In this document: in pieces, positions 1 to 64,000 of the stretch
Layout: each line of letters opens with the position of its first letter
Numbering within the stretch: the first letter of the stretch is position 1
Assembly: GCF_003473485.1 (NCBI RefSeq)
Contig: NC_053042.1
Coordinates: 18,620,501-18,684,500 of the forward strand
Length of the DNA stretch: 64,000 bases
Direction: 5' to 3'
Origin: Medicago truncatula
Taxonomy: Eukaryota; Streptophyta; Magnoliopsida; Fabales; Fabaceae
Translations under genes and position numbers: made by a program
The notes under the pieces: generated by a model
Databases searched by the model: none
Told to the model about the DNA's origin: nothing
Seen by the model: the letters and a program-made list of their open reading frames with translations, nothing else

Positions 1-221
1 ATTATTTTTTTTTATGAGATTTGAACCACTGATTCATAAACCATGTACCTCATGAATAGAATGCAGTTCAATAAAAAAATTGACAATAAAAACCATGATA
101 CAATACTAACAAATATCATATACAAGGACCTATAAGCTCACTTGTTTTGATTACTGTTATAGCATGACACAACTTGCATCTATGCCATATCTTCTCACGT
201 TATGTGTTGAATCCAAGCTAT

Positions 222-229
222 TATAAAAT
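222..229 (+). promoter_or_regulatory. TATA box of first PGIP gene
   Basis: TATAAAAT lies 58 bp upstream of the PGIP start codon at 287, a normal plant spacing. The segment just upstream (about 136-165) closely matches the one upstream of the second PGIP TATA box, so the promoter was copied along with the gene. Confidence 0.6.
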
Positions 230-286
230 CCAACACACTTCTCATCAATTTTCTCATCAAAAACTCAAAATACACCAAAAAGAACA

Positions 287-1195
287 ATGGCAACTAAGTT
301 GTTTCTCCTGTTGATATTACTCTCTCATGTAGCATCTTCTCTCTCAGAAGAATGCCACCCACAAGACAAAAGAACCCTACTCCAAATCAAGAAAGAACTC
401 AACAACCCAACTCTTCTCTCTTCATGGAAACCACACACTAACTGTTGTGACTCAAGTTGGTACGGTGTTATTTGCGCGCCATCTAATAACCGTGTTTACT
501 CTTTACTTATCGAAATGAACGAAGATCTTGCTTCTCCATTTCCACCATCTATTGGTAACCTACCTTACTTGGAGAGCCTACTTCTATACCAGTTACCAAA
601 CCTCACTGGCTCAATCCCTCGGTCCATTACCAAACTCACCGATCTCAAATCCCTCACGATCAAGAAAACCGGTATATCAGGTCCAATACCTAACTTCATG
701 GCCAAATTAAAAAGTCTCACTTTCTTGGATCTCTCAGAGAATCACCTCTCCGGGACACTCCCTTTTAACCTATTCCACTTGCCTAATATTGAAGCGGTAC
801 TCCTTCAAAACAACAAGTTAACAGGTTCAATCCCTCCTTCCATGGCAAGGTTGAACTCCTTGGTTGTCGACTTGTCTCATAACAGATTTGAAGGTGATGC
901 CTCCGTGTTTTTTGGTTTTGCGAAAAAGACAGAGACAATAGACCTTTCTTGGAACATGTTGGCGTTTGATATGGGAAAACTAGAGTTTCCCGAGTCCTTG
1001 AAACATTTGGATGTGAGTCAAAATCGGATTTATGGGAAACTTCCTGATGGTGTGAAGAATTTGGAGTGGTTGAATGTGAGTTACAATAGACTCTGTGGTG
1101 AGATTCCAACGGGCGGTATTATGCAGGCCTTGGATAGGAATTCGTTCTCTCATAACAAGTGCTTGTGTGGATCTCCTCTTCCAAGCTGCAAGTAA
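287..1195 (+). CDS. PGIP: Polygalacturonase-inhibiting protein, one LRR short
   Basis: Single-exon gene for a 302-residue secreted leucine-rich-repeat protein of the PGIP family. Such proteins sit in the cell wall and inhibit fungal or insect polygalacturonases. Visible are a hydrophobic signal peptide (residues 1 to about 21), a cysteine-bearing N-cap (ECHPQDK, then CC and C), extracytoplasmic LRRs of about 24 residues with LxxLxLxxNxLxGxIP patterns, and a C-terminal cysteine cap (CLCGSPLPSC). The start is the first ATG after a TATA box and is followed by the signal peptide. Compared with the tandem copy at 3154, it lacks exactly 24 residues, equal to one LRR, at about residue 185 (near base 841). 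Other indels are one residue in the N-cap region and one extra C-terminal Lys. It could be a functional variant or a decaying copy; the frame is intact. Confidence 0.9.
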   Translation: MATKLFLLLILLSHVASSLSEECHPQDKRTLLQIKKELNNPTLLSSWKPHTNCCDSSWYGVICAPSNNRVYSLLIEMNEDLASPFPPSIGNLPYLESLLLYQLPNLTGSIPRSITKLTDLKSLTIKKTGISGPIPNFMAKLKSLTFLDLSENHLSGTLPFNLFHLPNIEAVLLQNNKLTGSIPPSMARLNSLVVDLSHNRFEGDASVFFGFAKKTETIDLSWNMLAFDMGKLEFPESLKHLDVSQNRIYGKLPDGVKNLEWLNVSYNRLCGEIPTGGIMQALDRNSFSHNKCLCGSPLPSCK

Positions 1196-2985
1196 CACAT
1201 GTAAAATGGAGTAATCTCTGATGCATCTTTCTAGGGAAATAAACTTATATTGCATTTCATTAATAATCAACAGAATAAGGAAAGAATGATATGGATGACT
1301 TAGCTAAGTTGCAGGCAACCAAATCAACAATTTCCTTTTTCGACATACTGTGTTGAAACTGTATTTCAAATATATTTTATATAGTTAATGGTAATTAAAT
1401 TTGTGAGTCAGTTAACAATCATCACCTAACAATCTTCTGCAACCATTTAGGCACACAACCAACTATGCAGTCATTAACATAACAATCAAGCTATAATTCA
1501 TTAATAGCAAGTTCACAATCACAATGTAATGCATCAATGGCACAACACAATCACATATACCATATCCAATAACAATTTATTTGCACATTCATGGTTGATA
1601 CTCAATACAGTCCATTATAAATATCATAGGCAAAAAAAGAAAATCATGTTATAGCATGTAATTCATAATCATCAATTAAACCACTATCTTACTTGTGCTG
1701 AAAGACATCAAACATAAGCAAGCAAGACTTATCCATCTCTCTTACAATGGCCAATAATAATTTAAATTGGTGTGCGCGAGATATAGGGGTCTTGGGAGTT
1801 GGGACACCCCAACTGGGTCAAAGAAAAATAACGGCAAAAATATTAGCGGGTTGCTATAAATGAGTATTTCGGCTTGGTTTAAGTACATTGTTCATCCCCA
1901 TAGAGATAAGTTGGATTGGGTCAGAACGCGAAGTCCAACAGGTCAAAAGTCAACCTGACTAAAATTCATTGTTTTAAACTGACACGGGGCACTCTGCGCA
2001 CACAAGCAAGCACCTTGCCCTAGGCGCCTAGGCCCCTGTTCCAATCTTGGTGCTCAGCTCCCATTGAAAAAGTGGTCCCGATCTGTTTCAAGTTCTGGTT
2101 TGCCTATTTGATTGATGTACTACCTTAAGTTGATTCCTAAGCATCCGAAATCAATCTCACACATCAAAACATAAATGGCAAACATATGATCACATAAAAC
2201 GACACCATATAAGTACACAAATCCTAAGTCCTACGAAACGAAACAATGGTGTTACATGAAAAAAACAATGAAACAGCAAGATAACAACACTTGAAAAGTT
2301 GTATCCGGGCTTAGAAGTTGCGGTGCAAGCATAGATGTAGAGTTTGCAATGGTCTATGCCGCAATAGAGCAGTCATGACACAGTTAATGAGATCATATGA
2401 AAAGAAATTCAATTTAAATGATAATAATTAATATGTCGTATTTATCTATGTATTTTTTTTATTAAGTAGTCTAGTGCCGAGAATCGCACATGTTACGTGT
2501 GGAGAAATGAGAATTGCAAGTTCAAACTCACGCCCCAACACAACAAATATTCAGGCTATCAATTGAGTAGTACTTACAAGACTATTTATGTATGTCTTTA
2601 CTTCTCATAATTTGGTTACTTTGTATAGCGCACAACAATTAACTTATACGTATTCAATTTAATTTATCAGTTACAAAATTGTGGTTTTTTTTTTAAATAG
2701 AGCAAATAAGTAACATCCACGTCATATCCAGACAACACGAATACCAGTATATCACGCCTTTACAAAGTCTAAAAGTAACATACAGACAAAGATACTTTTG
2801 AGAAAACACAATAAAAGAGGATCTAATATCAATTAGGGGCATATCAGGGACCTAATGGTTAATACAAGAATTGTTGTTTGAATTTGATCTATGGAATAGA
2901 ATATTTTTCTTGCCCACTAAAACTGTGTATGTAGCTAGCTGATTTCTCATCATTATTTTGACTTTTATTTCATTCTACCTTTATT
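1196..2985. other. Intergenic stretch between the two PGIP genes
   Basis: AT-rich, with no convincing coding or RNA gene. Around 1980-2100 there is a GC-richer patch (GCCCTAGGCGCCTAGGC near 2016) that looks like a decayed repeat. I cannot assign it to a family. Confidence 0.5.
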
Positions 2986-3094
2986 TTGCTTTTGACTCTA
3001 CCAAAATCTAAAACCATGGTACTATACCAACAAATATCTTCATATACAAGAATCAATAACCTCACCTGTTTTGATTACTATTGTAGTATAGTAT

Positions 3095-3102
3095 TATATA
3101 AA
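3095..3102 (+). promoter_or_regulatory. TATA box of second PGIP gene
   Basis: TATATAAA lies 52 bp upstream of the ATG at 3154. It is preceded by a 'tcacctgttttgattact' block shared with the first copy (near 138). Confidence 0.6.
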
Positions 3103-3153
3103 CCTACACACTTGTCAACCAATTTTCTCATCCAAAACTCAAACACACCAAAA

Positions 3154-4128
3154 ATGGCAATTAAGTTGTTTCTTCTGTTGATATTACTCTCTCATGTAGC
3201 ATCTTCTCTCGCAGAAGGGTGCCACCCACAAGACAAAAAAGCCCTACTCCAAATCAAGAAAGAACTCAACAACCCAACTCTTCTCTCTTCATGGAAGCCA
3301 CACACAGATTGCTGCAACTCGAGTTGGTACGGTGTTAATTGTTTACCCTCTAAACGTGTTTACTTTCTAGTTATCGAAATCGATAATGACCTTAGGTCTT
3401 CATTTCCACCCTCTATCGGTAACTTACCTTACTTGGACAGCCTGCTTCTATATCAGTTACCGAACCTGACTGGCGCAATCCCTCAATCCATAACCAAACT
3501 CACCAAACTCAGATCCCTCACAATCAGGGCAACTGGCATATCAGGTCCAATACCAAACTTCATTGCCAAATTGAAAAGCCTAACTTACTTGGATCTCTCG
3601 GAGAATCACCTCTCCGGGACGCTCCCTCATAACCTCTACAAGTTGCCTAATCTTGAAGCAATCATTCTTCAAAACAATATATTAACAGGTCCAATTCCTC
3701 CTTCATACGGTTACATTAAAAACATATCAAGTTTATTTCTCTCGCATAACAAACTTTCTGGTAAACTCCCAATGTCATTGGCAAGGTTGAACTCGTTAGT
3801 TGTCGACTTGTCTTATAACAGGTTTGAAGGTGATGCCTCGATGTTTTTTGGTTTCGCTAAACAGACCGAAACAATAGACCTTTCATGGAACATGTTATTG
3901 TTTGATATGGGAAGAGTAGAGTTGCCTAAGACCTTAAAACTTTTGGATGTGAGTCACAATCGGGTATATGGAAAACTTCCCGATGGTGCGAAGAATTTGC
4001 AGTGGTTGAATGTGAGTTACAATCGACTCTGCGGTGAAATTCCAAAGGGCGGCAATATACAGACCTTTAGTACGAATTTGTTCTCTCATAACAAATGTTT
4101 GTGTGGCTCTCCTCTTCCAAGCTGCTAG
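3154..4128 (+). CDS. PGIP: Polygalacturonase-inhibiting protein, full length
   Basis: A 324-residue PGIP, the usual size for the family. The reading frame is open from 2986, but the true start is taken as the ATG at 3154: it follows the TATA box and begins the signal peptide MAIKLFLLLILLSHVASS, which matches the first copy. Features in order are the signal peptide, the N-cap with paired cysteines (DCCNSSWYGVNC), about ten 24-residue LRRs, and the C-cap CLCGSPLPSC. Several N-x-S/T sites are present (NLT, NIS, NVS), as expected of a glycosylated wall protein. It is a tandem, same-orientation duplicate of the gene at 287. The LRR missing from that copy is present here at about 3706-3777. Confidence 0.93.
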   Translation: MAIKLFLLLILLSHVASSLAEGCHPQDKKALLQIKKELNNPTLLSSWKPHTDCCNSSWYGVNCLPSKRVYFLVIEIDNDLRSSFPPSIGNLPYLDSLLLYQLPNLTGAIPQSITKLTKLRSLTIRATGISGPIPNFIAKLKSLTYLDLSENHLSGTLPHNLYKLPNLEAIILQNNILTGPIPPSYGYIKNISSLFLSHNKLSGKLPMSLARLNSLVVDLSYNRFEGDASMFFGFAKQTETIDLSWNMLLFDMGRVELPKTLKLLDVSHNRVYGKLPDGAKNLQWLNVSYNRLCGEIPKGGNIQTFSTNLFSHNKCLCGSPLPSC

Positions 4129-4928
4129 GGAAAATAGTTTATACAAAATTGAGTAATTGCTTATGTTTATATATGAAAATAAACTCGTTGCATTTCATTA
4201 ATAATAAACAAAACAGATAAAGAAGGATACGGATGCCTTGGCAAATAAACTTGCATTCAGGCATCAGAAAGTGTAATTCAATTCTGTTATTTTAGTTATT
4301 GATAGTTAAATAAGTGAGTTGGTTTGTTAAAGCAGAAAGATGGAAATTTACCAATGACAATAAGCTAAATTTGGCCTAACAACTATTTTGCTGAAAAACA
4401 AATAAAAATTATTGCAATTTGAATTTGATCAAAGTTTCTCTCAAACATTAAATTCAACAAGAAACAAGAAATGAATTTCACTTACATGATCTGATCTGAT
4501 ATGAGCATAGATTTGCAATAGGGACTACAAATACGTTAAGAGATATAGTACACAGACCAAAAAGAATATTGTTGCATAGAATAAATTAAATACAGGTATA
4601 AATACAACACATAGCTGCGCGCTTGCGTTAAGATTGCAACACTGGTCTTTAAAGTTGATTGAGAAATCCAAAATGAAAATAGTTTTTAGTAATTTTAATG
4701 ACAACATCATTGACAATTAAATCAAACAACATCAAAGCAATGCAACGAGATGTATACTATTATCATCAAAGCCCGTCATCTTTCCACTAGTTATATATAA
4801 GTATAGATGATTAACCATACCAAGTAACTAGAAAGGATAGTACCACGTTAAAGTAGGAATTACAACAAAAAAAAAACTGCATGAGACAAAGTAAATTGCA
4901 GCCTGCATGTCTGACCCTGCAAGTTGAA
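4129..4928. other. Intergenic, nothing recognised
   Basis: AT-rich spacer between the PGIP 3' end and the 3' end of the SCC3 copy on the other strand. No open frame resembles a known protein. Confidence 0.5.
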
Positions 4929-7900
4929 TTAGAAACTACCAGTATGCCTAATTTTAATCCTTTTTCCTCCCAGCGGCCTTAACTTTGATGAACGCCTGAT
5001 TGAATGTGTCAAAGGAACGTCTTCATCATCTTCCTCTTGTTCGGATGTACTAATGGAATCCTCATCTTCACTTGAGCTATGGTCATAAGAAAGCTTCTTT
5101 CCCTGTGGACGACCCTGACGCTTAACAGAAACCCCTTCTTTTTTAACTTGAAAGACTTCATTCTTCGCGCCTTTTTCCTGCAAGACCTCAACAAATGTGT
5201 AATAGGGACGCCAGCCACTTGGATTTTCATCTTTATTTACATTTTCTGTTCGCTTTTCAACATCCTTCTTAATTTCCAACACATCTGATGCAGGGAGTTT
5301 TGACACAAAATGGATCACTGCCGCTTCTAGAAAAGACAAATGTTTTGGAGCATCTTCAAAAGCATATTCAATACCACCGTTGACAAGTTTTAAAATGTCT
5401 GACTTGTACTTGTTCCGGGCAGCACCGATATAGGTTCTAGAAATCTGGACAGCCAAATTTTTACATTCTGAGAAAGAGTTTTCTGATGACATATCGTCAT
5501 TTCCAGAGTTATCGACAGTATGCCGGTGGTATGCCTTTTTAAGTGCTTCAAGAAAAATGGCAGCCAAATCATTCTTCCTTTTCTTCAAAAATGTGATCAG
5601 GTTTTTTACAATTGCAGCCACACCAGTTCCATGCATTACAAAATGAGAAATAATCTCCGGAGCAAGATAATCCTTTGGGACAACATCAGTATAAATCAGC
5701 TTGCAAGCACCAACTAAAACAGCACATCTGTTTGTCTCCTCTTTGTTTACATCGTCATCTTCTACCTCGTCTGAAACATTTAGCTGTTGTTGACAAAGTT
5801 TCGAGAACTTCTGAAGCACATCTGCGTTAGGCTGATATCCCTATCTTTCCAGACCTGTCTTACTAAAATTTGTCATCCGAAATAAGCACCATGTTTCCGC
5901 AAGCATTGTACATACTCGGCCATCAAGTTCGCTTCCACTTTTATCTCCTTCGTTGCTGTCAGTTACCAAATTTACGAAGTAATCAAGTTCTTGTAAGAAA
6001 GTATCACGCTTAGATAGGAGAGTCTTTACTGATGCATCAGAAACACTTTCTCCGTCTATTACAAACTTCAAACTCCAAGCCAGATCAAAATACAAGTTCT
6101 GAAGAAGCAAACCAACAACCTCATCCTTCATATTCCTAACATCGCGTAGCACCATTACAATGTCTTCATATAGCTTATCAATAGGCACATATTTAGACAA
6201 TTGAAGTTCATACAACCTTCTCAAATTTACAAGAAGAGAATATTCATCACCCCCAGCCTTTACTTCTCTAATTGCAGATTCCAATTTGTCAATAACTAAA
6301 TCCTCGACTTCCTTTAAATTGTTTCGAGCAACATCTTGCAATTCCCCTCGACTTTCTACACAACAGAAATTAATTGCCTTCACACAACCTCTCAGAGGGT
6401 CCTTGTCACCATGCTTAAAAAATGCATTTTTCATAAGCTGGAGGAGATTTTTGAAATTCTGCTCCTGCCTCTTCAAAGAATAAAATTCAAGATTCATATA
6501 CAAAACAATCTCGACCAGCAATGACACTTTAGCTTCATCCGAAATAAACTTCTGCAAGAGTAATGGGAAACTCTCCATCATGGCAATAGTAATATCGTGT
6601 TTATTATTTTCAAATACTTCTTTTTGGGTTTTGTTGTAGTACTGCTTTCTGTTATCAATAGCAGGAACAATCTTCTCTCCAACAGCCTTTTTCACCGATG
6701 CACACAGGAGACGAACCAAGTTTGTTTTACTTTCGTTGGTGATTAATGAATTTTCATCAAGGAGCATGGATATGATGCACTTCCAATCCTTCATAGCTTC
6801 CATGTAATCCCACACATCATCAATCATACAACTAGTCAAAATTGGATTAGGTGGGAACTCATCCAGAATCCGCAACATTCTTTCAAGATGGACCTTAGAA
6901 GAATTGTCATTTTCACCTCTTGATTCTGATTCGGAGCTATTAAATTTTTTAGCAATCAAGTAATCATATACTAATGCTCCAATGGCATGCCTGATTTCTG
7001 GAGGATCATCAGTCAGCAAATTATACAAATTACCTAATTCATCTCCGGTAATAAGTTGATGTCTAATCAGTTGTTTAACAAGGCCTATGGCCTGAACAGC
7101 CACAGCAACATCAATGTCATCAGCAAGATCAATCATCCGGCCAGAATATCTCTCAGTAAACAAACCAAGGGACGGTACGTTATCATCCATCTCATAGAGA
7201 TTTTGCAGTGCTCTTATTGAAGATTTTCTTACACCAGCATATTTGTCATTCAGTGTCCACCCAAGATATTTCAAGTATACATCCTTCAAAAAAATTGATG
7301 GGTATGACAGGATCCATACACCGAGCGATTCAATGCATGACATTCTAATATTTGGATCAAGGTTCCTGTAACGATGCACAAATAACCCGGTAAATATCTT
7401 GCCCATCATCTCCTCCAACGATGTTATTTTCTCGTGCATATCCGACAACTTTATATTTAGTGTCTCCATCCGAGGCCCCTCGGTTTTTTTCTTCTTTTGA
7501 CCATCCAATTGTCTACGAGTAATGTCTCGTTGTACGCCAAGCATATTAGCAATAGTTATATATGATGTGATCAATGAAAGACCCATCAATGAAGCAACTT
7601 GACGATAAACTCGTGGAGGGGTGCAAGAAAGTGCAATGATGTACTTCATGCACTTTTCAAATAAAACTTTGTCAAAAAATGGTCCATGCTGACATTCACG
7701 TACCAAATTATCCAAGAATGATTCTAGATTCTCTTTCAAGCTTTTAAACTCACTCTTTATGGAATTTTGATAACATTCAACTTCACCACTTTTTTTTGCA
7801 TAGTTGACAAGAGCAACAACAACATCATTAACGTTAATCTCATGCATGAGAACCCTTTTGTCGTGAAATTTGGCTCCACATACCTCAAACAGCATTGTCA

Positions 7901-8200
7901 AGAGTTCAACCATAGCAGATTTTGGATCTTTTTCATAGCTTTCAACCCAAAGTTTTACTACATGAGGAATAAGTTTGCCGTTACCTTTGATTGTTTCAAA
8001 CAAAGTCTGATCAGTAGGTTTAAGAGTAGCCCTAGCAGTTCCTTTGTTGGCACGATTTCGCTTTGATTTTGGAACCTGACGCGCTTCTTCAGATTCTTCA
8101 GCCGTATACCGGCTCCAATTTCCTTTGGTGGTTGCTTCAGAGGTCTTCCCCTCTTGGAACGACGAGTTGATGCTTTGGAAGGTAGAGGTTGATCTTCCAT
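4929..8200 (-). pseudogene. SCC3: Intron-free SCC3/STAG cohesin copy, broken
   Basis: Encodes a near full-length (about 1,090-codon) relative of plant SCC3, the STAG/SA subunit that binds the cohesin ring for sister-chromatid cohesion. Recognisable blocks include the STAG domain (CTPPRVYRQVASLMG), IFTGLFVHRYR, IRMSCIESLGVWILSYP, LKYLGWTLNDKYAGVRK, and a C-terminal acidic/basic tail. Two lesions are visible. (1) The natural N-terminus (MEDQPLPSKASTRRSKRG, ATG at 8198-8200) is in a different frame from the body; the switch is near 8100-8115. (2) An in-frame TAG at 5841-5843 falls between LER and GYQPNADVLQK, with homology continuing in the same frame on both sides. Known plant SCC3 genes are, from memory, split by many introns; this one has none, which suggests a retrocopy. 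No poly(A) relic or target duplication is obvious. The body is otherwise well preserved, so it is young, or one lesion may be a sequence error. Confidence 0.8.
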
Positions 8201-9257
8201 GACCTAAAGCTTCTGCATCGCAAACGCAGGTTTTGTTTTTTTTTAAGGGAACGCAAACGCAGGTTTTTATATATAGTTTACAATATCCTTTCAAAAAATA
8301 TATATATATATATATATAGTTTAGAATATGAAAATATTTCCATTCAAAAAAAATATATGAAAAATATTTATGTTTTTTCCATTTTAATTTTTTTTTACCA
8401 TTTTAAATGTTATAATCATTTTTAAAATATTATACAGCTAAGTCATTTAATTTATTTTGTCAAAAAAAAAAGTCATTAAATTTATAAATCAATCAATCAA
8501 TAGTATATATATAAAGTAAGGTTTTTTATGTCACATGTCGCTTCTACGTTTATTCTCAATATTTTTATTATTTTTCTATTTTTTAAAATGAATATTTTAT
8601 TTGACAGAAATATCTCAACAAACTTTTATCCTATCCACTCAAAAATTTTGTATTTTCACTTTTTTTTTTTAGGAAGAAAAGCTTCAATTAGGTAATGTAT
8701 AATCTTTTAGCATCATATTACTCAATTAGTTTTTTCATTTAGGAAAAAAATACTTCGGTTAATTTTTTTATATTATCTTTTAGCAACATATTATAATGCA
8801 AAAGTTTACTATAAATAAAGGAGATTTTGTTAATCACATAATCATATATTTGGAGCACAAACCGAAACTCAAACCTTCTTTTGATCTAAACTTTTTCTTT
8901 GTTCAGGTTTAACAAACACCTATTCTATTATTTCTTTTACTTATACTTTGATTTTTATATAGCCAGATTTACCAAAAACTAACACCTACACGTAGCTGCG
9001 ACAACGAATGTTTGCATAGGTGTTGCGGATTGTTTTTCTCTACTCCGCGGAAAACAATACCGCTCTTCTCTCTATTTTTATTTATAATTGAGTTTGTGAA
9101 ATCCATTCTTATTTTGTTTTATATTTATTATTGTTATTATTATTGATTTCATTCAAATTTGATTCCTAACTAACAAATAACTTTCATCATTTCGGTTTTT
9201 CGATTTTCTTTTTTAGAAATTTTGACTATAAAATTTGACCTCATTGATAGCATAATC
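8201..9257. other. AT-rich intergenic stretch with (AT)n run
   Basis: Very AT-rich, with an (AT)10 run at about 8299-8318. No gene or recognisable element seen. Confidence 0.5.
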
Positions 9258-9471
9258 ATCAACAATAAATATAGAGTATGGAGGTTCAAGATTAGGATCA
9301 TTAGAACGTAGAGAATGCCAAACTTTAAAGATAGAGATCACGTTGATTTAATCGATATGATTTTCATGAATGAAAAAGTATGCATCAATTTAATGAATTA
9401 CAAAATGAATGAATATCCTTTGTCAAAAAAAACCTCTTTCAGCTTTTGGACTGGCTGTTTCTTTTCAAAAA
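9258..9471. repeat. 214-bp direct repeat, copy 1
   Basis: Appears identical, by eye, to 11082-11295. It abuts the CTAG 3' terminus of the Helitron at 9472. An ATG-started frame inside (MPNFKDRDHVDLIDM...) is the same in both copies but resembles nothing known. Confidence 0.85.
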
Positions 9472-11081
9472 CTAGTATAGTGACCCGTGCCAGCACGGGG
9501 AAATAAAAAACTTTTTTGATTAAATATATAGATTTTAAATTCGATATGAAAAAAATATCATCTTAATTTTGTATATATTTTGAAATATCTAAGCATTGCA
9601 CATAGCGATAAAAATATTTGGATTATTATACTTGTACTAATTATTTGTAGTATAAGATGCACTCATTGTTAAACTTAGCATATGTAATTTTCTTGCAAAA
9701 ATATGCCGACGTACTGTGTAATAATATTTGTTGACAAAATGCATTTTATTAACCATAAAAACTAAAAAAATTGTATTTTTTTTATATAGTGAGTGTCAGA
9801 TGTATACATCTAGTCTCTGAATGCAAACGTTTAATTTTTTACGGGTGTGTATAAATATAGTTTGGGCTACAGAAATGCCGATTGTTATTTATTTTATTTT
9901 TTACAAAACCAATGGTCTAAGTTAAATATTGTATTTTAGGGTAACAATGATGTAAAAAAAAAAGTTCCGCGTATTGTTATACCTGAAAAGTGCATCAATT
10001 AAAAGTCAAAAGCAAGAAGATCTGCTTATACAGAAATTGCATGTCATGTAATGACCAGTACGCCTTACAAAGAAATTAAAAAAAAAAAAAAAAACTGTCA
10101 ATCAATACGCAACTTTAGTTTTCTAAATTATAGCGACAATAATACTAAAACATAACCAATGATCATACTTTTTAAAAAACTTGACGATACACAACATTTG
10201 TGGTCTCCTTGCAAACATTATTATCTTCATCCAAGATGAGCAGCTTCAAACCTTTTATAGAAGTAACTCGAGAGACAACGACATAGAGTTGCTCGTGCGT
10301 GAACACGGGCTTAGGAAGATAAACTCCCACTCGAGATAAAGATTGACACTGACTTTTATTTATTGTCATTGCAAAACAAAGCGTCAATGGAAATTGTCTG
10401 CGCATGAATTTGAAGGGTAGTCCTGGATCATTCGGAATAAGATTCATCTTGGGAATGAATACCTTGGTACCTGCCCTTTTTCCTGTAATTACGGTAGCAG
10501 CTATCATGCTCTTCCCTAGATGTGTAACTGTCAGCCTCGTACCATTACACACTCCATTGGCCTTATCGATGTTTCTAATCAGCATAACTGGACATCTCAT
10601 CTTTAGTTTCAACCGGTGATTTAGAATTCCAGAGCTCTTAATACCATTAAGGAATTCCGTTGTGAACCACTTGCTTTGGACATAAGAATTTTCATCCGAT
10701 CGACAAACAGAATAAGAGCTTAAATACTCTTTCTCTTCACCTGGAATCAGTGACATCATATATTCGTTAACATGCTCAATTGAATCAAGCGTTGGTGCGA
10801 GTATTCCCCTTTCTTGGAAAAATAGCGGGTCACCAAGGTTATCATTCAAATTGAGATACACAAAGTCGATAAGTGACATCAACAGATTTGTTGTGTCCGA
10901 TATGAGAAAATCTTCATAAATTTCTACCTTCATTTCACCATTCTCCTTCGAAGCGTTATTGCCGTCTCCAATTCAGAGTATCCACTTGCCAAAATTAGCA
11001 ATTTCTTTCTGCTCTACAGGTACCAAAGATGCACCCAATCTCATATTAACAGTAAGCCTTAACACATTAAAATAAGTCCAT
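9472..11081 (-). mobile_element. 5'-truncated Helitron
   Basis: Read on the minus strand, the element ends with a GC-rich hairpin (stem CCCGTGC/GCACGGG at 9484-9499), a short spacer and CTAG (9472-9475), followed by T in the flank. That is the canonical Helitron 3' end inserted between A and T. It carries the C-terminal part of the Rep/helicase protein. The 5' end is missing: helicase coding runs straight into the second 214-bp repeat at 11081/11082, with no TC terminus. Confidence 0.85.
10172..11080 (-). pseudogene. Helitron PIF1-like helicase, C-terminal remnant
   Basis: C-terminal end of the PIF1-type helicase of a plant Helitron. Visible are VLRLTVNMRLG (cut at 11080), CPVMLIRNIDKANGVCNGTRL, and motif V/VI-like TINKSQCQSLSRVGVYLPKPVF...QLYVVVSRV. 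From memory the family normally has KSQGQ and VAVSRV here, so the Gly-to-Cys and Ala-to-Val changes look like decay. A TGA at 10973-10975 interrupts the frame between GKWIL and IGDGNN; downstream the frame is open from the ATG at 10933 to the stop at 10172. The Rep domain and helicase motifs I-III are absent. Not functional. Confidence 0.88.
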
Positions 11082-11295
11082 ATCAACAATAAATATAGAG
11101 TATGGAGGTTCAAGATTAGGATCATTAGAACGTAGAGAATGCCAAACTTTAAAGATAGAGATCACGTTGATTTAATCGATATGATTTTCATGAATGAAAA
11201 AGTATGCATCAATTTAATGAATTACAAAATGAATGAATATCCTTTGTCAAAAAAAACCTCTTTCAGCTTTTGGACTGGCTGTTTCTTTTCAAAAA
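11082..11295. repeat. 214-bp direct repeat, copy 2
   Basis: Same sequence as 9258-9471. It follows the truncated Helitron end, then continues into unique flank (tgccc). Confidence 0.85.
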
Positions 11296-12477
11296 TGCCC
11301 ACAATTTTCAATACAAATAATACATGTAACAAATAGATAAGAATAAATTTAAATATTAAAAAAATTTCCAATTTTTTTTTATCCTCAATTTTTAAATATT
11401 AAAAAATATTCTCAAATATGTAACAACGTAATAAAAAATATGGAATAAAATTTTCTAAAAAAAATCTAAATTTTAGTAAATTTTTAAATAAATTTGTATC
11501 CAGATTTTTTTTTTTTTGTTGAGAAAATTTAAAAAACTTCTTTTTCGAAAAAAAAAATCTGTTTTAAGATTCAAAAAATATATGTTCCAAATTTTCGAAA
11601 ATAATTTGAATTTTTTTTGTTTTTTGAAATATATATTTCAACATTTTCGAAAAAAATTTTAAAATATATATTTTTTTTCGTAAATTATAAATTTTGGAAT
11701 TTTCGAAAAATATATATTTCAGAAAATATTTTTCGTAATAAAAAAATCCGTATTTTTTTATATTTTTTTAAATAAATTAAAAAATATTAATTATACTGTC
11801 AGCATGCCACATAATCAGTTATATACAGTCAGCTCGCCACGTCAGCAATTCTGCACAGTCATATGAGTCAGAGGCTAAAATCAAATTATAGAGTTGGAAT
11901 CTAAATTTTTTTTTACAGCGGAGTAAATCGGAATTCGCCCAAATTACAAGGGGGTAAAGACATGTTAATTCTAAAATTTATATTAAAATACAAAGATACG
12001 ATGATTTTGTGTTTAACTCTCTTATATTACTCTCTCAACCTTGAGATTGATCCGACGATGGTAGATAATGAAGGAGAGATAACAGGAGACAATAAAGCAG
12101 GAGGGGATCCGAACAAAAATTATGGGGAATGCTAGCATCGATCGAATTAACACTCGCTGATGGACACGACACTCTCGCAAGGATACGACCACGTCGCACT
12201 TTTCATTAAAAGTAATCGCTTTTAATGAAAAGTAATCGCTTTTGATGGCAAAGTCAATTGAAAACAATTTATCCAATACAAGCTCTCAAATACCCCAATT
12301 GCTGTCTATCAGCGAGTAATTTTTGAAAACAATGGAGAATTATTGAAAACAAAAAGCCCTTCTTCTTTATGCTGCTATGGATCTTCTTCGAAAAAAGATA
12401 ATTAAAAAATAAAACATTATTAATATCCTTAACTTGTTCTACCGGTTACAGGTTTAAGAGAATAAAAAATTAGTGAC
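11296..12477. other. AT-rich intergenic stretch
   Basis: Homopolymer-rich to about 11800. A small palindrome with tandem 'aagtaatcgctttt' units lies at about 12197-12245. No gene recognised. Confidence 0.5.
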
Positions 12478-12499
12478 GTGGCTGTGCATATGAGAGAGT

Positions 12500-12632
12500 G
12501 GCCATCCGAGAGTGCAAGAGAGATTGTGGGTAGCAATTGCTCATGGCTGAAACTTTTATCAGAACCAACTCGCACTAACTCAACTCAACTGTCCGGAAAA
12601 CGTTGCCGGAGTTTGTTGGCCGTCACAAACAG
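12500..12632 (+). other. SUFE1: Possible non-coding first exon of SUFE1
   Basis: A GC-richer segment ends in CAG|GTTTTCC (donor at 12633). The next convincing acceptor on this strand is TTTATTGCAG at 16486-16495, just upstream of the SUFE1 start codon. Joining them would give a 5' untranslated exon and a 3.86-kb leader intron. This is inferred from splice-site context only; the exon start is arbitrary. Confidence 0.35.
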
Positions 12633-13348
12633 GTTTTCCTTCTCTCTTTTCTTTTCTTTCTCGAATTTCCCTTTTCTTCTACTTTTACGCGCGTGATGTT
12701 ATACTGATACCATAGGAATCAATTGAATTTCTGTATGGGTTATATAATATTGCATGCCATATGTTTGAAGAAATGCATGTGTTAAGGTTTAGTTGTATTC
12801 CTAATTTTTATTAAATGAGTGATAGGGTGAATTTCTCTAATTGCTTCTACATGCTGCCATGAGTGTCTGCTTCTTTTTCTTTGGTAATAGAAGGAAGAAG
12901 TTTAAATCTGGATCTTAGCTGTCCTAAACCTCTAAACTTTATCTTACTACGAGGTTCGCTTCCTGTGTTATCTTGAAGGAAAAATTGAGAACTCTTGTGT
13001 TCCTATCCAGATAAACCTGAAACTCGAATATAACATTTCAAACTTGTAGCTTTCTTTTGTTGTATGATATCTTCATAATGCATGAATGTGAATTTGTCTA
13101 TGATCAAAGTGATTAAATTTATGATGCAATGAAATTTTGGGTTATTATTTTCCTACTTCAAACCATGATGAATATATGCACCATATCTATTTTGTAATTG
13201 AGCATAACATGCAAATGTGAACTTCAAGAAAGGACTCCAATGTTTTAGTTTTGTGTGTCAATAACTCGAACTCTGTTTTGCTCAACTTCAAATATATGCA
13301 TTTTGAGTCTTGACTATTTGGCTAATGTGTTATTTCAAAAAATCAAAT

Positions 13349-13968
13349 TTAGGTGAGCGGTACCTCTAGCTGAGGTCCATACTTAGGAACATCCTCGCAG
13401 TATGCCGCCGTGGCTTTTTCTTTCTTGCATCTTTTCTTCTCATAACCTATCACTCCTGCAGTTGTAGAAAAAATCTTTTTAAAATTTAGACATAATCCGG
13501 ATTTCTTCTGGCCAGATTTCCATTAACCATGGGATTCGCGATTTCCCATACCTCCCCCATTTGCTCCATTTTCTTAGCAGCATTCTTTGTATTTATCATA
13601 TCCTGAGGCAATCTATGTATTTGAACCCAAAATGGAACCCTGGTCAAATCTAGCTCTTATAGCAAGGCTTGTGGCAGTCACACTTGTAAACTAAGCAAAT
13701 GGTTCATAAAAACCCACGGTTCTTTCTAGTTTTCTTATCTTCTGAAAATGTAATTAGATACAGATTGGCGCCTAGATCAGAAATTGCCATGCCTTCCGGA
13801 TCTCCCCATCCTTTGCTGAGTATTGTCTTGACGGCTCCCTTGTTAAGGGTCTTTACTATTGATACTTTTCACGCCAGGCTTCGCTTTGCTATGTTTAAGC
13901 TCTTCTCTGCATCCTGATCTAGCTGGATGCTAACTTCCTCCATTTCATCTTTTGTCATCTCACTCATC
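13349..13968 (-). pseudogene. LINE ORF1 relic (DUF4283 plus zinc knuckle)
   Basis: On the minus strand, conceptual translation gives pieces typical of plant L1 ORF1: NKGAVKTILSKGWGDPEGMAI, then TRVPFWVQIHRLPQDMINTK, then NPMVNGNLARRNPDYV, then GVIGYEKKRCKKEKA, a ruined zinc knuckle. The pieces lie in more than one frame, are broken by stops (for example TGA before KVSIVKTLN), and the middle is deleted. It lies antisense inside the probable SUFE1 leader intron. Confidence 0.75.
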
Positions 13969-14068
13969 GTATATTTTTCCTTCTAGCACATAAAAATTTA
14001 AGGTCAAGAAACCTATTAACTACGGCAACCTCAGTAATAAGACAAAGGTGTGAAGCAAGTAGTGTTCC

Positions 14069-16332
14069 TGTAAGATCCCGTATTTTGTGATATTTATTTT
14101 AGTTTTTTTTTACTAAAATATTTTATAATAGTCAAGACCATGCTGATAATATGATCTCGTGTTAATCTAATTAAGTCAATAATAGTAATATTTAATTATT
14201 ATTATTAATTAAATTAGATATGTGCAAGTAGTGAGAGGTAGTAGTGAGATATGTTATAGCACTTTCCACTCCTAGTACACGTCACCATAATTGGGAATTA
14301 AGTTTCAACTTCCCTTCCTAATGACATGGTCAACTCCTTCCCACTCACACACTCATTCCACTCCTTAGAAAGAAATAAAAGAAAAAGGGTTACAGAGAGA
14401 AAAGAAGAACGTAGAGAGAGTCTGAAGGGGAAAGGGAAGAGAACAGGAAATTCACTCTAAGGAGACAAGTAAGAATATCCTTCCTCTTGCTATCTTTTTC
14501 TTTATTAATGGTGTTATAGAGAATCAAATTCTGCCCTATCTGTCTTAGTACTGTGCTGGTTTAAATAATAGGAGAATTGGGGGTTATAGAGAAACAAGTT
14601 CTGTCATGCCTGTCTTATTATTACAGTTTTGGTGTTAGTAATAGGAGAATTGGGGTCATAGAGAATCAAATTCTTCCATGCCTATCTTATCACTATTCGG
14701 GTTTTATTAATAAAACGATTGGTTCATCGGATCGTAACCGTAGTTAAGAGAAATAATTGTCTGTAGAGATGATAGGAGTTTTGGTGGAGTAGAAATGTAG
14801 AATAAACGTGAATTGAGACGTTGTAAATAGGAGGAGACCTGATGACAAAGGTAGTATTGTAACCTTGAATCAACCCTTAACTTGAAGTCTCAATTATCTA
14901 GCCTATTAATAATTAGTGTAACATGGTTTTTACCGAAATTCTCCTCTGATATGTGACCATAACACTCTATACATTAGTTACCTTAAACATGAATCTTATC
15001 CCAATTTTGGAAGGCCAAGTTAAACTGTATTGAGATATGAAATAAAATTAGATAGTTCATTTTCGGTTTAGAGTTAAAATGAAATATGCTTGTTAAAACA
15101 TGAGCTGAAAGTGTAAACAGCCAGAAACAAATATAATAATAAAGAAAAAGAGGACTTATTTTGATAGCAAAATAATTAGCAAGAGTAGTGGTGAATTATA
15201 CCTTAACCCAACAGTAAACTTGTGTAAAGATTGAGAGGAATTGAAATTGATACTAAGCTAGTAAATATTTAATTGTGAAGGTGTAGAGATAGGAGAGCAA
15301 AGACTGTCGCTTGAGGAGTTTAACGACGGTTGTGGTGAAGGTAAGGGCATCACTCCACGCGCTTCCGTACGTGTATATGTGTATATAATTGTGTGGTGAT
15401 AATTATCATAATGGTGTTGTTTTGAAATGAATGATTATGTGTTATATATTGGTGTTGTGATAATTATCTTGGTGGTTTGCTTTGGTATGAATATTATGTG
15501 TTATTATTTGAGTGGTGTTGTTTTAACATAAATACTCTTTGTTTATGGATGCATAACCTTAAGTAACTAAATGGTGATTCTAAACTATATCCAATGGTGG
15601 GATACTAGACTTAGATTTAAGGAGTTATTACCCAATGGTGGGGTATTTACGGAGACAATCATGCATTAGATGACTCAGACAAATGCCCAACGGTGGGGTA
15701 CTGAACATCGAGTTTTAGGAGTTATTACCCAATGGTGGGGTAATGACGATTCATATGCATTAGATGATTCAGAATAATGCCCAATGGTGGGGTACTGAAC
15801 ATCGAATTTTTAGGAGTTATTACCCAATGGTGGGGTATATTGTCCAATGGTGGGACAATTGACTTCGTTTAGAGGTGAAATCCGGATCATGAGCATGCAC
15901 ATATAGATTGACCATTAGGGACTAACGCATTTTGGACAGATGACCGTCGATCCGTGTTTCCTCCTTGGCGGTGACGTTAGGGAGGCAAAGTGATATAGTA
16001 GAAGAAGACGCTAGTGGTGCATATTTGGAGGCTTGATATATTCCGACACTGGTATTAGCCTTGTTGACAAAACTTTTCACAAGCATCCAGAACTTTGACC
16101 AGCTAGGTGTAGTCTTGGGTAGGAAAAAGGCCAAGTGTCTTGTTATTAGGGATAATATATTTTTTTATGTAAAATTTACTATTTTGGAAATTCAAAGAGA
16201 AGATTATTTATTGTTTATTTTAGAGTTGATGAGTTTCACGTTACTAATATTATTTTATTTTTTTTTAAAGAATTATTCGTCTTTTCACTAAGAATTTTGA
16301 TAATTAACGTCGGAAAAATTTGGGTCGTTACA
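14069..16332 (+). mobile_element. Solo LTR, 2.26 kb, TSD GTTCC
   Basis: Starts TGTAAGATCCCG and ends GGGTCGTTACA, flanked by perfect 5-bp duplications GTTCC (14064-14068 and 16333-16337). There is no internal gag-pol, so this is a solo LTR left by LTR-LTR recombination, probably of a Ty3/gypsy element. Between about 15590 and 15860 it holds repeated 'cccaatggtgggg' motifs spaced 30-60 bp apart. It lies in the presumed SUFE1 leader intron. Confidence 0.88.
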
Positions 16333-16632
16333 GTTCCACTCCTAAAGTTTACAGAATAGGATAGAGTTTAGAAGCCCTAGGTAGTTAACTATTTTAAGAC
16401 ACTTTTATGGTTAAAGCTAAGGTATATTACTATTTCAAAATAAACAGACTAAACTTTCAAACCAAACTGCACTAATTTTCCTGTGTTTATTGCAGGTAAA
16501 GATCGTAACATCAGCTCATTGATTGGCTTTTGACGAGAAGAACCTAGAAATTGGGCGTTGAGTTTGTTTAGATTTTGTTTGGTCCGTCCATCGGTAAAGT
16601 CCAAGGAAAAAGTCTTCAAGATACCAGCAACA

Positions 16633-17694
16633 ATGATGTCCACCAATTCCCTTTCTTCATGTTCATTTCGATTATTCTCGACCAAATTCTCACTTTCTCT
16701 CTTCAACAAAAAAAACTCTACTTTCTTCATTAAACCCACAAACTCCCTCTTCTCTTTCAAACCCATCACCTTCCAATCACTCCCAACAAAACCACAACCA
16801 CCATCATCGTCGTCGTCACCACCGCCGTCCACTTCCCTTCAACCCATCGAGGAACTCCCTCCAAAGCTTCAAGAAATTGTAAACCTCTTCCAATCCGTGC
16901 AAGAACCCAAAGCCAAGTATGAACAGCTTCTCTTCTACGGCAAAAACCTCAAACCCCTCGAATCCCAATTTAAAACTAAAGACAACAAAGTCGAAGGTTG
17001 TGTCTCTCAGGTTTGGGTCCGAGCCTACTTGGATGGTGACAAAAACGTTGTCTATGAAGCTGATTCGGATTCTGTTCTCACCAAAGGCCTCGCTGCTTTA
17101 CTTGTTCAAGGCTTTTCAGGTCGACCCGTTAATGAAATTATCCGGGTCACACCCGATTTTGTAATGCATCTTGGGTTGCAACAGAGTTTAACCCCTTCTA
17201 GAAATAACGGGTTTTTGAATATGCTCAAATTAATGCAGAAAAAAGCACTTATGCTTTATGTGGAAGCTGAAAAGGGTACTTCTGAATCTGACTCAATTGG
17301 AAATTCTGATTTAAAAAATGATAGCTTTGTTGAGAATTCAAGTGGCCCTTCTGTGACCCCAAGTTTAGGTGTTGATTTTGGTTCTGAGGTTGATGATGAG
17401 AATGTTGAATTGGGAGGGAGAGGGAAGAGGATAAAGAAAAAGCTTGAAAAGGAACTTCAGCCTATTGAGTTGGAAGTTGAAGATGTGTCTTATCAACATG
17501 CTGGACATGCTGGTGTTAGAGGGAGCGATGGTGAGACACATTTCAATGTTAAAGTGGTTTCTAAAGAGTTTCAAGGGAAGAGTTTGGTTAAGAGGCATAG
17601 GCTTATTTATAGCTTGCTTCAAGATGAGTTGGATTCTGGACTTCATGCTTTGTCTATTGTTGCCAAGACGCCTTCTGAAGTCGGTGAAGGATGA
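16633..17694 (+). CDS. SUFE1: Plastid SufE-BolA fusion, cysteine desulfurase activator
   Basis: A 353-residue protein matching plant SUFE1. It activates the cysteine desulfurase of plastid (and possibly mitochondrial) iron-sulphur cluster assembly by accepting sulphur. Order: Ser/Phe-rich transit peptide (residues 1 to about 55) and a Pro/Ser linker; SufE domain (about 73-205: PPKLQEIVNLFQ, EGCVSQVWV with the sulphur-accepting Cys at residue 123, GFSGRPVNEI); an acidic linker; then a BolA domain (about 270-350: HFNVKVVSKEF, VKRHRLIYSLLQDEL, LHALSIVAKTP) that can bind glutaredoxin. The open frame extends upstream only through non-ATG codons, so the first ATG of MMSTNS is chosen. Coding is in one exon. 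Length is close to the Arabidopsis protein. Confidence 0.93.
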   Translation: MMSTNSLSSCSFRLFSTKFSLSLFNKKNSTFFIKPTNSLFSFKPITFQSLPTKPQPPSSSSSPPPSTSLQPIEELPPKLQEIVNLFQSVQEPKAKYEQLLFYGKNLKPLESQFKTKDNKVEGCVSQVWVRAYLDGDKNVVYEADSDSVLTKGLAALLVQGFSGRPVNEIIRVTPDFVMHLGLQQSLTPSRNNGFLNMLKLMQKKALMLYVEAEKGTSESDSIGNSDLKNDSFVENSSGPSVTPSLGVDFGSEVDDENVELGGRGKRIKKKLEKELQPIELEVEDVSYQHAGHAGVRGSDGETHFNVKVVSKEFQGKSLVKRHRLIYSLLQDELDSGLHALSIVAKTPSEVGEG

Positions 17695-18244
17695 AATTAA
17701 ATATTCGGAAGAGAGGTCAAAATTTTCTCCTTTGTCTCAACTGTGTTTGAGAATGTACTTGTTTTGCTTAGTGAATCAAAAGGGTAACTATACTTGTTAG
17801 ATTACTTGTTTTGGTTTGAATATAGTGTCTTGTCTCATTATACTGATGAAATAATTCATTTTGCTGATGGCATTTTCAATATTTGAAGGGTTTCTGTAAA
17901 TTTATAAAGCTCAAATGGTATGAATCTAGAGGTAATTTTGTCATTGAAAATTAAGGAGGATATGTGGCTTTTACAAATTTTCTTGTGTTTTTGGTCATTA
18001 TATTTAGATAAGGATTAAAGGCTGATTTATATAGTATTGAATAGATGCTTGTGAAGGAAAAAGGTGTCACAGATGTTGATATGATAATGAATAGCATTTT
18101 ACATTGGTAGTAAAAATAAGCTATTTTAGCCATAAAAATATATATTACAGAACACAAAAATACACTTTGGCTAAAGGGTGGGTCCCAAATCACAACATGA
18201 CCCTTTTATTTGACAATTTGCATGGTCTAAAACTGGTATTGCAT
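17695..18244. other. SUFE1 3' region, nothing further seen
   Basis: AT-rich 3' flank that probably holds the SUFE1 3' UTR. No other feature recognised. Confidence 0.5.
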
Positions 18245-18420
18245 TGTTTCAAGTCTTCTATTAGTAAATTGAATTGAGCTACTGGTTGTGTTTCAAGTCT
18301 TCTATTAGTAAATTGAATTGAGCTACTGGTTGTGTTTCAAGTCTTCTATTAGTAAATTGAATTGAGCTACTGGTTGTGTTTCAAGTCTTCTATTAGTAAA
18401 TTGAATCGAGCTACAGGTTG
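18245..18420. repeat. Four tandem copies of a 44-bp unit
   Basis: Unit begins TGTTTCAAGTCTTCTATTAG and repeats at 18245, 18289, 18333 and 18377. The first three are identical or nearly so; the fourth has two substitutions. Confidence 0.9.
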
Positions 18421-19096
18421 TTAAAATTGTAAGAGTGTGTGTTTTTTTTTTAATAATTACTGTTTGTATATATACTCCTAACAATTTTAGTGCTTTTTTT
18501 AATGAAGTTCATTTCGCTTATACTTTATTTACAATTTCGCCCCATCATATAAACTATGCTAGCACCACTGCATATATACATGCAAAGGTGGATTGTATGT
18601 AGAATTTCATCCTCAGTTAATCATTTTTATACATTTGGCATTTGATTTATTGGAACATTATACAATTTAGATTTTAGAGTGAAATTTAAACTCTGGCTTA
18701 TTGGTATGTTATTATCTTGTGCTGTGATACTGAGATGAGAAAAACAGAGTTTGTTTGTTTTCACGTCCGGAATGTATCCAACCAACAATCGTGAATGTAG
18801 CTTCAAAGAATTCATGAGGAAAAATGTATTGGGATGCTAGAATTCGAGCATCCAACTCAATTTGAAATATACACAGAATCGTATTCATGTGTTATTTGTA
18901 TGAAAAGAGTCTAGTGTCATATTTAAAGATATTGAACATTTTGCAGAAATGCTGGAATCATTTGTGGCATTTGTAGATATGACAGAGTGGAGAAAGTTCA
19001 ATGTGAGAGGAAGGACTGGTTGTCATTCTAAATTTTCATCTTCCTTCATTTCTTTACCTTCTAAATACTTAAATGACATTGTCAAGATGAGAAATG

Positions 19097-19268
19097 CTAG
19101 GGACACTCTCTTTTCAACACTCTCTCTAACACCCACTTTTTTATTGGATGAAATTAATGTATGTCCCACCACTTTAAGTGGAACACATTTCCAAAGTGTG
19201 AGACCCACTTGATTAAACCAATAAGGAAGTGAGTATTTGAGAGAATGTTGAAAAGAGAGTGTTGCTAG
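19097..19268. mobile_element. MITE, about 172 bp, long terminal inverted repeats
   Basis: The left end CTAGGGACACTCTCTTTTC and the reverse complement of the right end CTAGCAACACTCTCTTTTC pair over about 40 bp. TA within each CTAG may be the target duplication, which would suggest a Tc1/mariner-type origin. No coding capacity. Confidence 0.75.
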
Positions 19269-21304
19269 ATACTTCCATTGCTATACCTTAACATTTTCTG
19301 AAAACTTAACAATATGATAATAACTTTCTTTAATTAGTATGTACAAGGTACAGTGCTTACTTTGGTTTGAATAGAGTATCTTGTGTCATTAGTCATTACG
19401 CTGATGAATAATGTATTATCTATCCTAATGGACCTTTCGATGATTTAATTGAGCACAAAAAGAAAAAAAGTGAATTATAATCCAACCATATTCAAAGCAA
19501 CATATATAGTGTTCTGTAAATGTGTTATCAGTAGGCTGGGGTGTGTTTTTTGGTTGTATCAGCTAGTCACTTTGCACTTCTTGTGCGTGGCCTTTAATTA
19601 TATATGCCGATTCAAAAAAAAAAAAAAAATTACACTATTTGAATCTCTTACAAGTAAAACTTCATACTCATCAAGAGGTTTAAAGGTCAATCCCCTGAAC
19701 AATACAAACATTTGAGATACACCCCAGAAGTAGCACAACAAATGATACTCAAGTTGAAAATAGTGCTATTAAGGTTATTATATTGGATTAGGGTACATAG
19801 ACCAAGATTGGATTAGGAAATTAATACTGAAGAGAAAAATGGGATTGCTACCAATTTAGAGAAGATAGTAGAGTTTTGTCTAGCACACGTAAAAGCACAA
19901 GGCAAATAGTCTAGTTGCTAGAGGTTGAAATATAAACCAAGAAAAACTTTGAATCAAATGACTAAGAGAGATATTCACAACAACAACAAAATTACTGAGA
20001 AATTAAAAGAAATGTCCTATCTCTGAACTTGATTCATTGCTAGATATCATGGAGTCTTTTGATTTGTATAGCTGGTGATACCAAATGTGTAAAGACTTGC
20101 TTATTCTTGTTATATCAAATCGTATACATAGAAATTTTAATTTAATTAATATTAAACGTATCTGAATATTTCGACTCTCCCAATTTATGTAGGCTAGTAA
20201 AGAGCGTTTTTAACACCAACATTTGGACCTTATCACCCTGTGGACTAACCTCGCTAAACCCATTATTTAATTTTAATTTGGTGAATCAAATAAATAATTA
20301 TTAGTACAAAATAAGCCTGTTTTTATTTTGTTTTTCAGAATTAAACCAAACTCTTTGTAACAAAAAATGGTTTCATAAATCAATTGATGTTATCAATAAA
20401 TTTTGCTCACAATGGATTTAATTCCCCCAAAATACATGACCTGTTAAGCCAACTTTAAAAAAAATAGAGTACTATATACAACAACATTCAATATTCAATA
20501 AGCAAAGATACTAATTGTTTTCGAAGAGACTATAAAGGTATGTGTAGGAGGATCTTAACGTAAAGTAGATAATTCCTTCAAATGAGCCCAGGGTTATATT
20601 TATCTTATGCTATAGAAGGGTACCTGTCACACAAAATTTGATTAAAATTGTAGAAGTTATAAGGGAATCCTGTCAAAAGTTAAAATAGATCACTACCCTT
20701 CAAGTTAAAATACATCAATGGGGGTAAAACTAAATAATCAACCAAATGCCTAATGTCGAATGCATAGCAATAACAGTTGCACTACTACATGTCACTTCTC
20801 TGCATGACCAAACAAAGTATACATGAACAAGACTACATGTGTCCCTAATTATAAACTAGAGTACAAAATGGTGCTTATATGTCCAAACAAAACATGAAAG
20901 TGTAATTTGGTTTGCAAAAAAACAAAATCATAAGTTTCATCAGAATACCACAACAGCATGGTGTTTTTGAATTTCCTGGCTATTTAAACAAGAGACACCC
21001 CTGCCAAACATGCACACATGAGAATATCTGCATATAAGAGATAATAACTTTGGATGCAGCAATCAACCGTAAATTAAAGAGTAGCCAAAATAGTAAATTT
21101 CCATCAAGAAACAACTGTGTTCTTAGAAAGCACTTAAATTCAACACAAACAGTAAAACTCTATTCTACATCAATGCAAATGCTACAGACCAAAAATACAT
21201 CGATGCAAAGATAAATAATTCAAAAGTACACAACAAAACTCGAGATAAGGCAACAGTTTTCATAACAGCCAAGTACATAAATATAAATAAATTGCAGAAA
21301 TAAC
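19269..21304. other. Intergenic, nothing recognised
   Basis: AT-rich. The last few hundred bases before 21305 should include the eEF2 3' UTR. No gene or repeat assigned. Confidence 0.45.
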
Positions 21305-24300
21305 TTAAAGCTTGTCTTCAAACTCAGAGAGGGGAGTCATTTGCTCCTTGAGTCCCTTCCTCTTGCGGATGTCCGTCACAAGCTGTGCAGCTTGTGATCC
21401 AGCTTCCAAAGGATCTGAGGTCATGGTGTCCCAATGATCAAAGACACACTGGGGGAAAGCCTGCCCAGATGTTGCAGCTCTCAACTGACTGGAAAATCCA
21501 AAGGACTCAATGACAGGGAGGTATGCTTTGATGTTGTAAAGTGGGGTACCGGGCCTCTGCATTTCTTCAAAAACGTGTCCACGTTTCTGATTAAGAACAC
21601 TGTAGATACCACCAAGAGCTTGTTCAGGAGCTTGGATTTCCACCATGTAAACAGGCTCCAGAAGCCTGGGTTTGGCTGTGAGCTGTGACGCATAGAAGAC
21701 TCTCCTAGCAGTAGGAATGATCTGACCACCTCCTCTGTGGATAGCATCAGTGTGCAGGACAACATCGCATACTTCAAAGCAGATGCCTCTCATGTTTTCT
21801 TCGGATAAAGCACCTTCTTTTGATGCCCACTGGAATCCAGCAACCACGGAATCCTTGATTTCATTCAAATACTGAACTCCCTTACACATATCAACCACCA
21901 TGTTGGGCCCGGTGGTCTCAGGTCCAAAACACCAGATTTTCTTGGCAAGATCCTTGTCCCAACCATACTGTTCGGACAAGATCTTAGAACGATTCTTGGG
22001 GTCATCCCTTGGTCCTATTGTGCCCTCATCAATGGCCTCTGCAAGTCCTTCCTCCAATGGTCTTGCTTCCATGTACAGCCTGTTGTGCTTGTTGGGTGAT
22101 TTACTCATCACTGTGCGGACTGATCTGTCAAGAACAGTCTCCCTGAATGACACAACAGGGTCAGATTTAATAATCTCAGCACCACCCATGAAATCATCCT
22201 GCAAGTCTTTCAAACAGATCTCAAGATGAAGCTCTCCTGCACCAGCAACAATGTGTTCTCCAGACTCCTCAATAGTACAAACAACCATAGGATCTGACTT
22301 AGCCAAACGTTTGAGACCTTCAACAAGCTTGGGAAGATCTGAAGCGACCTTGCACTGAACAGCAACACGCACAACAGGGGAGACGGAAAACTTCATAGCT
22401 CGGATAGGGTGGGCATCAACTTCCTTCTCATTTGTCAATGTAGCATTCTTTGTAATAAATTGATCCAAACCAACCAAAGCAACAGTGTTACCACAAGGCA
22501 CATCCTCAACAGTCTCCTGTCTCTTTCCCATCCAAATAACAGTTCTCTGGACACTTTTCGTGTACAGATCTTTCTTCTCTCCAGGGATGTAATTTGGTCC
22601 CATAATCCTCACCTTCAAACCTGTGGAAACCTTACCGGCAAACACACGGCCAAAAGCAAAAAACCTTCCTTTATCAGATGCTGGAATCATCTTTGACACA
22701 TAAAGCATCAGAGGTCCTTCAGGATCACAGTTTCGGATGGCATTTGCATATTGATCGTCAAGGGGGCCCTCATACAAATTCTCAACACGGTACCTCTGGG
22801 CAGTTGATGGTGAGGGAAGATGAAAGATCATCATTTCAAGTAGGGCAGTACTTGCAGGCAACCAGGTCTGCATAACACGTTTCATCAATGGCTTACCCAT
22901 CAGGTCCTTCTCTTCAGACTTCATGGTGACCCCTAGCTTTGTAAGCATAGGCCACAACTTATCCTTCTGATCATTCATACAAGTGTTGATGATCTGCTTG
23001 ATAGGCTCATAACAGAACTGAACAAACCCACGCTTGCAAGAAGCTGAACCAGTATTCTTGGTGGTCCATTTTTTTGTGGCAGGATCGAAGAAATTTTCAC
23101 CCCAGAGCCTCTCCATCATCTTGGACTCATCAACGCCAAATTTTGAGGCATACATTTTGGCAAAGTTGGTCAGAGTAAAAGCCCAACCATGCAAACCAGC
23201 AGAAAAAGCAACTGTTCCTTTCTCTGGATACACCTGAACATCACCAAGAAGTGGATCTTCATATGTAGCCATGATCACATTAGCATTCTCAATCACCCTT
23301 GAAAAGGTCTGGTACGCCTCCTCTCCATCAACCTGGAGCTCAAGGAAGCACCTGTCCATCTTATTAACTGTAAGAACAGGCCTGATCCTTTCTCCAAGAG
23401 CTTGTCGAAGCACAGTTTCAGTTTGGACACATACACCTTCCACACAGTCAACCACCACAAGTGCTCCATCAGTAATACGGAGTGCAGCAGTAACCTCAGA
23501 CGAGAAGTCGACGTGCCCAGGGGAATCAATGAGATTAATGAGATACTCATTTCCATTACGCTCCCCCTTGAACCTCTTCAGAGATTCATCAGTCATTTCA
23601 TAGTAGAGTGAGATACCGGTACTCTTGATTGTAATACCACGCTCAGCTTCATCAGCACGGGTGTCAGTCATACGGACATCACCAGCAACTTCCTGGGCAA
23701 TAATTCCCGCAGCAGCGACTAAAGAGTCGGTTAAGGTCGATTTTCCTGCAAATAGAAACAGAGAAAAAAATTGTTCAGACCGGCAAACTATAGTACATAT
23801 ACAACATGACAAAAACTATAATACGCTCTGATTTGCAGGAAAAGTTTTATATATGACAATGATACTTTTGAAAATTGTATGACAACATTACTATGTGATC
23901 ATCGTTAGAACATAAAAAATCCTGCGGAGTATTAAGAAAAACTATAATCACATTAAGAAATTTGTTTGTTAGAGATTTTCAAAAAAAAAAATGAGGTTTT
24001 TAGTAGCAAACCATCTAAAAATGAGAGGATTTTCCTGCAAACCATTTTTTTATAATTGGTTTTATTTAAAGGTGATCTGGTAAATAAACACAAAACAACT
24101 TCTACTTTTCTCAAAAATCTCTAAAAGTTAATATCTTGAATTATTGAGTATCAAAATCACTTTTTATAATTCGTAACAAATAAGAGAGCAACATCACAGT
24201 TCAAAGCAATCAAGAAAAGGCTTGGAGTCCATACCGTGGTCAACATGAGCAATGACAGACATATTACGGATGTTGTGCTTGTAGTCCATAATACGACGTA

Positions 24301-24415
24301 ACTCATCAGCTGTGAACTTCACCTGTTGATAGTAACACAAATCTCATGTCAGATTATGAAAACTCAAAAGTAAAAATAATAAAAAATCAATCAGTGTTGT
24401 CCGCAAACTTACCAT
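21305..24415 (-). CDS. EF2: Translation elongation factor 2 (eEF2), three coding exons
   Basis: Encodes eEF2, the GTPase that translocates the ribosome. Exons on the minus strand: 24413-24415 (just the ATG), 24235-24322, and 21305-23745. They sum to 2,532 bp and predict 843 residues, the family's usual length. The join restores [18 protein letters not shown]...AHVDHGKST. Motifs: P-loop HVDHGKST split by the second intron, the Thr-phosphorylation region [10 protein letters not shown]3 [13 protein letters not shown]4 NKMD, the diphthamide-bearing His in [16 protein letters not shown], and C-terminal FEDKL. Introns: 24323-24412 and 23746-24234, both GT-AG. All catalytic features are intact. A further 5' UTR intron is likely (see 24416-25290). 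Confidence 0.96.
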
Positions 24416-25290
24416 CTTGACTAGTCTTTTTAGGCCGCAAAAAAAGTCTTCAGTACTGAAACATCAAAAAATTGAAGTTAGTTAAACATGAAACATCACA
24501 AATACAACAACAATAACAAGGGTTATTGATATTAACGTCAAAAAATAAACAACGATAACACAAAGATGACAAATCTGTAATCATGTGAGTCAATAACGGA
24601 TACTTATCTCAGTTTTTATCAAAAACTTTAAAACAAAATTATTCAGATTTATGTATCATATTACCATAACCCACTCATCTCAGTATATAATTATCAAAAA
24701 CAAAAACATGTTAAATATTATCACTTAAAAACAAAAAAACACAGCAACCATTAACTACATAACACAACAAAAACAAATCTGAAAAACAAAGTTCAAAAAA
24801 ATCATATATTCATGTCAGTATTTACAATAGATTCGTTACTTACAATTATCTAACAGTAACATCGAAATCAAAAAATAATAAAATTAAAAACCTAATAACA
24901 TGTGTTTCGATTAACTTAATCTCATATATTCAAACAAATTCATATCAAATAGTAGTGGTAAAAATAACCGATTATATCCAAGAAAAATTATTCGCACATA
25001 AAGTCAACATAGCTACATCAATTTAAACACAAAAAATCAGTCAGATATCAAATCTAAAAGAAAAAGAATGAAATAAACACAGAAACAGTTCAGATCTGAA
25101 GCAAATCGAAGTGAAAAAAAGTGTGAAGAAAAAAACAAGTACCGATCTGAATAAGAACAGAGAAAATAAGTAAGAAAACGATAAGAGAGATGAAAAATTG
25201 AAGGAAGAAATCGAACCTGAAAGAGAGAGCGAGAGAAAGAGAGAGAGGCGGCTAAGGTATGGTGCTGCCTTTCTCGCGTGTTATAAGAAA
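24416..25290 (-). other. EF2: eEF2 leader: 5' UTR and probable leader intron
   Basis: On the minus strand a pyrimidine-rich leader (CTCTCTCTTTCTCTCGC, about 25217-25250) ends in CAG|GTTCGATTT, a good donor. The acceptor GTTTCAG near 24458 precedes a short stretch leading to the ATG. A leader intron of about 760 bp is inferred. A mutated copy of this leader lies at 28819-29120. Confidence 0.55.
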
Positions 25291-25354
25291 GAGAGAAGAG
25301 TGTGTGAAGTGTGTGATGATATATGTATGTGGATGGACCAAGCGAAACCAAAAA
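25008..25354. repeat. Duplicated eEF2 leader/promoter block, source copy
   Basis: Matches 28819-29120 in the same orientation, from 'atagctacatcaatttaaac' to 'accaagcgaaaccaaaa'. The other copy lacks about 95 bp and carries a GATA/GA/poly-G expansion. Confidence 0.85.
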
Positions 25355-25550
25355 CGCAATCCCTAATTCCCTATAACCTAAAATATTCCGTCCAAACAAA
25401 AAAAAAAATATCAAAAGATTTTCTAAATGTTTTATCTTTTTTTTTTTTTTTTTTGTATAGAAGAAGGGAATTTTTTTTGGAATATGCCATTTTTATTTTT
25501 AATAAAAAAAAATACTCCACTCATCCACTTGTAAAATACTACTACTAGCT

Positions 25551-25719
25551 TTAACATACTTAACCAAGTGATAGAGGTAATGAGTTTGTATCATAGAAAA
25601 ATAAAGCATAATTGTATGGTTGATGTTTATGTTTATTTTAGGTTTTTAGTAGATCATTTTGTTTTAAATGTTTTAAGTTGGTTGGTTTTGTTTTAAATGT
25701 TTTAAGTTGGTCTAAAATA
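25551..25719. repeat. Direct repeat B, copy 1
   Basis: About 170 bp matching 27757-27935 in the same orientation ('acttaaccaagtgat' to 'aagttggtctaaaat'), with small indels. Inside it a short unit (ttttaaatgttttaagttggt) occurs twice. Confidence 0.8.
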
Positions 25720-26154
25720 TTTGCAAAGTTTAATTATTTAATACTCAGGAAGACAAATGATAAAGATAAAGTTTTAAGATAGTAAAATAATAAAATGCAG
25801 AAGTAAAGAGTCGATGGGATAAAATAATACTTAGTGCAAATAGTAAGGTTTTAAGATAATAAAGAAACCTTCTCTTAAAAAAAATAATAAAGAAACCTAA
25901 ATTTAATCCCACAAAATTGACTAAATAAAAGTTTCAATTTATAACCCAAAGATTTATTCAAATAATTCATCCCACATATTTGAAAACGAAGTTTAAAAAG
26001 AAGAACAAAATTTTAAAATGCATATGTATAAACACGGGATTGGTTTTAATGGGGTGAAATGAGTAATGTAAACGAGTTTTTCATTGTTGTTTCTGTTTTT
26101 TTTTTTTTTTACAAAATTGATGTTTTTGAGTTTGGGATTTACATGTGTTGTTGT
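25720..26154. other. AT-rich spacer, nothing recognised
   Basis: Low-complexity, A-rich DNA with no gene. Confidence 0.5.
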
Positions 26155-27750
26155 TGTAACGCCCTATTTCTATTAAAGCAATAAAACACGCGAATAATAT
26201 AATATTCAAGAAATAGACGCCGCATCTTCAACAAAATGCAAAACAACATGCATGTATAAAAATTCTCAACAGTTGCAGCGGATATAAATCATACACCTCA
26301 AAGTATACATGTCATGATATCGAATACATCATCATAAAATTCTCCAAAACGTAAATACATCCAGGATAGACAATCTAAGATAAATCATAAGACAGACACC
26401 TAGATCAGAGCCTATCCTAGACTCTAAGGAAACTGATACCGAAGATAGCTCCCGATATGCAATCACTCACCGAAGCAACTAATCATGCACGTCGTCTACC
26501 CATCCATACAGACAGGTAGGCGGTCAAAACCACTAGGGGGTAAGTTTTACATCAATCATAATCAATAAAATAAATTTGAACATAAATGAATCATTTCAAG
26601 TTCCAAATAATTAACATAAATAATTAATCTCAATAATGATTCATAATGATAAATTCAAATATCACAATCAATCACTCACATCCACAAGTATGTCAATTAT
26701 TTCACATTTAGGACTCATGCCACAATATGATATGTCCCTCGACACAACACATAAATGCATGCGGTAGCGTCGTCGCCAATGTCTAGGTCGTCACCCCATG
26801 ATGCCAACAGAACACCATAATCACCTCAATTGGATATAAAATCTGTCACCATCAGTCATGAATGCATGAACATATGACTCGACAACAATGCATATGTTCA
26901 CACAAACCATTCACTACATTGGATATAAAATTCGTCACCATCAATCATGTATGTATAAACATATATCTCAACAACAATACATATGTTCACACAAACAATT
27001 CACCACAATCTCACCAAACACTTAGCATATATGCATTCACCAACAATCCACCATCACATGTCATATATGCACTCACCAACAATCCACCATCACATGTCAT
27101 ATATGCACTCACCAACATTTCACCATCATCATTCAATATCAATACATGAATTTCCACACTTCAAGTAAAGATCAAATACAATAATATTATGATGAACATC
27201 ATATCCAACACTTAATAAGTCACTCACATAACTTCATTTAACCTTACAAAGCTATTCACAAAGATTTACAAGTTAAACGGCTTTAAAGAGTCATTATCGA
27301 CAAAGTCTGTATCAAGTGGCAAAACGGCCAACATTGATAATTTTCAAAGCTAGGTAACTTAATCAAGTTTTAAAACCTACAAATTCATCTTAATCAATCA
27401 TGTAGTCATGAGCTTAAGCCACTTACGAACTATTAAACATTAGTTCAAAGATTAGCTTAAGTTCGTATGAGAAAACCCAAAGTTCATGTATTCCACATTC
27501 CCACCCAAAGTGACGTTTGACATGATTAAGACATTAAACCACTATACAAGCCTTGCCTAGGTCCACTTGGATTGTAGACTCAACTTGTAATCCATTTTAG
27601 TTCACAAAAGTCCATTTCCGGTAAAATCCAAAAGTTACCCAAAAGTTCAATTTTCAAGCAAAATAGAAAATCCCAAATTCGATTGAGTAAATCATGTTCC
27701 AGCAGGTTTAGGAGTACAAACAAAGATTAAACAAGTTGAAAGAATCATTT
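26155..27750. mobile_element. Probable LTR fragment
   Basis: Begins TGTAACGCCC, like the LTR at 42961, and contains imperfect tandem units of about 60 bp (around 26840-27000: 'catgaacatatgactcgacaacaatgcatatg') and about 40 bp (27000-27125). No matching CA end or target duplication was found before repeat B at 27757, so the far end is truncated or undefined and the orientation is unknown. Confidence 0.5.
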
Positions 27751-27756
27751 TACAAA

Positions 27757-27935
27757 GCTTAAACCTACTTAACCAAGTGATGGACTTAAAAGAGGTAATG
27801 AGTTTATATCATGAAAAATAAGGCATAATTGTATGGTTGATGTTTATGTTTATTTTAGGTTTTAAGTAAATCACTTTGTTTTAAATGTTTTAAGTTGGTC
27901 AGTTTTATTTTAAATGTTTTAAGTTGGTCTAAAAT
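27757..27935. repeat. Direct repeat B, copy 2
   Basis: Second copy of 25551-25719. It ends 16 bp before the start of the bL35 pseudogene. Confidence 0.8.
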
Positions 27936-27951
27936 CTAATTCCAACCAAAA

Positions 27952-28412
27952 ATGATGTAGAGATTACTCCCAAATCTTCGCTCTCTCGCCGTTCAATCTC
28001 TACAACCATCTTCTCGCCGTTTCCTCCACCATTCTCTCCCGCAACCACTTCACTCTGCTTCCATTTCTCGCCCTCTCTTCAATTTCTCCTTCGTCTCTAC
28101 ACAAATCACTCCCTTCCCCTTTTTCTCACTCCTTGGTTCTTCAAGTGAGGCATGCTTCGTCTAGGGAAAGGAAGAAGAAAAGAAAGCCGATGACTCCGGT
28201 CACTTCTAAGCTCAAGAAAACTAAAATGAAATCTTATTCGTCTTACAAGGAGGTTCAGATTAATGAATGATGGGACCTTTGGGCGTTGGAGGGAGGGAAA
28301 ACGTCACAATGCTCATTTGAAGTCAAAGATAGCGAAACGTAGATTGAGAATGTCTGCTCTTGTCCCTGTGGCATATGCCAAAGTAATGAAAAAGCTCGAC
28401 TTTTGTGGTTAG
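27952..28412 (+). pseudogene. Mitochondrial ribosomal protein bL35 processed pseudogene
   Basis: Conceptual translation matches the plant organellar large-subunit protein bL35 (mitochondrial type). There is a Ser/Arg-rich presequence (RLLPNLRSLAVQSLQ), then VRHASSRERKKKRKP, MTPVTSKLKKTKMKSYSSYK, NDGTFGRWREGKRHNAHLKS and AYAKVMKKLDFCG at the stop. Lesions: a TAG as the third codon, a frameshift around 28138-28145 between the presequence and mature part, and another near 28250 between SYSSYK and RFRLMNDG. There are no introns, so a retrocopy is likely. It sits between repeat B copy 2 and a SINE. Not translatable as it stands. Confidence 0.85.
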
Positions 28413-28647
28413 AACAATTGTAAGTTGCTGCCAGTTGTAGAAAGTGGACTGGTCAGGTTTTGAATTTAACTCTAATCATTTGTCCACACTCACATTTTAG
28501 AATATGCAGAATGAGCAATTACATAATTGTTTCTTTCTTCTCTATTTGCGTGGAAGAGTTATAGGGCATAATATTTTGATGTTATGCCTCAAAATGGCAT
28601 GCTTTAATGGAAAATGTATGCAATATTGTTAAACATGTGGTGACTGA

Positions 28648-28733
28648 CCGTCCTCGTGGGCTTAGCTCAGTTGGTATAGACAATGCATAATATATGCAAA
28701 GTCCGGGGTTCAAACCCCGACCACTACCAAAAA
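28648..28733 (+). mobile_element. tRNA-derived SINE with 17-bp target duplication
   Basis: Contains pol III box A (TTAGCTCAGTTGG) and box B (GGGTTCAAACCCC) and ends in an A-run. It is flanked by AAACATGTGGTGACTGA (28631-28647) and AAACATGCGGTGACTGA (28734-28750), which match at 16 of 17 positions. It does not fold as a complete tRNA. Confidence 0.85.
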
Positions 28734-28818
28734 AAACATGCGGTGACTGATTGATCCTTTTTGTAGCACATTTGATTTTTCAATTAGCAGTTTGATAAAA
28801 AAAATTCATATCAAATAA

Positions 28819-28971
28819 CATATAGCTACATCAATTTAAACACAAAATCACTCAGATATAGGAAAAAGATAGAAAATAAGTAAGAAAACGATAAGTGAGA
28901 TGAAAAATTGAAGAGAGAAAATCAAACTTGAAACAGAGAAGAAGAGATAGATAGATAGATAGAGAGAGAGA

Positions 28972-29007
<36 letters not shown>

Positions 29008-29120
29008 GGGGGGGCTAAGGTATGGTGCTGCCTTTCTCGCATGTTATATAAGAGATGGAGAGAAGAGTTTGTGAAGTGTGTGATGATATGTCGAAGAGTA
29101 AGGACCAAGCGAAACCAAAA
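28819..29120. repeat. Duplicated eEF2 leader/promoter block, derived copy
   Basis: Copy of 25008-25354 without the eEF2 coding region. It has lost about 95 bp after 'cagatat', and the donor CAG|GTTCG has become CAAGTTTG. A run of GATA, GA and 33 consecutive G (28974-29006), then T and G7, has grown inside it. Confidence 0.85.
28974..29014. repeat. Poly-G tract G33-T-G7
   Basis: Thirty-three uninterrupted G, one T and seven more G. It can form G-quadruplexes and is prone to length errors in sequencing. Confidence 0.9.
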
Positions 29121-29249
29121 GAGATGAAAAGATCTGTATTTAGATAACCATTTAAAATTTGATTTCCGACCTCTTTAGCATTAATATCTGCATCCGTGCC
29201 TGCATGTAGTGAGCTTTGGGGTCAACCTACCACACTCTTAGCTTTATTT

Positions 29250-29319
29250 TTGCACGTAATATTGAGACTTTTTAAATGTTAACCCAACTTTATCTTAGCT
29301 TTATTTTTGCATGCAATAT
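29250..29319. repeat. Short tandem repeat, left part
   Basis: Units of about 60 bp built on 'tttttgcacgcaatattgagactttttaaatgttaacccc' occur here and resume at 30550-30660. The solo LTR at 29320 split the array. Confidence 0.75.
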
Positions 29320-30549
29320 TGATGAGATAAAACCGCAAGTGCACGGTCTTACCGAAGTAGTATGAAAAGAGTATCGTTCCGACAGGGAGTAGTTTAATTC
29401 AATTAACCTTTGATAATGATTAGAGGAGAAATGAGTTGTAAGTTGGGGTTTTCAAGCGATTGAAAGATAAAACAATAATAAAAAGAGAGCCTTGGGATCG
29501 TTGGTCCGTCATAGGCGACAAAATCATTCACAAGTCAAGCCATTAAACCTAAACCTTATTCTAGACCTAGTTTCTAAAGACGAGTTTCTCTTAAGCCTTT
29601 CACATCTCCTATCGGTCTCAGTGAGTGTGTTCCTCTAGTAAGCATGCCTATTTTCATGGTTGATTACTATTAGAATCTTTGAAGATCGAAACTCTATAAG
29701 TCTCAAGGTTCACTAGACTATTTTCATGTTTCACAATCCTTGTCTAAATTCACTTGATTGAATATTAAAGCTCCACTTTCGTTTTATGAATTAACATTTG
29801 GAATGATGGATTAACGATTATCAAACCCTCCACTTTCGTTTCCACAGTTTGATAATATTTAATCCATGTTAAAACGGTGAATTTAGAAGAGAAACTAGGG
29901 TTATATAAAACTAAGGGTTAAGGCTTGACTTGATTAGAATTATGTCATTAGACTTATCCAACAATCCCAAGACATAAGAAGTCTACTCACTCATGGTCAT
30001 CGTTGACATGGAGAAGAAGAGAGAAAGCATAAAAGTAAATAACAAGAAAGTAAAAGAAAAGAAAATAACTTTTATTCAAAAGACAATTGTCACTTATTGG
30101 ATTCCAAAGAAAAGATGATTATTTGTGATGACTAGCTACTCTATTTATAGCATACATTCGACTTAAAATCTAAGCAATTACATTACTAGAATGTTCCACA
30201 AGAAACTGCGGGCTAAAATAGAGTAGCTTAAAATCCAAGCAAAAGCAGCAAAAGTGACTCTGGAGGGTGGCACGGTCGTGTCAATGCTAGCACGGGCCGT
30301 GCCAAGCTTCTAACTTTGGGGGAGACATATTTTTGTCTCCGAATCTTCGTATTTTCGTACTGAATCAGCTCCAAGTCTCTTTCTTTTGCTCCAAGACTCA
30401 ATCCATCCAATATTCATTCCTGAAATAAAATAAAATACAATTTGTAGTAAACTATCTTAAAAAGGAAATAATACTAATATAAAATAAAATAAAATCTAAT
30501 TAAAACTAAACTAAATAACATATAAAAATAGATAATAATTAACTCATCA
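29320..30549 (-). mobile_element. Solo LTR, 1.23 kb, TSD AATAT
   Basis: Termini TGATGAG...CTCATCA, flanked by perfect AATAT (29315-29319 and 30550-30554). No internal region. On the minus strand there is a TATA box in CTATAAATAGAGTAGC (about 30137-30152), followed by a transcript-like region with an AATAAA-type signal, so the LTR most likely reads leftward. Confidence 0.85.
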
Positions 30550-30660
30550 AATATTGAGACTTTTTAAATGTTAACCCCGCTTTATCTTAGCTTTATTTTT
30601 GCACGCAATATTAGGACTTTTTAAATGTTAACCCCACTTTATTTTAAATGTTAGCCCCAC
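30550..30660. repeat. Short tandem repeat, right part
   Basis: Continuation of the array at 29250-29319: two or more units, the last degenerate. Confidence 0.75.
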
Positions 30661-30663
30661 TTA

Positions 30664-31079
30664 TCTGGTGGTTAGTGAAAAAAGAGATATAAAGGTTAAA
30701 AAAACTTTTTCTAATTCTCTTTTTCACTTCGAAGTTAAGGTATTTTACCAAGTGATTGACACACACCTTCAAGAACTTAATAATAAATCTATAGAGGTGA
30801 GTAGTGAATTGCTTATTTGTGTAGAAGGTTTACATCCAAAAGATTTCATTTTTGCATTTGATAGGGAGAAGTTTATTAGTTTAGCTTGATTTTATCCATC
30901 AATATTTTTTCTTTATATTCTCTTCGATGTCAACTTCGACATGCTAGTTTGACTTCTTGTGAACAACTTTCTAATTTAGAAAGGACCGGTGATCTTTCAA
31001 AGAAGTTGGTGGAAACTAGAAAACTTATTACTAATCCAATGTATTTACTTTTAAAGTTAGCATTTAGTATTAGAATTCT
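30664..31079 (+). pseudogene. hAT transposase relic, left part (DUF4371/TTF type)
   Basis: Translation gives FYQVIDTHLQELNNKSIEVS, SELLICVEGLHPKDFIFAFD, REKFISLA(stop)FYPS, then LSNLERTGDLSKKLVETRKL and LLLKLAF. This is the region before the C-terminal dimerisation domain of plant hAT-like 'TTF-type zinc finger' transposases. Stops and a frameshift break it. It resumes at 34138 after an inserted element. Confidence 0.75.
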
Positions 31080-31774
31080 GCTCTTCACCCTGCACATTTT
31101 GCTCGCACCCTGCAGCCATGCCAAAAATACTCTTGCGCAAGTTAACTAGTGCAAGTGTTAATCACTGCCACTTAACTAACGTTGCGTGAGTTAATTAGCG
31201 CAGCGTTAGTTAACTCACGCTACGTGATGTCTTAAACAAGGCAGAACACCTCATTTCTCATATAAAATCTCAAAAATCTCTCTCAAATCACCCAAATCCA
31301 AAATTCCTTCATGTTCAAATCAAACAATACTCCAATAACAAGTAAGTTTTCATGATCAAACACCCTTAACCTTTTATGTTTATATGTTATATTTTTCTCA
31401 TAAATTAGAAATTTTTTAGATCTAGAGTTTGTTTAAATTTTGGTGCTTTTGGCAAGAAATCATACAATGTTTTCATGTAAATGACTTGTGTTGCTTAAAT
31501 GTTTAGATGTTTGCATCTTTATGTTGTAGTTTTGAGTTTTAAAGAATTTTTTTAGACTAGGGTTTGTTTAAATTTTGATTTTTTTGCAAAAAAATGATAC
31601 AATGTTACATGCAAATGACTTATCTTGCTTAATTGTGTTTGGATGTTTGCATGTTAATGTTGTAGTTACGAGTTTTAGGGTTTATGTATAATTTGCACTC
31701 CAAGTGTTTGATGAATTGTTTGAATGAGCTTTTCATTGATTGTTTTTAATTTCTTATTGTGTAGATTTGAAGCA

Positions 31775-32044
31775 ATGGTCGGGTGGATCGACGTTCATGC
31801 ACAATTCAACGGTGGAGAACCGCAGAGGTTGAAGGTTCGGTGTCTTGGTGTAACGTTAAGAGGTTTAAAGGATGAACTCACTGAATTCAACCAAGGAGTT
31901 AACCCCAGAGACACAAGGAGGGTGGAACACGTTCGGTATAAACGTTCAACGCTCGACGAGGGGAGAGTATCATTCACTTGGGTGGAGTTAAAGAACGACG
32001 AAAACGTGACGAGCATGTTTTGGGAGCACATCATGTTCCAGTAG
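31775..32044 (+). CDS. Small ORF inside TIR element, function unknown
   Basis: Eighty-nine codons from ATG (MVGWIDVHAQFNGGEPQRLK...), preceded by an intron-like TTGTGTAG acceptor. It resembles, in my judgement, the N-terminal region of plant Mutator-related proteins (a short ubiquitin-fold-like segment), but I cannot name a family with confidence. The stop at 32042-32044 may be a nonsense change, since the frame continues plausibly for 25 codons (IDMRVTLLSSTEDIIKGLIP) to a second stop at about 32122. No transposase core follows, so the element is non-autonomous. Confidence 0.45.
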   Translation: MVGWIDVHAQFNGGEPQRLKVRCLGVTLRGLKDELTEFNQGVNPRDTRRVEHVRYKRSTLDEGRVSFTWVELKNDENVTSMFWEHIMFQ

Positions 32045-32137
32045 ATCGATATGCGGGTGACATTGCTGAGCTCAACTGAAGATATCATCAAAGGTTTGAT
32101 TCCGCCAGAAGATCGTCATTAGGTACCGAATGCATGC

Positions 32138-32463
32138 ACCTTCCAACTAAAACTTTTGTGTTCCTCTGGATGAGGTAATTCAAACTTGCCAAACGACAAG
32201 TCCTCCGCATTCGCCCAACATTCATGTTTTTTCTTTGAAAGGATTAAATTCTTGTTAGGCTGGTTTAAATGAAGGTATTGAAGTGTCATGAAATGAACCT
32301 CATTTCGTTGGCACTTGAATACCATCATCTAAAGCAAGCATAACAAAAATTTATTCTTTTCAAAGGAAAAGCAAGAACGCCGGGCGAAATGTTTGAGTCT
32401 TGTTGTTTGGCCAGTTTGAATTTACCCCATTCAGAGGTAACACAATTGTTGTAGTTGGAAGGT
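32138..32463 (+). repeat. Long hairpin 1 (about 326 nt)
   Basis: Starts ACCTTCCAACT and ends AGTTGGAAGGT. Arms pair with mismatches and bulges to an apex near 32298 (GAAATGAACCTCATTTC). Downstream of the small ORF, so it could be transcribed in the same RNA. Confidence 0.75.
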
Positions 32464-32717
32464 ACAAACGTTCGGTATAAACGTCCAAAAGATCAAGGAA
32501 TGAATGCACCTTCCAACAACAACAATTGTCTTTCTTTGAATGAGGTAATTCAAACTTGTTGTTGTTTGGCCAGTTTGAATTTACCCCATTCAGAGGTAAC
32601 ACAATTGTTGTAGTTGGAAGGTACAAACGTTCAGTATAAACGTCCAAAAGATCAAGGAATGAATGCACCTTCCAACAGCAACAATTGTCTTTCTTTGAAT
32701 GAGGTAATTCAAACTTG
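32400..32717 (+). repeat. Two tandem 159-bp units, each a miRNA-like hairpin
   Basis: The units at 32400 and 32559 are nearly identical. Each holds an arm with 'acaattgttgtagttggaag' (about 32418-32463; 32577-32622), a loop of about 43 nt with 'cggtataaacgtcc', and a complementary arm with 'ccttccaacaacaacaattg' (about 32507-32551; 32666-32710). The fold-back is about 134 nt, within the size range of plant MIRNA precursors. Confidence 0.8.
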
Positions 32718-32913
32718 TTAAATGGAAGGACTCCAGCATTCGATGAACATCTTAAATGATGGTATTCAAGTGTCAAAGAATGCACCTCATTCTTTTGACA
32801 CTTGAATATCGTCATTTAAAATGCTCATCGAATATTGGAGTCTTGCAGTTTAACAAGTTTGAATTTGCCCCATTCAAGGGTAAGATAATTGTTGCAGTTG
32901 GAAGATACATTCC
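32661..32913 (+). repeat. Long hairpin 4 (253 nt)
   Basis: The arms 32661-32782 and 32788-32913 pair nearly perfectly around a five-base loop. The inner 68 bp of stem (for example 'tattcaagtgtcaaagaatg' against its complement) has few mismatches. The left arm overlaps the right arm of the second 159-bp unit, so alternative folds exist. Confidence 0.8.
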
Positions 32914-33374
32914 GGAATGTAATGTAATGATAGGAACATGTATTAGTGAGAATCAGCTATATAAGTTATTTATTGACTTTTTATTCGAATTTATTCAATA
33001 CACGTCGCATAATTTTTATTTGAATTCACGCTCTCGCAATTTTTATTCTAATTCAAGCTGAATTTATTTATTGACTTTATTCAAATTATTTTATTTCCTT
33101 TATTCTAAATTATTTTATTTACTTTATTCTAATTTATTTATGCACTTAAAATAAATATTGATTCAATATTATTCATAAAAAAATACAAATATAAATAAAA
33201 GTAAATGAACTAAATTAATATTTATTTATTAAATACAACATTAGAAAATAAAAGCAAATATAAAATAAAAAGGAATAAAAAAATTGAGGCATATAACAAC
33301 ATCTTATTTTATTAACAGAATTCATACAATTCAATAATTGATACGATAATTTATTCGAATTCACTAAATCTACT

Positions 33375-33567
<193 letters not shown>

Positions 33568-34137
33568 ATAGTGAGCAGCCTTCTTGGCAAAAATACATCA
33601 TCAACTCTTGAGCTAAATTTAAATATGTTTTTTTTTTATACCCCAAGAAGAATCTCTTTACCCACAGTAAAAAGTTTATGGGGTTAAAAAAGCAGATAAC
33701 TTATCCCAAGCGTCGATCACTTCCCCAAGTCGGCTACTTACTGTTTTACCCCGAAGAAGATTGATCACTTTTGCCCCCAAAGAGAATATTGAAAGAAAAA
33801 AAAAAAGAGAAATAGAGGGAGAGAGTGAGGAGGGGGAGAAAGTGAGATGGTGTGAGGAATTAGGGAAGTATGGAGGGATATTTATAAGTGGGAATGGTAG
33901 TATAGGTTGTAAACACCATTAATATGGTCAAAAAACGTGTAAAATTTGGCAAAAAAACGTGTGAAATGAATGTTGAAAACTGACCAAAGACCCAAGAACG
34001 TTTGTTCTTCAGAGCTAACCACCAGCCAAGCTGCGTGATTTAACTCGTGCATAAGACACTGGTGCCTGACTTAACTAACGCAAGAACATATTTGACATGA
34101 CTGCAGTGGCACGAGCCAAATATGCAGGGTGAAGAGC

Positions 34138-34347
34138 AATATTCTTAGTATTACATGTAGCAGCTGCATCTTTTCAAAGGAGTTTATCCACTATAAACTT
34201 TATGATGAATCAATTGCACGACCATATGGGAGGTGAATTTTGGAATGATTGTCGGACAACATATATAGTGATACATTGCATAATGTTGAAAATGAAAAAA
34301 TCTTAGAACACATTTAAAACATGAAGCCATACCGAGAGCAATTGTAA
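34138..34347 (+). pseudogene. hAT transposase relic, right part (dimerisation domain)
   Basis: Continues the relic at 30664: LVLHVAAASFQRSLSTINFM, then QLHDHMGGEFWNDCRTTYIV and MKPYREQL at the stop. This is the hAT C-terminal dimerisation motif (the usual A-T-VERAFS...MGDEWLND pattern, degenerate here). Frame changes are present. Confidence 0.75.
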
Positions 34348-34399
34348 TTCTTCGATATTAAGATTATTGTATTTATTTTATCGATATACAATGATATTA

Positions 34400-34638
34400 C
34401 CTCCGTTCCTTTTTATAAGACCCCTTTGTTATTTCCAACTACATTAATTATTTCCCCCTATTTATTATACATCTTTTTCTTCAATCAACTATAAATAACA
34501 TGTTAAAAACATAAATCATCCAACTCTTAAAGGATAAAATTGTAAAAACAACAGTAATTACAAACATAATTTAATATAAATATCCACTATCTCCCGTTAT
34601 TTTTTTCAAAAGAGTCCTATAATTAAGGACGAAGGTAG
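34400..34638. mobile_element. Stowaway-like MITE
   Basis: CCTCCGTTCCTTTTTATAAGA at the left and GGACGAAGGTAG at the right, flanked by TA on both sides. About 239 bp, non-coding. Confidence 0.7.
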
Positions 34639-35145
34639 TATGATTATGATTGTTATAATCTCAATTTTTTGTTAACGATGTCTTCTTTTTATTGGTTATA
34701 AATTTATATATTTTGTATAAATATTTTTGATAAACAACTTTGACACACTTACAAAAATTTCTGGATCCGTCCTGACCACATATGTTGTTACTAAATAAAT
34801 AAAAATTGAATTCTAAACACTAAAAAGGTACGCAATATGTTCCTAAATAAAATAAAATAAATTGAAGTTAAACTGTGCTCAGCCTTAAAGCATTTTTGGC
34901 ATTTCCCGGAACTAACAAACACGAGTGCGTGCTTCAAATAAATACAATGCTTAATCCAAATTGTTGAAGGGACAGTAGTGAACTCAGTCAAAAATATCTA
35001 AAATAAAAATAAAAAATTGTCTTGGGGTGCCTCGTTTCTTACCTATTCAAAACTTAGTTTCTGTATTGGCAAAATTGTATATACGAAGACCCGCATCAAC
35101 TAAGGCAATAATTTAAGATATTGAAAAACAAATGTGAAGTTCAAA
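34639..35145. other. Intergenic / NSN1 3' flank
   Basis: AT-rich and no gene seen. Probably includes the NSN1 3' UTR just left of 35146. Confidence 0.5.
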
Positions 35146-38100
35146 TCATGCATCAACCTCAACACCAGACATGGGAGCCTCAGTGTTGACTTGTTCGTCA
35201 TCAACATCATTGTCGTCACCACCATCACTCCCGTCAGCATCCATCGTGTCCTTTTTGAAGTAATCAACTTTGAAGTCATAATCACCATCCATGGGATCAG
35301 ATGAGCTGGCTTTGTTAGCCTTCTTCTTTTTCTTCTTCTCTGCTCGCCTCAATTTTGGATTAAGTATACCTTCCGCTGTATATAACTTCTCATTTTGTTT
35401 ACTAGATGCACTTTTAACCTTTTCCTTGCTAACATCCTCTTTACCACATTCCATAGATTCATCCTCATCATTGTCATCAACGTTCTCAGGACCTTCATCT
35501 TGTTTTGCCAACTCAACTGGTTTGTCATCCTGGAAAAATGAGGGTAAGATGTTTTAATTAATAAACTTAACACACTACAACAATGTTAAAGTGTCTCTTT
35601 TGATTCAAATGAGAGATTAAAAATTACACTGAAAGGTATTTAAGTTCAGATATTTAAAAAACTTAAATACATATTCTCTCCCATCAAAATCCTACAATTG
35701 TGGAGGGAGCTAAAATTAACTCAAGGAATTCTGCACCCATCCTAAAAATTAAATCGAATCAAATAATCAACAATCAAATTGATCCCTCCTTCCATTTCCC
35801 TCCAACCAAACAAACTCTTCCAACACACTTCCCTTATAGTGTTTTAACATATTTAATTTAAAACAGAAACATCAAGAGCATACCTCTAACATTGTCTCAT
35901 CAAAGATGAGAGGGCAACTTGAAGGAACTTCAACATGATCTAACTCAACAGTAGGTTTAAGATTCCCAATAAATGAAGTTTCACTATTGTAGACCTCATC
36001 AATGTTAAACTCTTTAGAAAACTGTGAAACTATCTTGGCCTCTGAAGGTTCTCCTTGATCCCTAACTGGGGGCATAGTATAATATGGAATTTTACCTGAA
36101 ACAGTGCAATTATAAATTTTTCTTACTTTCGGAAAGGAATCAAATTATTCCTAATTTCCAACTTCAAAAGAAACATGTATATTCAATATGTATATTCATC
36201 ACACCTATATTCCAGTCATGAAGAACGATTCTTGCAGCAGCGTCAATGTCAACTATTCCACCCTTCTTGAGCTTGCCTCTAACAGTAGCCACAATCTGTA
36301 GGAAGTCATCAACTGAATCAAAACTTGGAATCTTGTAAAGAGATATCAGCACCCTAGCGGGACAGAGCTTGAGAATTTCTTTCACTGCATTGTCCAAGAA
36401 AAAGGATAAAAGGATTAGACTTCCCAATAGAGCCTGAAAGTCGGGATTTCAAAATTAAGATTTTAAGGAGACTTCGAGACATTTAACAAAAAATTATAAT
36501 AAACAAAACTTTGATTTACATCTAGAAAAATAAACACGCAGCTAAGCATTTAACTTAAAAAAAGATCATAAATTGGCATTATGACAATAAACTAACTAGA
36601 AAGCATGATCAATATTGTGAAGTCGATTATGAAATGAACTTCCGATGGATGTGTGGCAACGCAAGAAAAGATTAGGATTAGGAACTTATAATTACTAAAA
36701 AGAAGATAAAGTCGTGTCTTAGTGCTTTAGGCATGTGGGGAAAAGATCAGTAGAAGCATGTAATGAGAGGGAGAGCAGACCAGAGAGAAAATAGTGTAAT
36801 AGTTAAAAGTACAGATAAAAAAAACTAGGAAAATCATAAATCAAATTTCAAGGTCTTTAATCAACGGAACTTGAACACAATGGGTTCATGCCCTCACTAT
36901 ATCGATGGATCTTCAAGTTTTCCCCAAACTTCATATAACCTCTTTCAAATAAGAACTAGGTGGTGAGGTTAAAGGCAACTAAATCAAGGCTTGGCTTGAT
37001 TTTTTTGGGGTATATTTTCATACAAGTTTCAATTCCACAAAAAGCAAGCACTGGTAAGCCAATTTTAAAGTTTAAACTAAATCGAGCAATATATTTAGCA
37101 CTCAAAAGGTAAAGATAATAGGTTACTAGCATTGGGAGGGTTTATAAAAACATGTAGAGAATCTCAAGGTAAAGGGAGACCATTTCTTCAACTGAGATCA
37201 AGATAACAAGTATCTATCATCTGCTCTAGAACATGACCAGAAAGGAGCATAAATTATGGATGTCTCACCACAAAATTTAATTAAAATTGCATTAATTAAA
37301 AGAGAATCCGAAAAACAATTATCAGTATTAGAGTCTAGAAGAGGGTCTTAAACATTTATTAGTTGATATCATTTGAATTCTTTATTAGCATCAAATAATT
37401 TCCGCATAAGAAAATGGAGGACATAAAGTTCCAACCATCCATTTCAAGTAGCATTACTCCAATATTACCTAAATAAGAGAATTAATTAATGGGGGAAGGA
37501 GATGACTTCAAGTACCTGGGCTAACTGGATCAGCTAACTTCTCAATTCTCTTGCAATTTTTTAATGCAATAGTAGCATCATTTTCTCGAGAGTCCAGCAT
37601 GACAACACCAGGGCAATCCAGCAACTTAACATTTTTGTCCAAACGAATCTCTTGCTTTGACCTTGTCGACCCAGCAGAAGCACTGACATGGACAGCATGG
37701 CTTCTCATTAAACTATTAATAAGACTACTCTTACCAACATTGGGCAGTCCAACCAAACCAACAGTGATTGACGTCTTGAGCTGTGAAGACAAAGCCAAAA
37801 TAATTACGGCAAAATAGATAAGCACCATAAATTGTAAGACTAGAAGTGAAGTTACAAGAATTGGGAGGAAATAACATAATCACTAAAATGTAGAATCTCT
37901 GTTGAATGGAAATAACATCACATAAAGAAGCAAATATACAACGTTATTTAGCTGCATGATCAAATCCAGTATAACATGAAAAGTATCATGGAATATGTTA
38001 TTCCCAAACATACAAGTGCTAAATTCATGCATACAGATTGAACAGCATCAACACTACAATTGAAGACAAATTTAATAAAATATGTTTTGAGATTGATACT

Positions 38101-40568
38101 TCTATTACACCACAGAAATTACATAACACTGAAACATAAAAGCAGAATATATCTTGTAAAATTGATGAGGGTAAAGTTGATTACACAATAAAGTATCAGA
38201 AATATAAAGCATATGAATGCAAATAATAATAATAATAATACTTGTTCAAAAAATAATAATAAGAGTTATGCTAACCGGTGCCTCATGGGCACCGGTTAAG
38301 GAGTTAAAAATAGAAATAAAAGACAAATTTCACAATAAAACAAACACTTTTTCAACTTTTAACAAGTAGAATGCACAATTTTCAAAATAACGTTTTCTAT
38401 TATAACTCCTTAACCCAGTGCCACAGGGGAACTAGTTAGCATTTCCCTAATAATAATAATAAGGTTTCTAACAGCTGATATGAAATCCAAAATAGTATTG
38501 ATAACATCCAAGAAGCATGTGAATCACAAGTAACATCTCTGATTATAAACAGCACCTAAATTCAGCAGAAACCTCACTTTAATCATACAAACAACTATTA
38601 TAACTTAATCACAATAAGAAAAAGTGAACTATAATTCAACCATATTTATAAGAACACTTGCAAACATCACAGAAATAAGAACATAAAAAATAAAAAGAGA
38701 GGGCAAGAACATTGAACATAAAAGTAATCTTCTGTTACCTTGTCGCTTCTTGCATAATTCTTCAATAGTTTGAGCAGTGTCTCAGCTCCGAGACAATCAC
38801 TTAATTGCAAAGTATTACTTGTTTTGATTTTTTTAGATCTCCCTAGGTTAGATTTTTGCTGTTGTGTACTGCACTTGAAAGCGACAGTAGGGAATTCTTC
38901 TCGAAGGTACTTGAGCCACTTCTCAACTGACTCTCGAGGGACAAGATCTGAATTTGAAGCACAAATGATTAGTCAATGAAAAAAATATTCCCAGAAGGGA
39001 AAAAGGTGATCAAGAAACTTACCAATTTTATTCAAAAGCAATACATGACGTTTATAGGTTCCTGAATCCCTCACCCTCTTTTCGATGTTAACACAACGAG
39101 TACCCAAGGGATCCCGGGCATCAAGGACCTCTAGTATGACATCAGAAGTTGCAATAACCGCTTCCAAATCACCGGCAAAGGCCCTGTCTGAACTATCTAT
39201 GGAAAAAGAAACATGAAAACATGATGAATATAAGACAAGCAATTAAGCAACTTAGAAATATTTGACCTAAACAAAATTTGCAGCAAATGTAAAATAAAAA
39301 TACCTTTATTAGTCTTCGCAACGGTGGGAACACTTTCGGTATTTTCTATAGAAGCCGTTTCAACTGAATTGGAGTTATCATCATCCACTGGCAGCCCCGC
39401 TTTCCTTTTACGAGCCTGAAACAAGAGTCAGACATGATTAAGTTCATATTATAAGAAAAATCAAAATCATAGAATGCAAACAAAAGAATAGTATTACCAT
39501 ACAGGCATAACACATAACATAAATATTCCTACATCTCTGAGTAGACTGTCGCATCAAAAAGAATAGCTTTTTCTTGTGTATCTCTATTTGTTATAATTAT
39601 AATTCAAGTTATTATCTATCATCTATAACTATCAATCCAATAGTTCTAGTTAATTAATCAAATATCTTCAGATGTTTTTGTATAAAAATCATACACACGT
39701 GACTATATCTCCGAAGTAACTTGAGCTTAGTTCCTTGAGATTAAAAGTTTTATCGGACAAGCTTTGGAAAGAAAACCAAGTGGAGCATGACACACACAAT
39801 ATAGCCTCTTTAGATTGACTTATCTAGTGACATCAGCATTTGTGAAACTATTTGGGAAAGCTTATGACATGTCCATAAGTTTTTTTTTAAGGAAGACACG
39901 TCCATAGTTGTTTACAACTTTAATTTCATAGCTTCTTCAAAAAAAAAAAAATTTCATAAGCATTCTATGATAGCTTATAATAACAGCTTACATGAGCAAT
40001 TACAGGAAACGCACTTATACTATAAGCCCTTAATTAACCTGATTATCCAAACTGAATACATACCCATTTATTCACAATTTCACTATGAAATATAATATTC
40101 AATTTCTTAACTTTCCATAAAAAAAAAAACATCTATATCACAAACTTTTACTTTTAAATAAAATTAGCCATCAATTTTGAAACAATAAATCTCAAAAATT
40201 AATTAAATGATACCCTTTCTTTGCGTTCATCTTTCTTTTTTGCCAATTCAGCAAGAGCACGTTCTCTACGAGCTTCAAGTAATTTCAATTCCTGTTCCTT
40301 AAAAGGCCAATCATTTGGAATACCAGGATCTTTCTCAACCTTCTTCTTACCACTTAATTGAAGCTTTTTAGCTTCTTTGGTTTTCTTTTTGTTATGCTCT
40401 TTCACTTTCTTTAGGATTTTGTACTTTTTCTTCAATGGAACCCTCTTACTCTTACTCTCTGCAAATCAAATCAAATCAAATCAAATGAATTAGATCAAAG
40501 TAAAATAACGATGATGAAATTGAAGAAGTGACGAAAGGGAATTGCTTACTTTTGCTTCTCTTCACCAT
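35146..40568 (-). CDS. NSN1: Nucleostemin-like GTPase NSN1, nine exons
   Basis: Circularly permuted nucleolar GTPase needed for ribosome biogenesis and stem-cell maintenance. Exons on the minus strand: 40550-40568, 40214-40458, 39304-39415, 39023-39196, 38739-38947, 37516-37780, 36205-36384, 35884-36095, 35146-35529. All junctions are GT-AG and the sum is 1,800 bp, or 599 residues. Order: basic N-terminus and coiled coil (MVKRSKKSKSKRVPLKKKYK, nucleolar targeting), then the permuted G motifs: DARDP (G5*), NKIDLVP (G4, codon split across exons 4/5), GLPNVGKSS (G1), DCPGVV (G3). An RNA-binding-like helical segment (KIPSFDSVDDFLQIVA) and an acidic, Lys-rich tail follow. No damage seen. The long introns hold a MITE (38263). 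Confidence 0.95.
38263..38447. mobile_element. MITE in NSN1 intron, about 185 bp
   Basis: The ends GAGTTATGCTAACCGGTGCC and the reverse complement of CTAGTTAGCATTTCCC pair over about 44 bp. TAATAATAA flanks both sides (9 bp, but in an AAT-repeat context). A 9-bp duplication suggests a Mutator-type origin. Confidence 0.75.
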
Positions 40569-40570
40569 TT

Positions 40571-40578
40571 TAGGGTTT
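40571..40578 (-). promoter_or_regulatory. telo-box in NSN1 leader
   Basis: AAACCCTA immediately upstream of the NSN1 ATG (minus strand). Telo-boxes mark plant ribosome-biogenesis and translation genes. Confidence 0.6.
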
Positions 40579-40625
40579 GTTGTGTTAGAAAGAGAGAAAG
40601 GGTTGCGGCAACAGAGTGTTGTTTT

Positions 40626-40633
40626 TAGGGTTT
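40626..40633 (-). promoter_or_regulatory. Second telo-box upstream of NSN1
   Basis: Another AAACCCTA about 58 bp upstream of the ATG, between the first telo-box and the TATA box. Confidence 0.6.
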
Positions 40634-40648
40634 AACGATTTTTGGGGG

Positions 40649-40658
40649 TTATATATAA
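40649..40658 (-). promoter_or_regulatory. TATA box of NSN1
   Basis: TTATATATAA on the minus strand, about 80 bp upstream of the NSN1 start codon. Confidence 0.55.
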
Positions 40659-40864
40659 GGTTGTGGATGAATAACCTGTGTTTTTGGACAAATGCAATAA
40701 TGGCCGTTGATTTATAAATTAAAATTTCAATGGTGAAGATTTAAGAAGGTGACTTGTAGTGAAAAGTATGCGATTTCTTTACCTCACCAAAAACGTACGG
40801 GACCAAAATTATTATCTCCAAAATTTTTAAAAAAAAACATCTCCGCATTATTTTTTGGAATTTT

Positions 40865-41550
40865 GCTCTTCTCATAACAAAATTCACTCGCGCCCAGCTG
40901 AACTTCTCAATATACACTGCGTGATTTAACTCACGCACCTATAACTTTGTGTGACTTAAGTCATGCATCACTGACATGAGCGCAAGTTAACTCACGCAGG
41001 TTGGTCGATGGTCTGAACTCAAAAACATACGTTTTTTGAATAAATCCAAATAAATACTAATTTAGTTCATTTCTTTTTATTTGTATTTATTTAATGAATA
41101 AATTTGAATAAAGTAAATAAATTTAATTTGAATAACGTAAATAGATAAATTAGAATAAAGTAAATAAATTAAAATAAAGTAAACAAATAAATTAGAAAAT
41201 AAGTAAATTAGAATAAAGTGAACAAATAAATTAGAAAATAAATAAATTAGAATAAAGTCAACAAATAAATTAGAAAATAAATAAATTAGAACGAGGTGAA
41301 CAAATAAATTAGAATAAAGTGAACAAATAAATTAAAATATAGTAAATAAATTGTCCCCGTGAGCATAACTCAGTTGGCAGGGACATGCATTGTTATATGC
41401 AGGGACCGGAGTTCGAACCCCAGACACCCTGCTTATTCTCCTTGAAAAAGGAGAATTCTAGCCACTAGACTACCTGACCAAAAAAGAAAATTAATGCAGG
41501 GCTATTTTAGGTATTTCAGTTGGCGCGTGCAAAACTTGTTGGGAGAAGAG
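40865..41550. mobile_element. Short TIR element related to that at 31080
   Basis: The ends GCTCTTCTCATAACAAAATT and the reverse complement of AATTTGCACGC...-type sequence at 41515-41550 pair imperfectly over about 37 bp. The left subterminal region shares 'gcgtgatttaactc' motifs with 34020-34050. The interior (41040-41340) is the reverse complement of the AT-rich interior at about 32960-33230. It appears to be an internally deleted relative that also holds a SINE (41353). Confidence 0.6.
41353..41486 (+). mobile_element. tRNA-derived SINE
   Basis: Box A-like ATAACTCAGTTGGCAGG and box B-like GAGTTCGAACCCC, with a longer 3' body than the other SINE copies. It sits within the short TIR element. 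No clean target duplication was defined by eye. Confidence 0.65.
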
Positions 41551-41908
41551 TATGATTCTAAAAATAAATGGAAATAAGAGTTAAAATTTCAATGGTGAAG
41601 ATTTAAGAAGGGTAATTTGTGCAAAGACTTCAGTGCGCGAGCAACTTATATCACAAATGGTGCGAGACTATTTTTTTTTTTTTTTGAAACCACGTAATGT
41701 GCGAGACTATTGAGATCCGTTCGATCAAAATAGACCATCAATAGACTTCTTGACTATATTTTTTTTAATCATTTTTTAATTAATAAAAAAATTACTCTCT
41801 CCTTCCTATCTCTCTCTCCACCGCTTTCTCTCCGATCTTTTCCTCCTCTGCACCTCTCTCTCCACCACTTCACCTCTCTCGGACCTCCTCCATTTCTCAT
41901 TTTTTTAA

Positions 41909-42400
41909 GGGTTAAACATGTTTTTAGTCCTTACATTTTGCACCCCTTTGAAAAATAGTCCTTATATTTCATTAATTGTTTTTAAAATCCTCACATTTTA
42001 TCTCCGTTATCAAAATTAGTCTCTACTGCTAATTTTCTAACGGAATGCTGATGTGACAATTAGTGGGTCCCAATTATTTTAAGGTTAAATATGTTTTTAG
42101 TCACTACATTTTGCGTGACTTTGAAAAACAGTCCTTGCATTTCAATAAATATTTTTAAAATCTCTAAAATAATAAGGATTATTCTTCAAAGTCACGCAAA
42201 ATGTAAGGACTAAAAACATATTAACCCTAAAATAATTGGGGCTCATTAACTGACATATCAGCATTCCGTTAGAGAATTAACACCACTGACTAATTTTGAT
42301 AACGGAGATAAAATATGAGGATTTTAAAAACATTTAATAAAATGTATGGACTATTCTTCAAAGTGGCGCAAAATATAAAGATTAAAAACATATTTAACCC
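41909..42400. mobile_element. Palindromic MITE with a second copy nested inside
   Basis: Long inverted repeats starting GGGTTAAACATGTTTTTAGTC, flanked by perfect TTTTTTAA (41901-41908, 42401-42408; 8 bp, hAT-like). A second set of the same ends at about 42083 and 42227 encloses an inner palindrome, so the family has inserted into itself. Reads as two concentric fold-backs. Confidence 0.8.
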
Positions 42401-42960
42401 TTTTTTAAACTTCACCCAGATTTCCTTTCCCATCAAATTTAATTTTTATTCTTGAGTAGTTCCCAATTTCATCGAAGAAAAAACAACAATGGGAAAAATA
42501 TAAGTTTCATAACGATGAATGTGATGATGTGAGTGAATCCTCAACTTTGTCCCTGAATTTTCACGACTCGGCCAAATTCATCCCTCAATTATGCGAAATA
42601 TCAATTTAATTCCTGAATTTGTTAAATGTCAATCAAGGTAGTCCTTCTGTTCAAACGGAGCGTTAACCTCTCACATGTCAGACGCCACGTAGACAGGGAC
42701 TAATTTGGCCGATAATAACAAACATTTCAAAGGACTAAACTGATTAATTTGCAAAAAATGTTTCGGCTTTCTTCCCGAAAGGCACTTTTCTTCCCTAACA
42801 ATTCTTTCTCCCCCAATTGTATAAAATTGGAACACTAATTACACCAGCAATCTACACTCCAAAATCACCAAAATTTCCTCCAGTAATAAGTGGTCCGATT
42901 CTTCCCCAATTCAAAAAACTTCAAACCCTAACTTTTTGCATTGAATTTGAATAGCAAAAT

Positions 42961-45086
42961 TGTAACGCCCACTTTTATTTAATTAATTATTTAATTGAGT
43001 CTAGACGAGTTATATTATATTTATATAATATATGTGTGATTTATGATGATTTTTGACGATTTGGATGATTTTAGATGAGTTATGAGATGTGATGATTTTT
43101 ATGAGGTTATGAGACTTATTTTGTTGTTTAATAAAATAAGATTTGAAAATAAAATAAAATATTTAGTTAGGGGCTGTTTTGAGATTTTAGAGAGTTTTGG
43201 GGGAGAAAGTGAGATAAGATAAGATATTGGGAAGAGATATAAAAAGGAAAGACCTAGTTTTAGAAAAGTTAGTACGTACGATCAAAACTTTGGAAAAGGA
43301 GGAAAAAGCCATAGAAGGGAGAAGACCTAGAGGAAGGCTGCGATTTCTTCAAACTAAGGTAAGGGTGAGACTAATGATTCAGTAGTATTAATCCTTATGA
43401 TTCTGATGATCAAATTAACAAGTTAGGATTGAATTAGAAAGTTTATGAAATTAGGGTTAATAGGTGATTTTGATGATCCAATGATGTTAGGTTGTTAGAT
43501 TGATGCTTGAAACGTCATTTGACCTTAGATTATGAATAAGATGAATTATGGAATCGAAATTAGGCTTTAAACCATGAGATTAGATGAATTTTCGTAAAAA
43601 CTGCATTCTGCCCGAGCCCATGTTCATCGCTCGCCCTCGCGAACGATGATCCTCGCCTCGCGAGTGATGAAGTTCATCGCTCGCCACGTGAGCCAATTTC
43701 CCTCGCCTCGCGAGCTGCACGTCGCAGCTCGCCACAACGAGCAACCTTACTCGCCATAGCGAGCATGACCAAAGAGCATGTCGAATTTTGTATTTTTGAC
43801 TTTTGAGTTGAACCTTAGATGCTTTTGAGTGCCTAAAGATGTTTATTAATGATTAGATGATGACTTAGAACGGGATTGAACCTGGTTTAGCTTAGAACAA
43901 CTTTAGTTGGAATTCTGGCTTGTACTCGCTATGGCGAGCAGATGCTCTCGCCTTGCGAGCACTTCCAGAACTGAGTGCAAGTTAGGATGTTGCGATCTGT
44001 GTCGCATAAATTGATTAGGGATGGACTCTTAGGTAGTAATGTGACTTGTATAAGAAGTTAACTGCAAACTGTGAAGCTGTTATGAGATGCTAAGTTGTTT
44101 ATAATGTGATTCAATGATTAATTGCATTACTTGAAATATTATTGAATGATCAAGATGTTGTTGAAATAAATTGATATTATGAAGTTATGCTGTTGTTGTG
44201 ATCTGATTATGCTGCTATTGTTATTTAACTAAGTTGCATGAGTCTATACAAGATGATTAAGATGATGTTGAACTCCAAATTATTGGATGTATATGAGATG
44301 ATGATTAAGATGTTTTAAGATGATTGAGTCCATGCATTAGCATACATTTGTTGGGGGCTCATGCCCTGGAGCTTTGTACTCACCACGAAGGAGCATTTGC
44401 TCAAAATAATGTTGGGGGCTTATGCCCTGAAAGTATATTAATACTAAAATGTTGGGGCTCATGCCATGTATTGGTACCACATGCATATAAGAGGTCTAAG
44501 TTGCATTGTTGCATTGTCGAGTCAAATGATGAAAGATGTTAAGATGTTATGTTATTTATGATGATTGAATGAAGTGATTACTTGATATTTTATTATCAAT
44601 GATGCTATGATGTTTAAGATGTTTATGTTGTTAATTATGATTGTTGAATTATATTGATTAATATTATTGTTTTGTGAAATCTCACCCCTTCTACTTGGAA
44701 ATGTTGCTCTTCGTATGAGTAACATGCAGGTGATCGAGCGTAGGTTGCTGTTGTGCTGTCGTGAGTGGCATTGCCTCACTGAGTCCTAGGTTGCTCTGAT
44801 ACGTAACGGGATGGGGTTTTGATATGCATACTTCATTTCCTTTACGTGTTCATTTATGATGTTTCATGCTGTTTAACTGAATTTATTTGAGATATTACGA
44901 TGGGGCCTACGTGCCAAGACAACTTATGATTTTGAAATAACTCCGTTGCGATGATTAAGATATTTTGTTGGAAGTTAAATTGTTATTTAACTGTTTTTAG
45001 ATTATGTGAAATGTGATATCCCGTTTTGTGATGATTACTCTAATTTATGTTAAGAAATTTTTATGTTGGGAAAACAGGGTGTTACA
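42961..45086 (+). mobile_element. Solo LTR, 2.13 kb, TSD AAAAT
   Basis: Starts TGTAACGCCC and ends AGGGTGTTACA, with AAAAT at 42956-42960 and 45087-45091. No internal domain. A TATAAAAA-type box near 43236 suggests plus-strand orientation. It contains clustered CTCGC...GCGAG motifs (43617-43768) and three 'gttgggggctcatgccctg'-like units (44351-44475). Inserted inside the MULE-like element, in the leader of its gene fragment. Confidence 0.9.
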
Positions 45087-45151
45087 AAAATCCTCAAAAT
45101 TTCTTGAAGCAAAACTATTGAAATTGGATCTGAAATGATGGGGGTGGGAAC

Positions 45152-45349
45152 ATGGGAAAAAACAGTTATGAAAGTCGAGTTTCATCTTCAAGCTCCAAGT
45201 TTAATGGTGATGTGAGAAAGCTTGAATGTTGGTGTCCTAGAATTTGTGTCGTTAGAAAATCCAATACTGTAAAAATCCCATCGAGGTCATTCTATGCTTG
45301 CTCTCTGCCAAATGTTTGTTTAACTATTAAACATGTGATGTCATCTTGA
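45152..45349 (+). pseudogene. GRF-type zinc finger fragment carried by the MULE
   Basis: Sixty-five codons: MGKNSYESRVSSSSSKF, LECWCPRICVVRKSNTVKIP, SRSFYACSLPN. The Ser-rich start, CxC and TxKxPxRxFYAC follow the zf-GRF pattern of short plant proteins. The frame ends early at TGA, while the following DNA still encodes a helix-like piece (MTDFEKRLKMIEECN). Probably a captured host gene fragment. Confidence 0.55.
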
Positions 45350-46109
45350 TTTGAACAACACATGACTGATTTTGAAAAGAGGTTGAAGATGATTGAGGAA
45401 TGTAACCTTTCTGTAATAATATTTCCATCAAATTAGTCCCTGAATTATTTCTCTATATATCAAATAGATCCATACGTTATTTTAAAAACCATCAAACAAG
45501 TCCTTGAATTGTTTAATCAAATATCAAATTGATCTGTGAAGCATATGTGTACAAAATAAACTAAAAAAGCCAGAACAAACAAATTGAAACTGAAACGGAC
45601 ACAAAAAGGGTGAATACGAACACAGAAACTTGATAAACTAGAGGAAAGGTGTTACCTTTAACCACAGCCGAACACAGAAACTTCAAAAACGTGAGAATCG
45701 CCGGAGATGATGATGATTTTGGAGAGGTGAGAATGGAGAAAGTTTTAGCGGGAAGGAGAAGGGTCAATGACGTTTTTGATGTTTCTGAGTGAAATGTAAG
45801 GAAGGAGGTATGGGTAATACATGGGCAAAATTGGAATAACATAAAAAATTGAAAAGTGAAAACTGGAATTTTTCCACTTCCATCAAATTAGTCCTTGAAC
45901 ACGTGGCTTCTTTTTTGCCACGTGTACAAGACAACACAACATGCTGGACGACAAATCAGCATGGCTAACGGAGCACTTGATGAAGGGACATTTTTGATGG
46001 ACGTCTGACAAATTCAGGGACTAAGTTGATATTTCGCATAATTGAGGGATGATTTTGGCCGAACCGTAAAAATTCAAAGACGAATTTGATGGTTCACTCG
46101 TGATGATGT

Positions 46110-47435
46110 TTTAGATAGCATAAAAAGTTGATCAAAATTTGGGTGTCTGAACACCATGTGTCTAGTCAGAATTTCCAACTATAAACCCTTTAAAAGTTTT
46201 TTTTATTTCTATTTACCTATTGTTTTTGAATTGGAAAAAAATGAACCAAGATAAAAGTCCAAACAAAAGAAAAAATCGTTTGTAATAATAAATAAGTGAA
46301 TATGAGTTTATTAACTTTATTTCTACTTAAGATTGTTCATCTTCATCCTTGATGTTGTCCATTTTCATCCCTTTGAATCTGAATCAATACCAACACCATT
46401 TGATTCTAATTTTTGTTATGATCATTCAACTAAGACTGTAAATACCATCATTGCATCATTGCAAAAGAAGAAAAAACAATAGAGGTATAAAAAGAGGCAG
46501 GTTGTAGGTGAAAGAGAAGATGGATGAATAGAAATAGATTGAGAAAGGTATCTAGATTTCAAACACAAGTTTCCGAAGAAGAGAGGGCTATGGGAGGAAA
46601 ACCTAGTGAGAACTGAGAAGAGTGTATAATAAAAATCATCAAATGTGGATAGTACATGGTATGATCAATGCACCTTCCATATCAAACAATTCTTATTACT
46701 TGCGTATGGTAGGCGACTTGCTCAGCTCGCCTACCGTAGAAACGGTTGGGTAACTTGTAGTGAAAAGTATGTTATGCTTTACCTGACGAAAAATTGCTAC
46801 CCATTCCTCTTACGAATTACAATGGTTCCATTTGGTAAAAATAGTTAGTTATAAGTCATCAGTTATAAACTATAAACTATAAGCTCGTAAACTATATAAA
46901 ATACTCACTTCGGTCTCGAATGTAAGAAACATAACAGTGGAGGGAAACGACTTAGTTAAAAATTCCCAATCTGTGGCTAATGATACTGATCCATCTAACA
47001 TCTATTGATATATTATCAGACTTTCTGGTATGCTATTTTCTTATAGCATTTTCATTCTGTTTTTGTTTTTATTTATCTAGCATAATATGTATCATGCATA
47101 ATGTTTTAATTGTTTGATCATTGTAGTATCCATGTATAAGTTTCTGTCAAGTAACCCTCTCGCGCACATGCTTTTGATCATTGTAGCTGTTTGAAATATC
47201 AGTGGGTTCGAGTGTTGATTGATTTCTTATGGCCAATGACATGGAACATGCCGAGGGCAGGATTGCTCCATCCGAAGGGTACATTTTATTTTCAGTTGTA
47301 ACCCCTATGAGGGAAAGAAATTTTTTTGCAACCCCTATGAGATTGCGTAGGAGCGTGTTTGCATTGCGCACATATGACTTGGAATTGGATAATAACATCG
47401 TAAGTTATAATCCCTTTGTTAGTAATTACCTTATG
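46110..47435. other. Intergenic, mostly unassigned
   Basis: No gene recognised. At 46708-46741 there is a short hairpin (GGTAGGCGA / TCGCCTACC). Just after it, 46748-46795 resembles 40748-40790 ('acttgtagtgaaaagtatg'), so a dispersed repeat is present. An open frame at 47229-47435 has no recognisable similarity. Confidence 0.4.
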
Positions 47436-47813
47436 GGGAGTTTTGGAAGGTCTCCGGTGTGCGAAACGTATGGGGTTCACTGCAGTAGAATTAAATGTGG
47501 ATTCTTTGGTGGTTGTGAATATTATTACAAGTGGGAAGGAAAGCAATGCGAGTGGTAGGAGTCTTGTTCAAAAAATTAGAAAAATTCTTTAGATGGAATA
47601 GGAAGTGAAGGTTAAACACCCGTATCGTGAAGCAAATAGGTGCGCTGATGCGTTAGCTAATATTGGATGTATCATGGGGAATGAGATGATATTTTATGAG
47701 TCGACTCAAATTAACCATTTGTTAGCTGTTGATCAGACGGGGGTTATTTTTCCGTGCTTTATTAAGATGTAATTTCTTTTTCCGGGCTTCGGCCCTCCCT
47801 TTCATAAAAAAAA
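47436..47813 (+). mobile_element. 5'-truncated LINE with 12-bp TSD
   Basis: Carries the C-terminal RNase H part of a plant L1 ORF2: GVLEGLRCAKRMGFTAVELN, NIITSGKESNASGRSLVQKI, HPYREANRCADALANIGC. Two in-frame TAGs (after KIRKIL and after the next Met-Glu) replace expected Trp or other codons. The 3' end has the 'ccgggcttcggccc' hairpin and poly(A). Flanked by AATTACCTTATG at 47424-47435 and 47814-47825. Confidence 0.88.
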
Positions 47814-48148
47814 AATTACCTTATGAGTTACCTCCTTTCTAATAAAATTCAGTCCTTCAGCACTATTCTAGCTCATGTAATGCATATGAGTTTGTTGTCC
47901 TTTCATATGATATTGTAGTCCTAAATTGCTAATATATTATGCTCATCATTGACCCATGCGATAACACAAATCGCACGATCTAGATTTTACAAAGTGCAAA
48001 AACTTAAACCAAACAAAAAAAAGTACAAAGACCAATACCAAAAAGTAATGAAAGTGCATGGACCAAAGACACTTTTAAACCTTAATTTTATCTCTAAATT
48101 ATCAAACTCTCTTCAATTTAGTTTTTAAATATCTAAATATAAAATGTG

Positions 48149-48434
48149 CTCCCTCCGTCCTACTATAATTGAGCCTTTTACTCATTTCACACGTATTAAG
48201 AAAAATTGTATGAGTGAAATAGAGAGAGAGAGAAAAAAATGGTTGTGGGTGTCTTTGTTAAGTATTGACGCATTCTTTTTTATCATAAATATAATGTAAA
48301 ATATACTGAATTGGGAGTGGTGAAAGTAGTATTAATTAGAGTTATAATTGAAAAAAAGTAATAATATTGTATTGAAAAGTGAAATGAGTCAATTTTATTT
48401 TACAAATGGCTCAGTTTTTATAAGACGGAGGGAG
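48149..48434. mobile_element. Stowaway-like MITE, about 286 bp
   Basis: CTCCCTCCGTCCTACTATAA at the left and GACGGAGGGAG then TA at the right form the typical ends. Non-coding. Confidence 0.8.
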
Positions 48435-48467
48435 TACTCTCTAAAACGTTCTCTCAAAAAAAAAACT

Positions 48468-48594
48468 TGTATAACGTTTAAAATTTTCATATGGTTTGAA
48501 GATTATATAGAATGTAGTCTCTAAGGTATGTATAATTCATCTACTCAAAAAAGCATGTATGACGTTTAAATTTTTCATATGGTTTGAAGATTAT
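48468..48594. repeat. Two direct copies of a ~40-bp unit
   Basis: 'ttttcatatggtttgaagatta', preceded by 'tgtat(g)acgttta', occurs at about 48468-48506 and 48555-48594. Confidence 0.75.
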
Positions 48595-48718
48595 TAATGA
48601 ATTTTTTAGGAGAAAACTAATTTATAGGGATATTATTTGTTTATTTTTAATTTTTTTATTGATATTATTTTCTTAAATAAAGATATCTTTCATTTGCTAC
48701 TACAAAGATGGATCCACT

Positions 48719-48795
48719 GTCCTCATGAGCTTAGCTCAATTGATATATGCAAGGTTCGGGGTTCAAACCCCAACCACCATCAACAAAAAAAAAAA
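48719..48795 (+). mobile_element. tRNA-derived SINE, internally shortened
   Basis: Related to 28648-28733, with box A-like GAGCTTAGCTCAATTG and box B-like GGGTTCAAACCCC, but about 10 bp are lost between the boxes. Ends in A-run. Flanked by AAAGATGGATCCACT (48704-48718) and AAAGACGGAACCACT (48796-48810), two mismatches. Confidence 0.8.
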
Positions 48796-49149
48796 AAAGA
48801 CGGAACCACTCATATAATTGAGATTTATTTAAAAGATTGATTTTTTCCAACAAATATTTTTGCATATGCACCGATAAGAGATTGAATTTTAGATTAAATT
48901 AAGAGTCTCAAATATTTATTCACAATATGTTATTGATGGCCTTTACGGTAAAAAAGATGTACTACAAACAAAGTCCACAATTTTCTTTTTTAAAAAAAGT
49001 ATACGACTATTTTTTTTGTCAAAAAAGGCCACAACTAAATAAAAAAAAAGTTATGAAATTGATGAAAAGCATTGCAAGATATTGTATAACATAGAAAAGC
49101 ATTGATGAATACTTCCGGTAGTTCCATTTTGATTAGGAATAAGAATGCC

Positions 49150-50001
49150 ACTTATGATTCTACTAAAACTTAAAGAAGTGGAAAAAGTCCTATTCAACAC
49201 CAATCTGAAACAGTCATAGAGTTTGAGGAGGGAGAAATCTTACCCTCTCAAAAGTTTAATCAAGTTGAATCTCATGCTGCTGATAAACCTTGAAGCACAA
49301 AGTTGACACTGCAAAATTCCTTTGAGCTGCTTGAAGAGGATGAAGCATTGGTTCCTGGGGAGGCTAGGCCAATTGATGGGGATCTCCCCTCTCTTACTGT
49401 TGAGGAGGTGCCTGGTATCATTGGTAGGCAATGTGCTCTCATCATTGCTCCTATTTTTTATGATAATATAACATTGCAGCCTGTCATTACTCCTATAACA
49501 ACTACCGATGAGATTTTGGGACCAGACAAGAGGAAAGTGCAATTTACTGTTGGCCCTAAAAACATGTCTGCTGCATGTTTGAAAGATGGTAAAGCTTTGA
49601 GCAAATTTTTGGGGGTTGAACCAGACACTGATATTATCACCACCACGGATGCGGTGTTGGTCCCTGCTAAAGGAAAGGTGCAAGTTTCTGGTGGATCTAA
49701 GAATGTTTCTGCTACTAGCATGAAAAGTGTGCAAATTTTGAGTAAGTCTTGGGGAGATGAGGTAGACACAGACCCTGCAACTGATGGCACTATGGAACAA
49801 GATAGTGACTCTGAAAATCTGTTGGCTACTTTAAAATTTTCTCCTGATGCTGATAAGTATTTAGACACTTCTTTGGAGATAGGCAAGTTTACAAAACCTG
49901 ACAGGAAGTCTAGAAAACATAAGAGTCCTAATGAAAAAGGTTCCGGTGGCATCACAAGTAGTGAGCACATCCAAACTCGATTCAAAGAGGGTGTAATTTA
50001 A
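49150..50001 (+). pseudogene. Degenerate ORF, possibly LINE ORF1 C-terminus
   Basis: The frame is open from 49291 to 50001 but has no ATG start. Coding-like sequence continues upstream in the same frame across TGA (49291 region) and TAA (about 49174). The protein is Ser/Thr/Asp-rich and ends FKEGVI. It has two internal similar blocks (TTTDEILGPDKRKVQ... and TTTDAVLVPAKGKVQ...), about 57 residues apart. The 3' flank ending 'ctttataaaaaacaaaaaaaa' looks like a retrotransposed tail. The LINE assignment is a guess. Confidence 0.45.
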
Positions 50002-50503
50002 AGCAATCCCAAATATGTTTTGAGTCATGAGATGTTTCTTTCTCTAGCTTGGCCTAGTGTGTAGGCTTTTGGTTTTATATTGTCTTCTCTTTTGGATTTA
50101 CTGATGTAACTAGTTCAGGCCATCTCCTGATTTTTTAATGCATTCTTAGCTTTATAAAAAACAAAAAAAAGAGTAGAGAGAAAGGGATAAAGAGATAACA
50201 AAAGAGTATGTTATATTACTTCTCAAGTGTGTTTTTATAAGTTCTATTTATAGGACACACATGTGGTAAGTTACAAGTAGATGAAGAGCCATAAGACTAA
50301 GTATCATTAACTATGAATATAAGCATTCACTCTTAGGAGTTAAGGAATATAGAAGGTCTAGGGACAATGTCCCCATCATATTTTCATTTATTCATAACAA
50401 AAAAGTAATAATAGGTGATTTTTCAATTTTAAAAATATAAATAAAATAAATAAACAAAATGATCCCTCCTAAACCCAAAAAGGAGGGAAAATAGAGTTTT
50501 ATA
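50002..50503. other. Spacer upstream of the 50608 gene
   Basis: AT-rich; holds the A-rich tail of the preceding relic and the presumed promoter of the next gene. Nothing else recognised. Confidence 0.45.
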
Positions 50504-50607
50504 TTGGTGAGAATTCACGCTCGTGTATCCATCCACTTCCCAAGAACACTTCTTGCTACAACACACCCCCTTCATCAGAGAAACTCACCCCCCACCAACA
50601 CCACGAA

Positions 50608-51594
50608 ATGCCATCTCAGGCTAACTCTGACATCCCAGCCTCCTCTGCTTCCGTCGTCATGCTCTCCGCTCCCGACACCCAAGACAACCCTCAAGACGTC
50701 TTTCACACTCCGCCGGAGGAAGCTTCACTTCACTCTTCCGACGTCGATGTTCCTCTCTGTGCTGTTAACCAGGCCGACGCTGGGTCTCAGGTCTTTGTTG
50801 ATTCGGTTGATAGTTCGGGGTTTGTTGATTGTAGAAAGGATTCCGATTTAGGGTTTTCGGAGGAGGATCAGTTGAAGGATGAGATTGATGCTGGTTTTGT
50901 TCCTGAGAATTTGCGTGGTGTTGTTTCTGTGGAATTTAGGGTTTTGGAAAGGGATATTTCTGATTTGGGTGAGTCTCCAGCAAAGAAATTGAAATTAGGG
51001 TTTCAAGAAGATTCTCTGCCTCGAGAAAATGTTGTGGGTGGTGAGCAAGTGAATGCGGATGCTGATTCTTGCAGAGAAATTCCAATGGACGAAAACTCGG
51101 TCCCTGAGGAGAATGTTGAAACTCAAGTTGCTCCAAATGCTGGGGATGTTAACTTGAATGAGGGGAACAATTCAATTTGTGAGGTCGGAGAAGGTTCTGG
51201 AATGCGCGAGGAAGAAAATGCTGAAACTCAAGTTGTTCAAGATGGTGGGAATGTTAAATTGGTTGAGGGGAATAGATCAAGTTGTGAGGTCGGAGAAGGT
51301 TCTGGAATGCATGAGGATCCGTTGCTGCGTGTGCTACCAGACTCAATCCGAAGTCTTTCGGAGAAAGAAACTGCAAGTGGATTGGAATCTGGGAGGGTTG
51401 AGGAGAAAAAGAAGTATAATGTTTTTGATGTATTGAAATTTCTCGCAGAGACATCTGATAAAAAAGAAGATGATGGTCTTACTTTGCTGGAAACTCTAAA
51501 GCGTTCTGGTGTTAATTTACCTCGTCCAAGTTGGTGGCCGGAGGATATGAAATCTCAACTCTTCAACTTCGATGATAAGGAGGAGAGGAAATGA
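50608..51594 (+). CDS. Single-exon gene of unknown function, 328 residues
   Basis: Starts at the first ATG after a C-rich leader (caccccccaccaacaccacgaa) and is open for 328 codons with strong codon-like composition. The N-terminal two thirds is acidic and probably disordered. It has a basic patch SPAKKLKLGF (about 124-133) that could be a nuclear signal, and a 35-residue unit present twice in tandem (from ETQVAPNAGD... and ETQVVQDGGN..., each ending CEVGEGSGM). The C-terminal 60 residues look folded and conserved: KKYNVFDVLKFLAETSDKK, DGLTLLETLKRSGVNLPRP, SWWPEDM. I do not recognise a named family; it is likely plant-specific. The gene is intact. Confidence 0.75.
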   Translation: MPSQANSDIPASSASVVMLSAPDTQDNPQDVFHTPPEEASLHSSDVDVPLCAVNQADAGSQVFVDSVDSSGFVDCRKDSDLGFSEEDQLKDEIDAGFVPENLRGVVSVEFRVLERDISDLGESPAKKLKLGFQEDSLPRENVVGGEQVNADADSCREIPMDENSVPEENVETQVAPNAGDVNLNEGNNSICEVGEGSGMREEENAETQVVQDGGNVKLVEGNRSSCEVGEGSGMHEDPLLRVLPDSIRSLSEKETASGLESGRVEEKKKYNVFDVLKFLAETSDKKEDDGLTLLETLKRSGVNLPRPSWWPEDMKSQLFNFDDKEERK

Positions 51595-52070
51595 AACTCT
51601 GTCCTGGTCGGTTTTTTTGTTTGTTTGAGGGTATTGACGGTTCTTTCATGGAGGATTCCTAATCAAATTTGTCGCGCTTGCACTTCAAATTGTCTTTTGA
51701 TGTTAATTGTTAACTAACTATGATGTTGTAAGGTAGTGATTCTAATTTTGATCATGTTTTGAATGTTGGCTAACATTTGTAACTGTGGTTCAGAACTTGA
51801 TATTAACCACCTTGTGATTATGATCTAAATTTATATATGCTCATGTAGTTGGTTATATTTTCCAAAAATTTCTTCAGGACAAAACTTTGTTCCATGGCTT
51901 TGTTGTATTGGAAAGAATTACATGACACAACAATATGATATCATAGCATTATTATTTTTGTTGTTATTATTTATTAAGATGCTTCAACTGAAAATGAAGT
52001 TTGTGTTGTATTCTGTAAGTAAAAAAACTTCATTTGGATCCAGTCCAACATATGCTGCCCAAGTGTTTGA
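51595..52070. other. 3' flank of the 50608 gene
   Basis: AT-rich, probably the 3' UTR and spacer. No feature recognised. Confidence 0.45.
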
Positions 52071-52078
52071 ATTGGTCA

Positions 52079-52246
52079 CTATGAAGCGCATACACTCCTC
52101 GGATTAGGTGTGTCCCGGTGTCGGACACGTGTTGTGTCTGACATCGACACTTGTAATTACACTGAATTATGTAATTTTTTCAAATTATTAGGTGTGTCAG
52201 TATCCGTGTCGTGTCCGGTGTCCATGTCCGTATCCATGCTTCATAG
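52079..52246. mobile_element. MITE with 8-bp TSD ATTGGTCA
   Basis: The ends CTATGAAGC...GCTTCATAG enclose 168 bp of 'gtgtcggacacg / cgtgtccggtgtc' GC-rich sequence. Flanked by perfect ATTGGTCA (52071-52078, 52247-52254). Eight-base duplications fit a hAT-type MITE. Confidence 0.85.
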
Positions 52247-52254
52247 ATTGGTCA

Positions 52255-53664
52255 GTATAAGGCATAATGCTCCAAACACACAAGTCTCAGGAGGAACCAT
52301 GACTTGTGCATTTGTCTAAATTCTCACCCCTACTCATATACAAACATTAAGTTCCTGAACTGGTAGTCTTAATTTTTAATGGGTTTAGTAAAAGTATCTG
52401 GAAAGGCTTTACAGAGTGGGTGGGTTGGTAACTCAACAGAAGAAGGATGGATCCTCAACATAAGGTAGCTTTCCCAATTTATCTCTTCTAGAAAGCTTCT
52501 TCCTCCACTTCTTCATTTCGTAATGCGAGATTGGTGAAGAAGCAGTGATTGAGTTAGCACAAGACGTTGCAGTTATGCGTTAAATTGATGACATATTTTG
52601 GTTATCAAAGTATCATGAAGTGGGTTTGCAAGCTTGTAGTGAAGGAGTTTATGAAGAAGTTGAATGCTTTCATATTGTGATGGAATTGTGTCTTTTTTTT
52701 TTTTTTAATACGGGTCGGCCTGTTTAGCCCACGGCCTACAAAATGACTTTGAGAGTATCTCTGAAAATAATTTTTTTTTTGGGTACATGCCGGATATCCT
52801 CCGCGCGTAACTGCAAAGATTAATCCCTCTTGAAAGCCATATAATTGTACTAATTCACCTATGACCAATTAAATCTATCTTGGAAGCAATATAATGATCT
52901 AGTGCTCATTTTTAATTCAAGTTTGCTTAGAAAAAATTTACAATATCCAAAATAAAAACTAAGTCATGCCTTAACACATCCATTGAATTAACTCAAACGT
53001 AAAACAAGGTATTCAAAGACCAAATATTTTTATTTAACTATCAATTTCAATATTTTTATTTTGAGAGGATCAATTTCAATATTAGGAACAATAACATGTC
53101 CTTAAGGTGAGGGTATTAGTAAAATGTTGAGTTTGAGATAAGTCAAAATGAGTTATGAAGTTTAGTAAACATATCGATGGTTCATTGAATTTCAAAATTG
53201 GAAATCGAGGACATAAAACCATTTTAGTTTGGTTTTCTTTGATTCAATTTTTGTATCTAAGCAGAAAACATTAAATTCCACACAGATCGACTACATTGCT
53301 GGTACTCATAATAATAAAATAAAGTAAACAATACCTCTAAACACACATGAAATCGACCCTATCATGCAATACAAAAGAAGAATAACTGACACAACTATTT
53401 GATACATTTTGGAATAGTTGAAATGCTTTATTATGCTTTTCTTGAGCACACCATCTGCACCATTTACGTACGTACCAAATGAAGAGTAGTAATCTGGGGC
53501 ATTAGAAATCATTTGGGTGGATGAGCAGTGAACCAGGCTTGGACGAAGGCGAGAGCAAGTCCAAGCTCCGCAGCGTGGACTACAATATTAGTCCAAGCGT
53601 GACGGATATATGTTAGAAAACGCCTGAAGTTAGTCTTCAAGTAGAGCTAGTCACTACTTTTTTT
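52255..53664. other. Intergenic, nothing firm
   Basis: AT-rich. The right part could hold remains of the missing 3' half of the DUF247 gene, but I could not read a homologous frame. Confidence 0.4.
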
Positions 53665-53796
53665 TTAAACTACTTGAAAAATCAAAATTAAAATGACTAA
53701 CATAAAGACAGAAAAAAGGAAATTCATAACTAATTTTCTCTTAATAACCATTACTAATTTACTACTATATTTGAACATATAATTATAATCTGATAC

Positions 53797-54495
53797 CTGG
53801 TTTTTACGCTTAAATCTTGGCAACAAAATTTGTCGCAGAAGATCGAGAAGATGAATAGGTTTCATGCTGATGTTATCTTCTGGATAAAAATATTTCGATT
53901 TATATTGAAAACAAAATTTTTGTAGAAAATAAATCATATTTCGAATTAAAGCAGGTTCTATAACTTGAAATAGCTTTAATAATTCGAAGGGGAGTTGGTT
54001 CTCCAACAAAAGCACATCCCCAAACACAAGATACAGCTTGTCAAACATAATATTTTCTGGTTCTATGACAAAGATATCTAAGATACGCAACAAAGAACAT
54101 CCATCCACAAACAACATCCATGATAGCTTTTCTTCCAAGTTATCAAAGCCTTCACAAGATACACTAGTTAAAACATCGTCGGCAAAAAGACCCTTCAGTT
54201 CATTAATGTTATCTGCAATATCTTGGTATAGATCCTTTGGATTGCACCTAAAATTTTCGAGGAATTTTGCTGCCCACTGTAGCTTGTACTTCTCTCATAA
54301 CTCCAAATTTGGGCGACCATGATGGATAGGACCCATTGATACCAATTTGGGCGAGTAATGCTTCTCAAAATCTTTTCGATTTCGAAGATCACTTGCAACC
54401 TTCTGTATTTTGGGGATTGCTAAATATTTGGGTAGTGTTAGATTTGCATTTTGTAGGTCGATGAACCTTTGTTCAAGGGTGGTATTCGCAGTCAT
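53797..54495 (-). pseudogene. DUF247 (UPF0481) gene, truncated with nonsense codon
   Basis: Begins MTANTTLEQRFIDLQNAN and shows the DUF247 signature: IPKIQKVASDLRN, YSPKLVSMGPIHHG, then LQWAAKFLENF, EKLSWMLFVDGCSLLRIL, DVLLLENQLPFELLKL. An in-frame TGA at 54295-54297 (LEL-stop-EKYKLQW) replaces what is normally Gly. Homology ends at KRKNQ, with a possible donor CAG|GTATCAG (53796). About 233 codons are present, where family members usually have 400-500 including a C-terminal membrane segment, so the 3' half is missing. Many DUF247 genes act at the plasma membrane with unknown function. Confidence 0.8.
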
Positions 54496-55548
54496 TTTTG
54501 CACAAAGCGTGGGTGTGGTGTGATGGATCCTTATTACGAGGTGATGACTTTATACTTTTTCTCTAAGGCAATGACTTTACACTTATAACTTGATAAACTA
54601 ATAAGGTAAGTATATGCTTCTAATAAAAAAAACAAGGTAAGTATATTCAATACTTACAAGGAAAAGATCTTTGGTTCTTTCCTTTTGACAGGTTTGCTTT
54701 CATTTTTTCCTAAGGGGAAAATGTTTGATGGACATATTGATCTATACACCAATGTTTTAAAATCCGAATTGGTTATCGATCCAATCAAGATATTTAGTCA
54801 TTTGTCGAACCACATGACTATTGATCTAGTCAATATTAAAATTAATTAATTGTGATTAATGTTTTATACGTTCTTTTATCATGTTTCAATTTTTTTTTAT
54901 AAATATTTTAGTGTATGTTAATAAAAAAAAAAGTAAATCATCCTCTCCCTTCTTAAACTTTCAACTCAAACACACCCTAAAGATCATACTCTTCAAAACA
55001 AAACACGAGTTGTTCTGTTGTTGGTCGCACAGTTGCATAAATGAGACATCTTAACACCAGTAGGGATTTAAATAAAATCAGATATTTTTATCTTACTATA
55101 CCAGACATGTGGCTTATTTAATGAAATATAAACTTTGGTTTAGTTATTATAATAAGAATTTTATGAAGTATATGATGAAACTAAACTGAATACCAGTACA
55201 CTAAAGATAATAATATTGAATTTTTATTTTACTCAATCGCCTTGTTCATATTAACGAATGCTAATAAATCTCAAAAGAAATTTACAAGTTTACAAATGCA
55301 ACATTTACAAGTTTATTGCTAATTTTTCAATTTTACAAAACACGTCTTGATTTGAAGTTATTACACCTAAAGGACTATACAACATAAGAGATTAGAATGG
55401 CCGTTCAGAACAATTGAGAGCTAATGGATTCTTAAACTAGTAGGGAAAATCAAAAAGCACCATTTGCAACCACTTTCTATCAGAAAAATGGATAGAGTTC
55501 AATACCCAAAACTCATGGCATTATGGCAACTTCCATTTACTATAACAA
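54496..55548. other. Intergenic, nothing recognised
   Basis: AT-rich spacer between the DUF247 start and the 3' end of the PPR gene. The right end includes its 3' UTR. Confidence 0.45.
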
Positions 55549-58500
55549 TTAAAAATCATCACCTGTCTCATCACCATAATCTTCGTCATGAGTACAGTCA
55601 TCGTTATCACTTTCACTGGAATAATATACAATATCATCGTGAACATCAATTTCAGGATCAGCGGTTTCTATTTCACAGTTAACAGCAAGAATATTATGCG
55701 ATGTCCAATCAGGAGGAAAGGTCTTTTGTAGGGCTTCAGTCAGTTCTCCTCCAGTTCTTTCAATTTTGCGCAAACATCTCGACCAGTGAACTGCAGTTCC
55801 CATATCAATAGTAATCTCAGATTCTATCATCTCTCTACATATAGACAAGAGTCCACTATAAATGTATGATTGAGCAATGGTGGCTCTTGATAGCAAAGAT
55901 GTCATAAGACAATGGTACACTGCTCTGTCTGGTTTCAATCCAGCCACTTTCAAATCTTCAAAACACTTTAAAGCCTTCTCTGGAAAAGCAGCACGTGCCC
56001 AACCGTGTATAAGAGTGGTGTAGGTTTTAAGGTTTGGTTTTATGCCACGTGCTTCCATTTCTTTAATAACCTGTGTTGCATTCTGGCAAACAAGAAAAGT
56101 ACGATTAACAAAATCCAATAATTTGACAAACATTTAAAACACTTGAAAGCAGAATGAGGATTGTCAAAACGTCTTGCATTAACAGAAAATACCTTCCGTG
56201 AGAGCATGAAGAAAGAATTGAAAGAAGATGCATAACAATAACTGTTTCCATTAAATGACAGACGAAGTTGCATAAAATGATTCACTTATACCCTTCCTAA
56301 GAAATTATATTTATCAACAAACATACCTGCATATCCCCAGCTTTACAACAAGCATTTATAAAAGAAGTGTAGGTATGGATATCCGGTTGAACACCTTCCT
56401 TTCTCATTTGTTGCATCAGGTCTGCAGCTTCCCAAACATCACCTCTCCGAGCCCAACTAAAAAAGTAAAACAGAATGCAAAATTCCATTATTGAAGTATA
56501 TATAACTAAATGTTGGATGAAAATATAAATTGCACGTTAAACTCTGTCAGATGTAAACTATTCATATCATACCCATCAATTAGAATGTTGTAGACAAAGG
56601 TGTTTCTAGGAATCTTTTTCGAACTCATTTCTTTTGTGACAGCTAGGGCACTCTGCATTCTTCCTGACTTGCAACATGCCTTCAACAATGCCTCATAAGT
56701 ATATACATCAATCTCCAGGCCATCATTCTTCAATATCGTGAAATACTGAAACGCCTTTTCAGTATCACCCAATGAAGCATAACCTTGCATAAGAGTTGTA
56801 TATGTGTGTTCGTTTGGGCTAACACCAGCTAGATTCATTTCATCCAATATTTGTAGAGCCTTTTCCATCTACAAGAAATATAACATTATTTACAGTAAGA
56901 TCTACAAAGTGACTGAGGAAGTATCAAAATACAAAACAACTACTCATAGGAAAATGTATTAACTTGCTAGTACCCACTGAAATACAGTCAAGTTTTTTTT
57001 GACAATAAACAGTCAAAAGTTGGTGGATTATCATACCTTCCAATAAATGTTCACAGTTCACACTGACAAAAACAAGAAACCACACGACCACACAAATGTA
57101 TCTAACACGAGAGATTCTTGTTCTAGCTATGTCTAAAGTTAACAAATTATGTTAAGCCAATTATAAATCTGAATAAAATGGTTCCTCATGCATTGGAAAA
57201 CTACTGGCCAGTAGAGGCATATGTGACATTGGTTGTCAGTGTGGTTCCTTCTTTTTAACAAATGGAAGCATCTAGGTCGAATTAGAGAAGTTTGTGAGCA
57301 AATAAACTTGATTGTCAAAGGCTAGTATAAAGAGACAAACAGCAACAGACGAAAAGGATTCAAAATGTAAGGTGAAGACTGAGGACTGCGTAATACATAT
57401 CACTTACAAACATTACTCATGTCATATATCCAGGCAATGTTGGGCTAAACACCCCCCCTCACACCTAGCATACTCAAGGTGCTGGAGGCTTGCTGATGCT
57501 ATTAAGGCAGCTAGTGATGGACTGAAATCAAGGTGGCTTTCCAAAAACTTCTTCACATCCAAGGCTATGGGCCTAAAGTATGGACAATACAGGTGGCCCA
57601 ACAATTGGTCTAACATAGACTATGATACCATCTTTTAATTTTGGCTTAGCGCCTCAGTCATCCCCAAAATCAGTTTGAAGGTAAAGATTGTCTAACATTT
57701 AATAAGCTCTATTTAGTCTTTATCTCTAGTCACTGTGGAACTTGAATTTTCCCCAATAGAAGTTAATGAAATCAGCCCTTATATCTAACACTTTCTAACT
57801 CTATGGTTTTAGAAATAAATCAATAAAAAGGAATTGGGGTTTTGCTGGATGGTTTTTTGTTCTGTCTGCACTAGACTATATTAAGAACCAATAGCTAATC
57901 AAACCAATTAGATTTCTGTGGCTGGTCCTAAAAACAGGGAAACTTTTAAGCCCTGAAATTTTAAACTACTACCAAAGGCATACTGAATAAACAAGATCAA
58001 GTAACTACAAGTTAATGCATAGGTACATTGCTTTTCTCTTTATCCTCAGGTCCTCCAATCAATAATTTGAATGCATTGTCACTCCGACCAAATTACCCTT
58101 GACAATGAATTTTTTAGCATTTTTCAAAATGCAAATAAACATAAAAAGATAAGAAAATGTAGTAAAAACCATGTCATGTCATGTCATTTGTATCTTAACT
58201 AACAATTGTTTGTCAACCACAAGTTACCTGACACTTCTCAACAAGCCCAAGAATAAGAGCATTGTATGTGTGTACAGTGGGAATGCAGCCACTCCTTCTC
58301 ATCGTATCAAAAATCTCCAAGGCTCTCCTTGTCTCTCCAGCTCTAGCAAAACCATGTATAATGGGCAAAAATGTGCGTGTTGTGGCTCTATGCCTCTCCC
58401 TCTGCATTTGCTTCACAATACAAATGGCACGATCCATATTACCCATCCCACAAAAAGCTTTTACAATGTTATTGTAAAGTATTACATCAGGCTTCAAACC

Positions 58501-61500
58501 ATCTTTAGTAATGTCTTCAAATACGGAGAATGCATTGGCCCAATCTTTCAATTTCACGAAACCATTGAACAACATAGAGTAGGTCTTCATGTTATGTTTT
58601 ATGCCAACAGTTTTCATCACTCTGCTAATCTCCAATGCTTTAGAAACTTTTCCTATCTGAAAAGGATATTATATCTGTAAATAATTAATACTGTGAATAA
58701 TAAAATTATTTATTGTACAATTAAGACTAAATAATCAATTAATCTAGATTTGAATATTTCATTTGTTTTCATATTTTTGTTATTATTATAGATTTTAAAC
58801 TGTTGTTAATTAAAAATTAATATAGATGGACAGGTACACACACACACACAAGATATATAATATAATACTATATGTTTCAAAGAAATAAGGAAAAGGAATG
58901 AACAGTTGCATCCCAGTAGATTTGCGGACCTATCTAGCTCCTATGCATATGGTTGAAGTTGAATCCTATTTTATTTTATAATTCTACCCTGCCCCTATAT
59001 ACAGGACCTGTTATATAATTCTCCATCATGATATTTCATGTCAAATGTTCAACAATTCAGAGATCAAGATGCAACTAAATAATCCATATTTTATATATTT
59101 AAAATTTCCACATTAATTTTAATATCATTTTGATATAAACAACGTTAAATTTTATCGGTATAGTAATCAAAACATATATGATAAGAATTTCCAATCAAAT
59201 ATTTGCGAGAATCCTAAATTAACAAGAAAGCCAGGCAGTAACTGCTGAAAGAGATAGATGTACCCGATAACACAAATGACCAAATAAAAGGTTAAGAATG
59301 AAATGTCTTACCTTGGTGTAAAGATTAATAAGACAACCATAGCTGACAATCGAGGGAGAAAAACCACATTCCTTCATTGGAAAAAAAAAAATGTTATTCT
59401 GCCGTTCAATATCAAGTGGAGTGGAAGACAATAGGTTATAGATATCATGTTTAATAGATAGAGGTGACTTGTAGAGTAATATATCAGATGCTAAATTAAG
59501 AAAAAAGTTACATATAGAAAACAAAAAAAACAGAGACACCTTTCCTAAAATCTAAGAAGTAAACAAACATCTCATACACTTGATGCACAAAATGATTAAA
59601 TAACTGAATATTATGGATTATATATTTTCTGAAACAAAAATTATAAAAATCTGCATTCTGACATTGATAAATTTCCTTGAAAACAAGTTGGATATATGAA
59701 CAAATGAATGTCATGAATCAGCTAAAAATGGCTTGGCCTTTAGAAAAAAAAAAAGCAAAAAAAAAGCTTGAATTGGCTCTAATCAACACAATACAACCCG
59801 AAATGGGGGGCAAGAACACAGCAACCCATACAAGATGTTTCCAAAACAGACCAGTCTGATTCAAACAGGGAAGAGGTGAATGTTGATTGCCAAATACACA
59901 GGCAAACAGGGATAACCACATGGGAGAGTGGCTGAATTGTTCCACTGAAGCTGGTAACAGGCAGAGAACGTGCAGAACATGGCCAGAGGTATACCATGAC
60001 ACACTTCCATTAGGACCAGATGCCAGAGAGTGAAAGTGCATGGATGGGCAGCAACAAGGATGACTTCAGATCCTAGAAGATGATTGATCGTAAATCGCTA
60101 AAGGGTCAGTTCCGAAATCGATATTCTAATTGCAGCGGGTGGATAATGCTGATGAAGAGGATGTGGGTACGGCCACTAATGTTGGCTTGAAAGTGCTTAA
60201 AAGAGGTGGGTAGGAGAAAAATATTCCAACAGCCAAAGTCATCATAACACAGACACCAGGAAGGAGAGTCACAGTCTAGAGATACCATGGGAGAGGAAAG
60301 AAAACAAGGCAACACAATGCTATAGTCTACAAAGGTCTCTCCATAAAGATATCAAGGGAAGGTTTGCCTCATTACAAATCTATTGCAGGCAGCCTTATTA
60401 AACTAAGAAAAATTCCCAAAAATTTGAATTATGATACAAAATTCAAGAGAAAGGATAGAATACATGCACAAGTAAGCAAAAAAGATCTACTTTTTTTTGA
60501 AAAGAATCTTATATACATGTGGATTTTCTTATGAGCTGGAATGTTTTCTTTTCAAAGATATAATTCTTGACAGCACACAACAATAGCATACAAAATCTAC
60601 AAAGCCAATGATCGCAGAAAAAACCTATGAACAAGCTATACCTTAAGTCTTTCAAACACAATTAAGCATTTCTCTTCATTGCCAATCATTGTATAACCAT
60701 CCATCATGGTATGATATATGTCAATAGGAGCATCTATCCCCTGTTCTTCCATTTCCCTCACTAAGGCTTCAGCTCGGCCCATTTTGCAAGCTTGACTGTA
60801 AAACACATCAGGATACCCGAAACAATAAATAAAAAGGGAAGAGGACGGAAATTGAATAGAAATCACAATCATTTTATCATAAACCAAAACCTTAGTAACA
60901 ACAATAATTACCAAGGCACAGACATTGACCACACTACTGAATAACAGAGCAGTTAACAGCTAACCAAATATTGATTTAATTAACCAACCACTTGAAGGGT
61001 AAATGTTTTTGACTTGGGAAACACTGCTACTTGTATTAGTTTTTTTTGTTTTTTTAAATTTCGCTGCTAAATCTTCATGAACTATTTAATTTATTATTAA
61101 AGATTAGAAATAAAATAAAGCGAACAAAAGGAAATGACATAAATTTGAAAGATAGTTCTCCAAAAATAATTCACCGACAAAATATGACAATCAAAGGCTT
61201 CAGATAATACATATAAAATTGATACAGTAAAAAAAGAAGACTGAATGCTCACCAGTGTGCATAAATTATGCTCCCATAAATGACTGCATTTAAAGATGGA
61301 AGACTCTCTTTAGCCTCCTTAAACCAGTTATCTGCAGCACTTCCAAAACAACATCAAACAGTGTTATCTCCAAGATAGAAACTGATGATTCAATCTTCAC
61401 TCGGTTATTAACAATCAAAATGATTTTCCTAAATCAAACTAGATCAAAACTTTCACACCATCACCAGGAAAAATTAAAGAAAACATGAGTGGGGTTATAA

Positions 61501-62823
61501 GGTATGATACAAGCAGAAAAAATAAGCAAGTTCAAGGTCAATCCAATTACTTAATACGAGAAAAATAGTGAAACTAACCAACCATTGAAGTATATCTCAT
61601 ATTTTTGGGGTGGGGCGTAGGGATGAGACAACCTAGTCATATCCATAATAATTGATGTAATAATATATAGTTTATCATGTTTTTATGATAAAAGAGATGA
61701 TGGTTATTAACAGCATCTAAAATAGATACCATAATGAACTGATCACCTTTTTCTGGCAAAAGTACAAAACTCAAAGGCTTCTGAAAAAACTGGAGAAATA
61801 GTTTTTCTATTTATAAAGCCCAATCTTCTTCTATAATTGTATCCCCACATTTAATTATTTTGAGTTGACAACAGCAACCAAGTCTTATCTAACTAAGCGG
61901 GGTATTTATTTTCAGTTGACAGTTTAGTATAATGTTTGAGTTGAGCTTGTCTGTTACATGATAAATATAAAAGCCTTCCTTTTTTTAGGGTAAGTTAAAA
62001 TCTTACATGTACTTAATAATCCGAAAATCTTCATTCCACTTTTTGCCACTAGGTAAGCTTCTCAAGAAAAGCTGAGTATAGAAATTGTACTCTTTTTCCA
62101 AGCTTGCTTTATGATCCACTATTTGCAATAAGACATAATGATATTGTTTAATCCTTGTAGTCTTTCTCATTAAATGGTTTGACGTTAAACATGATTTATG
62201 AGATTGATCTGTGTAACCGATCCCCCTACTAAAAGAGGTTTTTTTTGTTATACATGTTATCAAAGCTCCATAACCAAGTAGTATGAGTTTGATCCTTTAC
62301 AGCTTTATTTCCAACAATATTTACACTAAAATTTCAACACCTGTGATGTGGGCATTTCCCCACTCTTCTCATCCTACTTCTACTTGTTCTACATAAATAA
62401 TAGTAAATTAGACTATGATTGGGCCATTTCTATTGGGCCTGCGACATACACTTCTATTGGGCCTGTGTCTTACATAAGTGTGCCATAATACGAAGCCTAC
62501 CAACAGTTTCAAGCACAAAGGACTCCTTCATTATATAGAGAAAAATACAATTTATATATCTTGACGTAAAAGCTTATGCTCTTCAAATTGTTAATTTTTT
62601 TTATAAGCAGCTGAACAAATCACAAGAAACAATAAATTTGATAAAAAGAAAGTCAAGGAAGAAACTTGGATAGTTTACTTACTCAGCATTGCCCAGTTTA
62701 GCAAATCCGCCCACAATTATACTGTAGGTCACTATACTCATTTCAATGCCCTCATCCTTCATCTTTCTTACACAATTTAATGCTTCTTCCATGTCTCTAC
62801 CAACTGCATAAGCATGAATAAGA
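55549..62823 (-). CDS. PPR4: PPR4-like pentatricopeptide repeat protein, 3' part
   Basis: Closely resembles plastid PPR4 (Arabidopsis At5g04810 type), an RRM-plus-PPR protein that in maize is needed for trans-splicing of rps12. Exons in the window, minus strand: 62683-62823, 61253-61339, 60642-60795, 59312-59371, 58228-58656, 56573-56868, 56327-56456, 55549-56082; joins keep one frame (about 610 codons). It shows at least a dozen 35-residue P-type PPR motifs (TYNALILGLVEK, TYTTLMQGYASLGD, VYNILIDGWARRGD, TYTSFINACCKAGD), then a PPR4-type C-terminus (WSRCLRKIERTGGELTEALQ, KTFPPDWTSHNILAVNC) and an acidic tail. The acceptor before 61339 was chosen as GAAG|TGCTGCAG because the next AG would create a stop. 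The N-terminal exons, including any RRM, lie beyond the window. Confidence 0.9.
56869..58227. other. PPR4-like intron with unclassified repeat
   Basis: A 1.36-kb intron. A GC-richer part (57430-57640: 'gatgctattaaggcagctag' to 'ctatgataccatctttt') looks like a decayed mobile element but no terminal structure was found. Confidence 0.4.
59372..60641. other. PPR4-like intron with GC-richer insert
   Basis: A 1.27-kb intron. From about 59770 to 60400 base composition differs from the surrounding AT-rich DNA ('gaaatggggggcaagaacac...'), suggesting an inserted repeat. No TIR, TSD or coding homology identified. Confidence 0.4.
61340..62682. other. PPR4-like intron, nothing recognised
   Basis: A 1.34-kb intron, AT-rich. 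A short direct repeat 'cttctattgggcctg' lies near 62430-62470. Confidence 0.45.
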
Positions 62824-64000
62824 CTGCAAACATTTAACATGTATTAATAATTAAAGTCAGAAGAAAGGAGAACCATGGTGCTTTTTAATGTATAAAAGGA
62901 ATTTAATTTGAATAAAAGAAGAATTGCAAAGGGAAGGGGATACACCATTCTCTTTAAACCAAAATAACGTAATAGATCAAACAAAATTCGAAGTATTGAA
63001 AGAGATTCCACGCCTTTTGAATATATACAAAACAAAATCCCTCAGAATGTTAGGAAACCTGGCATTATGAATAACTGTAAGAGACCAGAGCCCAAATGAG
63101 CAAGGGCATCTAGCATGACTGGATAACTAACAGTAATGCCATATGTGAAAATTCTGTAGTAAGCTACAGAGAAATATAAAATTAGAGAAGAGTAGCGAGA
63201 CATGATGATGAGGTAATGACTAAGGATTCAATACTGAATACTGTGTTATTGTATCTGTTTACTTTGACCACTCACATAATCCATTCTATTCTAATTCAAT
63301 CTATATTGTTGCTGAATCATATTGATATCAGTGGTTATAGTGAAACATTACTTTAGATACACTCTCTGGATAATCTGATCCAGCCCCTATTTCAAAACCC
63401 ACAAGGTAAGGTTAACACAGCAGGATGACTGCTACGTCCAAGAGTATAGGTCTAACATAAATAACTTATGATTTATACGTATTCTAATAATAAAAGAATA
63501 CTTGAAATTAAATGATTAAAATATATTCTTAGTAAGCCATGGTAAAAAACAAACTACAGTATGGGATTGAGTAGCAGAACATAGGGTGAATGGATCTGCA
63601 AACTGAAACAGTGGGTTAGCAGAAGCCTGGGAAAAAAGAGCATGATTAAGGTCATGTAGTAAGGGTCATAGGTTTGCAAGAAGGGGGCTGGAAACCACTT
63701 GGATTTGCCACCAGTGATCAATAGGTTCAAATTCGTGATGGTGGAAAAGACGAATAGCCTTGCTTCAAAGGTGAATGATGAATTCAATGCCCATATTTCT
63801 CAAGAAAATGGTGAAGATATAAAAAATTAAGGTAGGAAAAGTAAGAAATAGGGACAACATGGGGCTAAACCCTCCCTGAATCCTAGTTGCACAAACAATC
63901 ATGAAAGATGTGTTTTTGGCCACAAACTGCAGCCAAACAGACACCAGACTACACAACATGAGTTTCGTAGAGGCAAACAGCAGCTACATGATATGATGTT
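62824..64000. other. Probable PPR4-like intron to the window edge
   Basis: I could not find the preceding PPR exon here. The exon at 62823 starts mid-codon, so this is intronic DNA. The part at 63540-63960 has a repeat-like, less AT-rich character but no recognised family. Confidence 0.4.

What the first reader, a model, noticed from the sequence alone, without database searches (positions are those of the whole stretch)
32138..32913. Cluster of interlocking long hairpins inside a TIR transposon: candidate siRNA/miRNA locus
Within 780 bp there are four fold-backs: a ~326-nt hairpin, two tandem 159-bp units each folding as a ~134-nt miRNA-like precursor, and a 253-nt near-perfect hairpin with a five-base loop. 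Arms of neighbours overlap, so several folds compete. All share the CCTTCCAAC...GTTGGAAGG module and lie downstream of a small ORF. This looks like repeated inverted duplication of one module, the proposed route for young MIRNA genes or hairpin siRNA loci such as Mu killer. Any regulatory role is inference.
Basis: partly seen in the sequence, partly recalled or inferred. Interest (0 to 1): 0.75.

Follow-up and report, generated by a model that had tools for sequence, protein, structure and literature searches.

The report
Transposon-borne double hairpin, miR2592 type
The hairpin cluster is an old, slightly rearranged copy of a two-hairpin module carried by many jumping genes of this plant (almost certainly barrel medic), and small RNAs listed in print as separate microRNAs (miR2592, miR5554) match sister copies of that module.

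Summary
In detail: 32100-32950 folds at -413 kcal/mol (20 shuffles: mean -197.5, sd 7.9). It lies in a 3,072-bp Mutator-like (MULE-type) element (31073-34144) with a 9-bp target duplication. The genome holds at least 150 places of the adjoining 115-aa ORF. Of 36 relatives fetched, 28 were chosen by the hairpins and 8 by the ORF alone; those 8 also carry hairpin sequence. Two tandem hairpins (hp1 ~325 nt, hp2 ~250 nt) follow the ORF; the extra 159-bp unit was seen only in the window copy.

Small RNAs in print match sister copies with 0-1 mismatches: miR2592 (hp1), miR2592bl (the fold between hairpins) and miR5554 (hp2). These separately named microRNAs are thus parts of one transposon module. 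The module occurs behind unrelated MULE ends (holding the B/C-end modules together is rejected, AU p=0.0013). Its arms co-change (25 shared double changes restore pairing; 0-9 when partners are slid), but event counts show no significant strand bias, so RNA selection is not separated from DNA-level arm correction.

Best reading: a MULE-borne hairpin small-RNA source acting mainly on its own family; this copy is decayed and probably weak or silent. Transposon-derived MIRNA is a known kind; the ORF-linked, end-swapping cassette looks new in the papers searched.

The parts
31064..31072 (.). left target-site duplication TTAGTATTA (9 bp)
31073..31105 (+). left terminal inverted repeat, end type A (29 of 33 nt match the right one)
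31775..32122 (+). 115-aa ORF (plus stop) shared by the family; premature TAG at codon 90 in this copy
   Evidence: 150 of 150 scored genome places match, 841 first-look candidates
32138..32463 (+). hairpin 1 (hp1), MIR2592 type; outer complement extends to 32124-32477
32400..32558 (+). first 159-bp tandem unit (hp1 3' arm + spacer + hp2-type 5' arm)
32559..32717 (+). second 159-bp tandem unit, 99% identical; not seen in the 36 other fetched copies
   Evidence: alignments, module lengths and motif counts
32497..32630 (+). 134-nt hairpin across the two units
   Evidence: -59.9 kcal/mol
32408..32429 (+). site matching miR2592bl with 2 mismatches
32567..32588 (+). second site matching miR2592bl with 2 mismatches
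32661..32913 (+). hairpin 2 (hp2), MIR5554 type, 253 nt, 5-nt loop
32744..32765 (+). site matching miR5554 with 5 mismatches
33570..33742 (-). Rfam MIR2670 match inside the same element (123.1 bits, cut-off 117)
34112..34144 (-). right terminal inverted repeat
34145..34153 (.). right target-site duplication TTAGTATTA

Best explanation
The cluster is a decayed copy of a two-hairpin module that sits directly behind a 115-aa ORF in a large set of Mutator-like elements. SHOWN: element ends and 9-bp duplication; the shared ORF-hp1-hp2 order in many copies; the match of sister copies to sequenced small RNAs named miR2592 (hp1), miR2592bl (fold between hp1 and hp2) and miR5554 (hp2); co-changing arms; occurrence behind unrelated MULE ends. 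INFERRED: a transcript running in the ORF's sense direction through the hairpins is diced by Dicer-like enzymes into 21-22-nt small RNAs, which act mainly on the many sibling transcripts and copies with the same arms, so that the family silences or damps itself. In this copy the 159-bp duplication adds one more competing fold; its divergence from the cloned small RNAs suggests little or no output of its own.
For: Element and duplication; a complete recent relative with another end type, L038 744-3235, has its own 9-bp duplication. Copies: ORF 150 of 150 scored places, each covering at least residues 6-114; all 8 relatives chosen by the ORF alone carry hairpin sequence (five of them are close kin). 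Small RNAs: miR2592bm/bn exact in L013, L014, L029 and at 8 genome places, 35 with at most 1 mismatch, reversed control 0; miR2592bl exact in L033 and at 15 places, control 0, and a 130-nt inter-hairpin fold cut at that site in L033 gives -69.3 kcal/mol, the printed value, although the printed locus is on another chromosome; miR5554 at 36 places with at most 1 mismatch, 12 exact, control 0. Of 24 distinct sequences of that paper's Table 2 only miR2592a, bl, bm/bn and miR5554 match the window or the 40 loci at 2 mismatches or fewer. 16 of 35 miR2592bm places have a same-strand ORF match ending 244-246 nt upstream, none an antisense one nearby. 17 of 36 miR5554 places have one 415-506 nt upstream (only 21 of 150 ORF rows used, picked by eye). 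L048, the probable MIR2592bn locus, has an ORF match over its whole length and B/C flanks.
Against: No small-RNA or transcript data could be examined; this copy matches no tested cloned small RNA exactly (2-5 mismatches). Event-level G-U versus A-C changes show no significant strand bias (private 39 v 47; shared 45 v 35), so selection for the sense RNA fold is not shown. For miR2592a, bl and bm no complementary site outside the hairpins was found in the window or in one large relative except a 5-mismatch site at 27474 (miR5554 not tested). miR2592a matches exactly only on the strand opposite the ORF, in L024. In L047 and L048, the probable MIR2592bm and bn loci, a frame search found no recognisable ORF protein: the ORF there is partial (L047) or has indels (L048), and L047 has none of the tested flanks.
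Confidence: 0.68

Rival explanations
1. Passive palindromes: the arms are kept alike by DNA-level correction (template switching or conversion between arms) and small RNAs are a by-product without function for element or host.
For: Within-copy arm identity only slightly exceeds cross-copy (hp1 0.880 v 0.861; hp2 0.869 v 0.848); no significant event-level strand bias; in hp1 several co-changes need transversions and a run of them lies at neighbouring positions; blocks of 42 nt (5' arm) and 44 nt (3' arm) of hp2 are present in L017, L023 and L026 and absent in the other copies shown.
Against: The module has stayed together with the ORF behind unrelated ends, which suggests more than an incidental palindrome; a cell-level G-U excess exists (374 v 196), though shared descent explains it.
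Confidence: 0.22
2. A true MIRNA family with host targets.
For: Defined 21-nt species with star reads in print (PMC3160423 Table 2); miR2592 abundant in alfalfa (PMC6311939 passages).
Against: Many near-identical transposon copies; several mature positions and three alternative folds; PMC4212123 discarded the family by a filter against probable siRNAs; host targets were not examined here beyond the window.
Confidence: 0.07
3. The hairpins serve the element as structure: transcript 3' end, RNA protection, or a DNA cruciform used in transposition.
For: Constant distance of the hp1 small RNA from the ORF end (244-246 nt in 16 places); both strands fold about equally well.
Against: Hairpins lie internally, not at the ends; no known MULE needs this (recalled knowledge).
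Confidence: 0.03

Closest known systems
MIR2592 (M. truncatula)
   Same: hp1 of sister copies contains the exact mature sequences; energies are close to the printed ones (L047 -102.9 v -104.4; L048 -109.9 v -111.8, with my own cut points; L033 130 nt -69.3 v -69.3)
   Different: window copy has 2-4 mismatches to the mature forms and an extra 159-bp unit
MIR5554 (M. truncatula)
   Same: hp2 5' arm; exact at 12 genome places, 24 more with 1 mismatch; L040 1 mismatch
   Different: window copy 5 mismatches; named as a separate family in print
Mutator-like elements, incl. MuTAnT of M. truncatula (PMC4486113, passages)
   Same: TIRs and 9-bp duplication
   Different: MuTAnT's TIR mask is GGGGTTTGCTAGAACA and its fold-back is the TIR pair itself; here the ends differ and the hairpins are internal, behind an ORF
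Mu killer (maize; recalled, no call)
   Same: long MULE-derived hairpin as possible silencing trigger
   Different: Mu killer is one rearranged locus; here the hairpins are a standing part of many copies
MITE/MULE-derived MIRNA genes (review PMC10004981, passages)
   Same: Mutator-type source of small-RNA hairpins in dicots incl. M. truncatula
   Different: those are short elements whose inverted ends form the stem (in part recalled); here a two-hairpin cassette lies inside a 2.5-3-kb element with an ORF; miR2592 does not occur in that review's main text

Membership tests
Mutator-like element | terminal inverted repeats | tested here: met
   29 of 33 nt
Mutator-like element | 9-bp target-site duplication | tested here: met
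   window TTAGTATTA; L038 TTGAAGAAG; L015 AATGCAATG read by eye from printed flanks
Mutator-like element | MULE transposase in the element or an autonomous partner | tested here: inconclusive
   ORF matches no Pfam model; one larger relative has a plant mobile domain gene, PF10536 1.1e-29; transposase genes were not searched systematically
MIR2592 | mature 21-22-nt sequence in the hairpin arm of this copy | tested here: not met
   window: bl 2 mismatches (twice), a 3, bm 4; sister copies exact
MIR2592 | homologous precursor hairpin | tested here: met
   alignment of 34 copies and L047/L048
MIR5554 | mature sequence in hp2 5' arm of this copy | tested here: not met
   window 5 mismatches; relatives 1-2 in the fetched loci, 12 exact genome places
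plant miRNA (annotation criteria) | precise excision of miRNA/miRNA* from this locus | not testable with these tools
   no small-RNA reads available
Rfam miRNA families | score above gathering cut-off for the hairpin cluster | tested here: not met
   none at gathering; best below it MIR807, 48.2 of 113
Mu killer-type locus | single rearranged trans-silencing locus | tested here: not met
   hairpin sequence also in the 8 of 8 relatives chosen by the ORF alone and at many other genome places

The most novel reading that the evidence does not exclude
The 115-aa ORF plus double hairpin is a portable cassette that has been swapped between Mutator-like elements with unrelated ends and is kept foldable in the lineages that amplify: a transposon-borne small-RNA gene through which the elements regulate their own family, and the common source of small RNAs now filed as miR2592 and miR5554.
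Probability: 0.3. Interest if true: 0.75.

Novelty: new variant of a known kind. Interest (0 to 1): 0.5.

Why it matters
It joins microRNA names that stand apart in print (miR2592, miR5554, and in the same elements MIR2670 and MIR2629) to one set of transposons, which bears on expression and target studies that treat them as host microRNAs. The shared ORF-hairpin unit behind different ends, in a family that includes copies about 98% identical, makes the question whether transposons carry their own small-RNA brakes directly testable with existing small-RNA libraries.

Tried and rejected
Rfam: nothing above cut-off on the cluster itself; many weak long-hairpin matches (MIR807, MIR6140, MIR8007, MIR1435) judged fold-driven, since both strands and several unrelated families score alike. 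ORF as the front part of a MULE transposase: my first impression, not supported (no Pfam match; profile comparison with one protein beside L040, probability 1.5%, E 0.033). Sense-strand RNA selection from the G-U excess: 374 v 196 cells shrinks to a non-significant difference when inherited states are counted once; an earlier count, 441 v 166, was biased by choosing pairs from an RNA fold. Other arm copies in the window: only 13-nt exact matches at E 0.6. MuTAnT as the family: different ends. Letter search in the T alphabet gave five papers, unrelated by title. An Acacia small RNA named after miR2592bj matches no locus at 2 mismatches or fewer (PMC3981707 passages), so not every sequence filed under miR2592 need belong here. 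The paper that probably first named miR2592 (recalled) is not held. Rows dropped: L009, L011 and L042 from the 34-copy alignment (incomplete module); four copies (L017, L023, L026, L043) from the hp2 pair counts, of which L043 turned out to have the short form. ORF selection: pN/pS 0.46 over 12 intact copies, weak evidence because the copies were picked as intact and five are close kin. A genome search for the MULE transposase family did not complete.

Full report
WHAT IS THERE. The region 32124-32913 contains hp1 (32138-32463), two 159-bp tandem units (32400-32717) and hp2 (32661-32913). The stretch 32100-32950 folds far better than shuffled sequence on both strands. It lies in a 3,072-bp element, 31073-34144, whose ends match at 29 of 33 nt and which is flanked by the 9-bp duplication TTAGTATTA, the anatomy of a Mutator-like element. 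A 115-aa ORF ends at 32122, just before hp1; in this copy it has a stop at codon 90.

WHERE IT LIES. The window is G000:C1:18620501-18684500 of a 429.9-Mb assembly with 42 contigs. I infer Medicago truncatula from size, eight long contigs and exact matches to its small RNAs; the tool does not name it.

COPIES. The hairpin query gave 425 first-look candidates, of which 40 were scored; the listed matches (list cut) group by eye into 40 places. The ORF gave 841 candidates; all 150 scored match, each over at least residues 6-114. I fetched 36 relatives: 28 because the hairpin query found them (L009-L036) and 8 because of the ORF alone (L037-L044). All 8 of the latter carry hairpin sequence too, seven across both hairpins; five of the 8 are close kin. 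Of all 36, 33 reach from the first 150 to beyond position 560 of the 682-nt module and were aligned with the window (34 rows); L009, L011 and L042 do not. hp1 has both arms over 100 nt in 34 of 34 rows, hp2 in 25 of 30 rows examined; L020 and L039, for example, lack the outer 3' arm of hp2. The 33 stretches are 524-708 nt long, and neither they nor the three dropped copies show the 159-bp unit twice, so the duplication appears private to the window copy. The window module is at most 90.5% identical to the 33 others; the partial L011 reaches 94.4% over 395 nt. It is an old copy. L037-L041 have modules 96-99% identical to each other; over their longest matched pieces of 1.2-2.4 kb L037, L038, L039 and L041 are 97-99% identical, L040 92-95%, so part of the family moved recently.

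ENDS. Two sets of ends carry the module: type A (window; GAATTCTGCTCTTCACCC...) and types B and C (GAAAATTGTTGTTGACACA..., GAGAATTGTTGTTCCCACAT...). B and C flanks are partly alike; A flanks share nothing with them on the same strand at E<1e-3. L038 is a complete type C element with the duplication TTGAAGAAG. On a tree of the 34 hairpin modules (17 A, 17 B/C) the end type changes four times, three of them forced by starred branches, against 11.6 in shuffles; holding the B/C modules together is rejected (AU p=0.0013). So ORF and hairpins have been exchanged between elements with unrelated ends. End types of L029-L036 rest on short flanks, and recombination inside the module could also disturb the tree.

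SMALL RNAS. A search by letters of the arms found one paper, PMC3160423 (passages and its section 7 seen). Its Table 2 lists miR2592a, bl, bm, bn and miR5554a-c with star reads. I tested the 24 distinct sequences of that table on the window and 40 loci: only miR2592a, bl, bm/bn and miR5554 match at 2 mismatches or fewer. miR2592bm/bn is exact in L013, L014 and L029, bl in L033, a in L024, there on the strand opposite the ORF (shuffled control mean 0). miR5554 is within 1 mismatch in L040 and 2 in five others. In the whole genome: bm 8 exact, 35 with at most 1 mismatch; bl 15 exact; miR5554 12 exact, 36 with at most 1 mismatch; reversed controls 0 in all three. 16 of the 35 bm places have a same-strand ORF match ending 244-246 nt upstream, none an antisense one within 2 kb; the ORF list was cut at 150 of 841 candidates, so this is a lower bound. 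17 of the 36 miR5554 places have an ORF upstream, 16 at 415-424 nt and one at 506 (with 21 of the 150 ORF rows picked by eye). L047 and L048 agree with the printed MIR2592bm and bn loci in chromosome, order and roughly in energy. L048 has an ORF match over its whole length, with indels, and B/C flanks; L047 has part of the ORF and none of the tested flanks; a frame search recognised the ORF protein in neither. A 130-nt stretch of L033 that pairs the hp1 3' arm with the hp2 5' arm gives -69.3 kcal/mol, the printed value for miR2592bl; the printed locus is on chromosome 4, L033 on C5, and the printed energy comes from another program. So hp1, hp2 and the fold between them have each been catalogued separately.

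WHAT OTHERS SAID. PMC4212123 (passages) counts 64 miR2592 genes and also lists the family among those discarded because under 20% of their places fold as precursors, probably siRNA. PMC6311939 (passages) reports miR2592 as abundant in alfalfa. [quoted passage not shown] truncatula. Of 24 papers that hold both 'miR2592' and 'Medicago' I saw passages of four (PMC3160423, PMC4212123, PMC6311939, PMC3981707); two papers hold 'miR2592' with 'transposable element', both among these; the 20 listed of 91 papers in the search with Mutator, MULE and MITE do not contain miR2592. None of the passages places it in Mutator-like elements. The library lacks most subscription papers, and supplements were not readable.

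ARM EVOLUTION. Own arms pair slightly better than arms of different copies (hp1 0.880 v 0.861, 460 of 561 pairs; hp2 0.869 v 0.848, 266 of 300 pairs). Double changes shared by two or more copies give a Watson-Crick pair in 25 of 34 cases, private ones in 11 of 32 (Fisher p=0.0027). With partners slid by 1 to 6 positions either way the shared count is 0-9; the pairs were taken from the consensus of the same copies, which favours the unslid version somewhat, and related copies are not independent. So the arms change together in the lineages that multiplied. This can be selection for pairing or DNA-level correction between arms. The strand test does not decide: G-U against A-C events are 39 v 47 private and 45 v 35 shared. 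The larger excess in raw cells (374 v 196) comes largely from shared descent.

MECHANISM. The simplest model: transcription through ORF and hairpins, dicing of whichever stem forms, and small RNAs that match many sibling copies. Steps after the DNA are inferred. The ORF has no Pfam match; pN/pS is 0.46 among 12 intact copies. A larger type C relative carries a plant mobile domain gene upstream (PF10536). Transposase genes were not searched systematically.

VERDICT. The locus is an old member of a known kind; the ORF-linked cassette that changes ends is the part that looks new.

Noticed in passing
window 33570-33742 (-): Rfam MIR2670 match inside the same element; 9 further relatives with A-type flanks also reach the cut-off (L011, L012, L013, L017, L019, L023, L025, L027, L028), so MIR2670 too is a piece of these elements.
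   Followed up: partly
L015 3368-3439 and 6031-6102; L022 6206-6277; L024 6058-6129: Rfam MIR2629 matches about 55 nt inside the ends of B-type elements: this miRNA family too is a piece of these MULEs.
   Followed up: partly
window 33378-33563: A (TC)n run of 186 nt inside the element; alignments of several relatives skip from 33388 to 33568, so it looks like an expansion in this copy.
   Followed up: no
window 31929-31949, 32468-32488, 32627-32647: A 21-nt piece of the ORF recurs in the spacers between hairpins (95% and 90%), a trace of how the spacer arose.
   Followed up: no
L045 + L037 (C8:18270600-18276600): A larger type C relative carries a plant mobile domain gene (PF10536) upstream of ORF and hairpins; its left end was not found.
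   Followed up: partly
L017, L023, L026: hp2 has 42 extra nt in the 5' arm and 44 in the 3' arm: arms gain or lose sequence together.
   Followed up: partly
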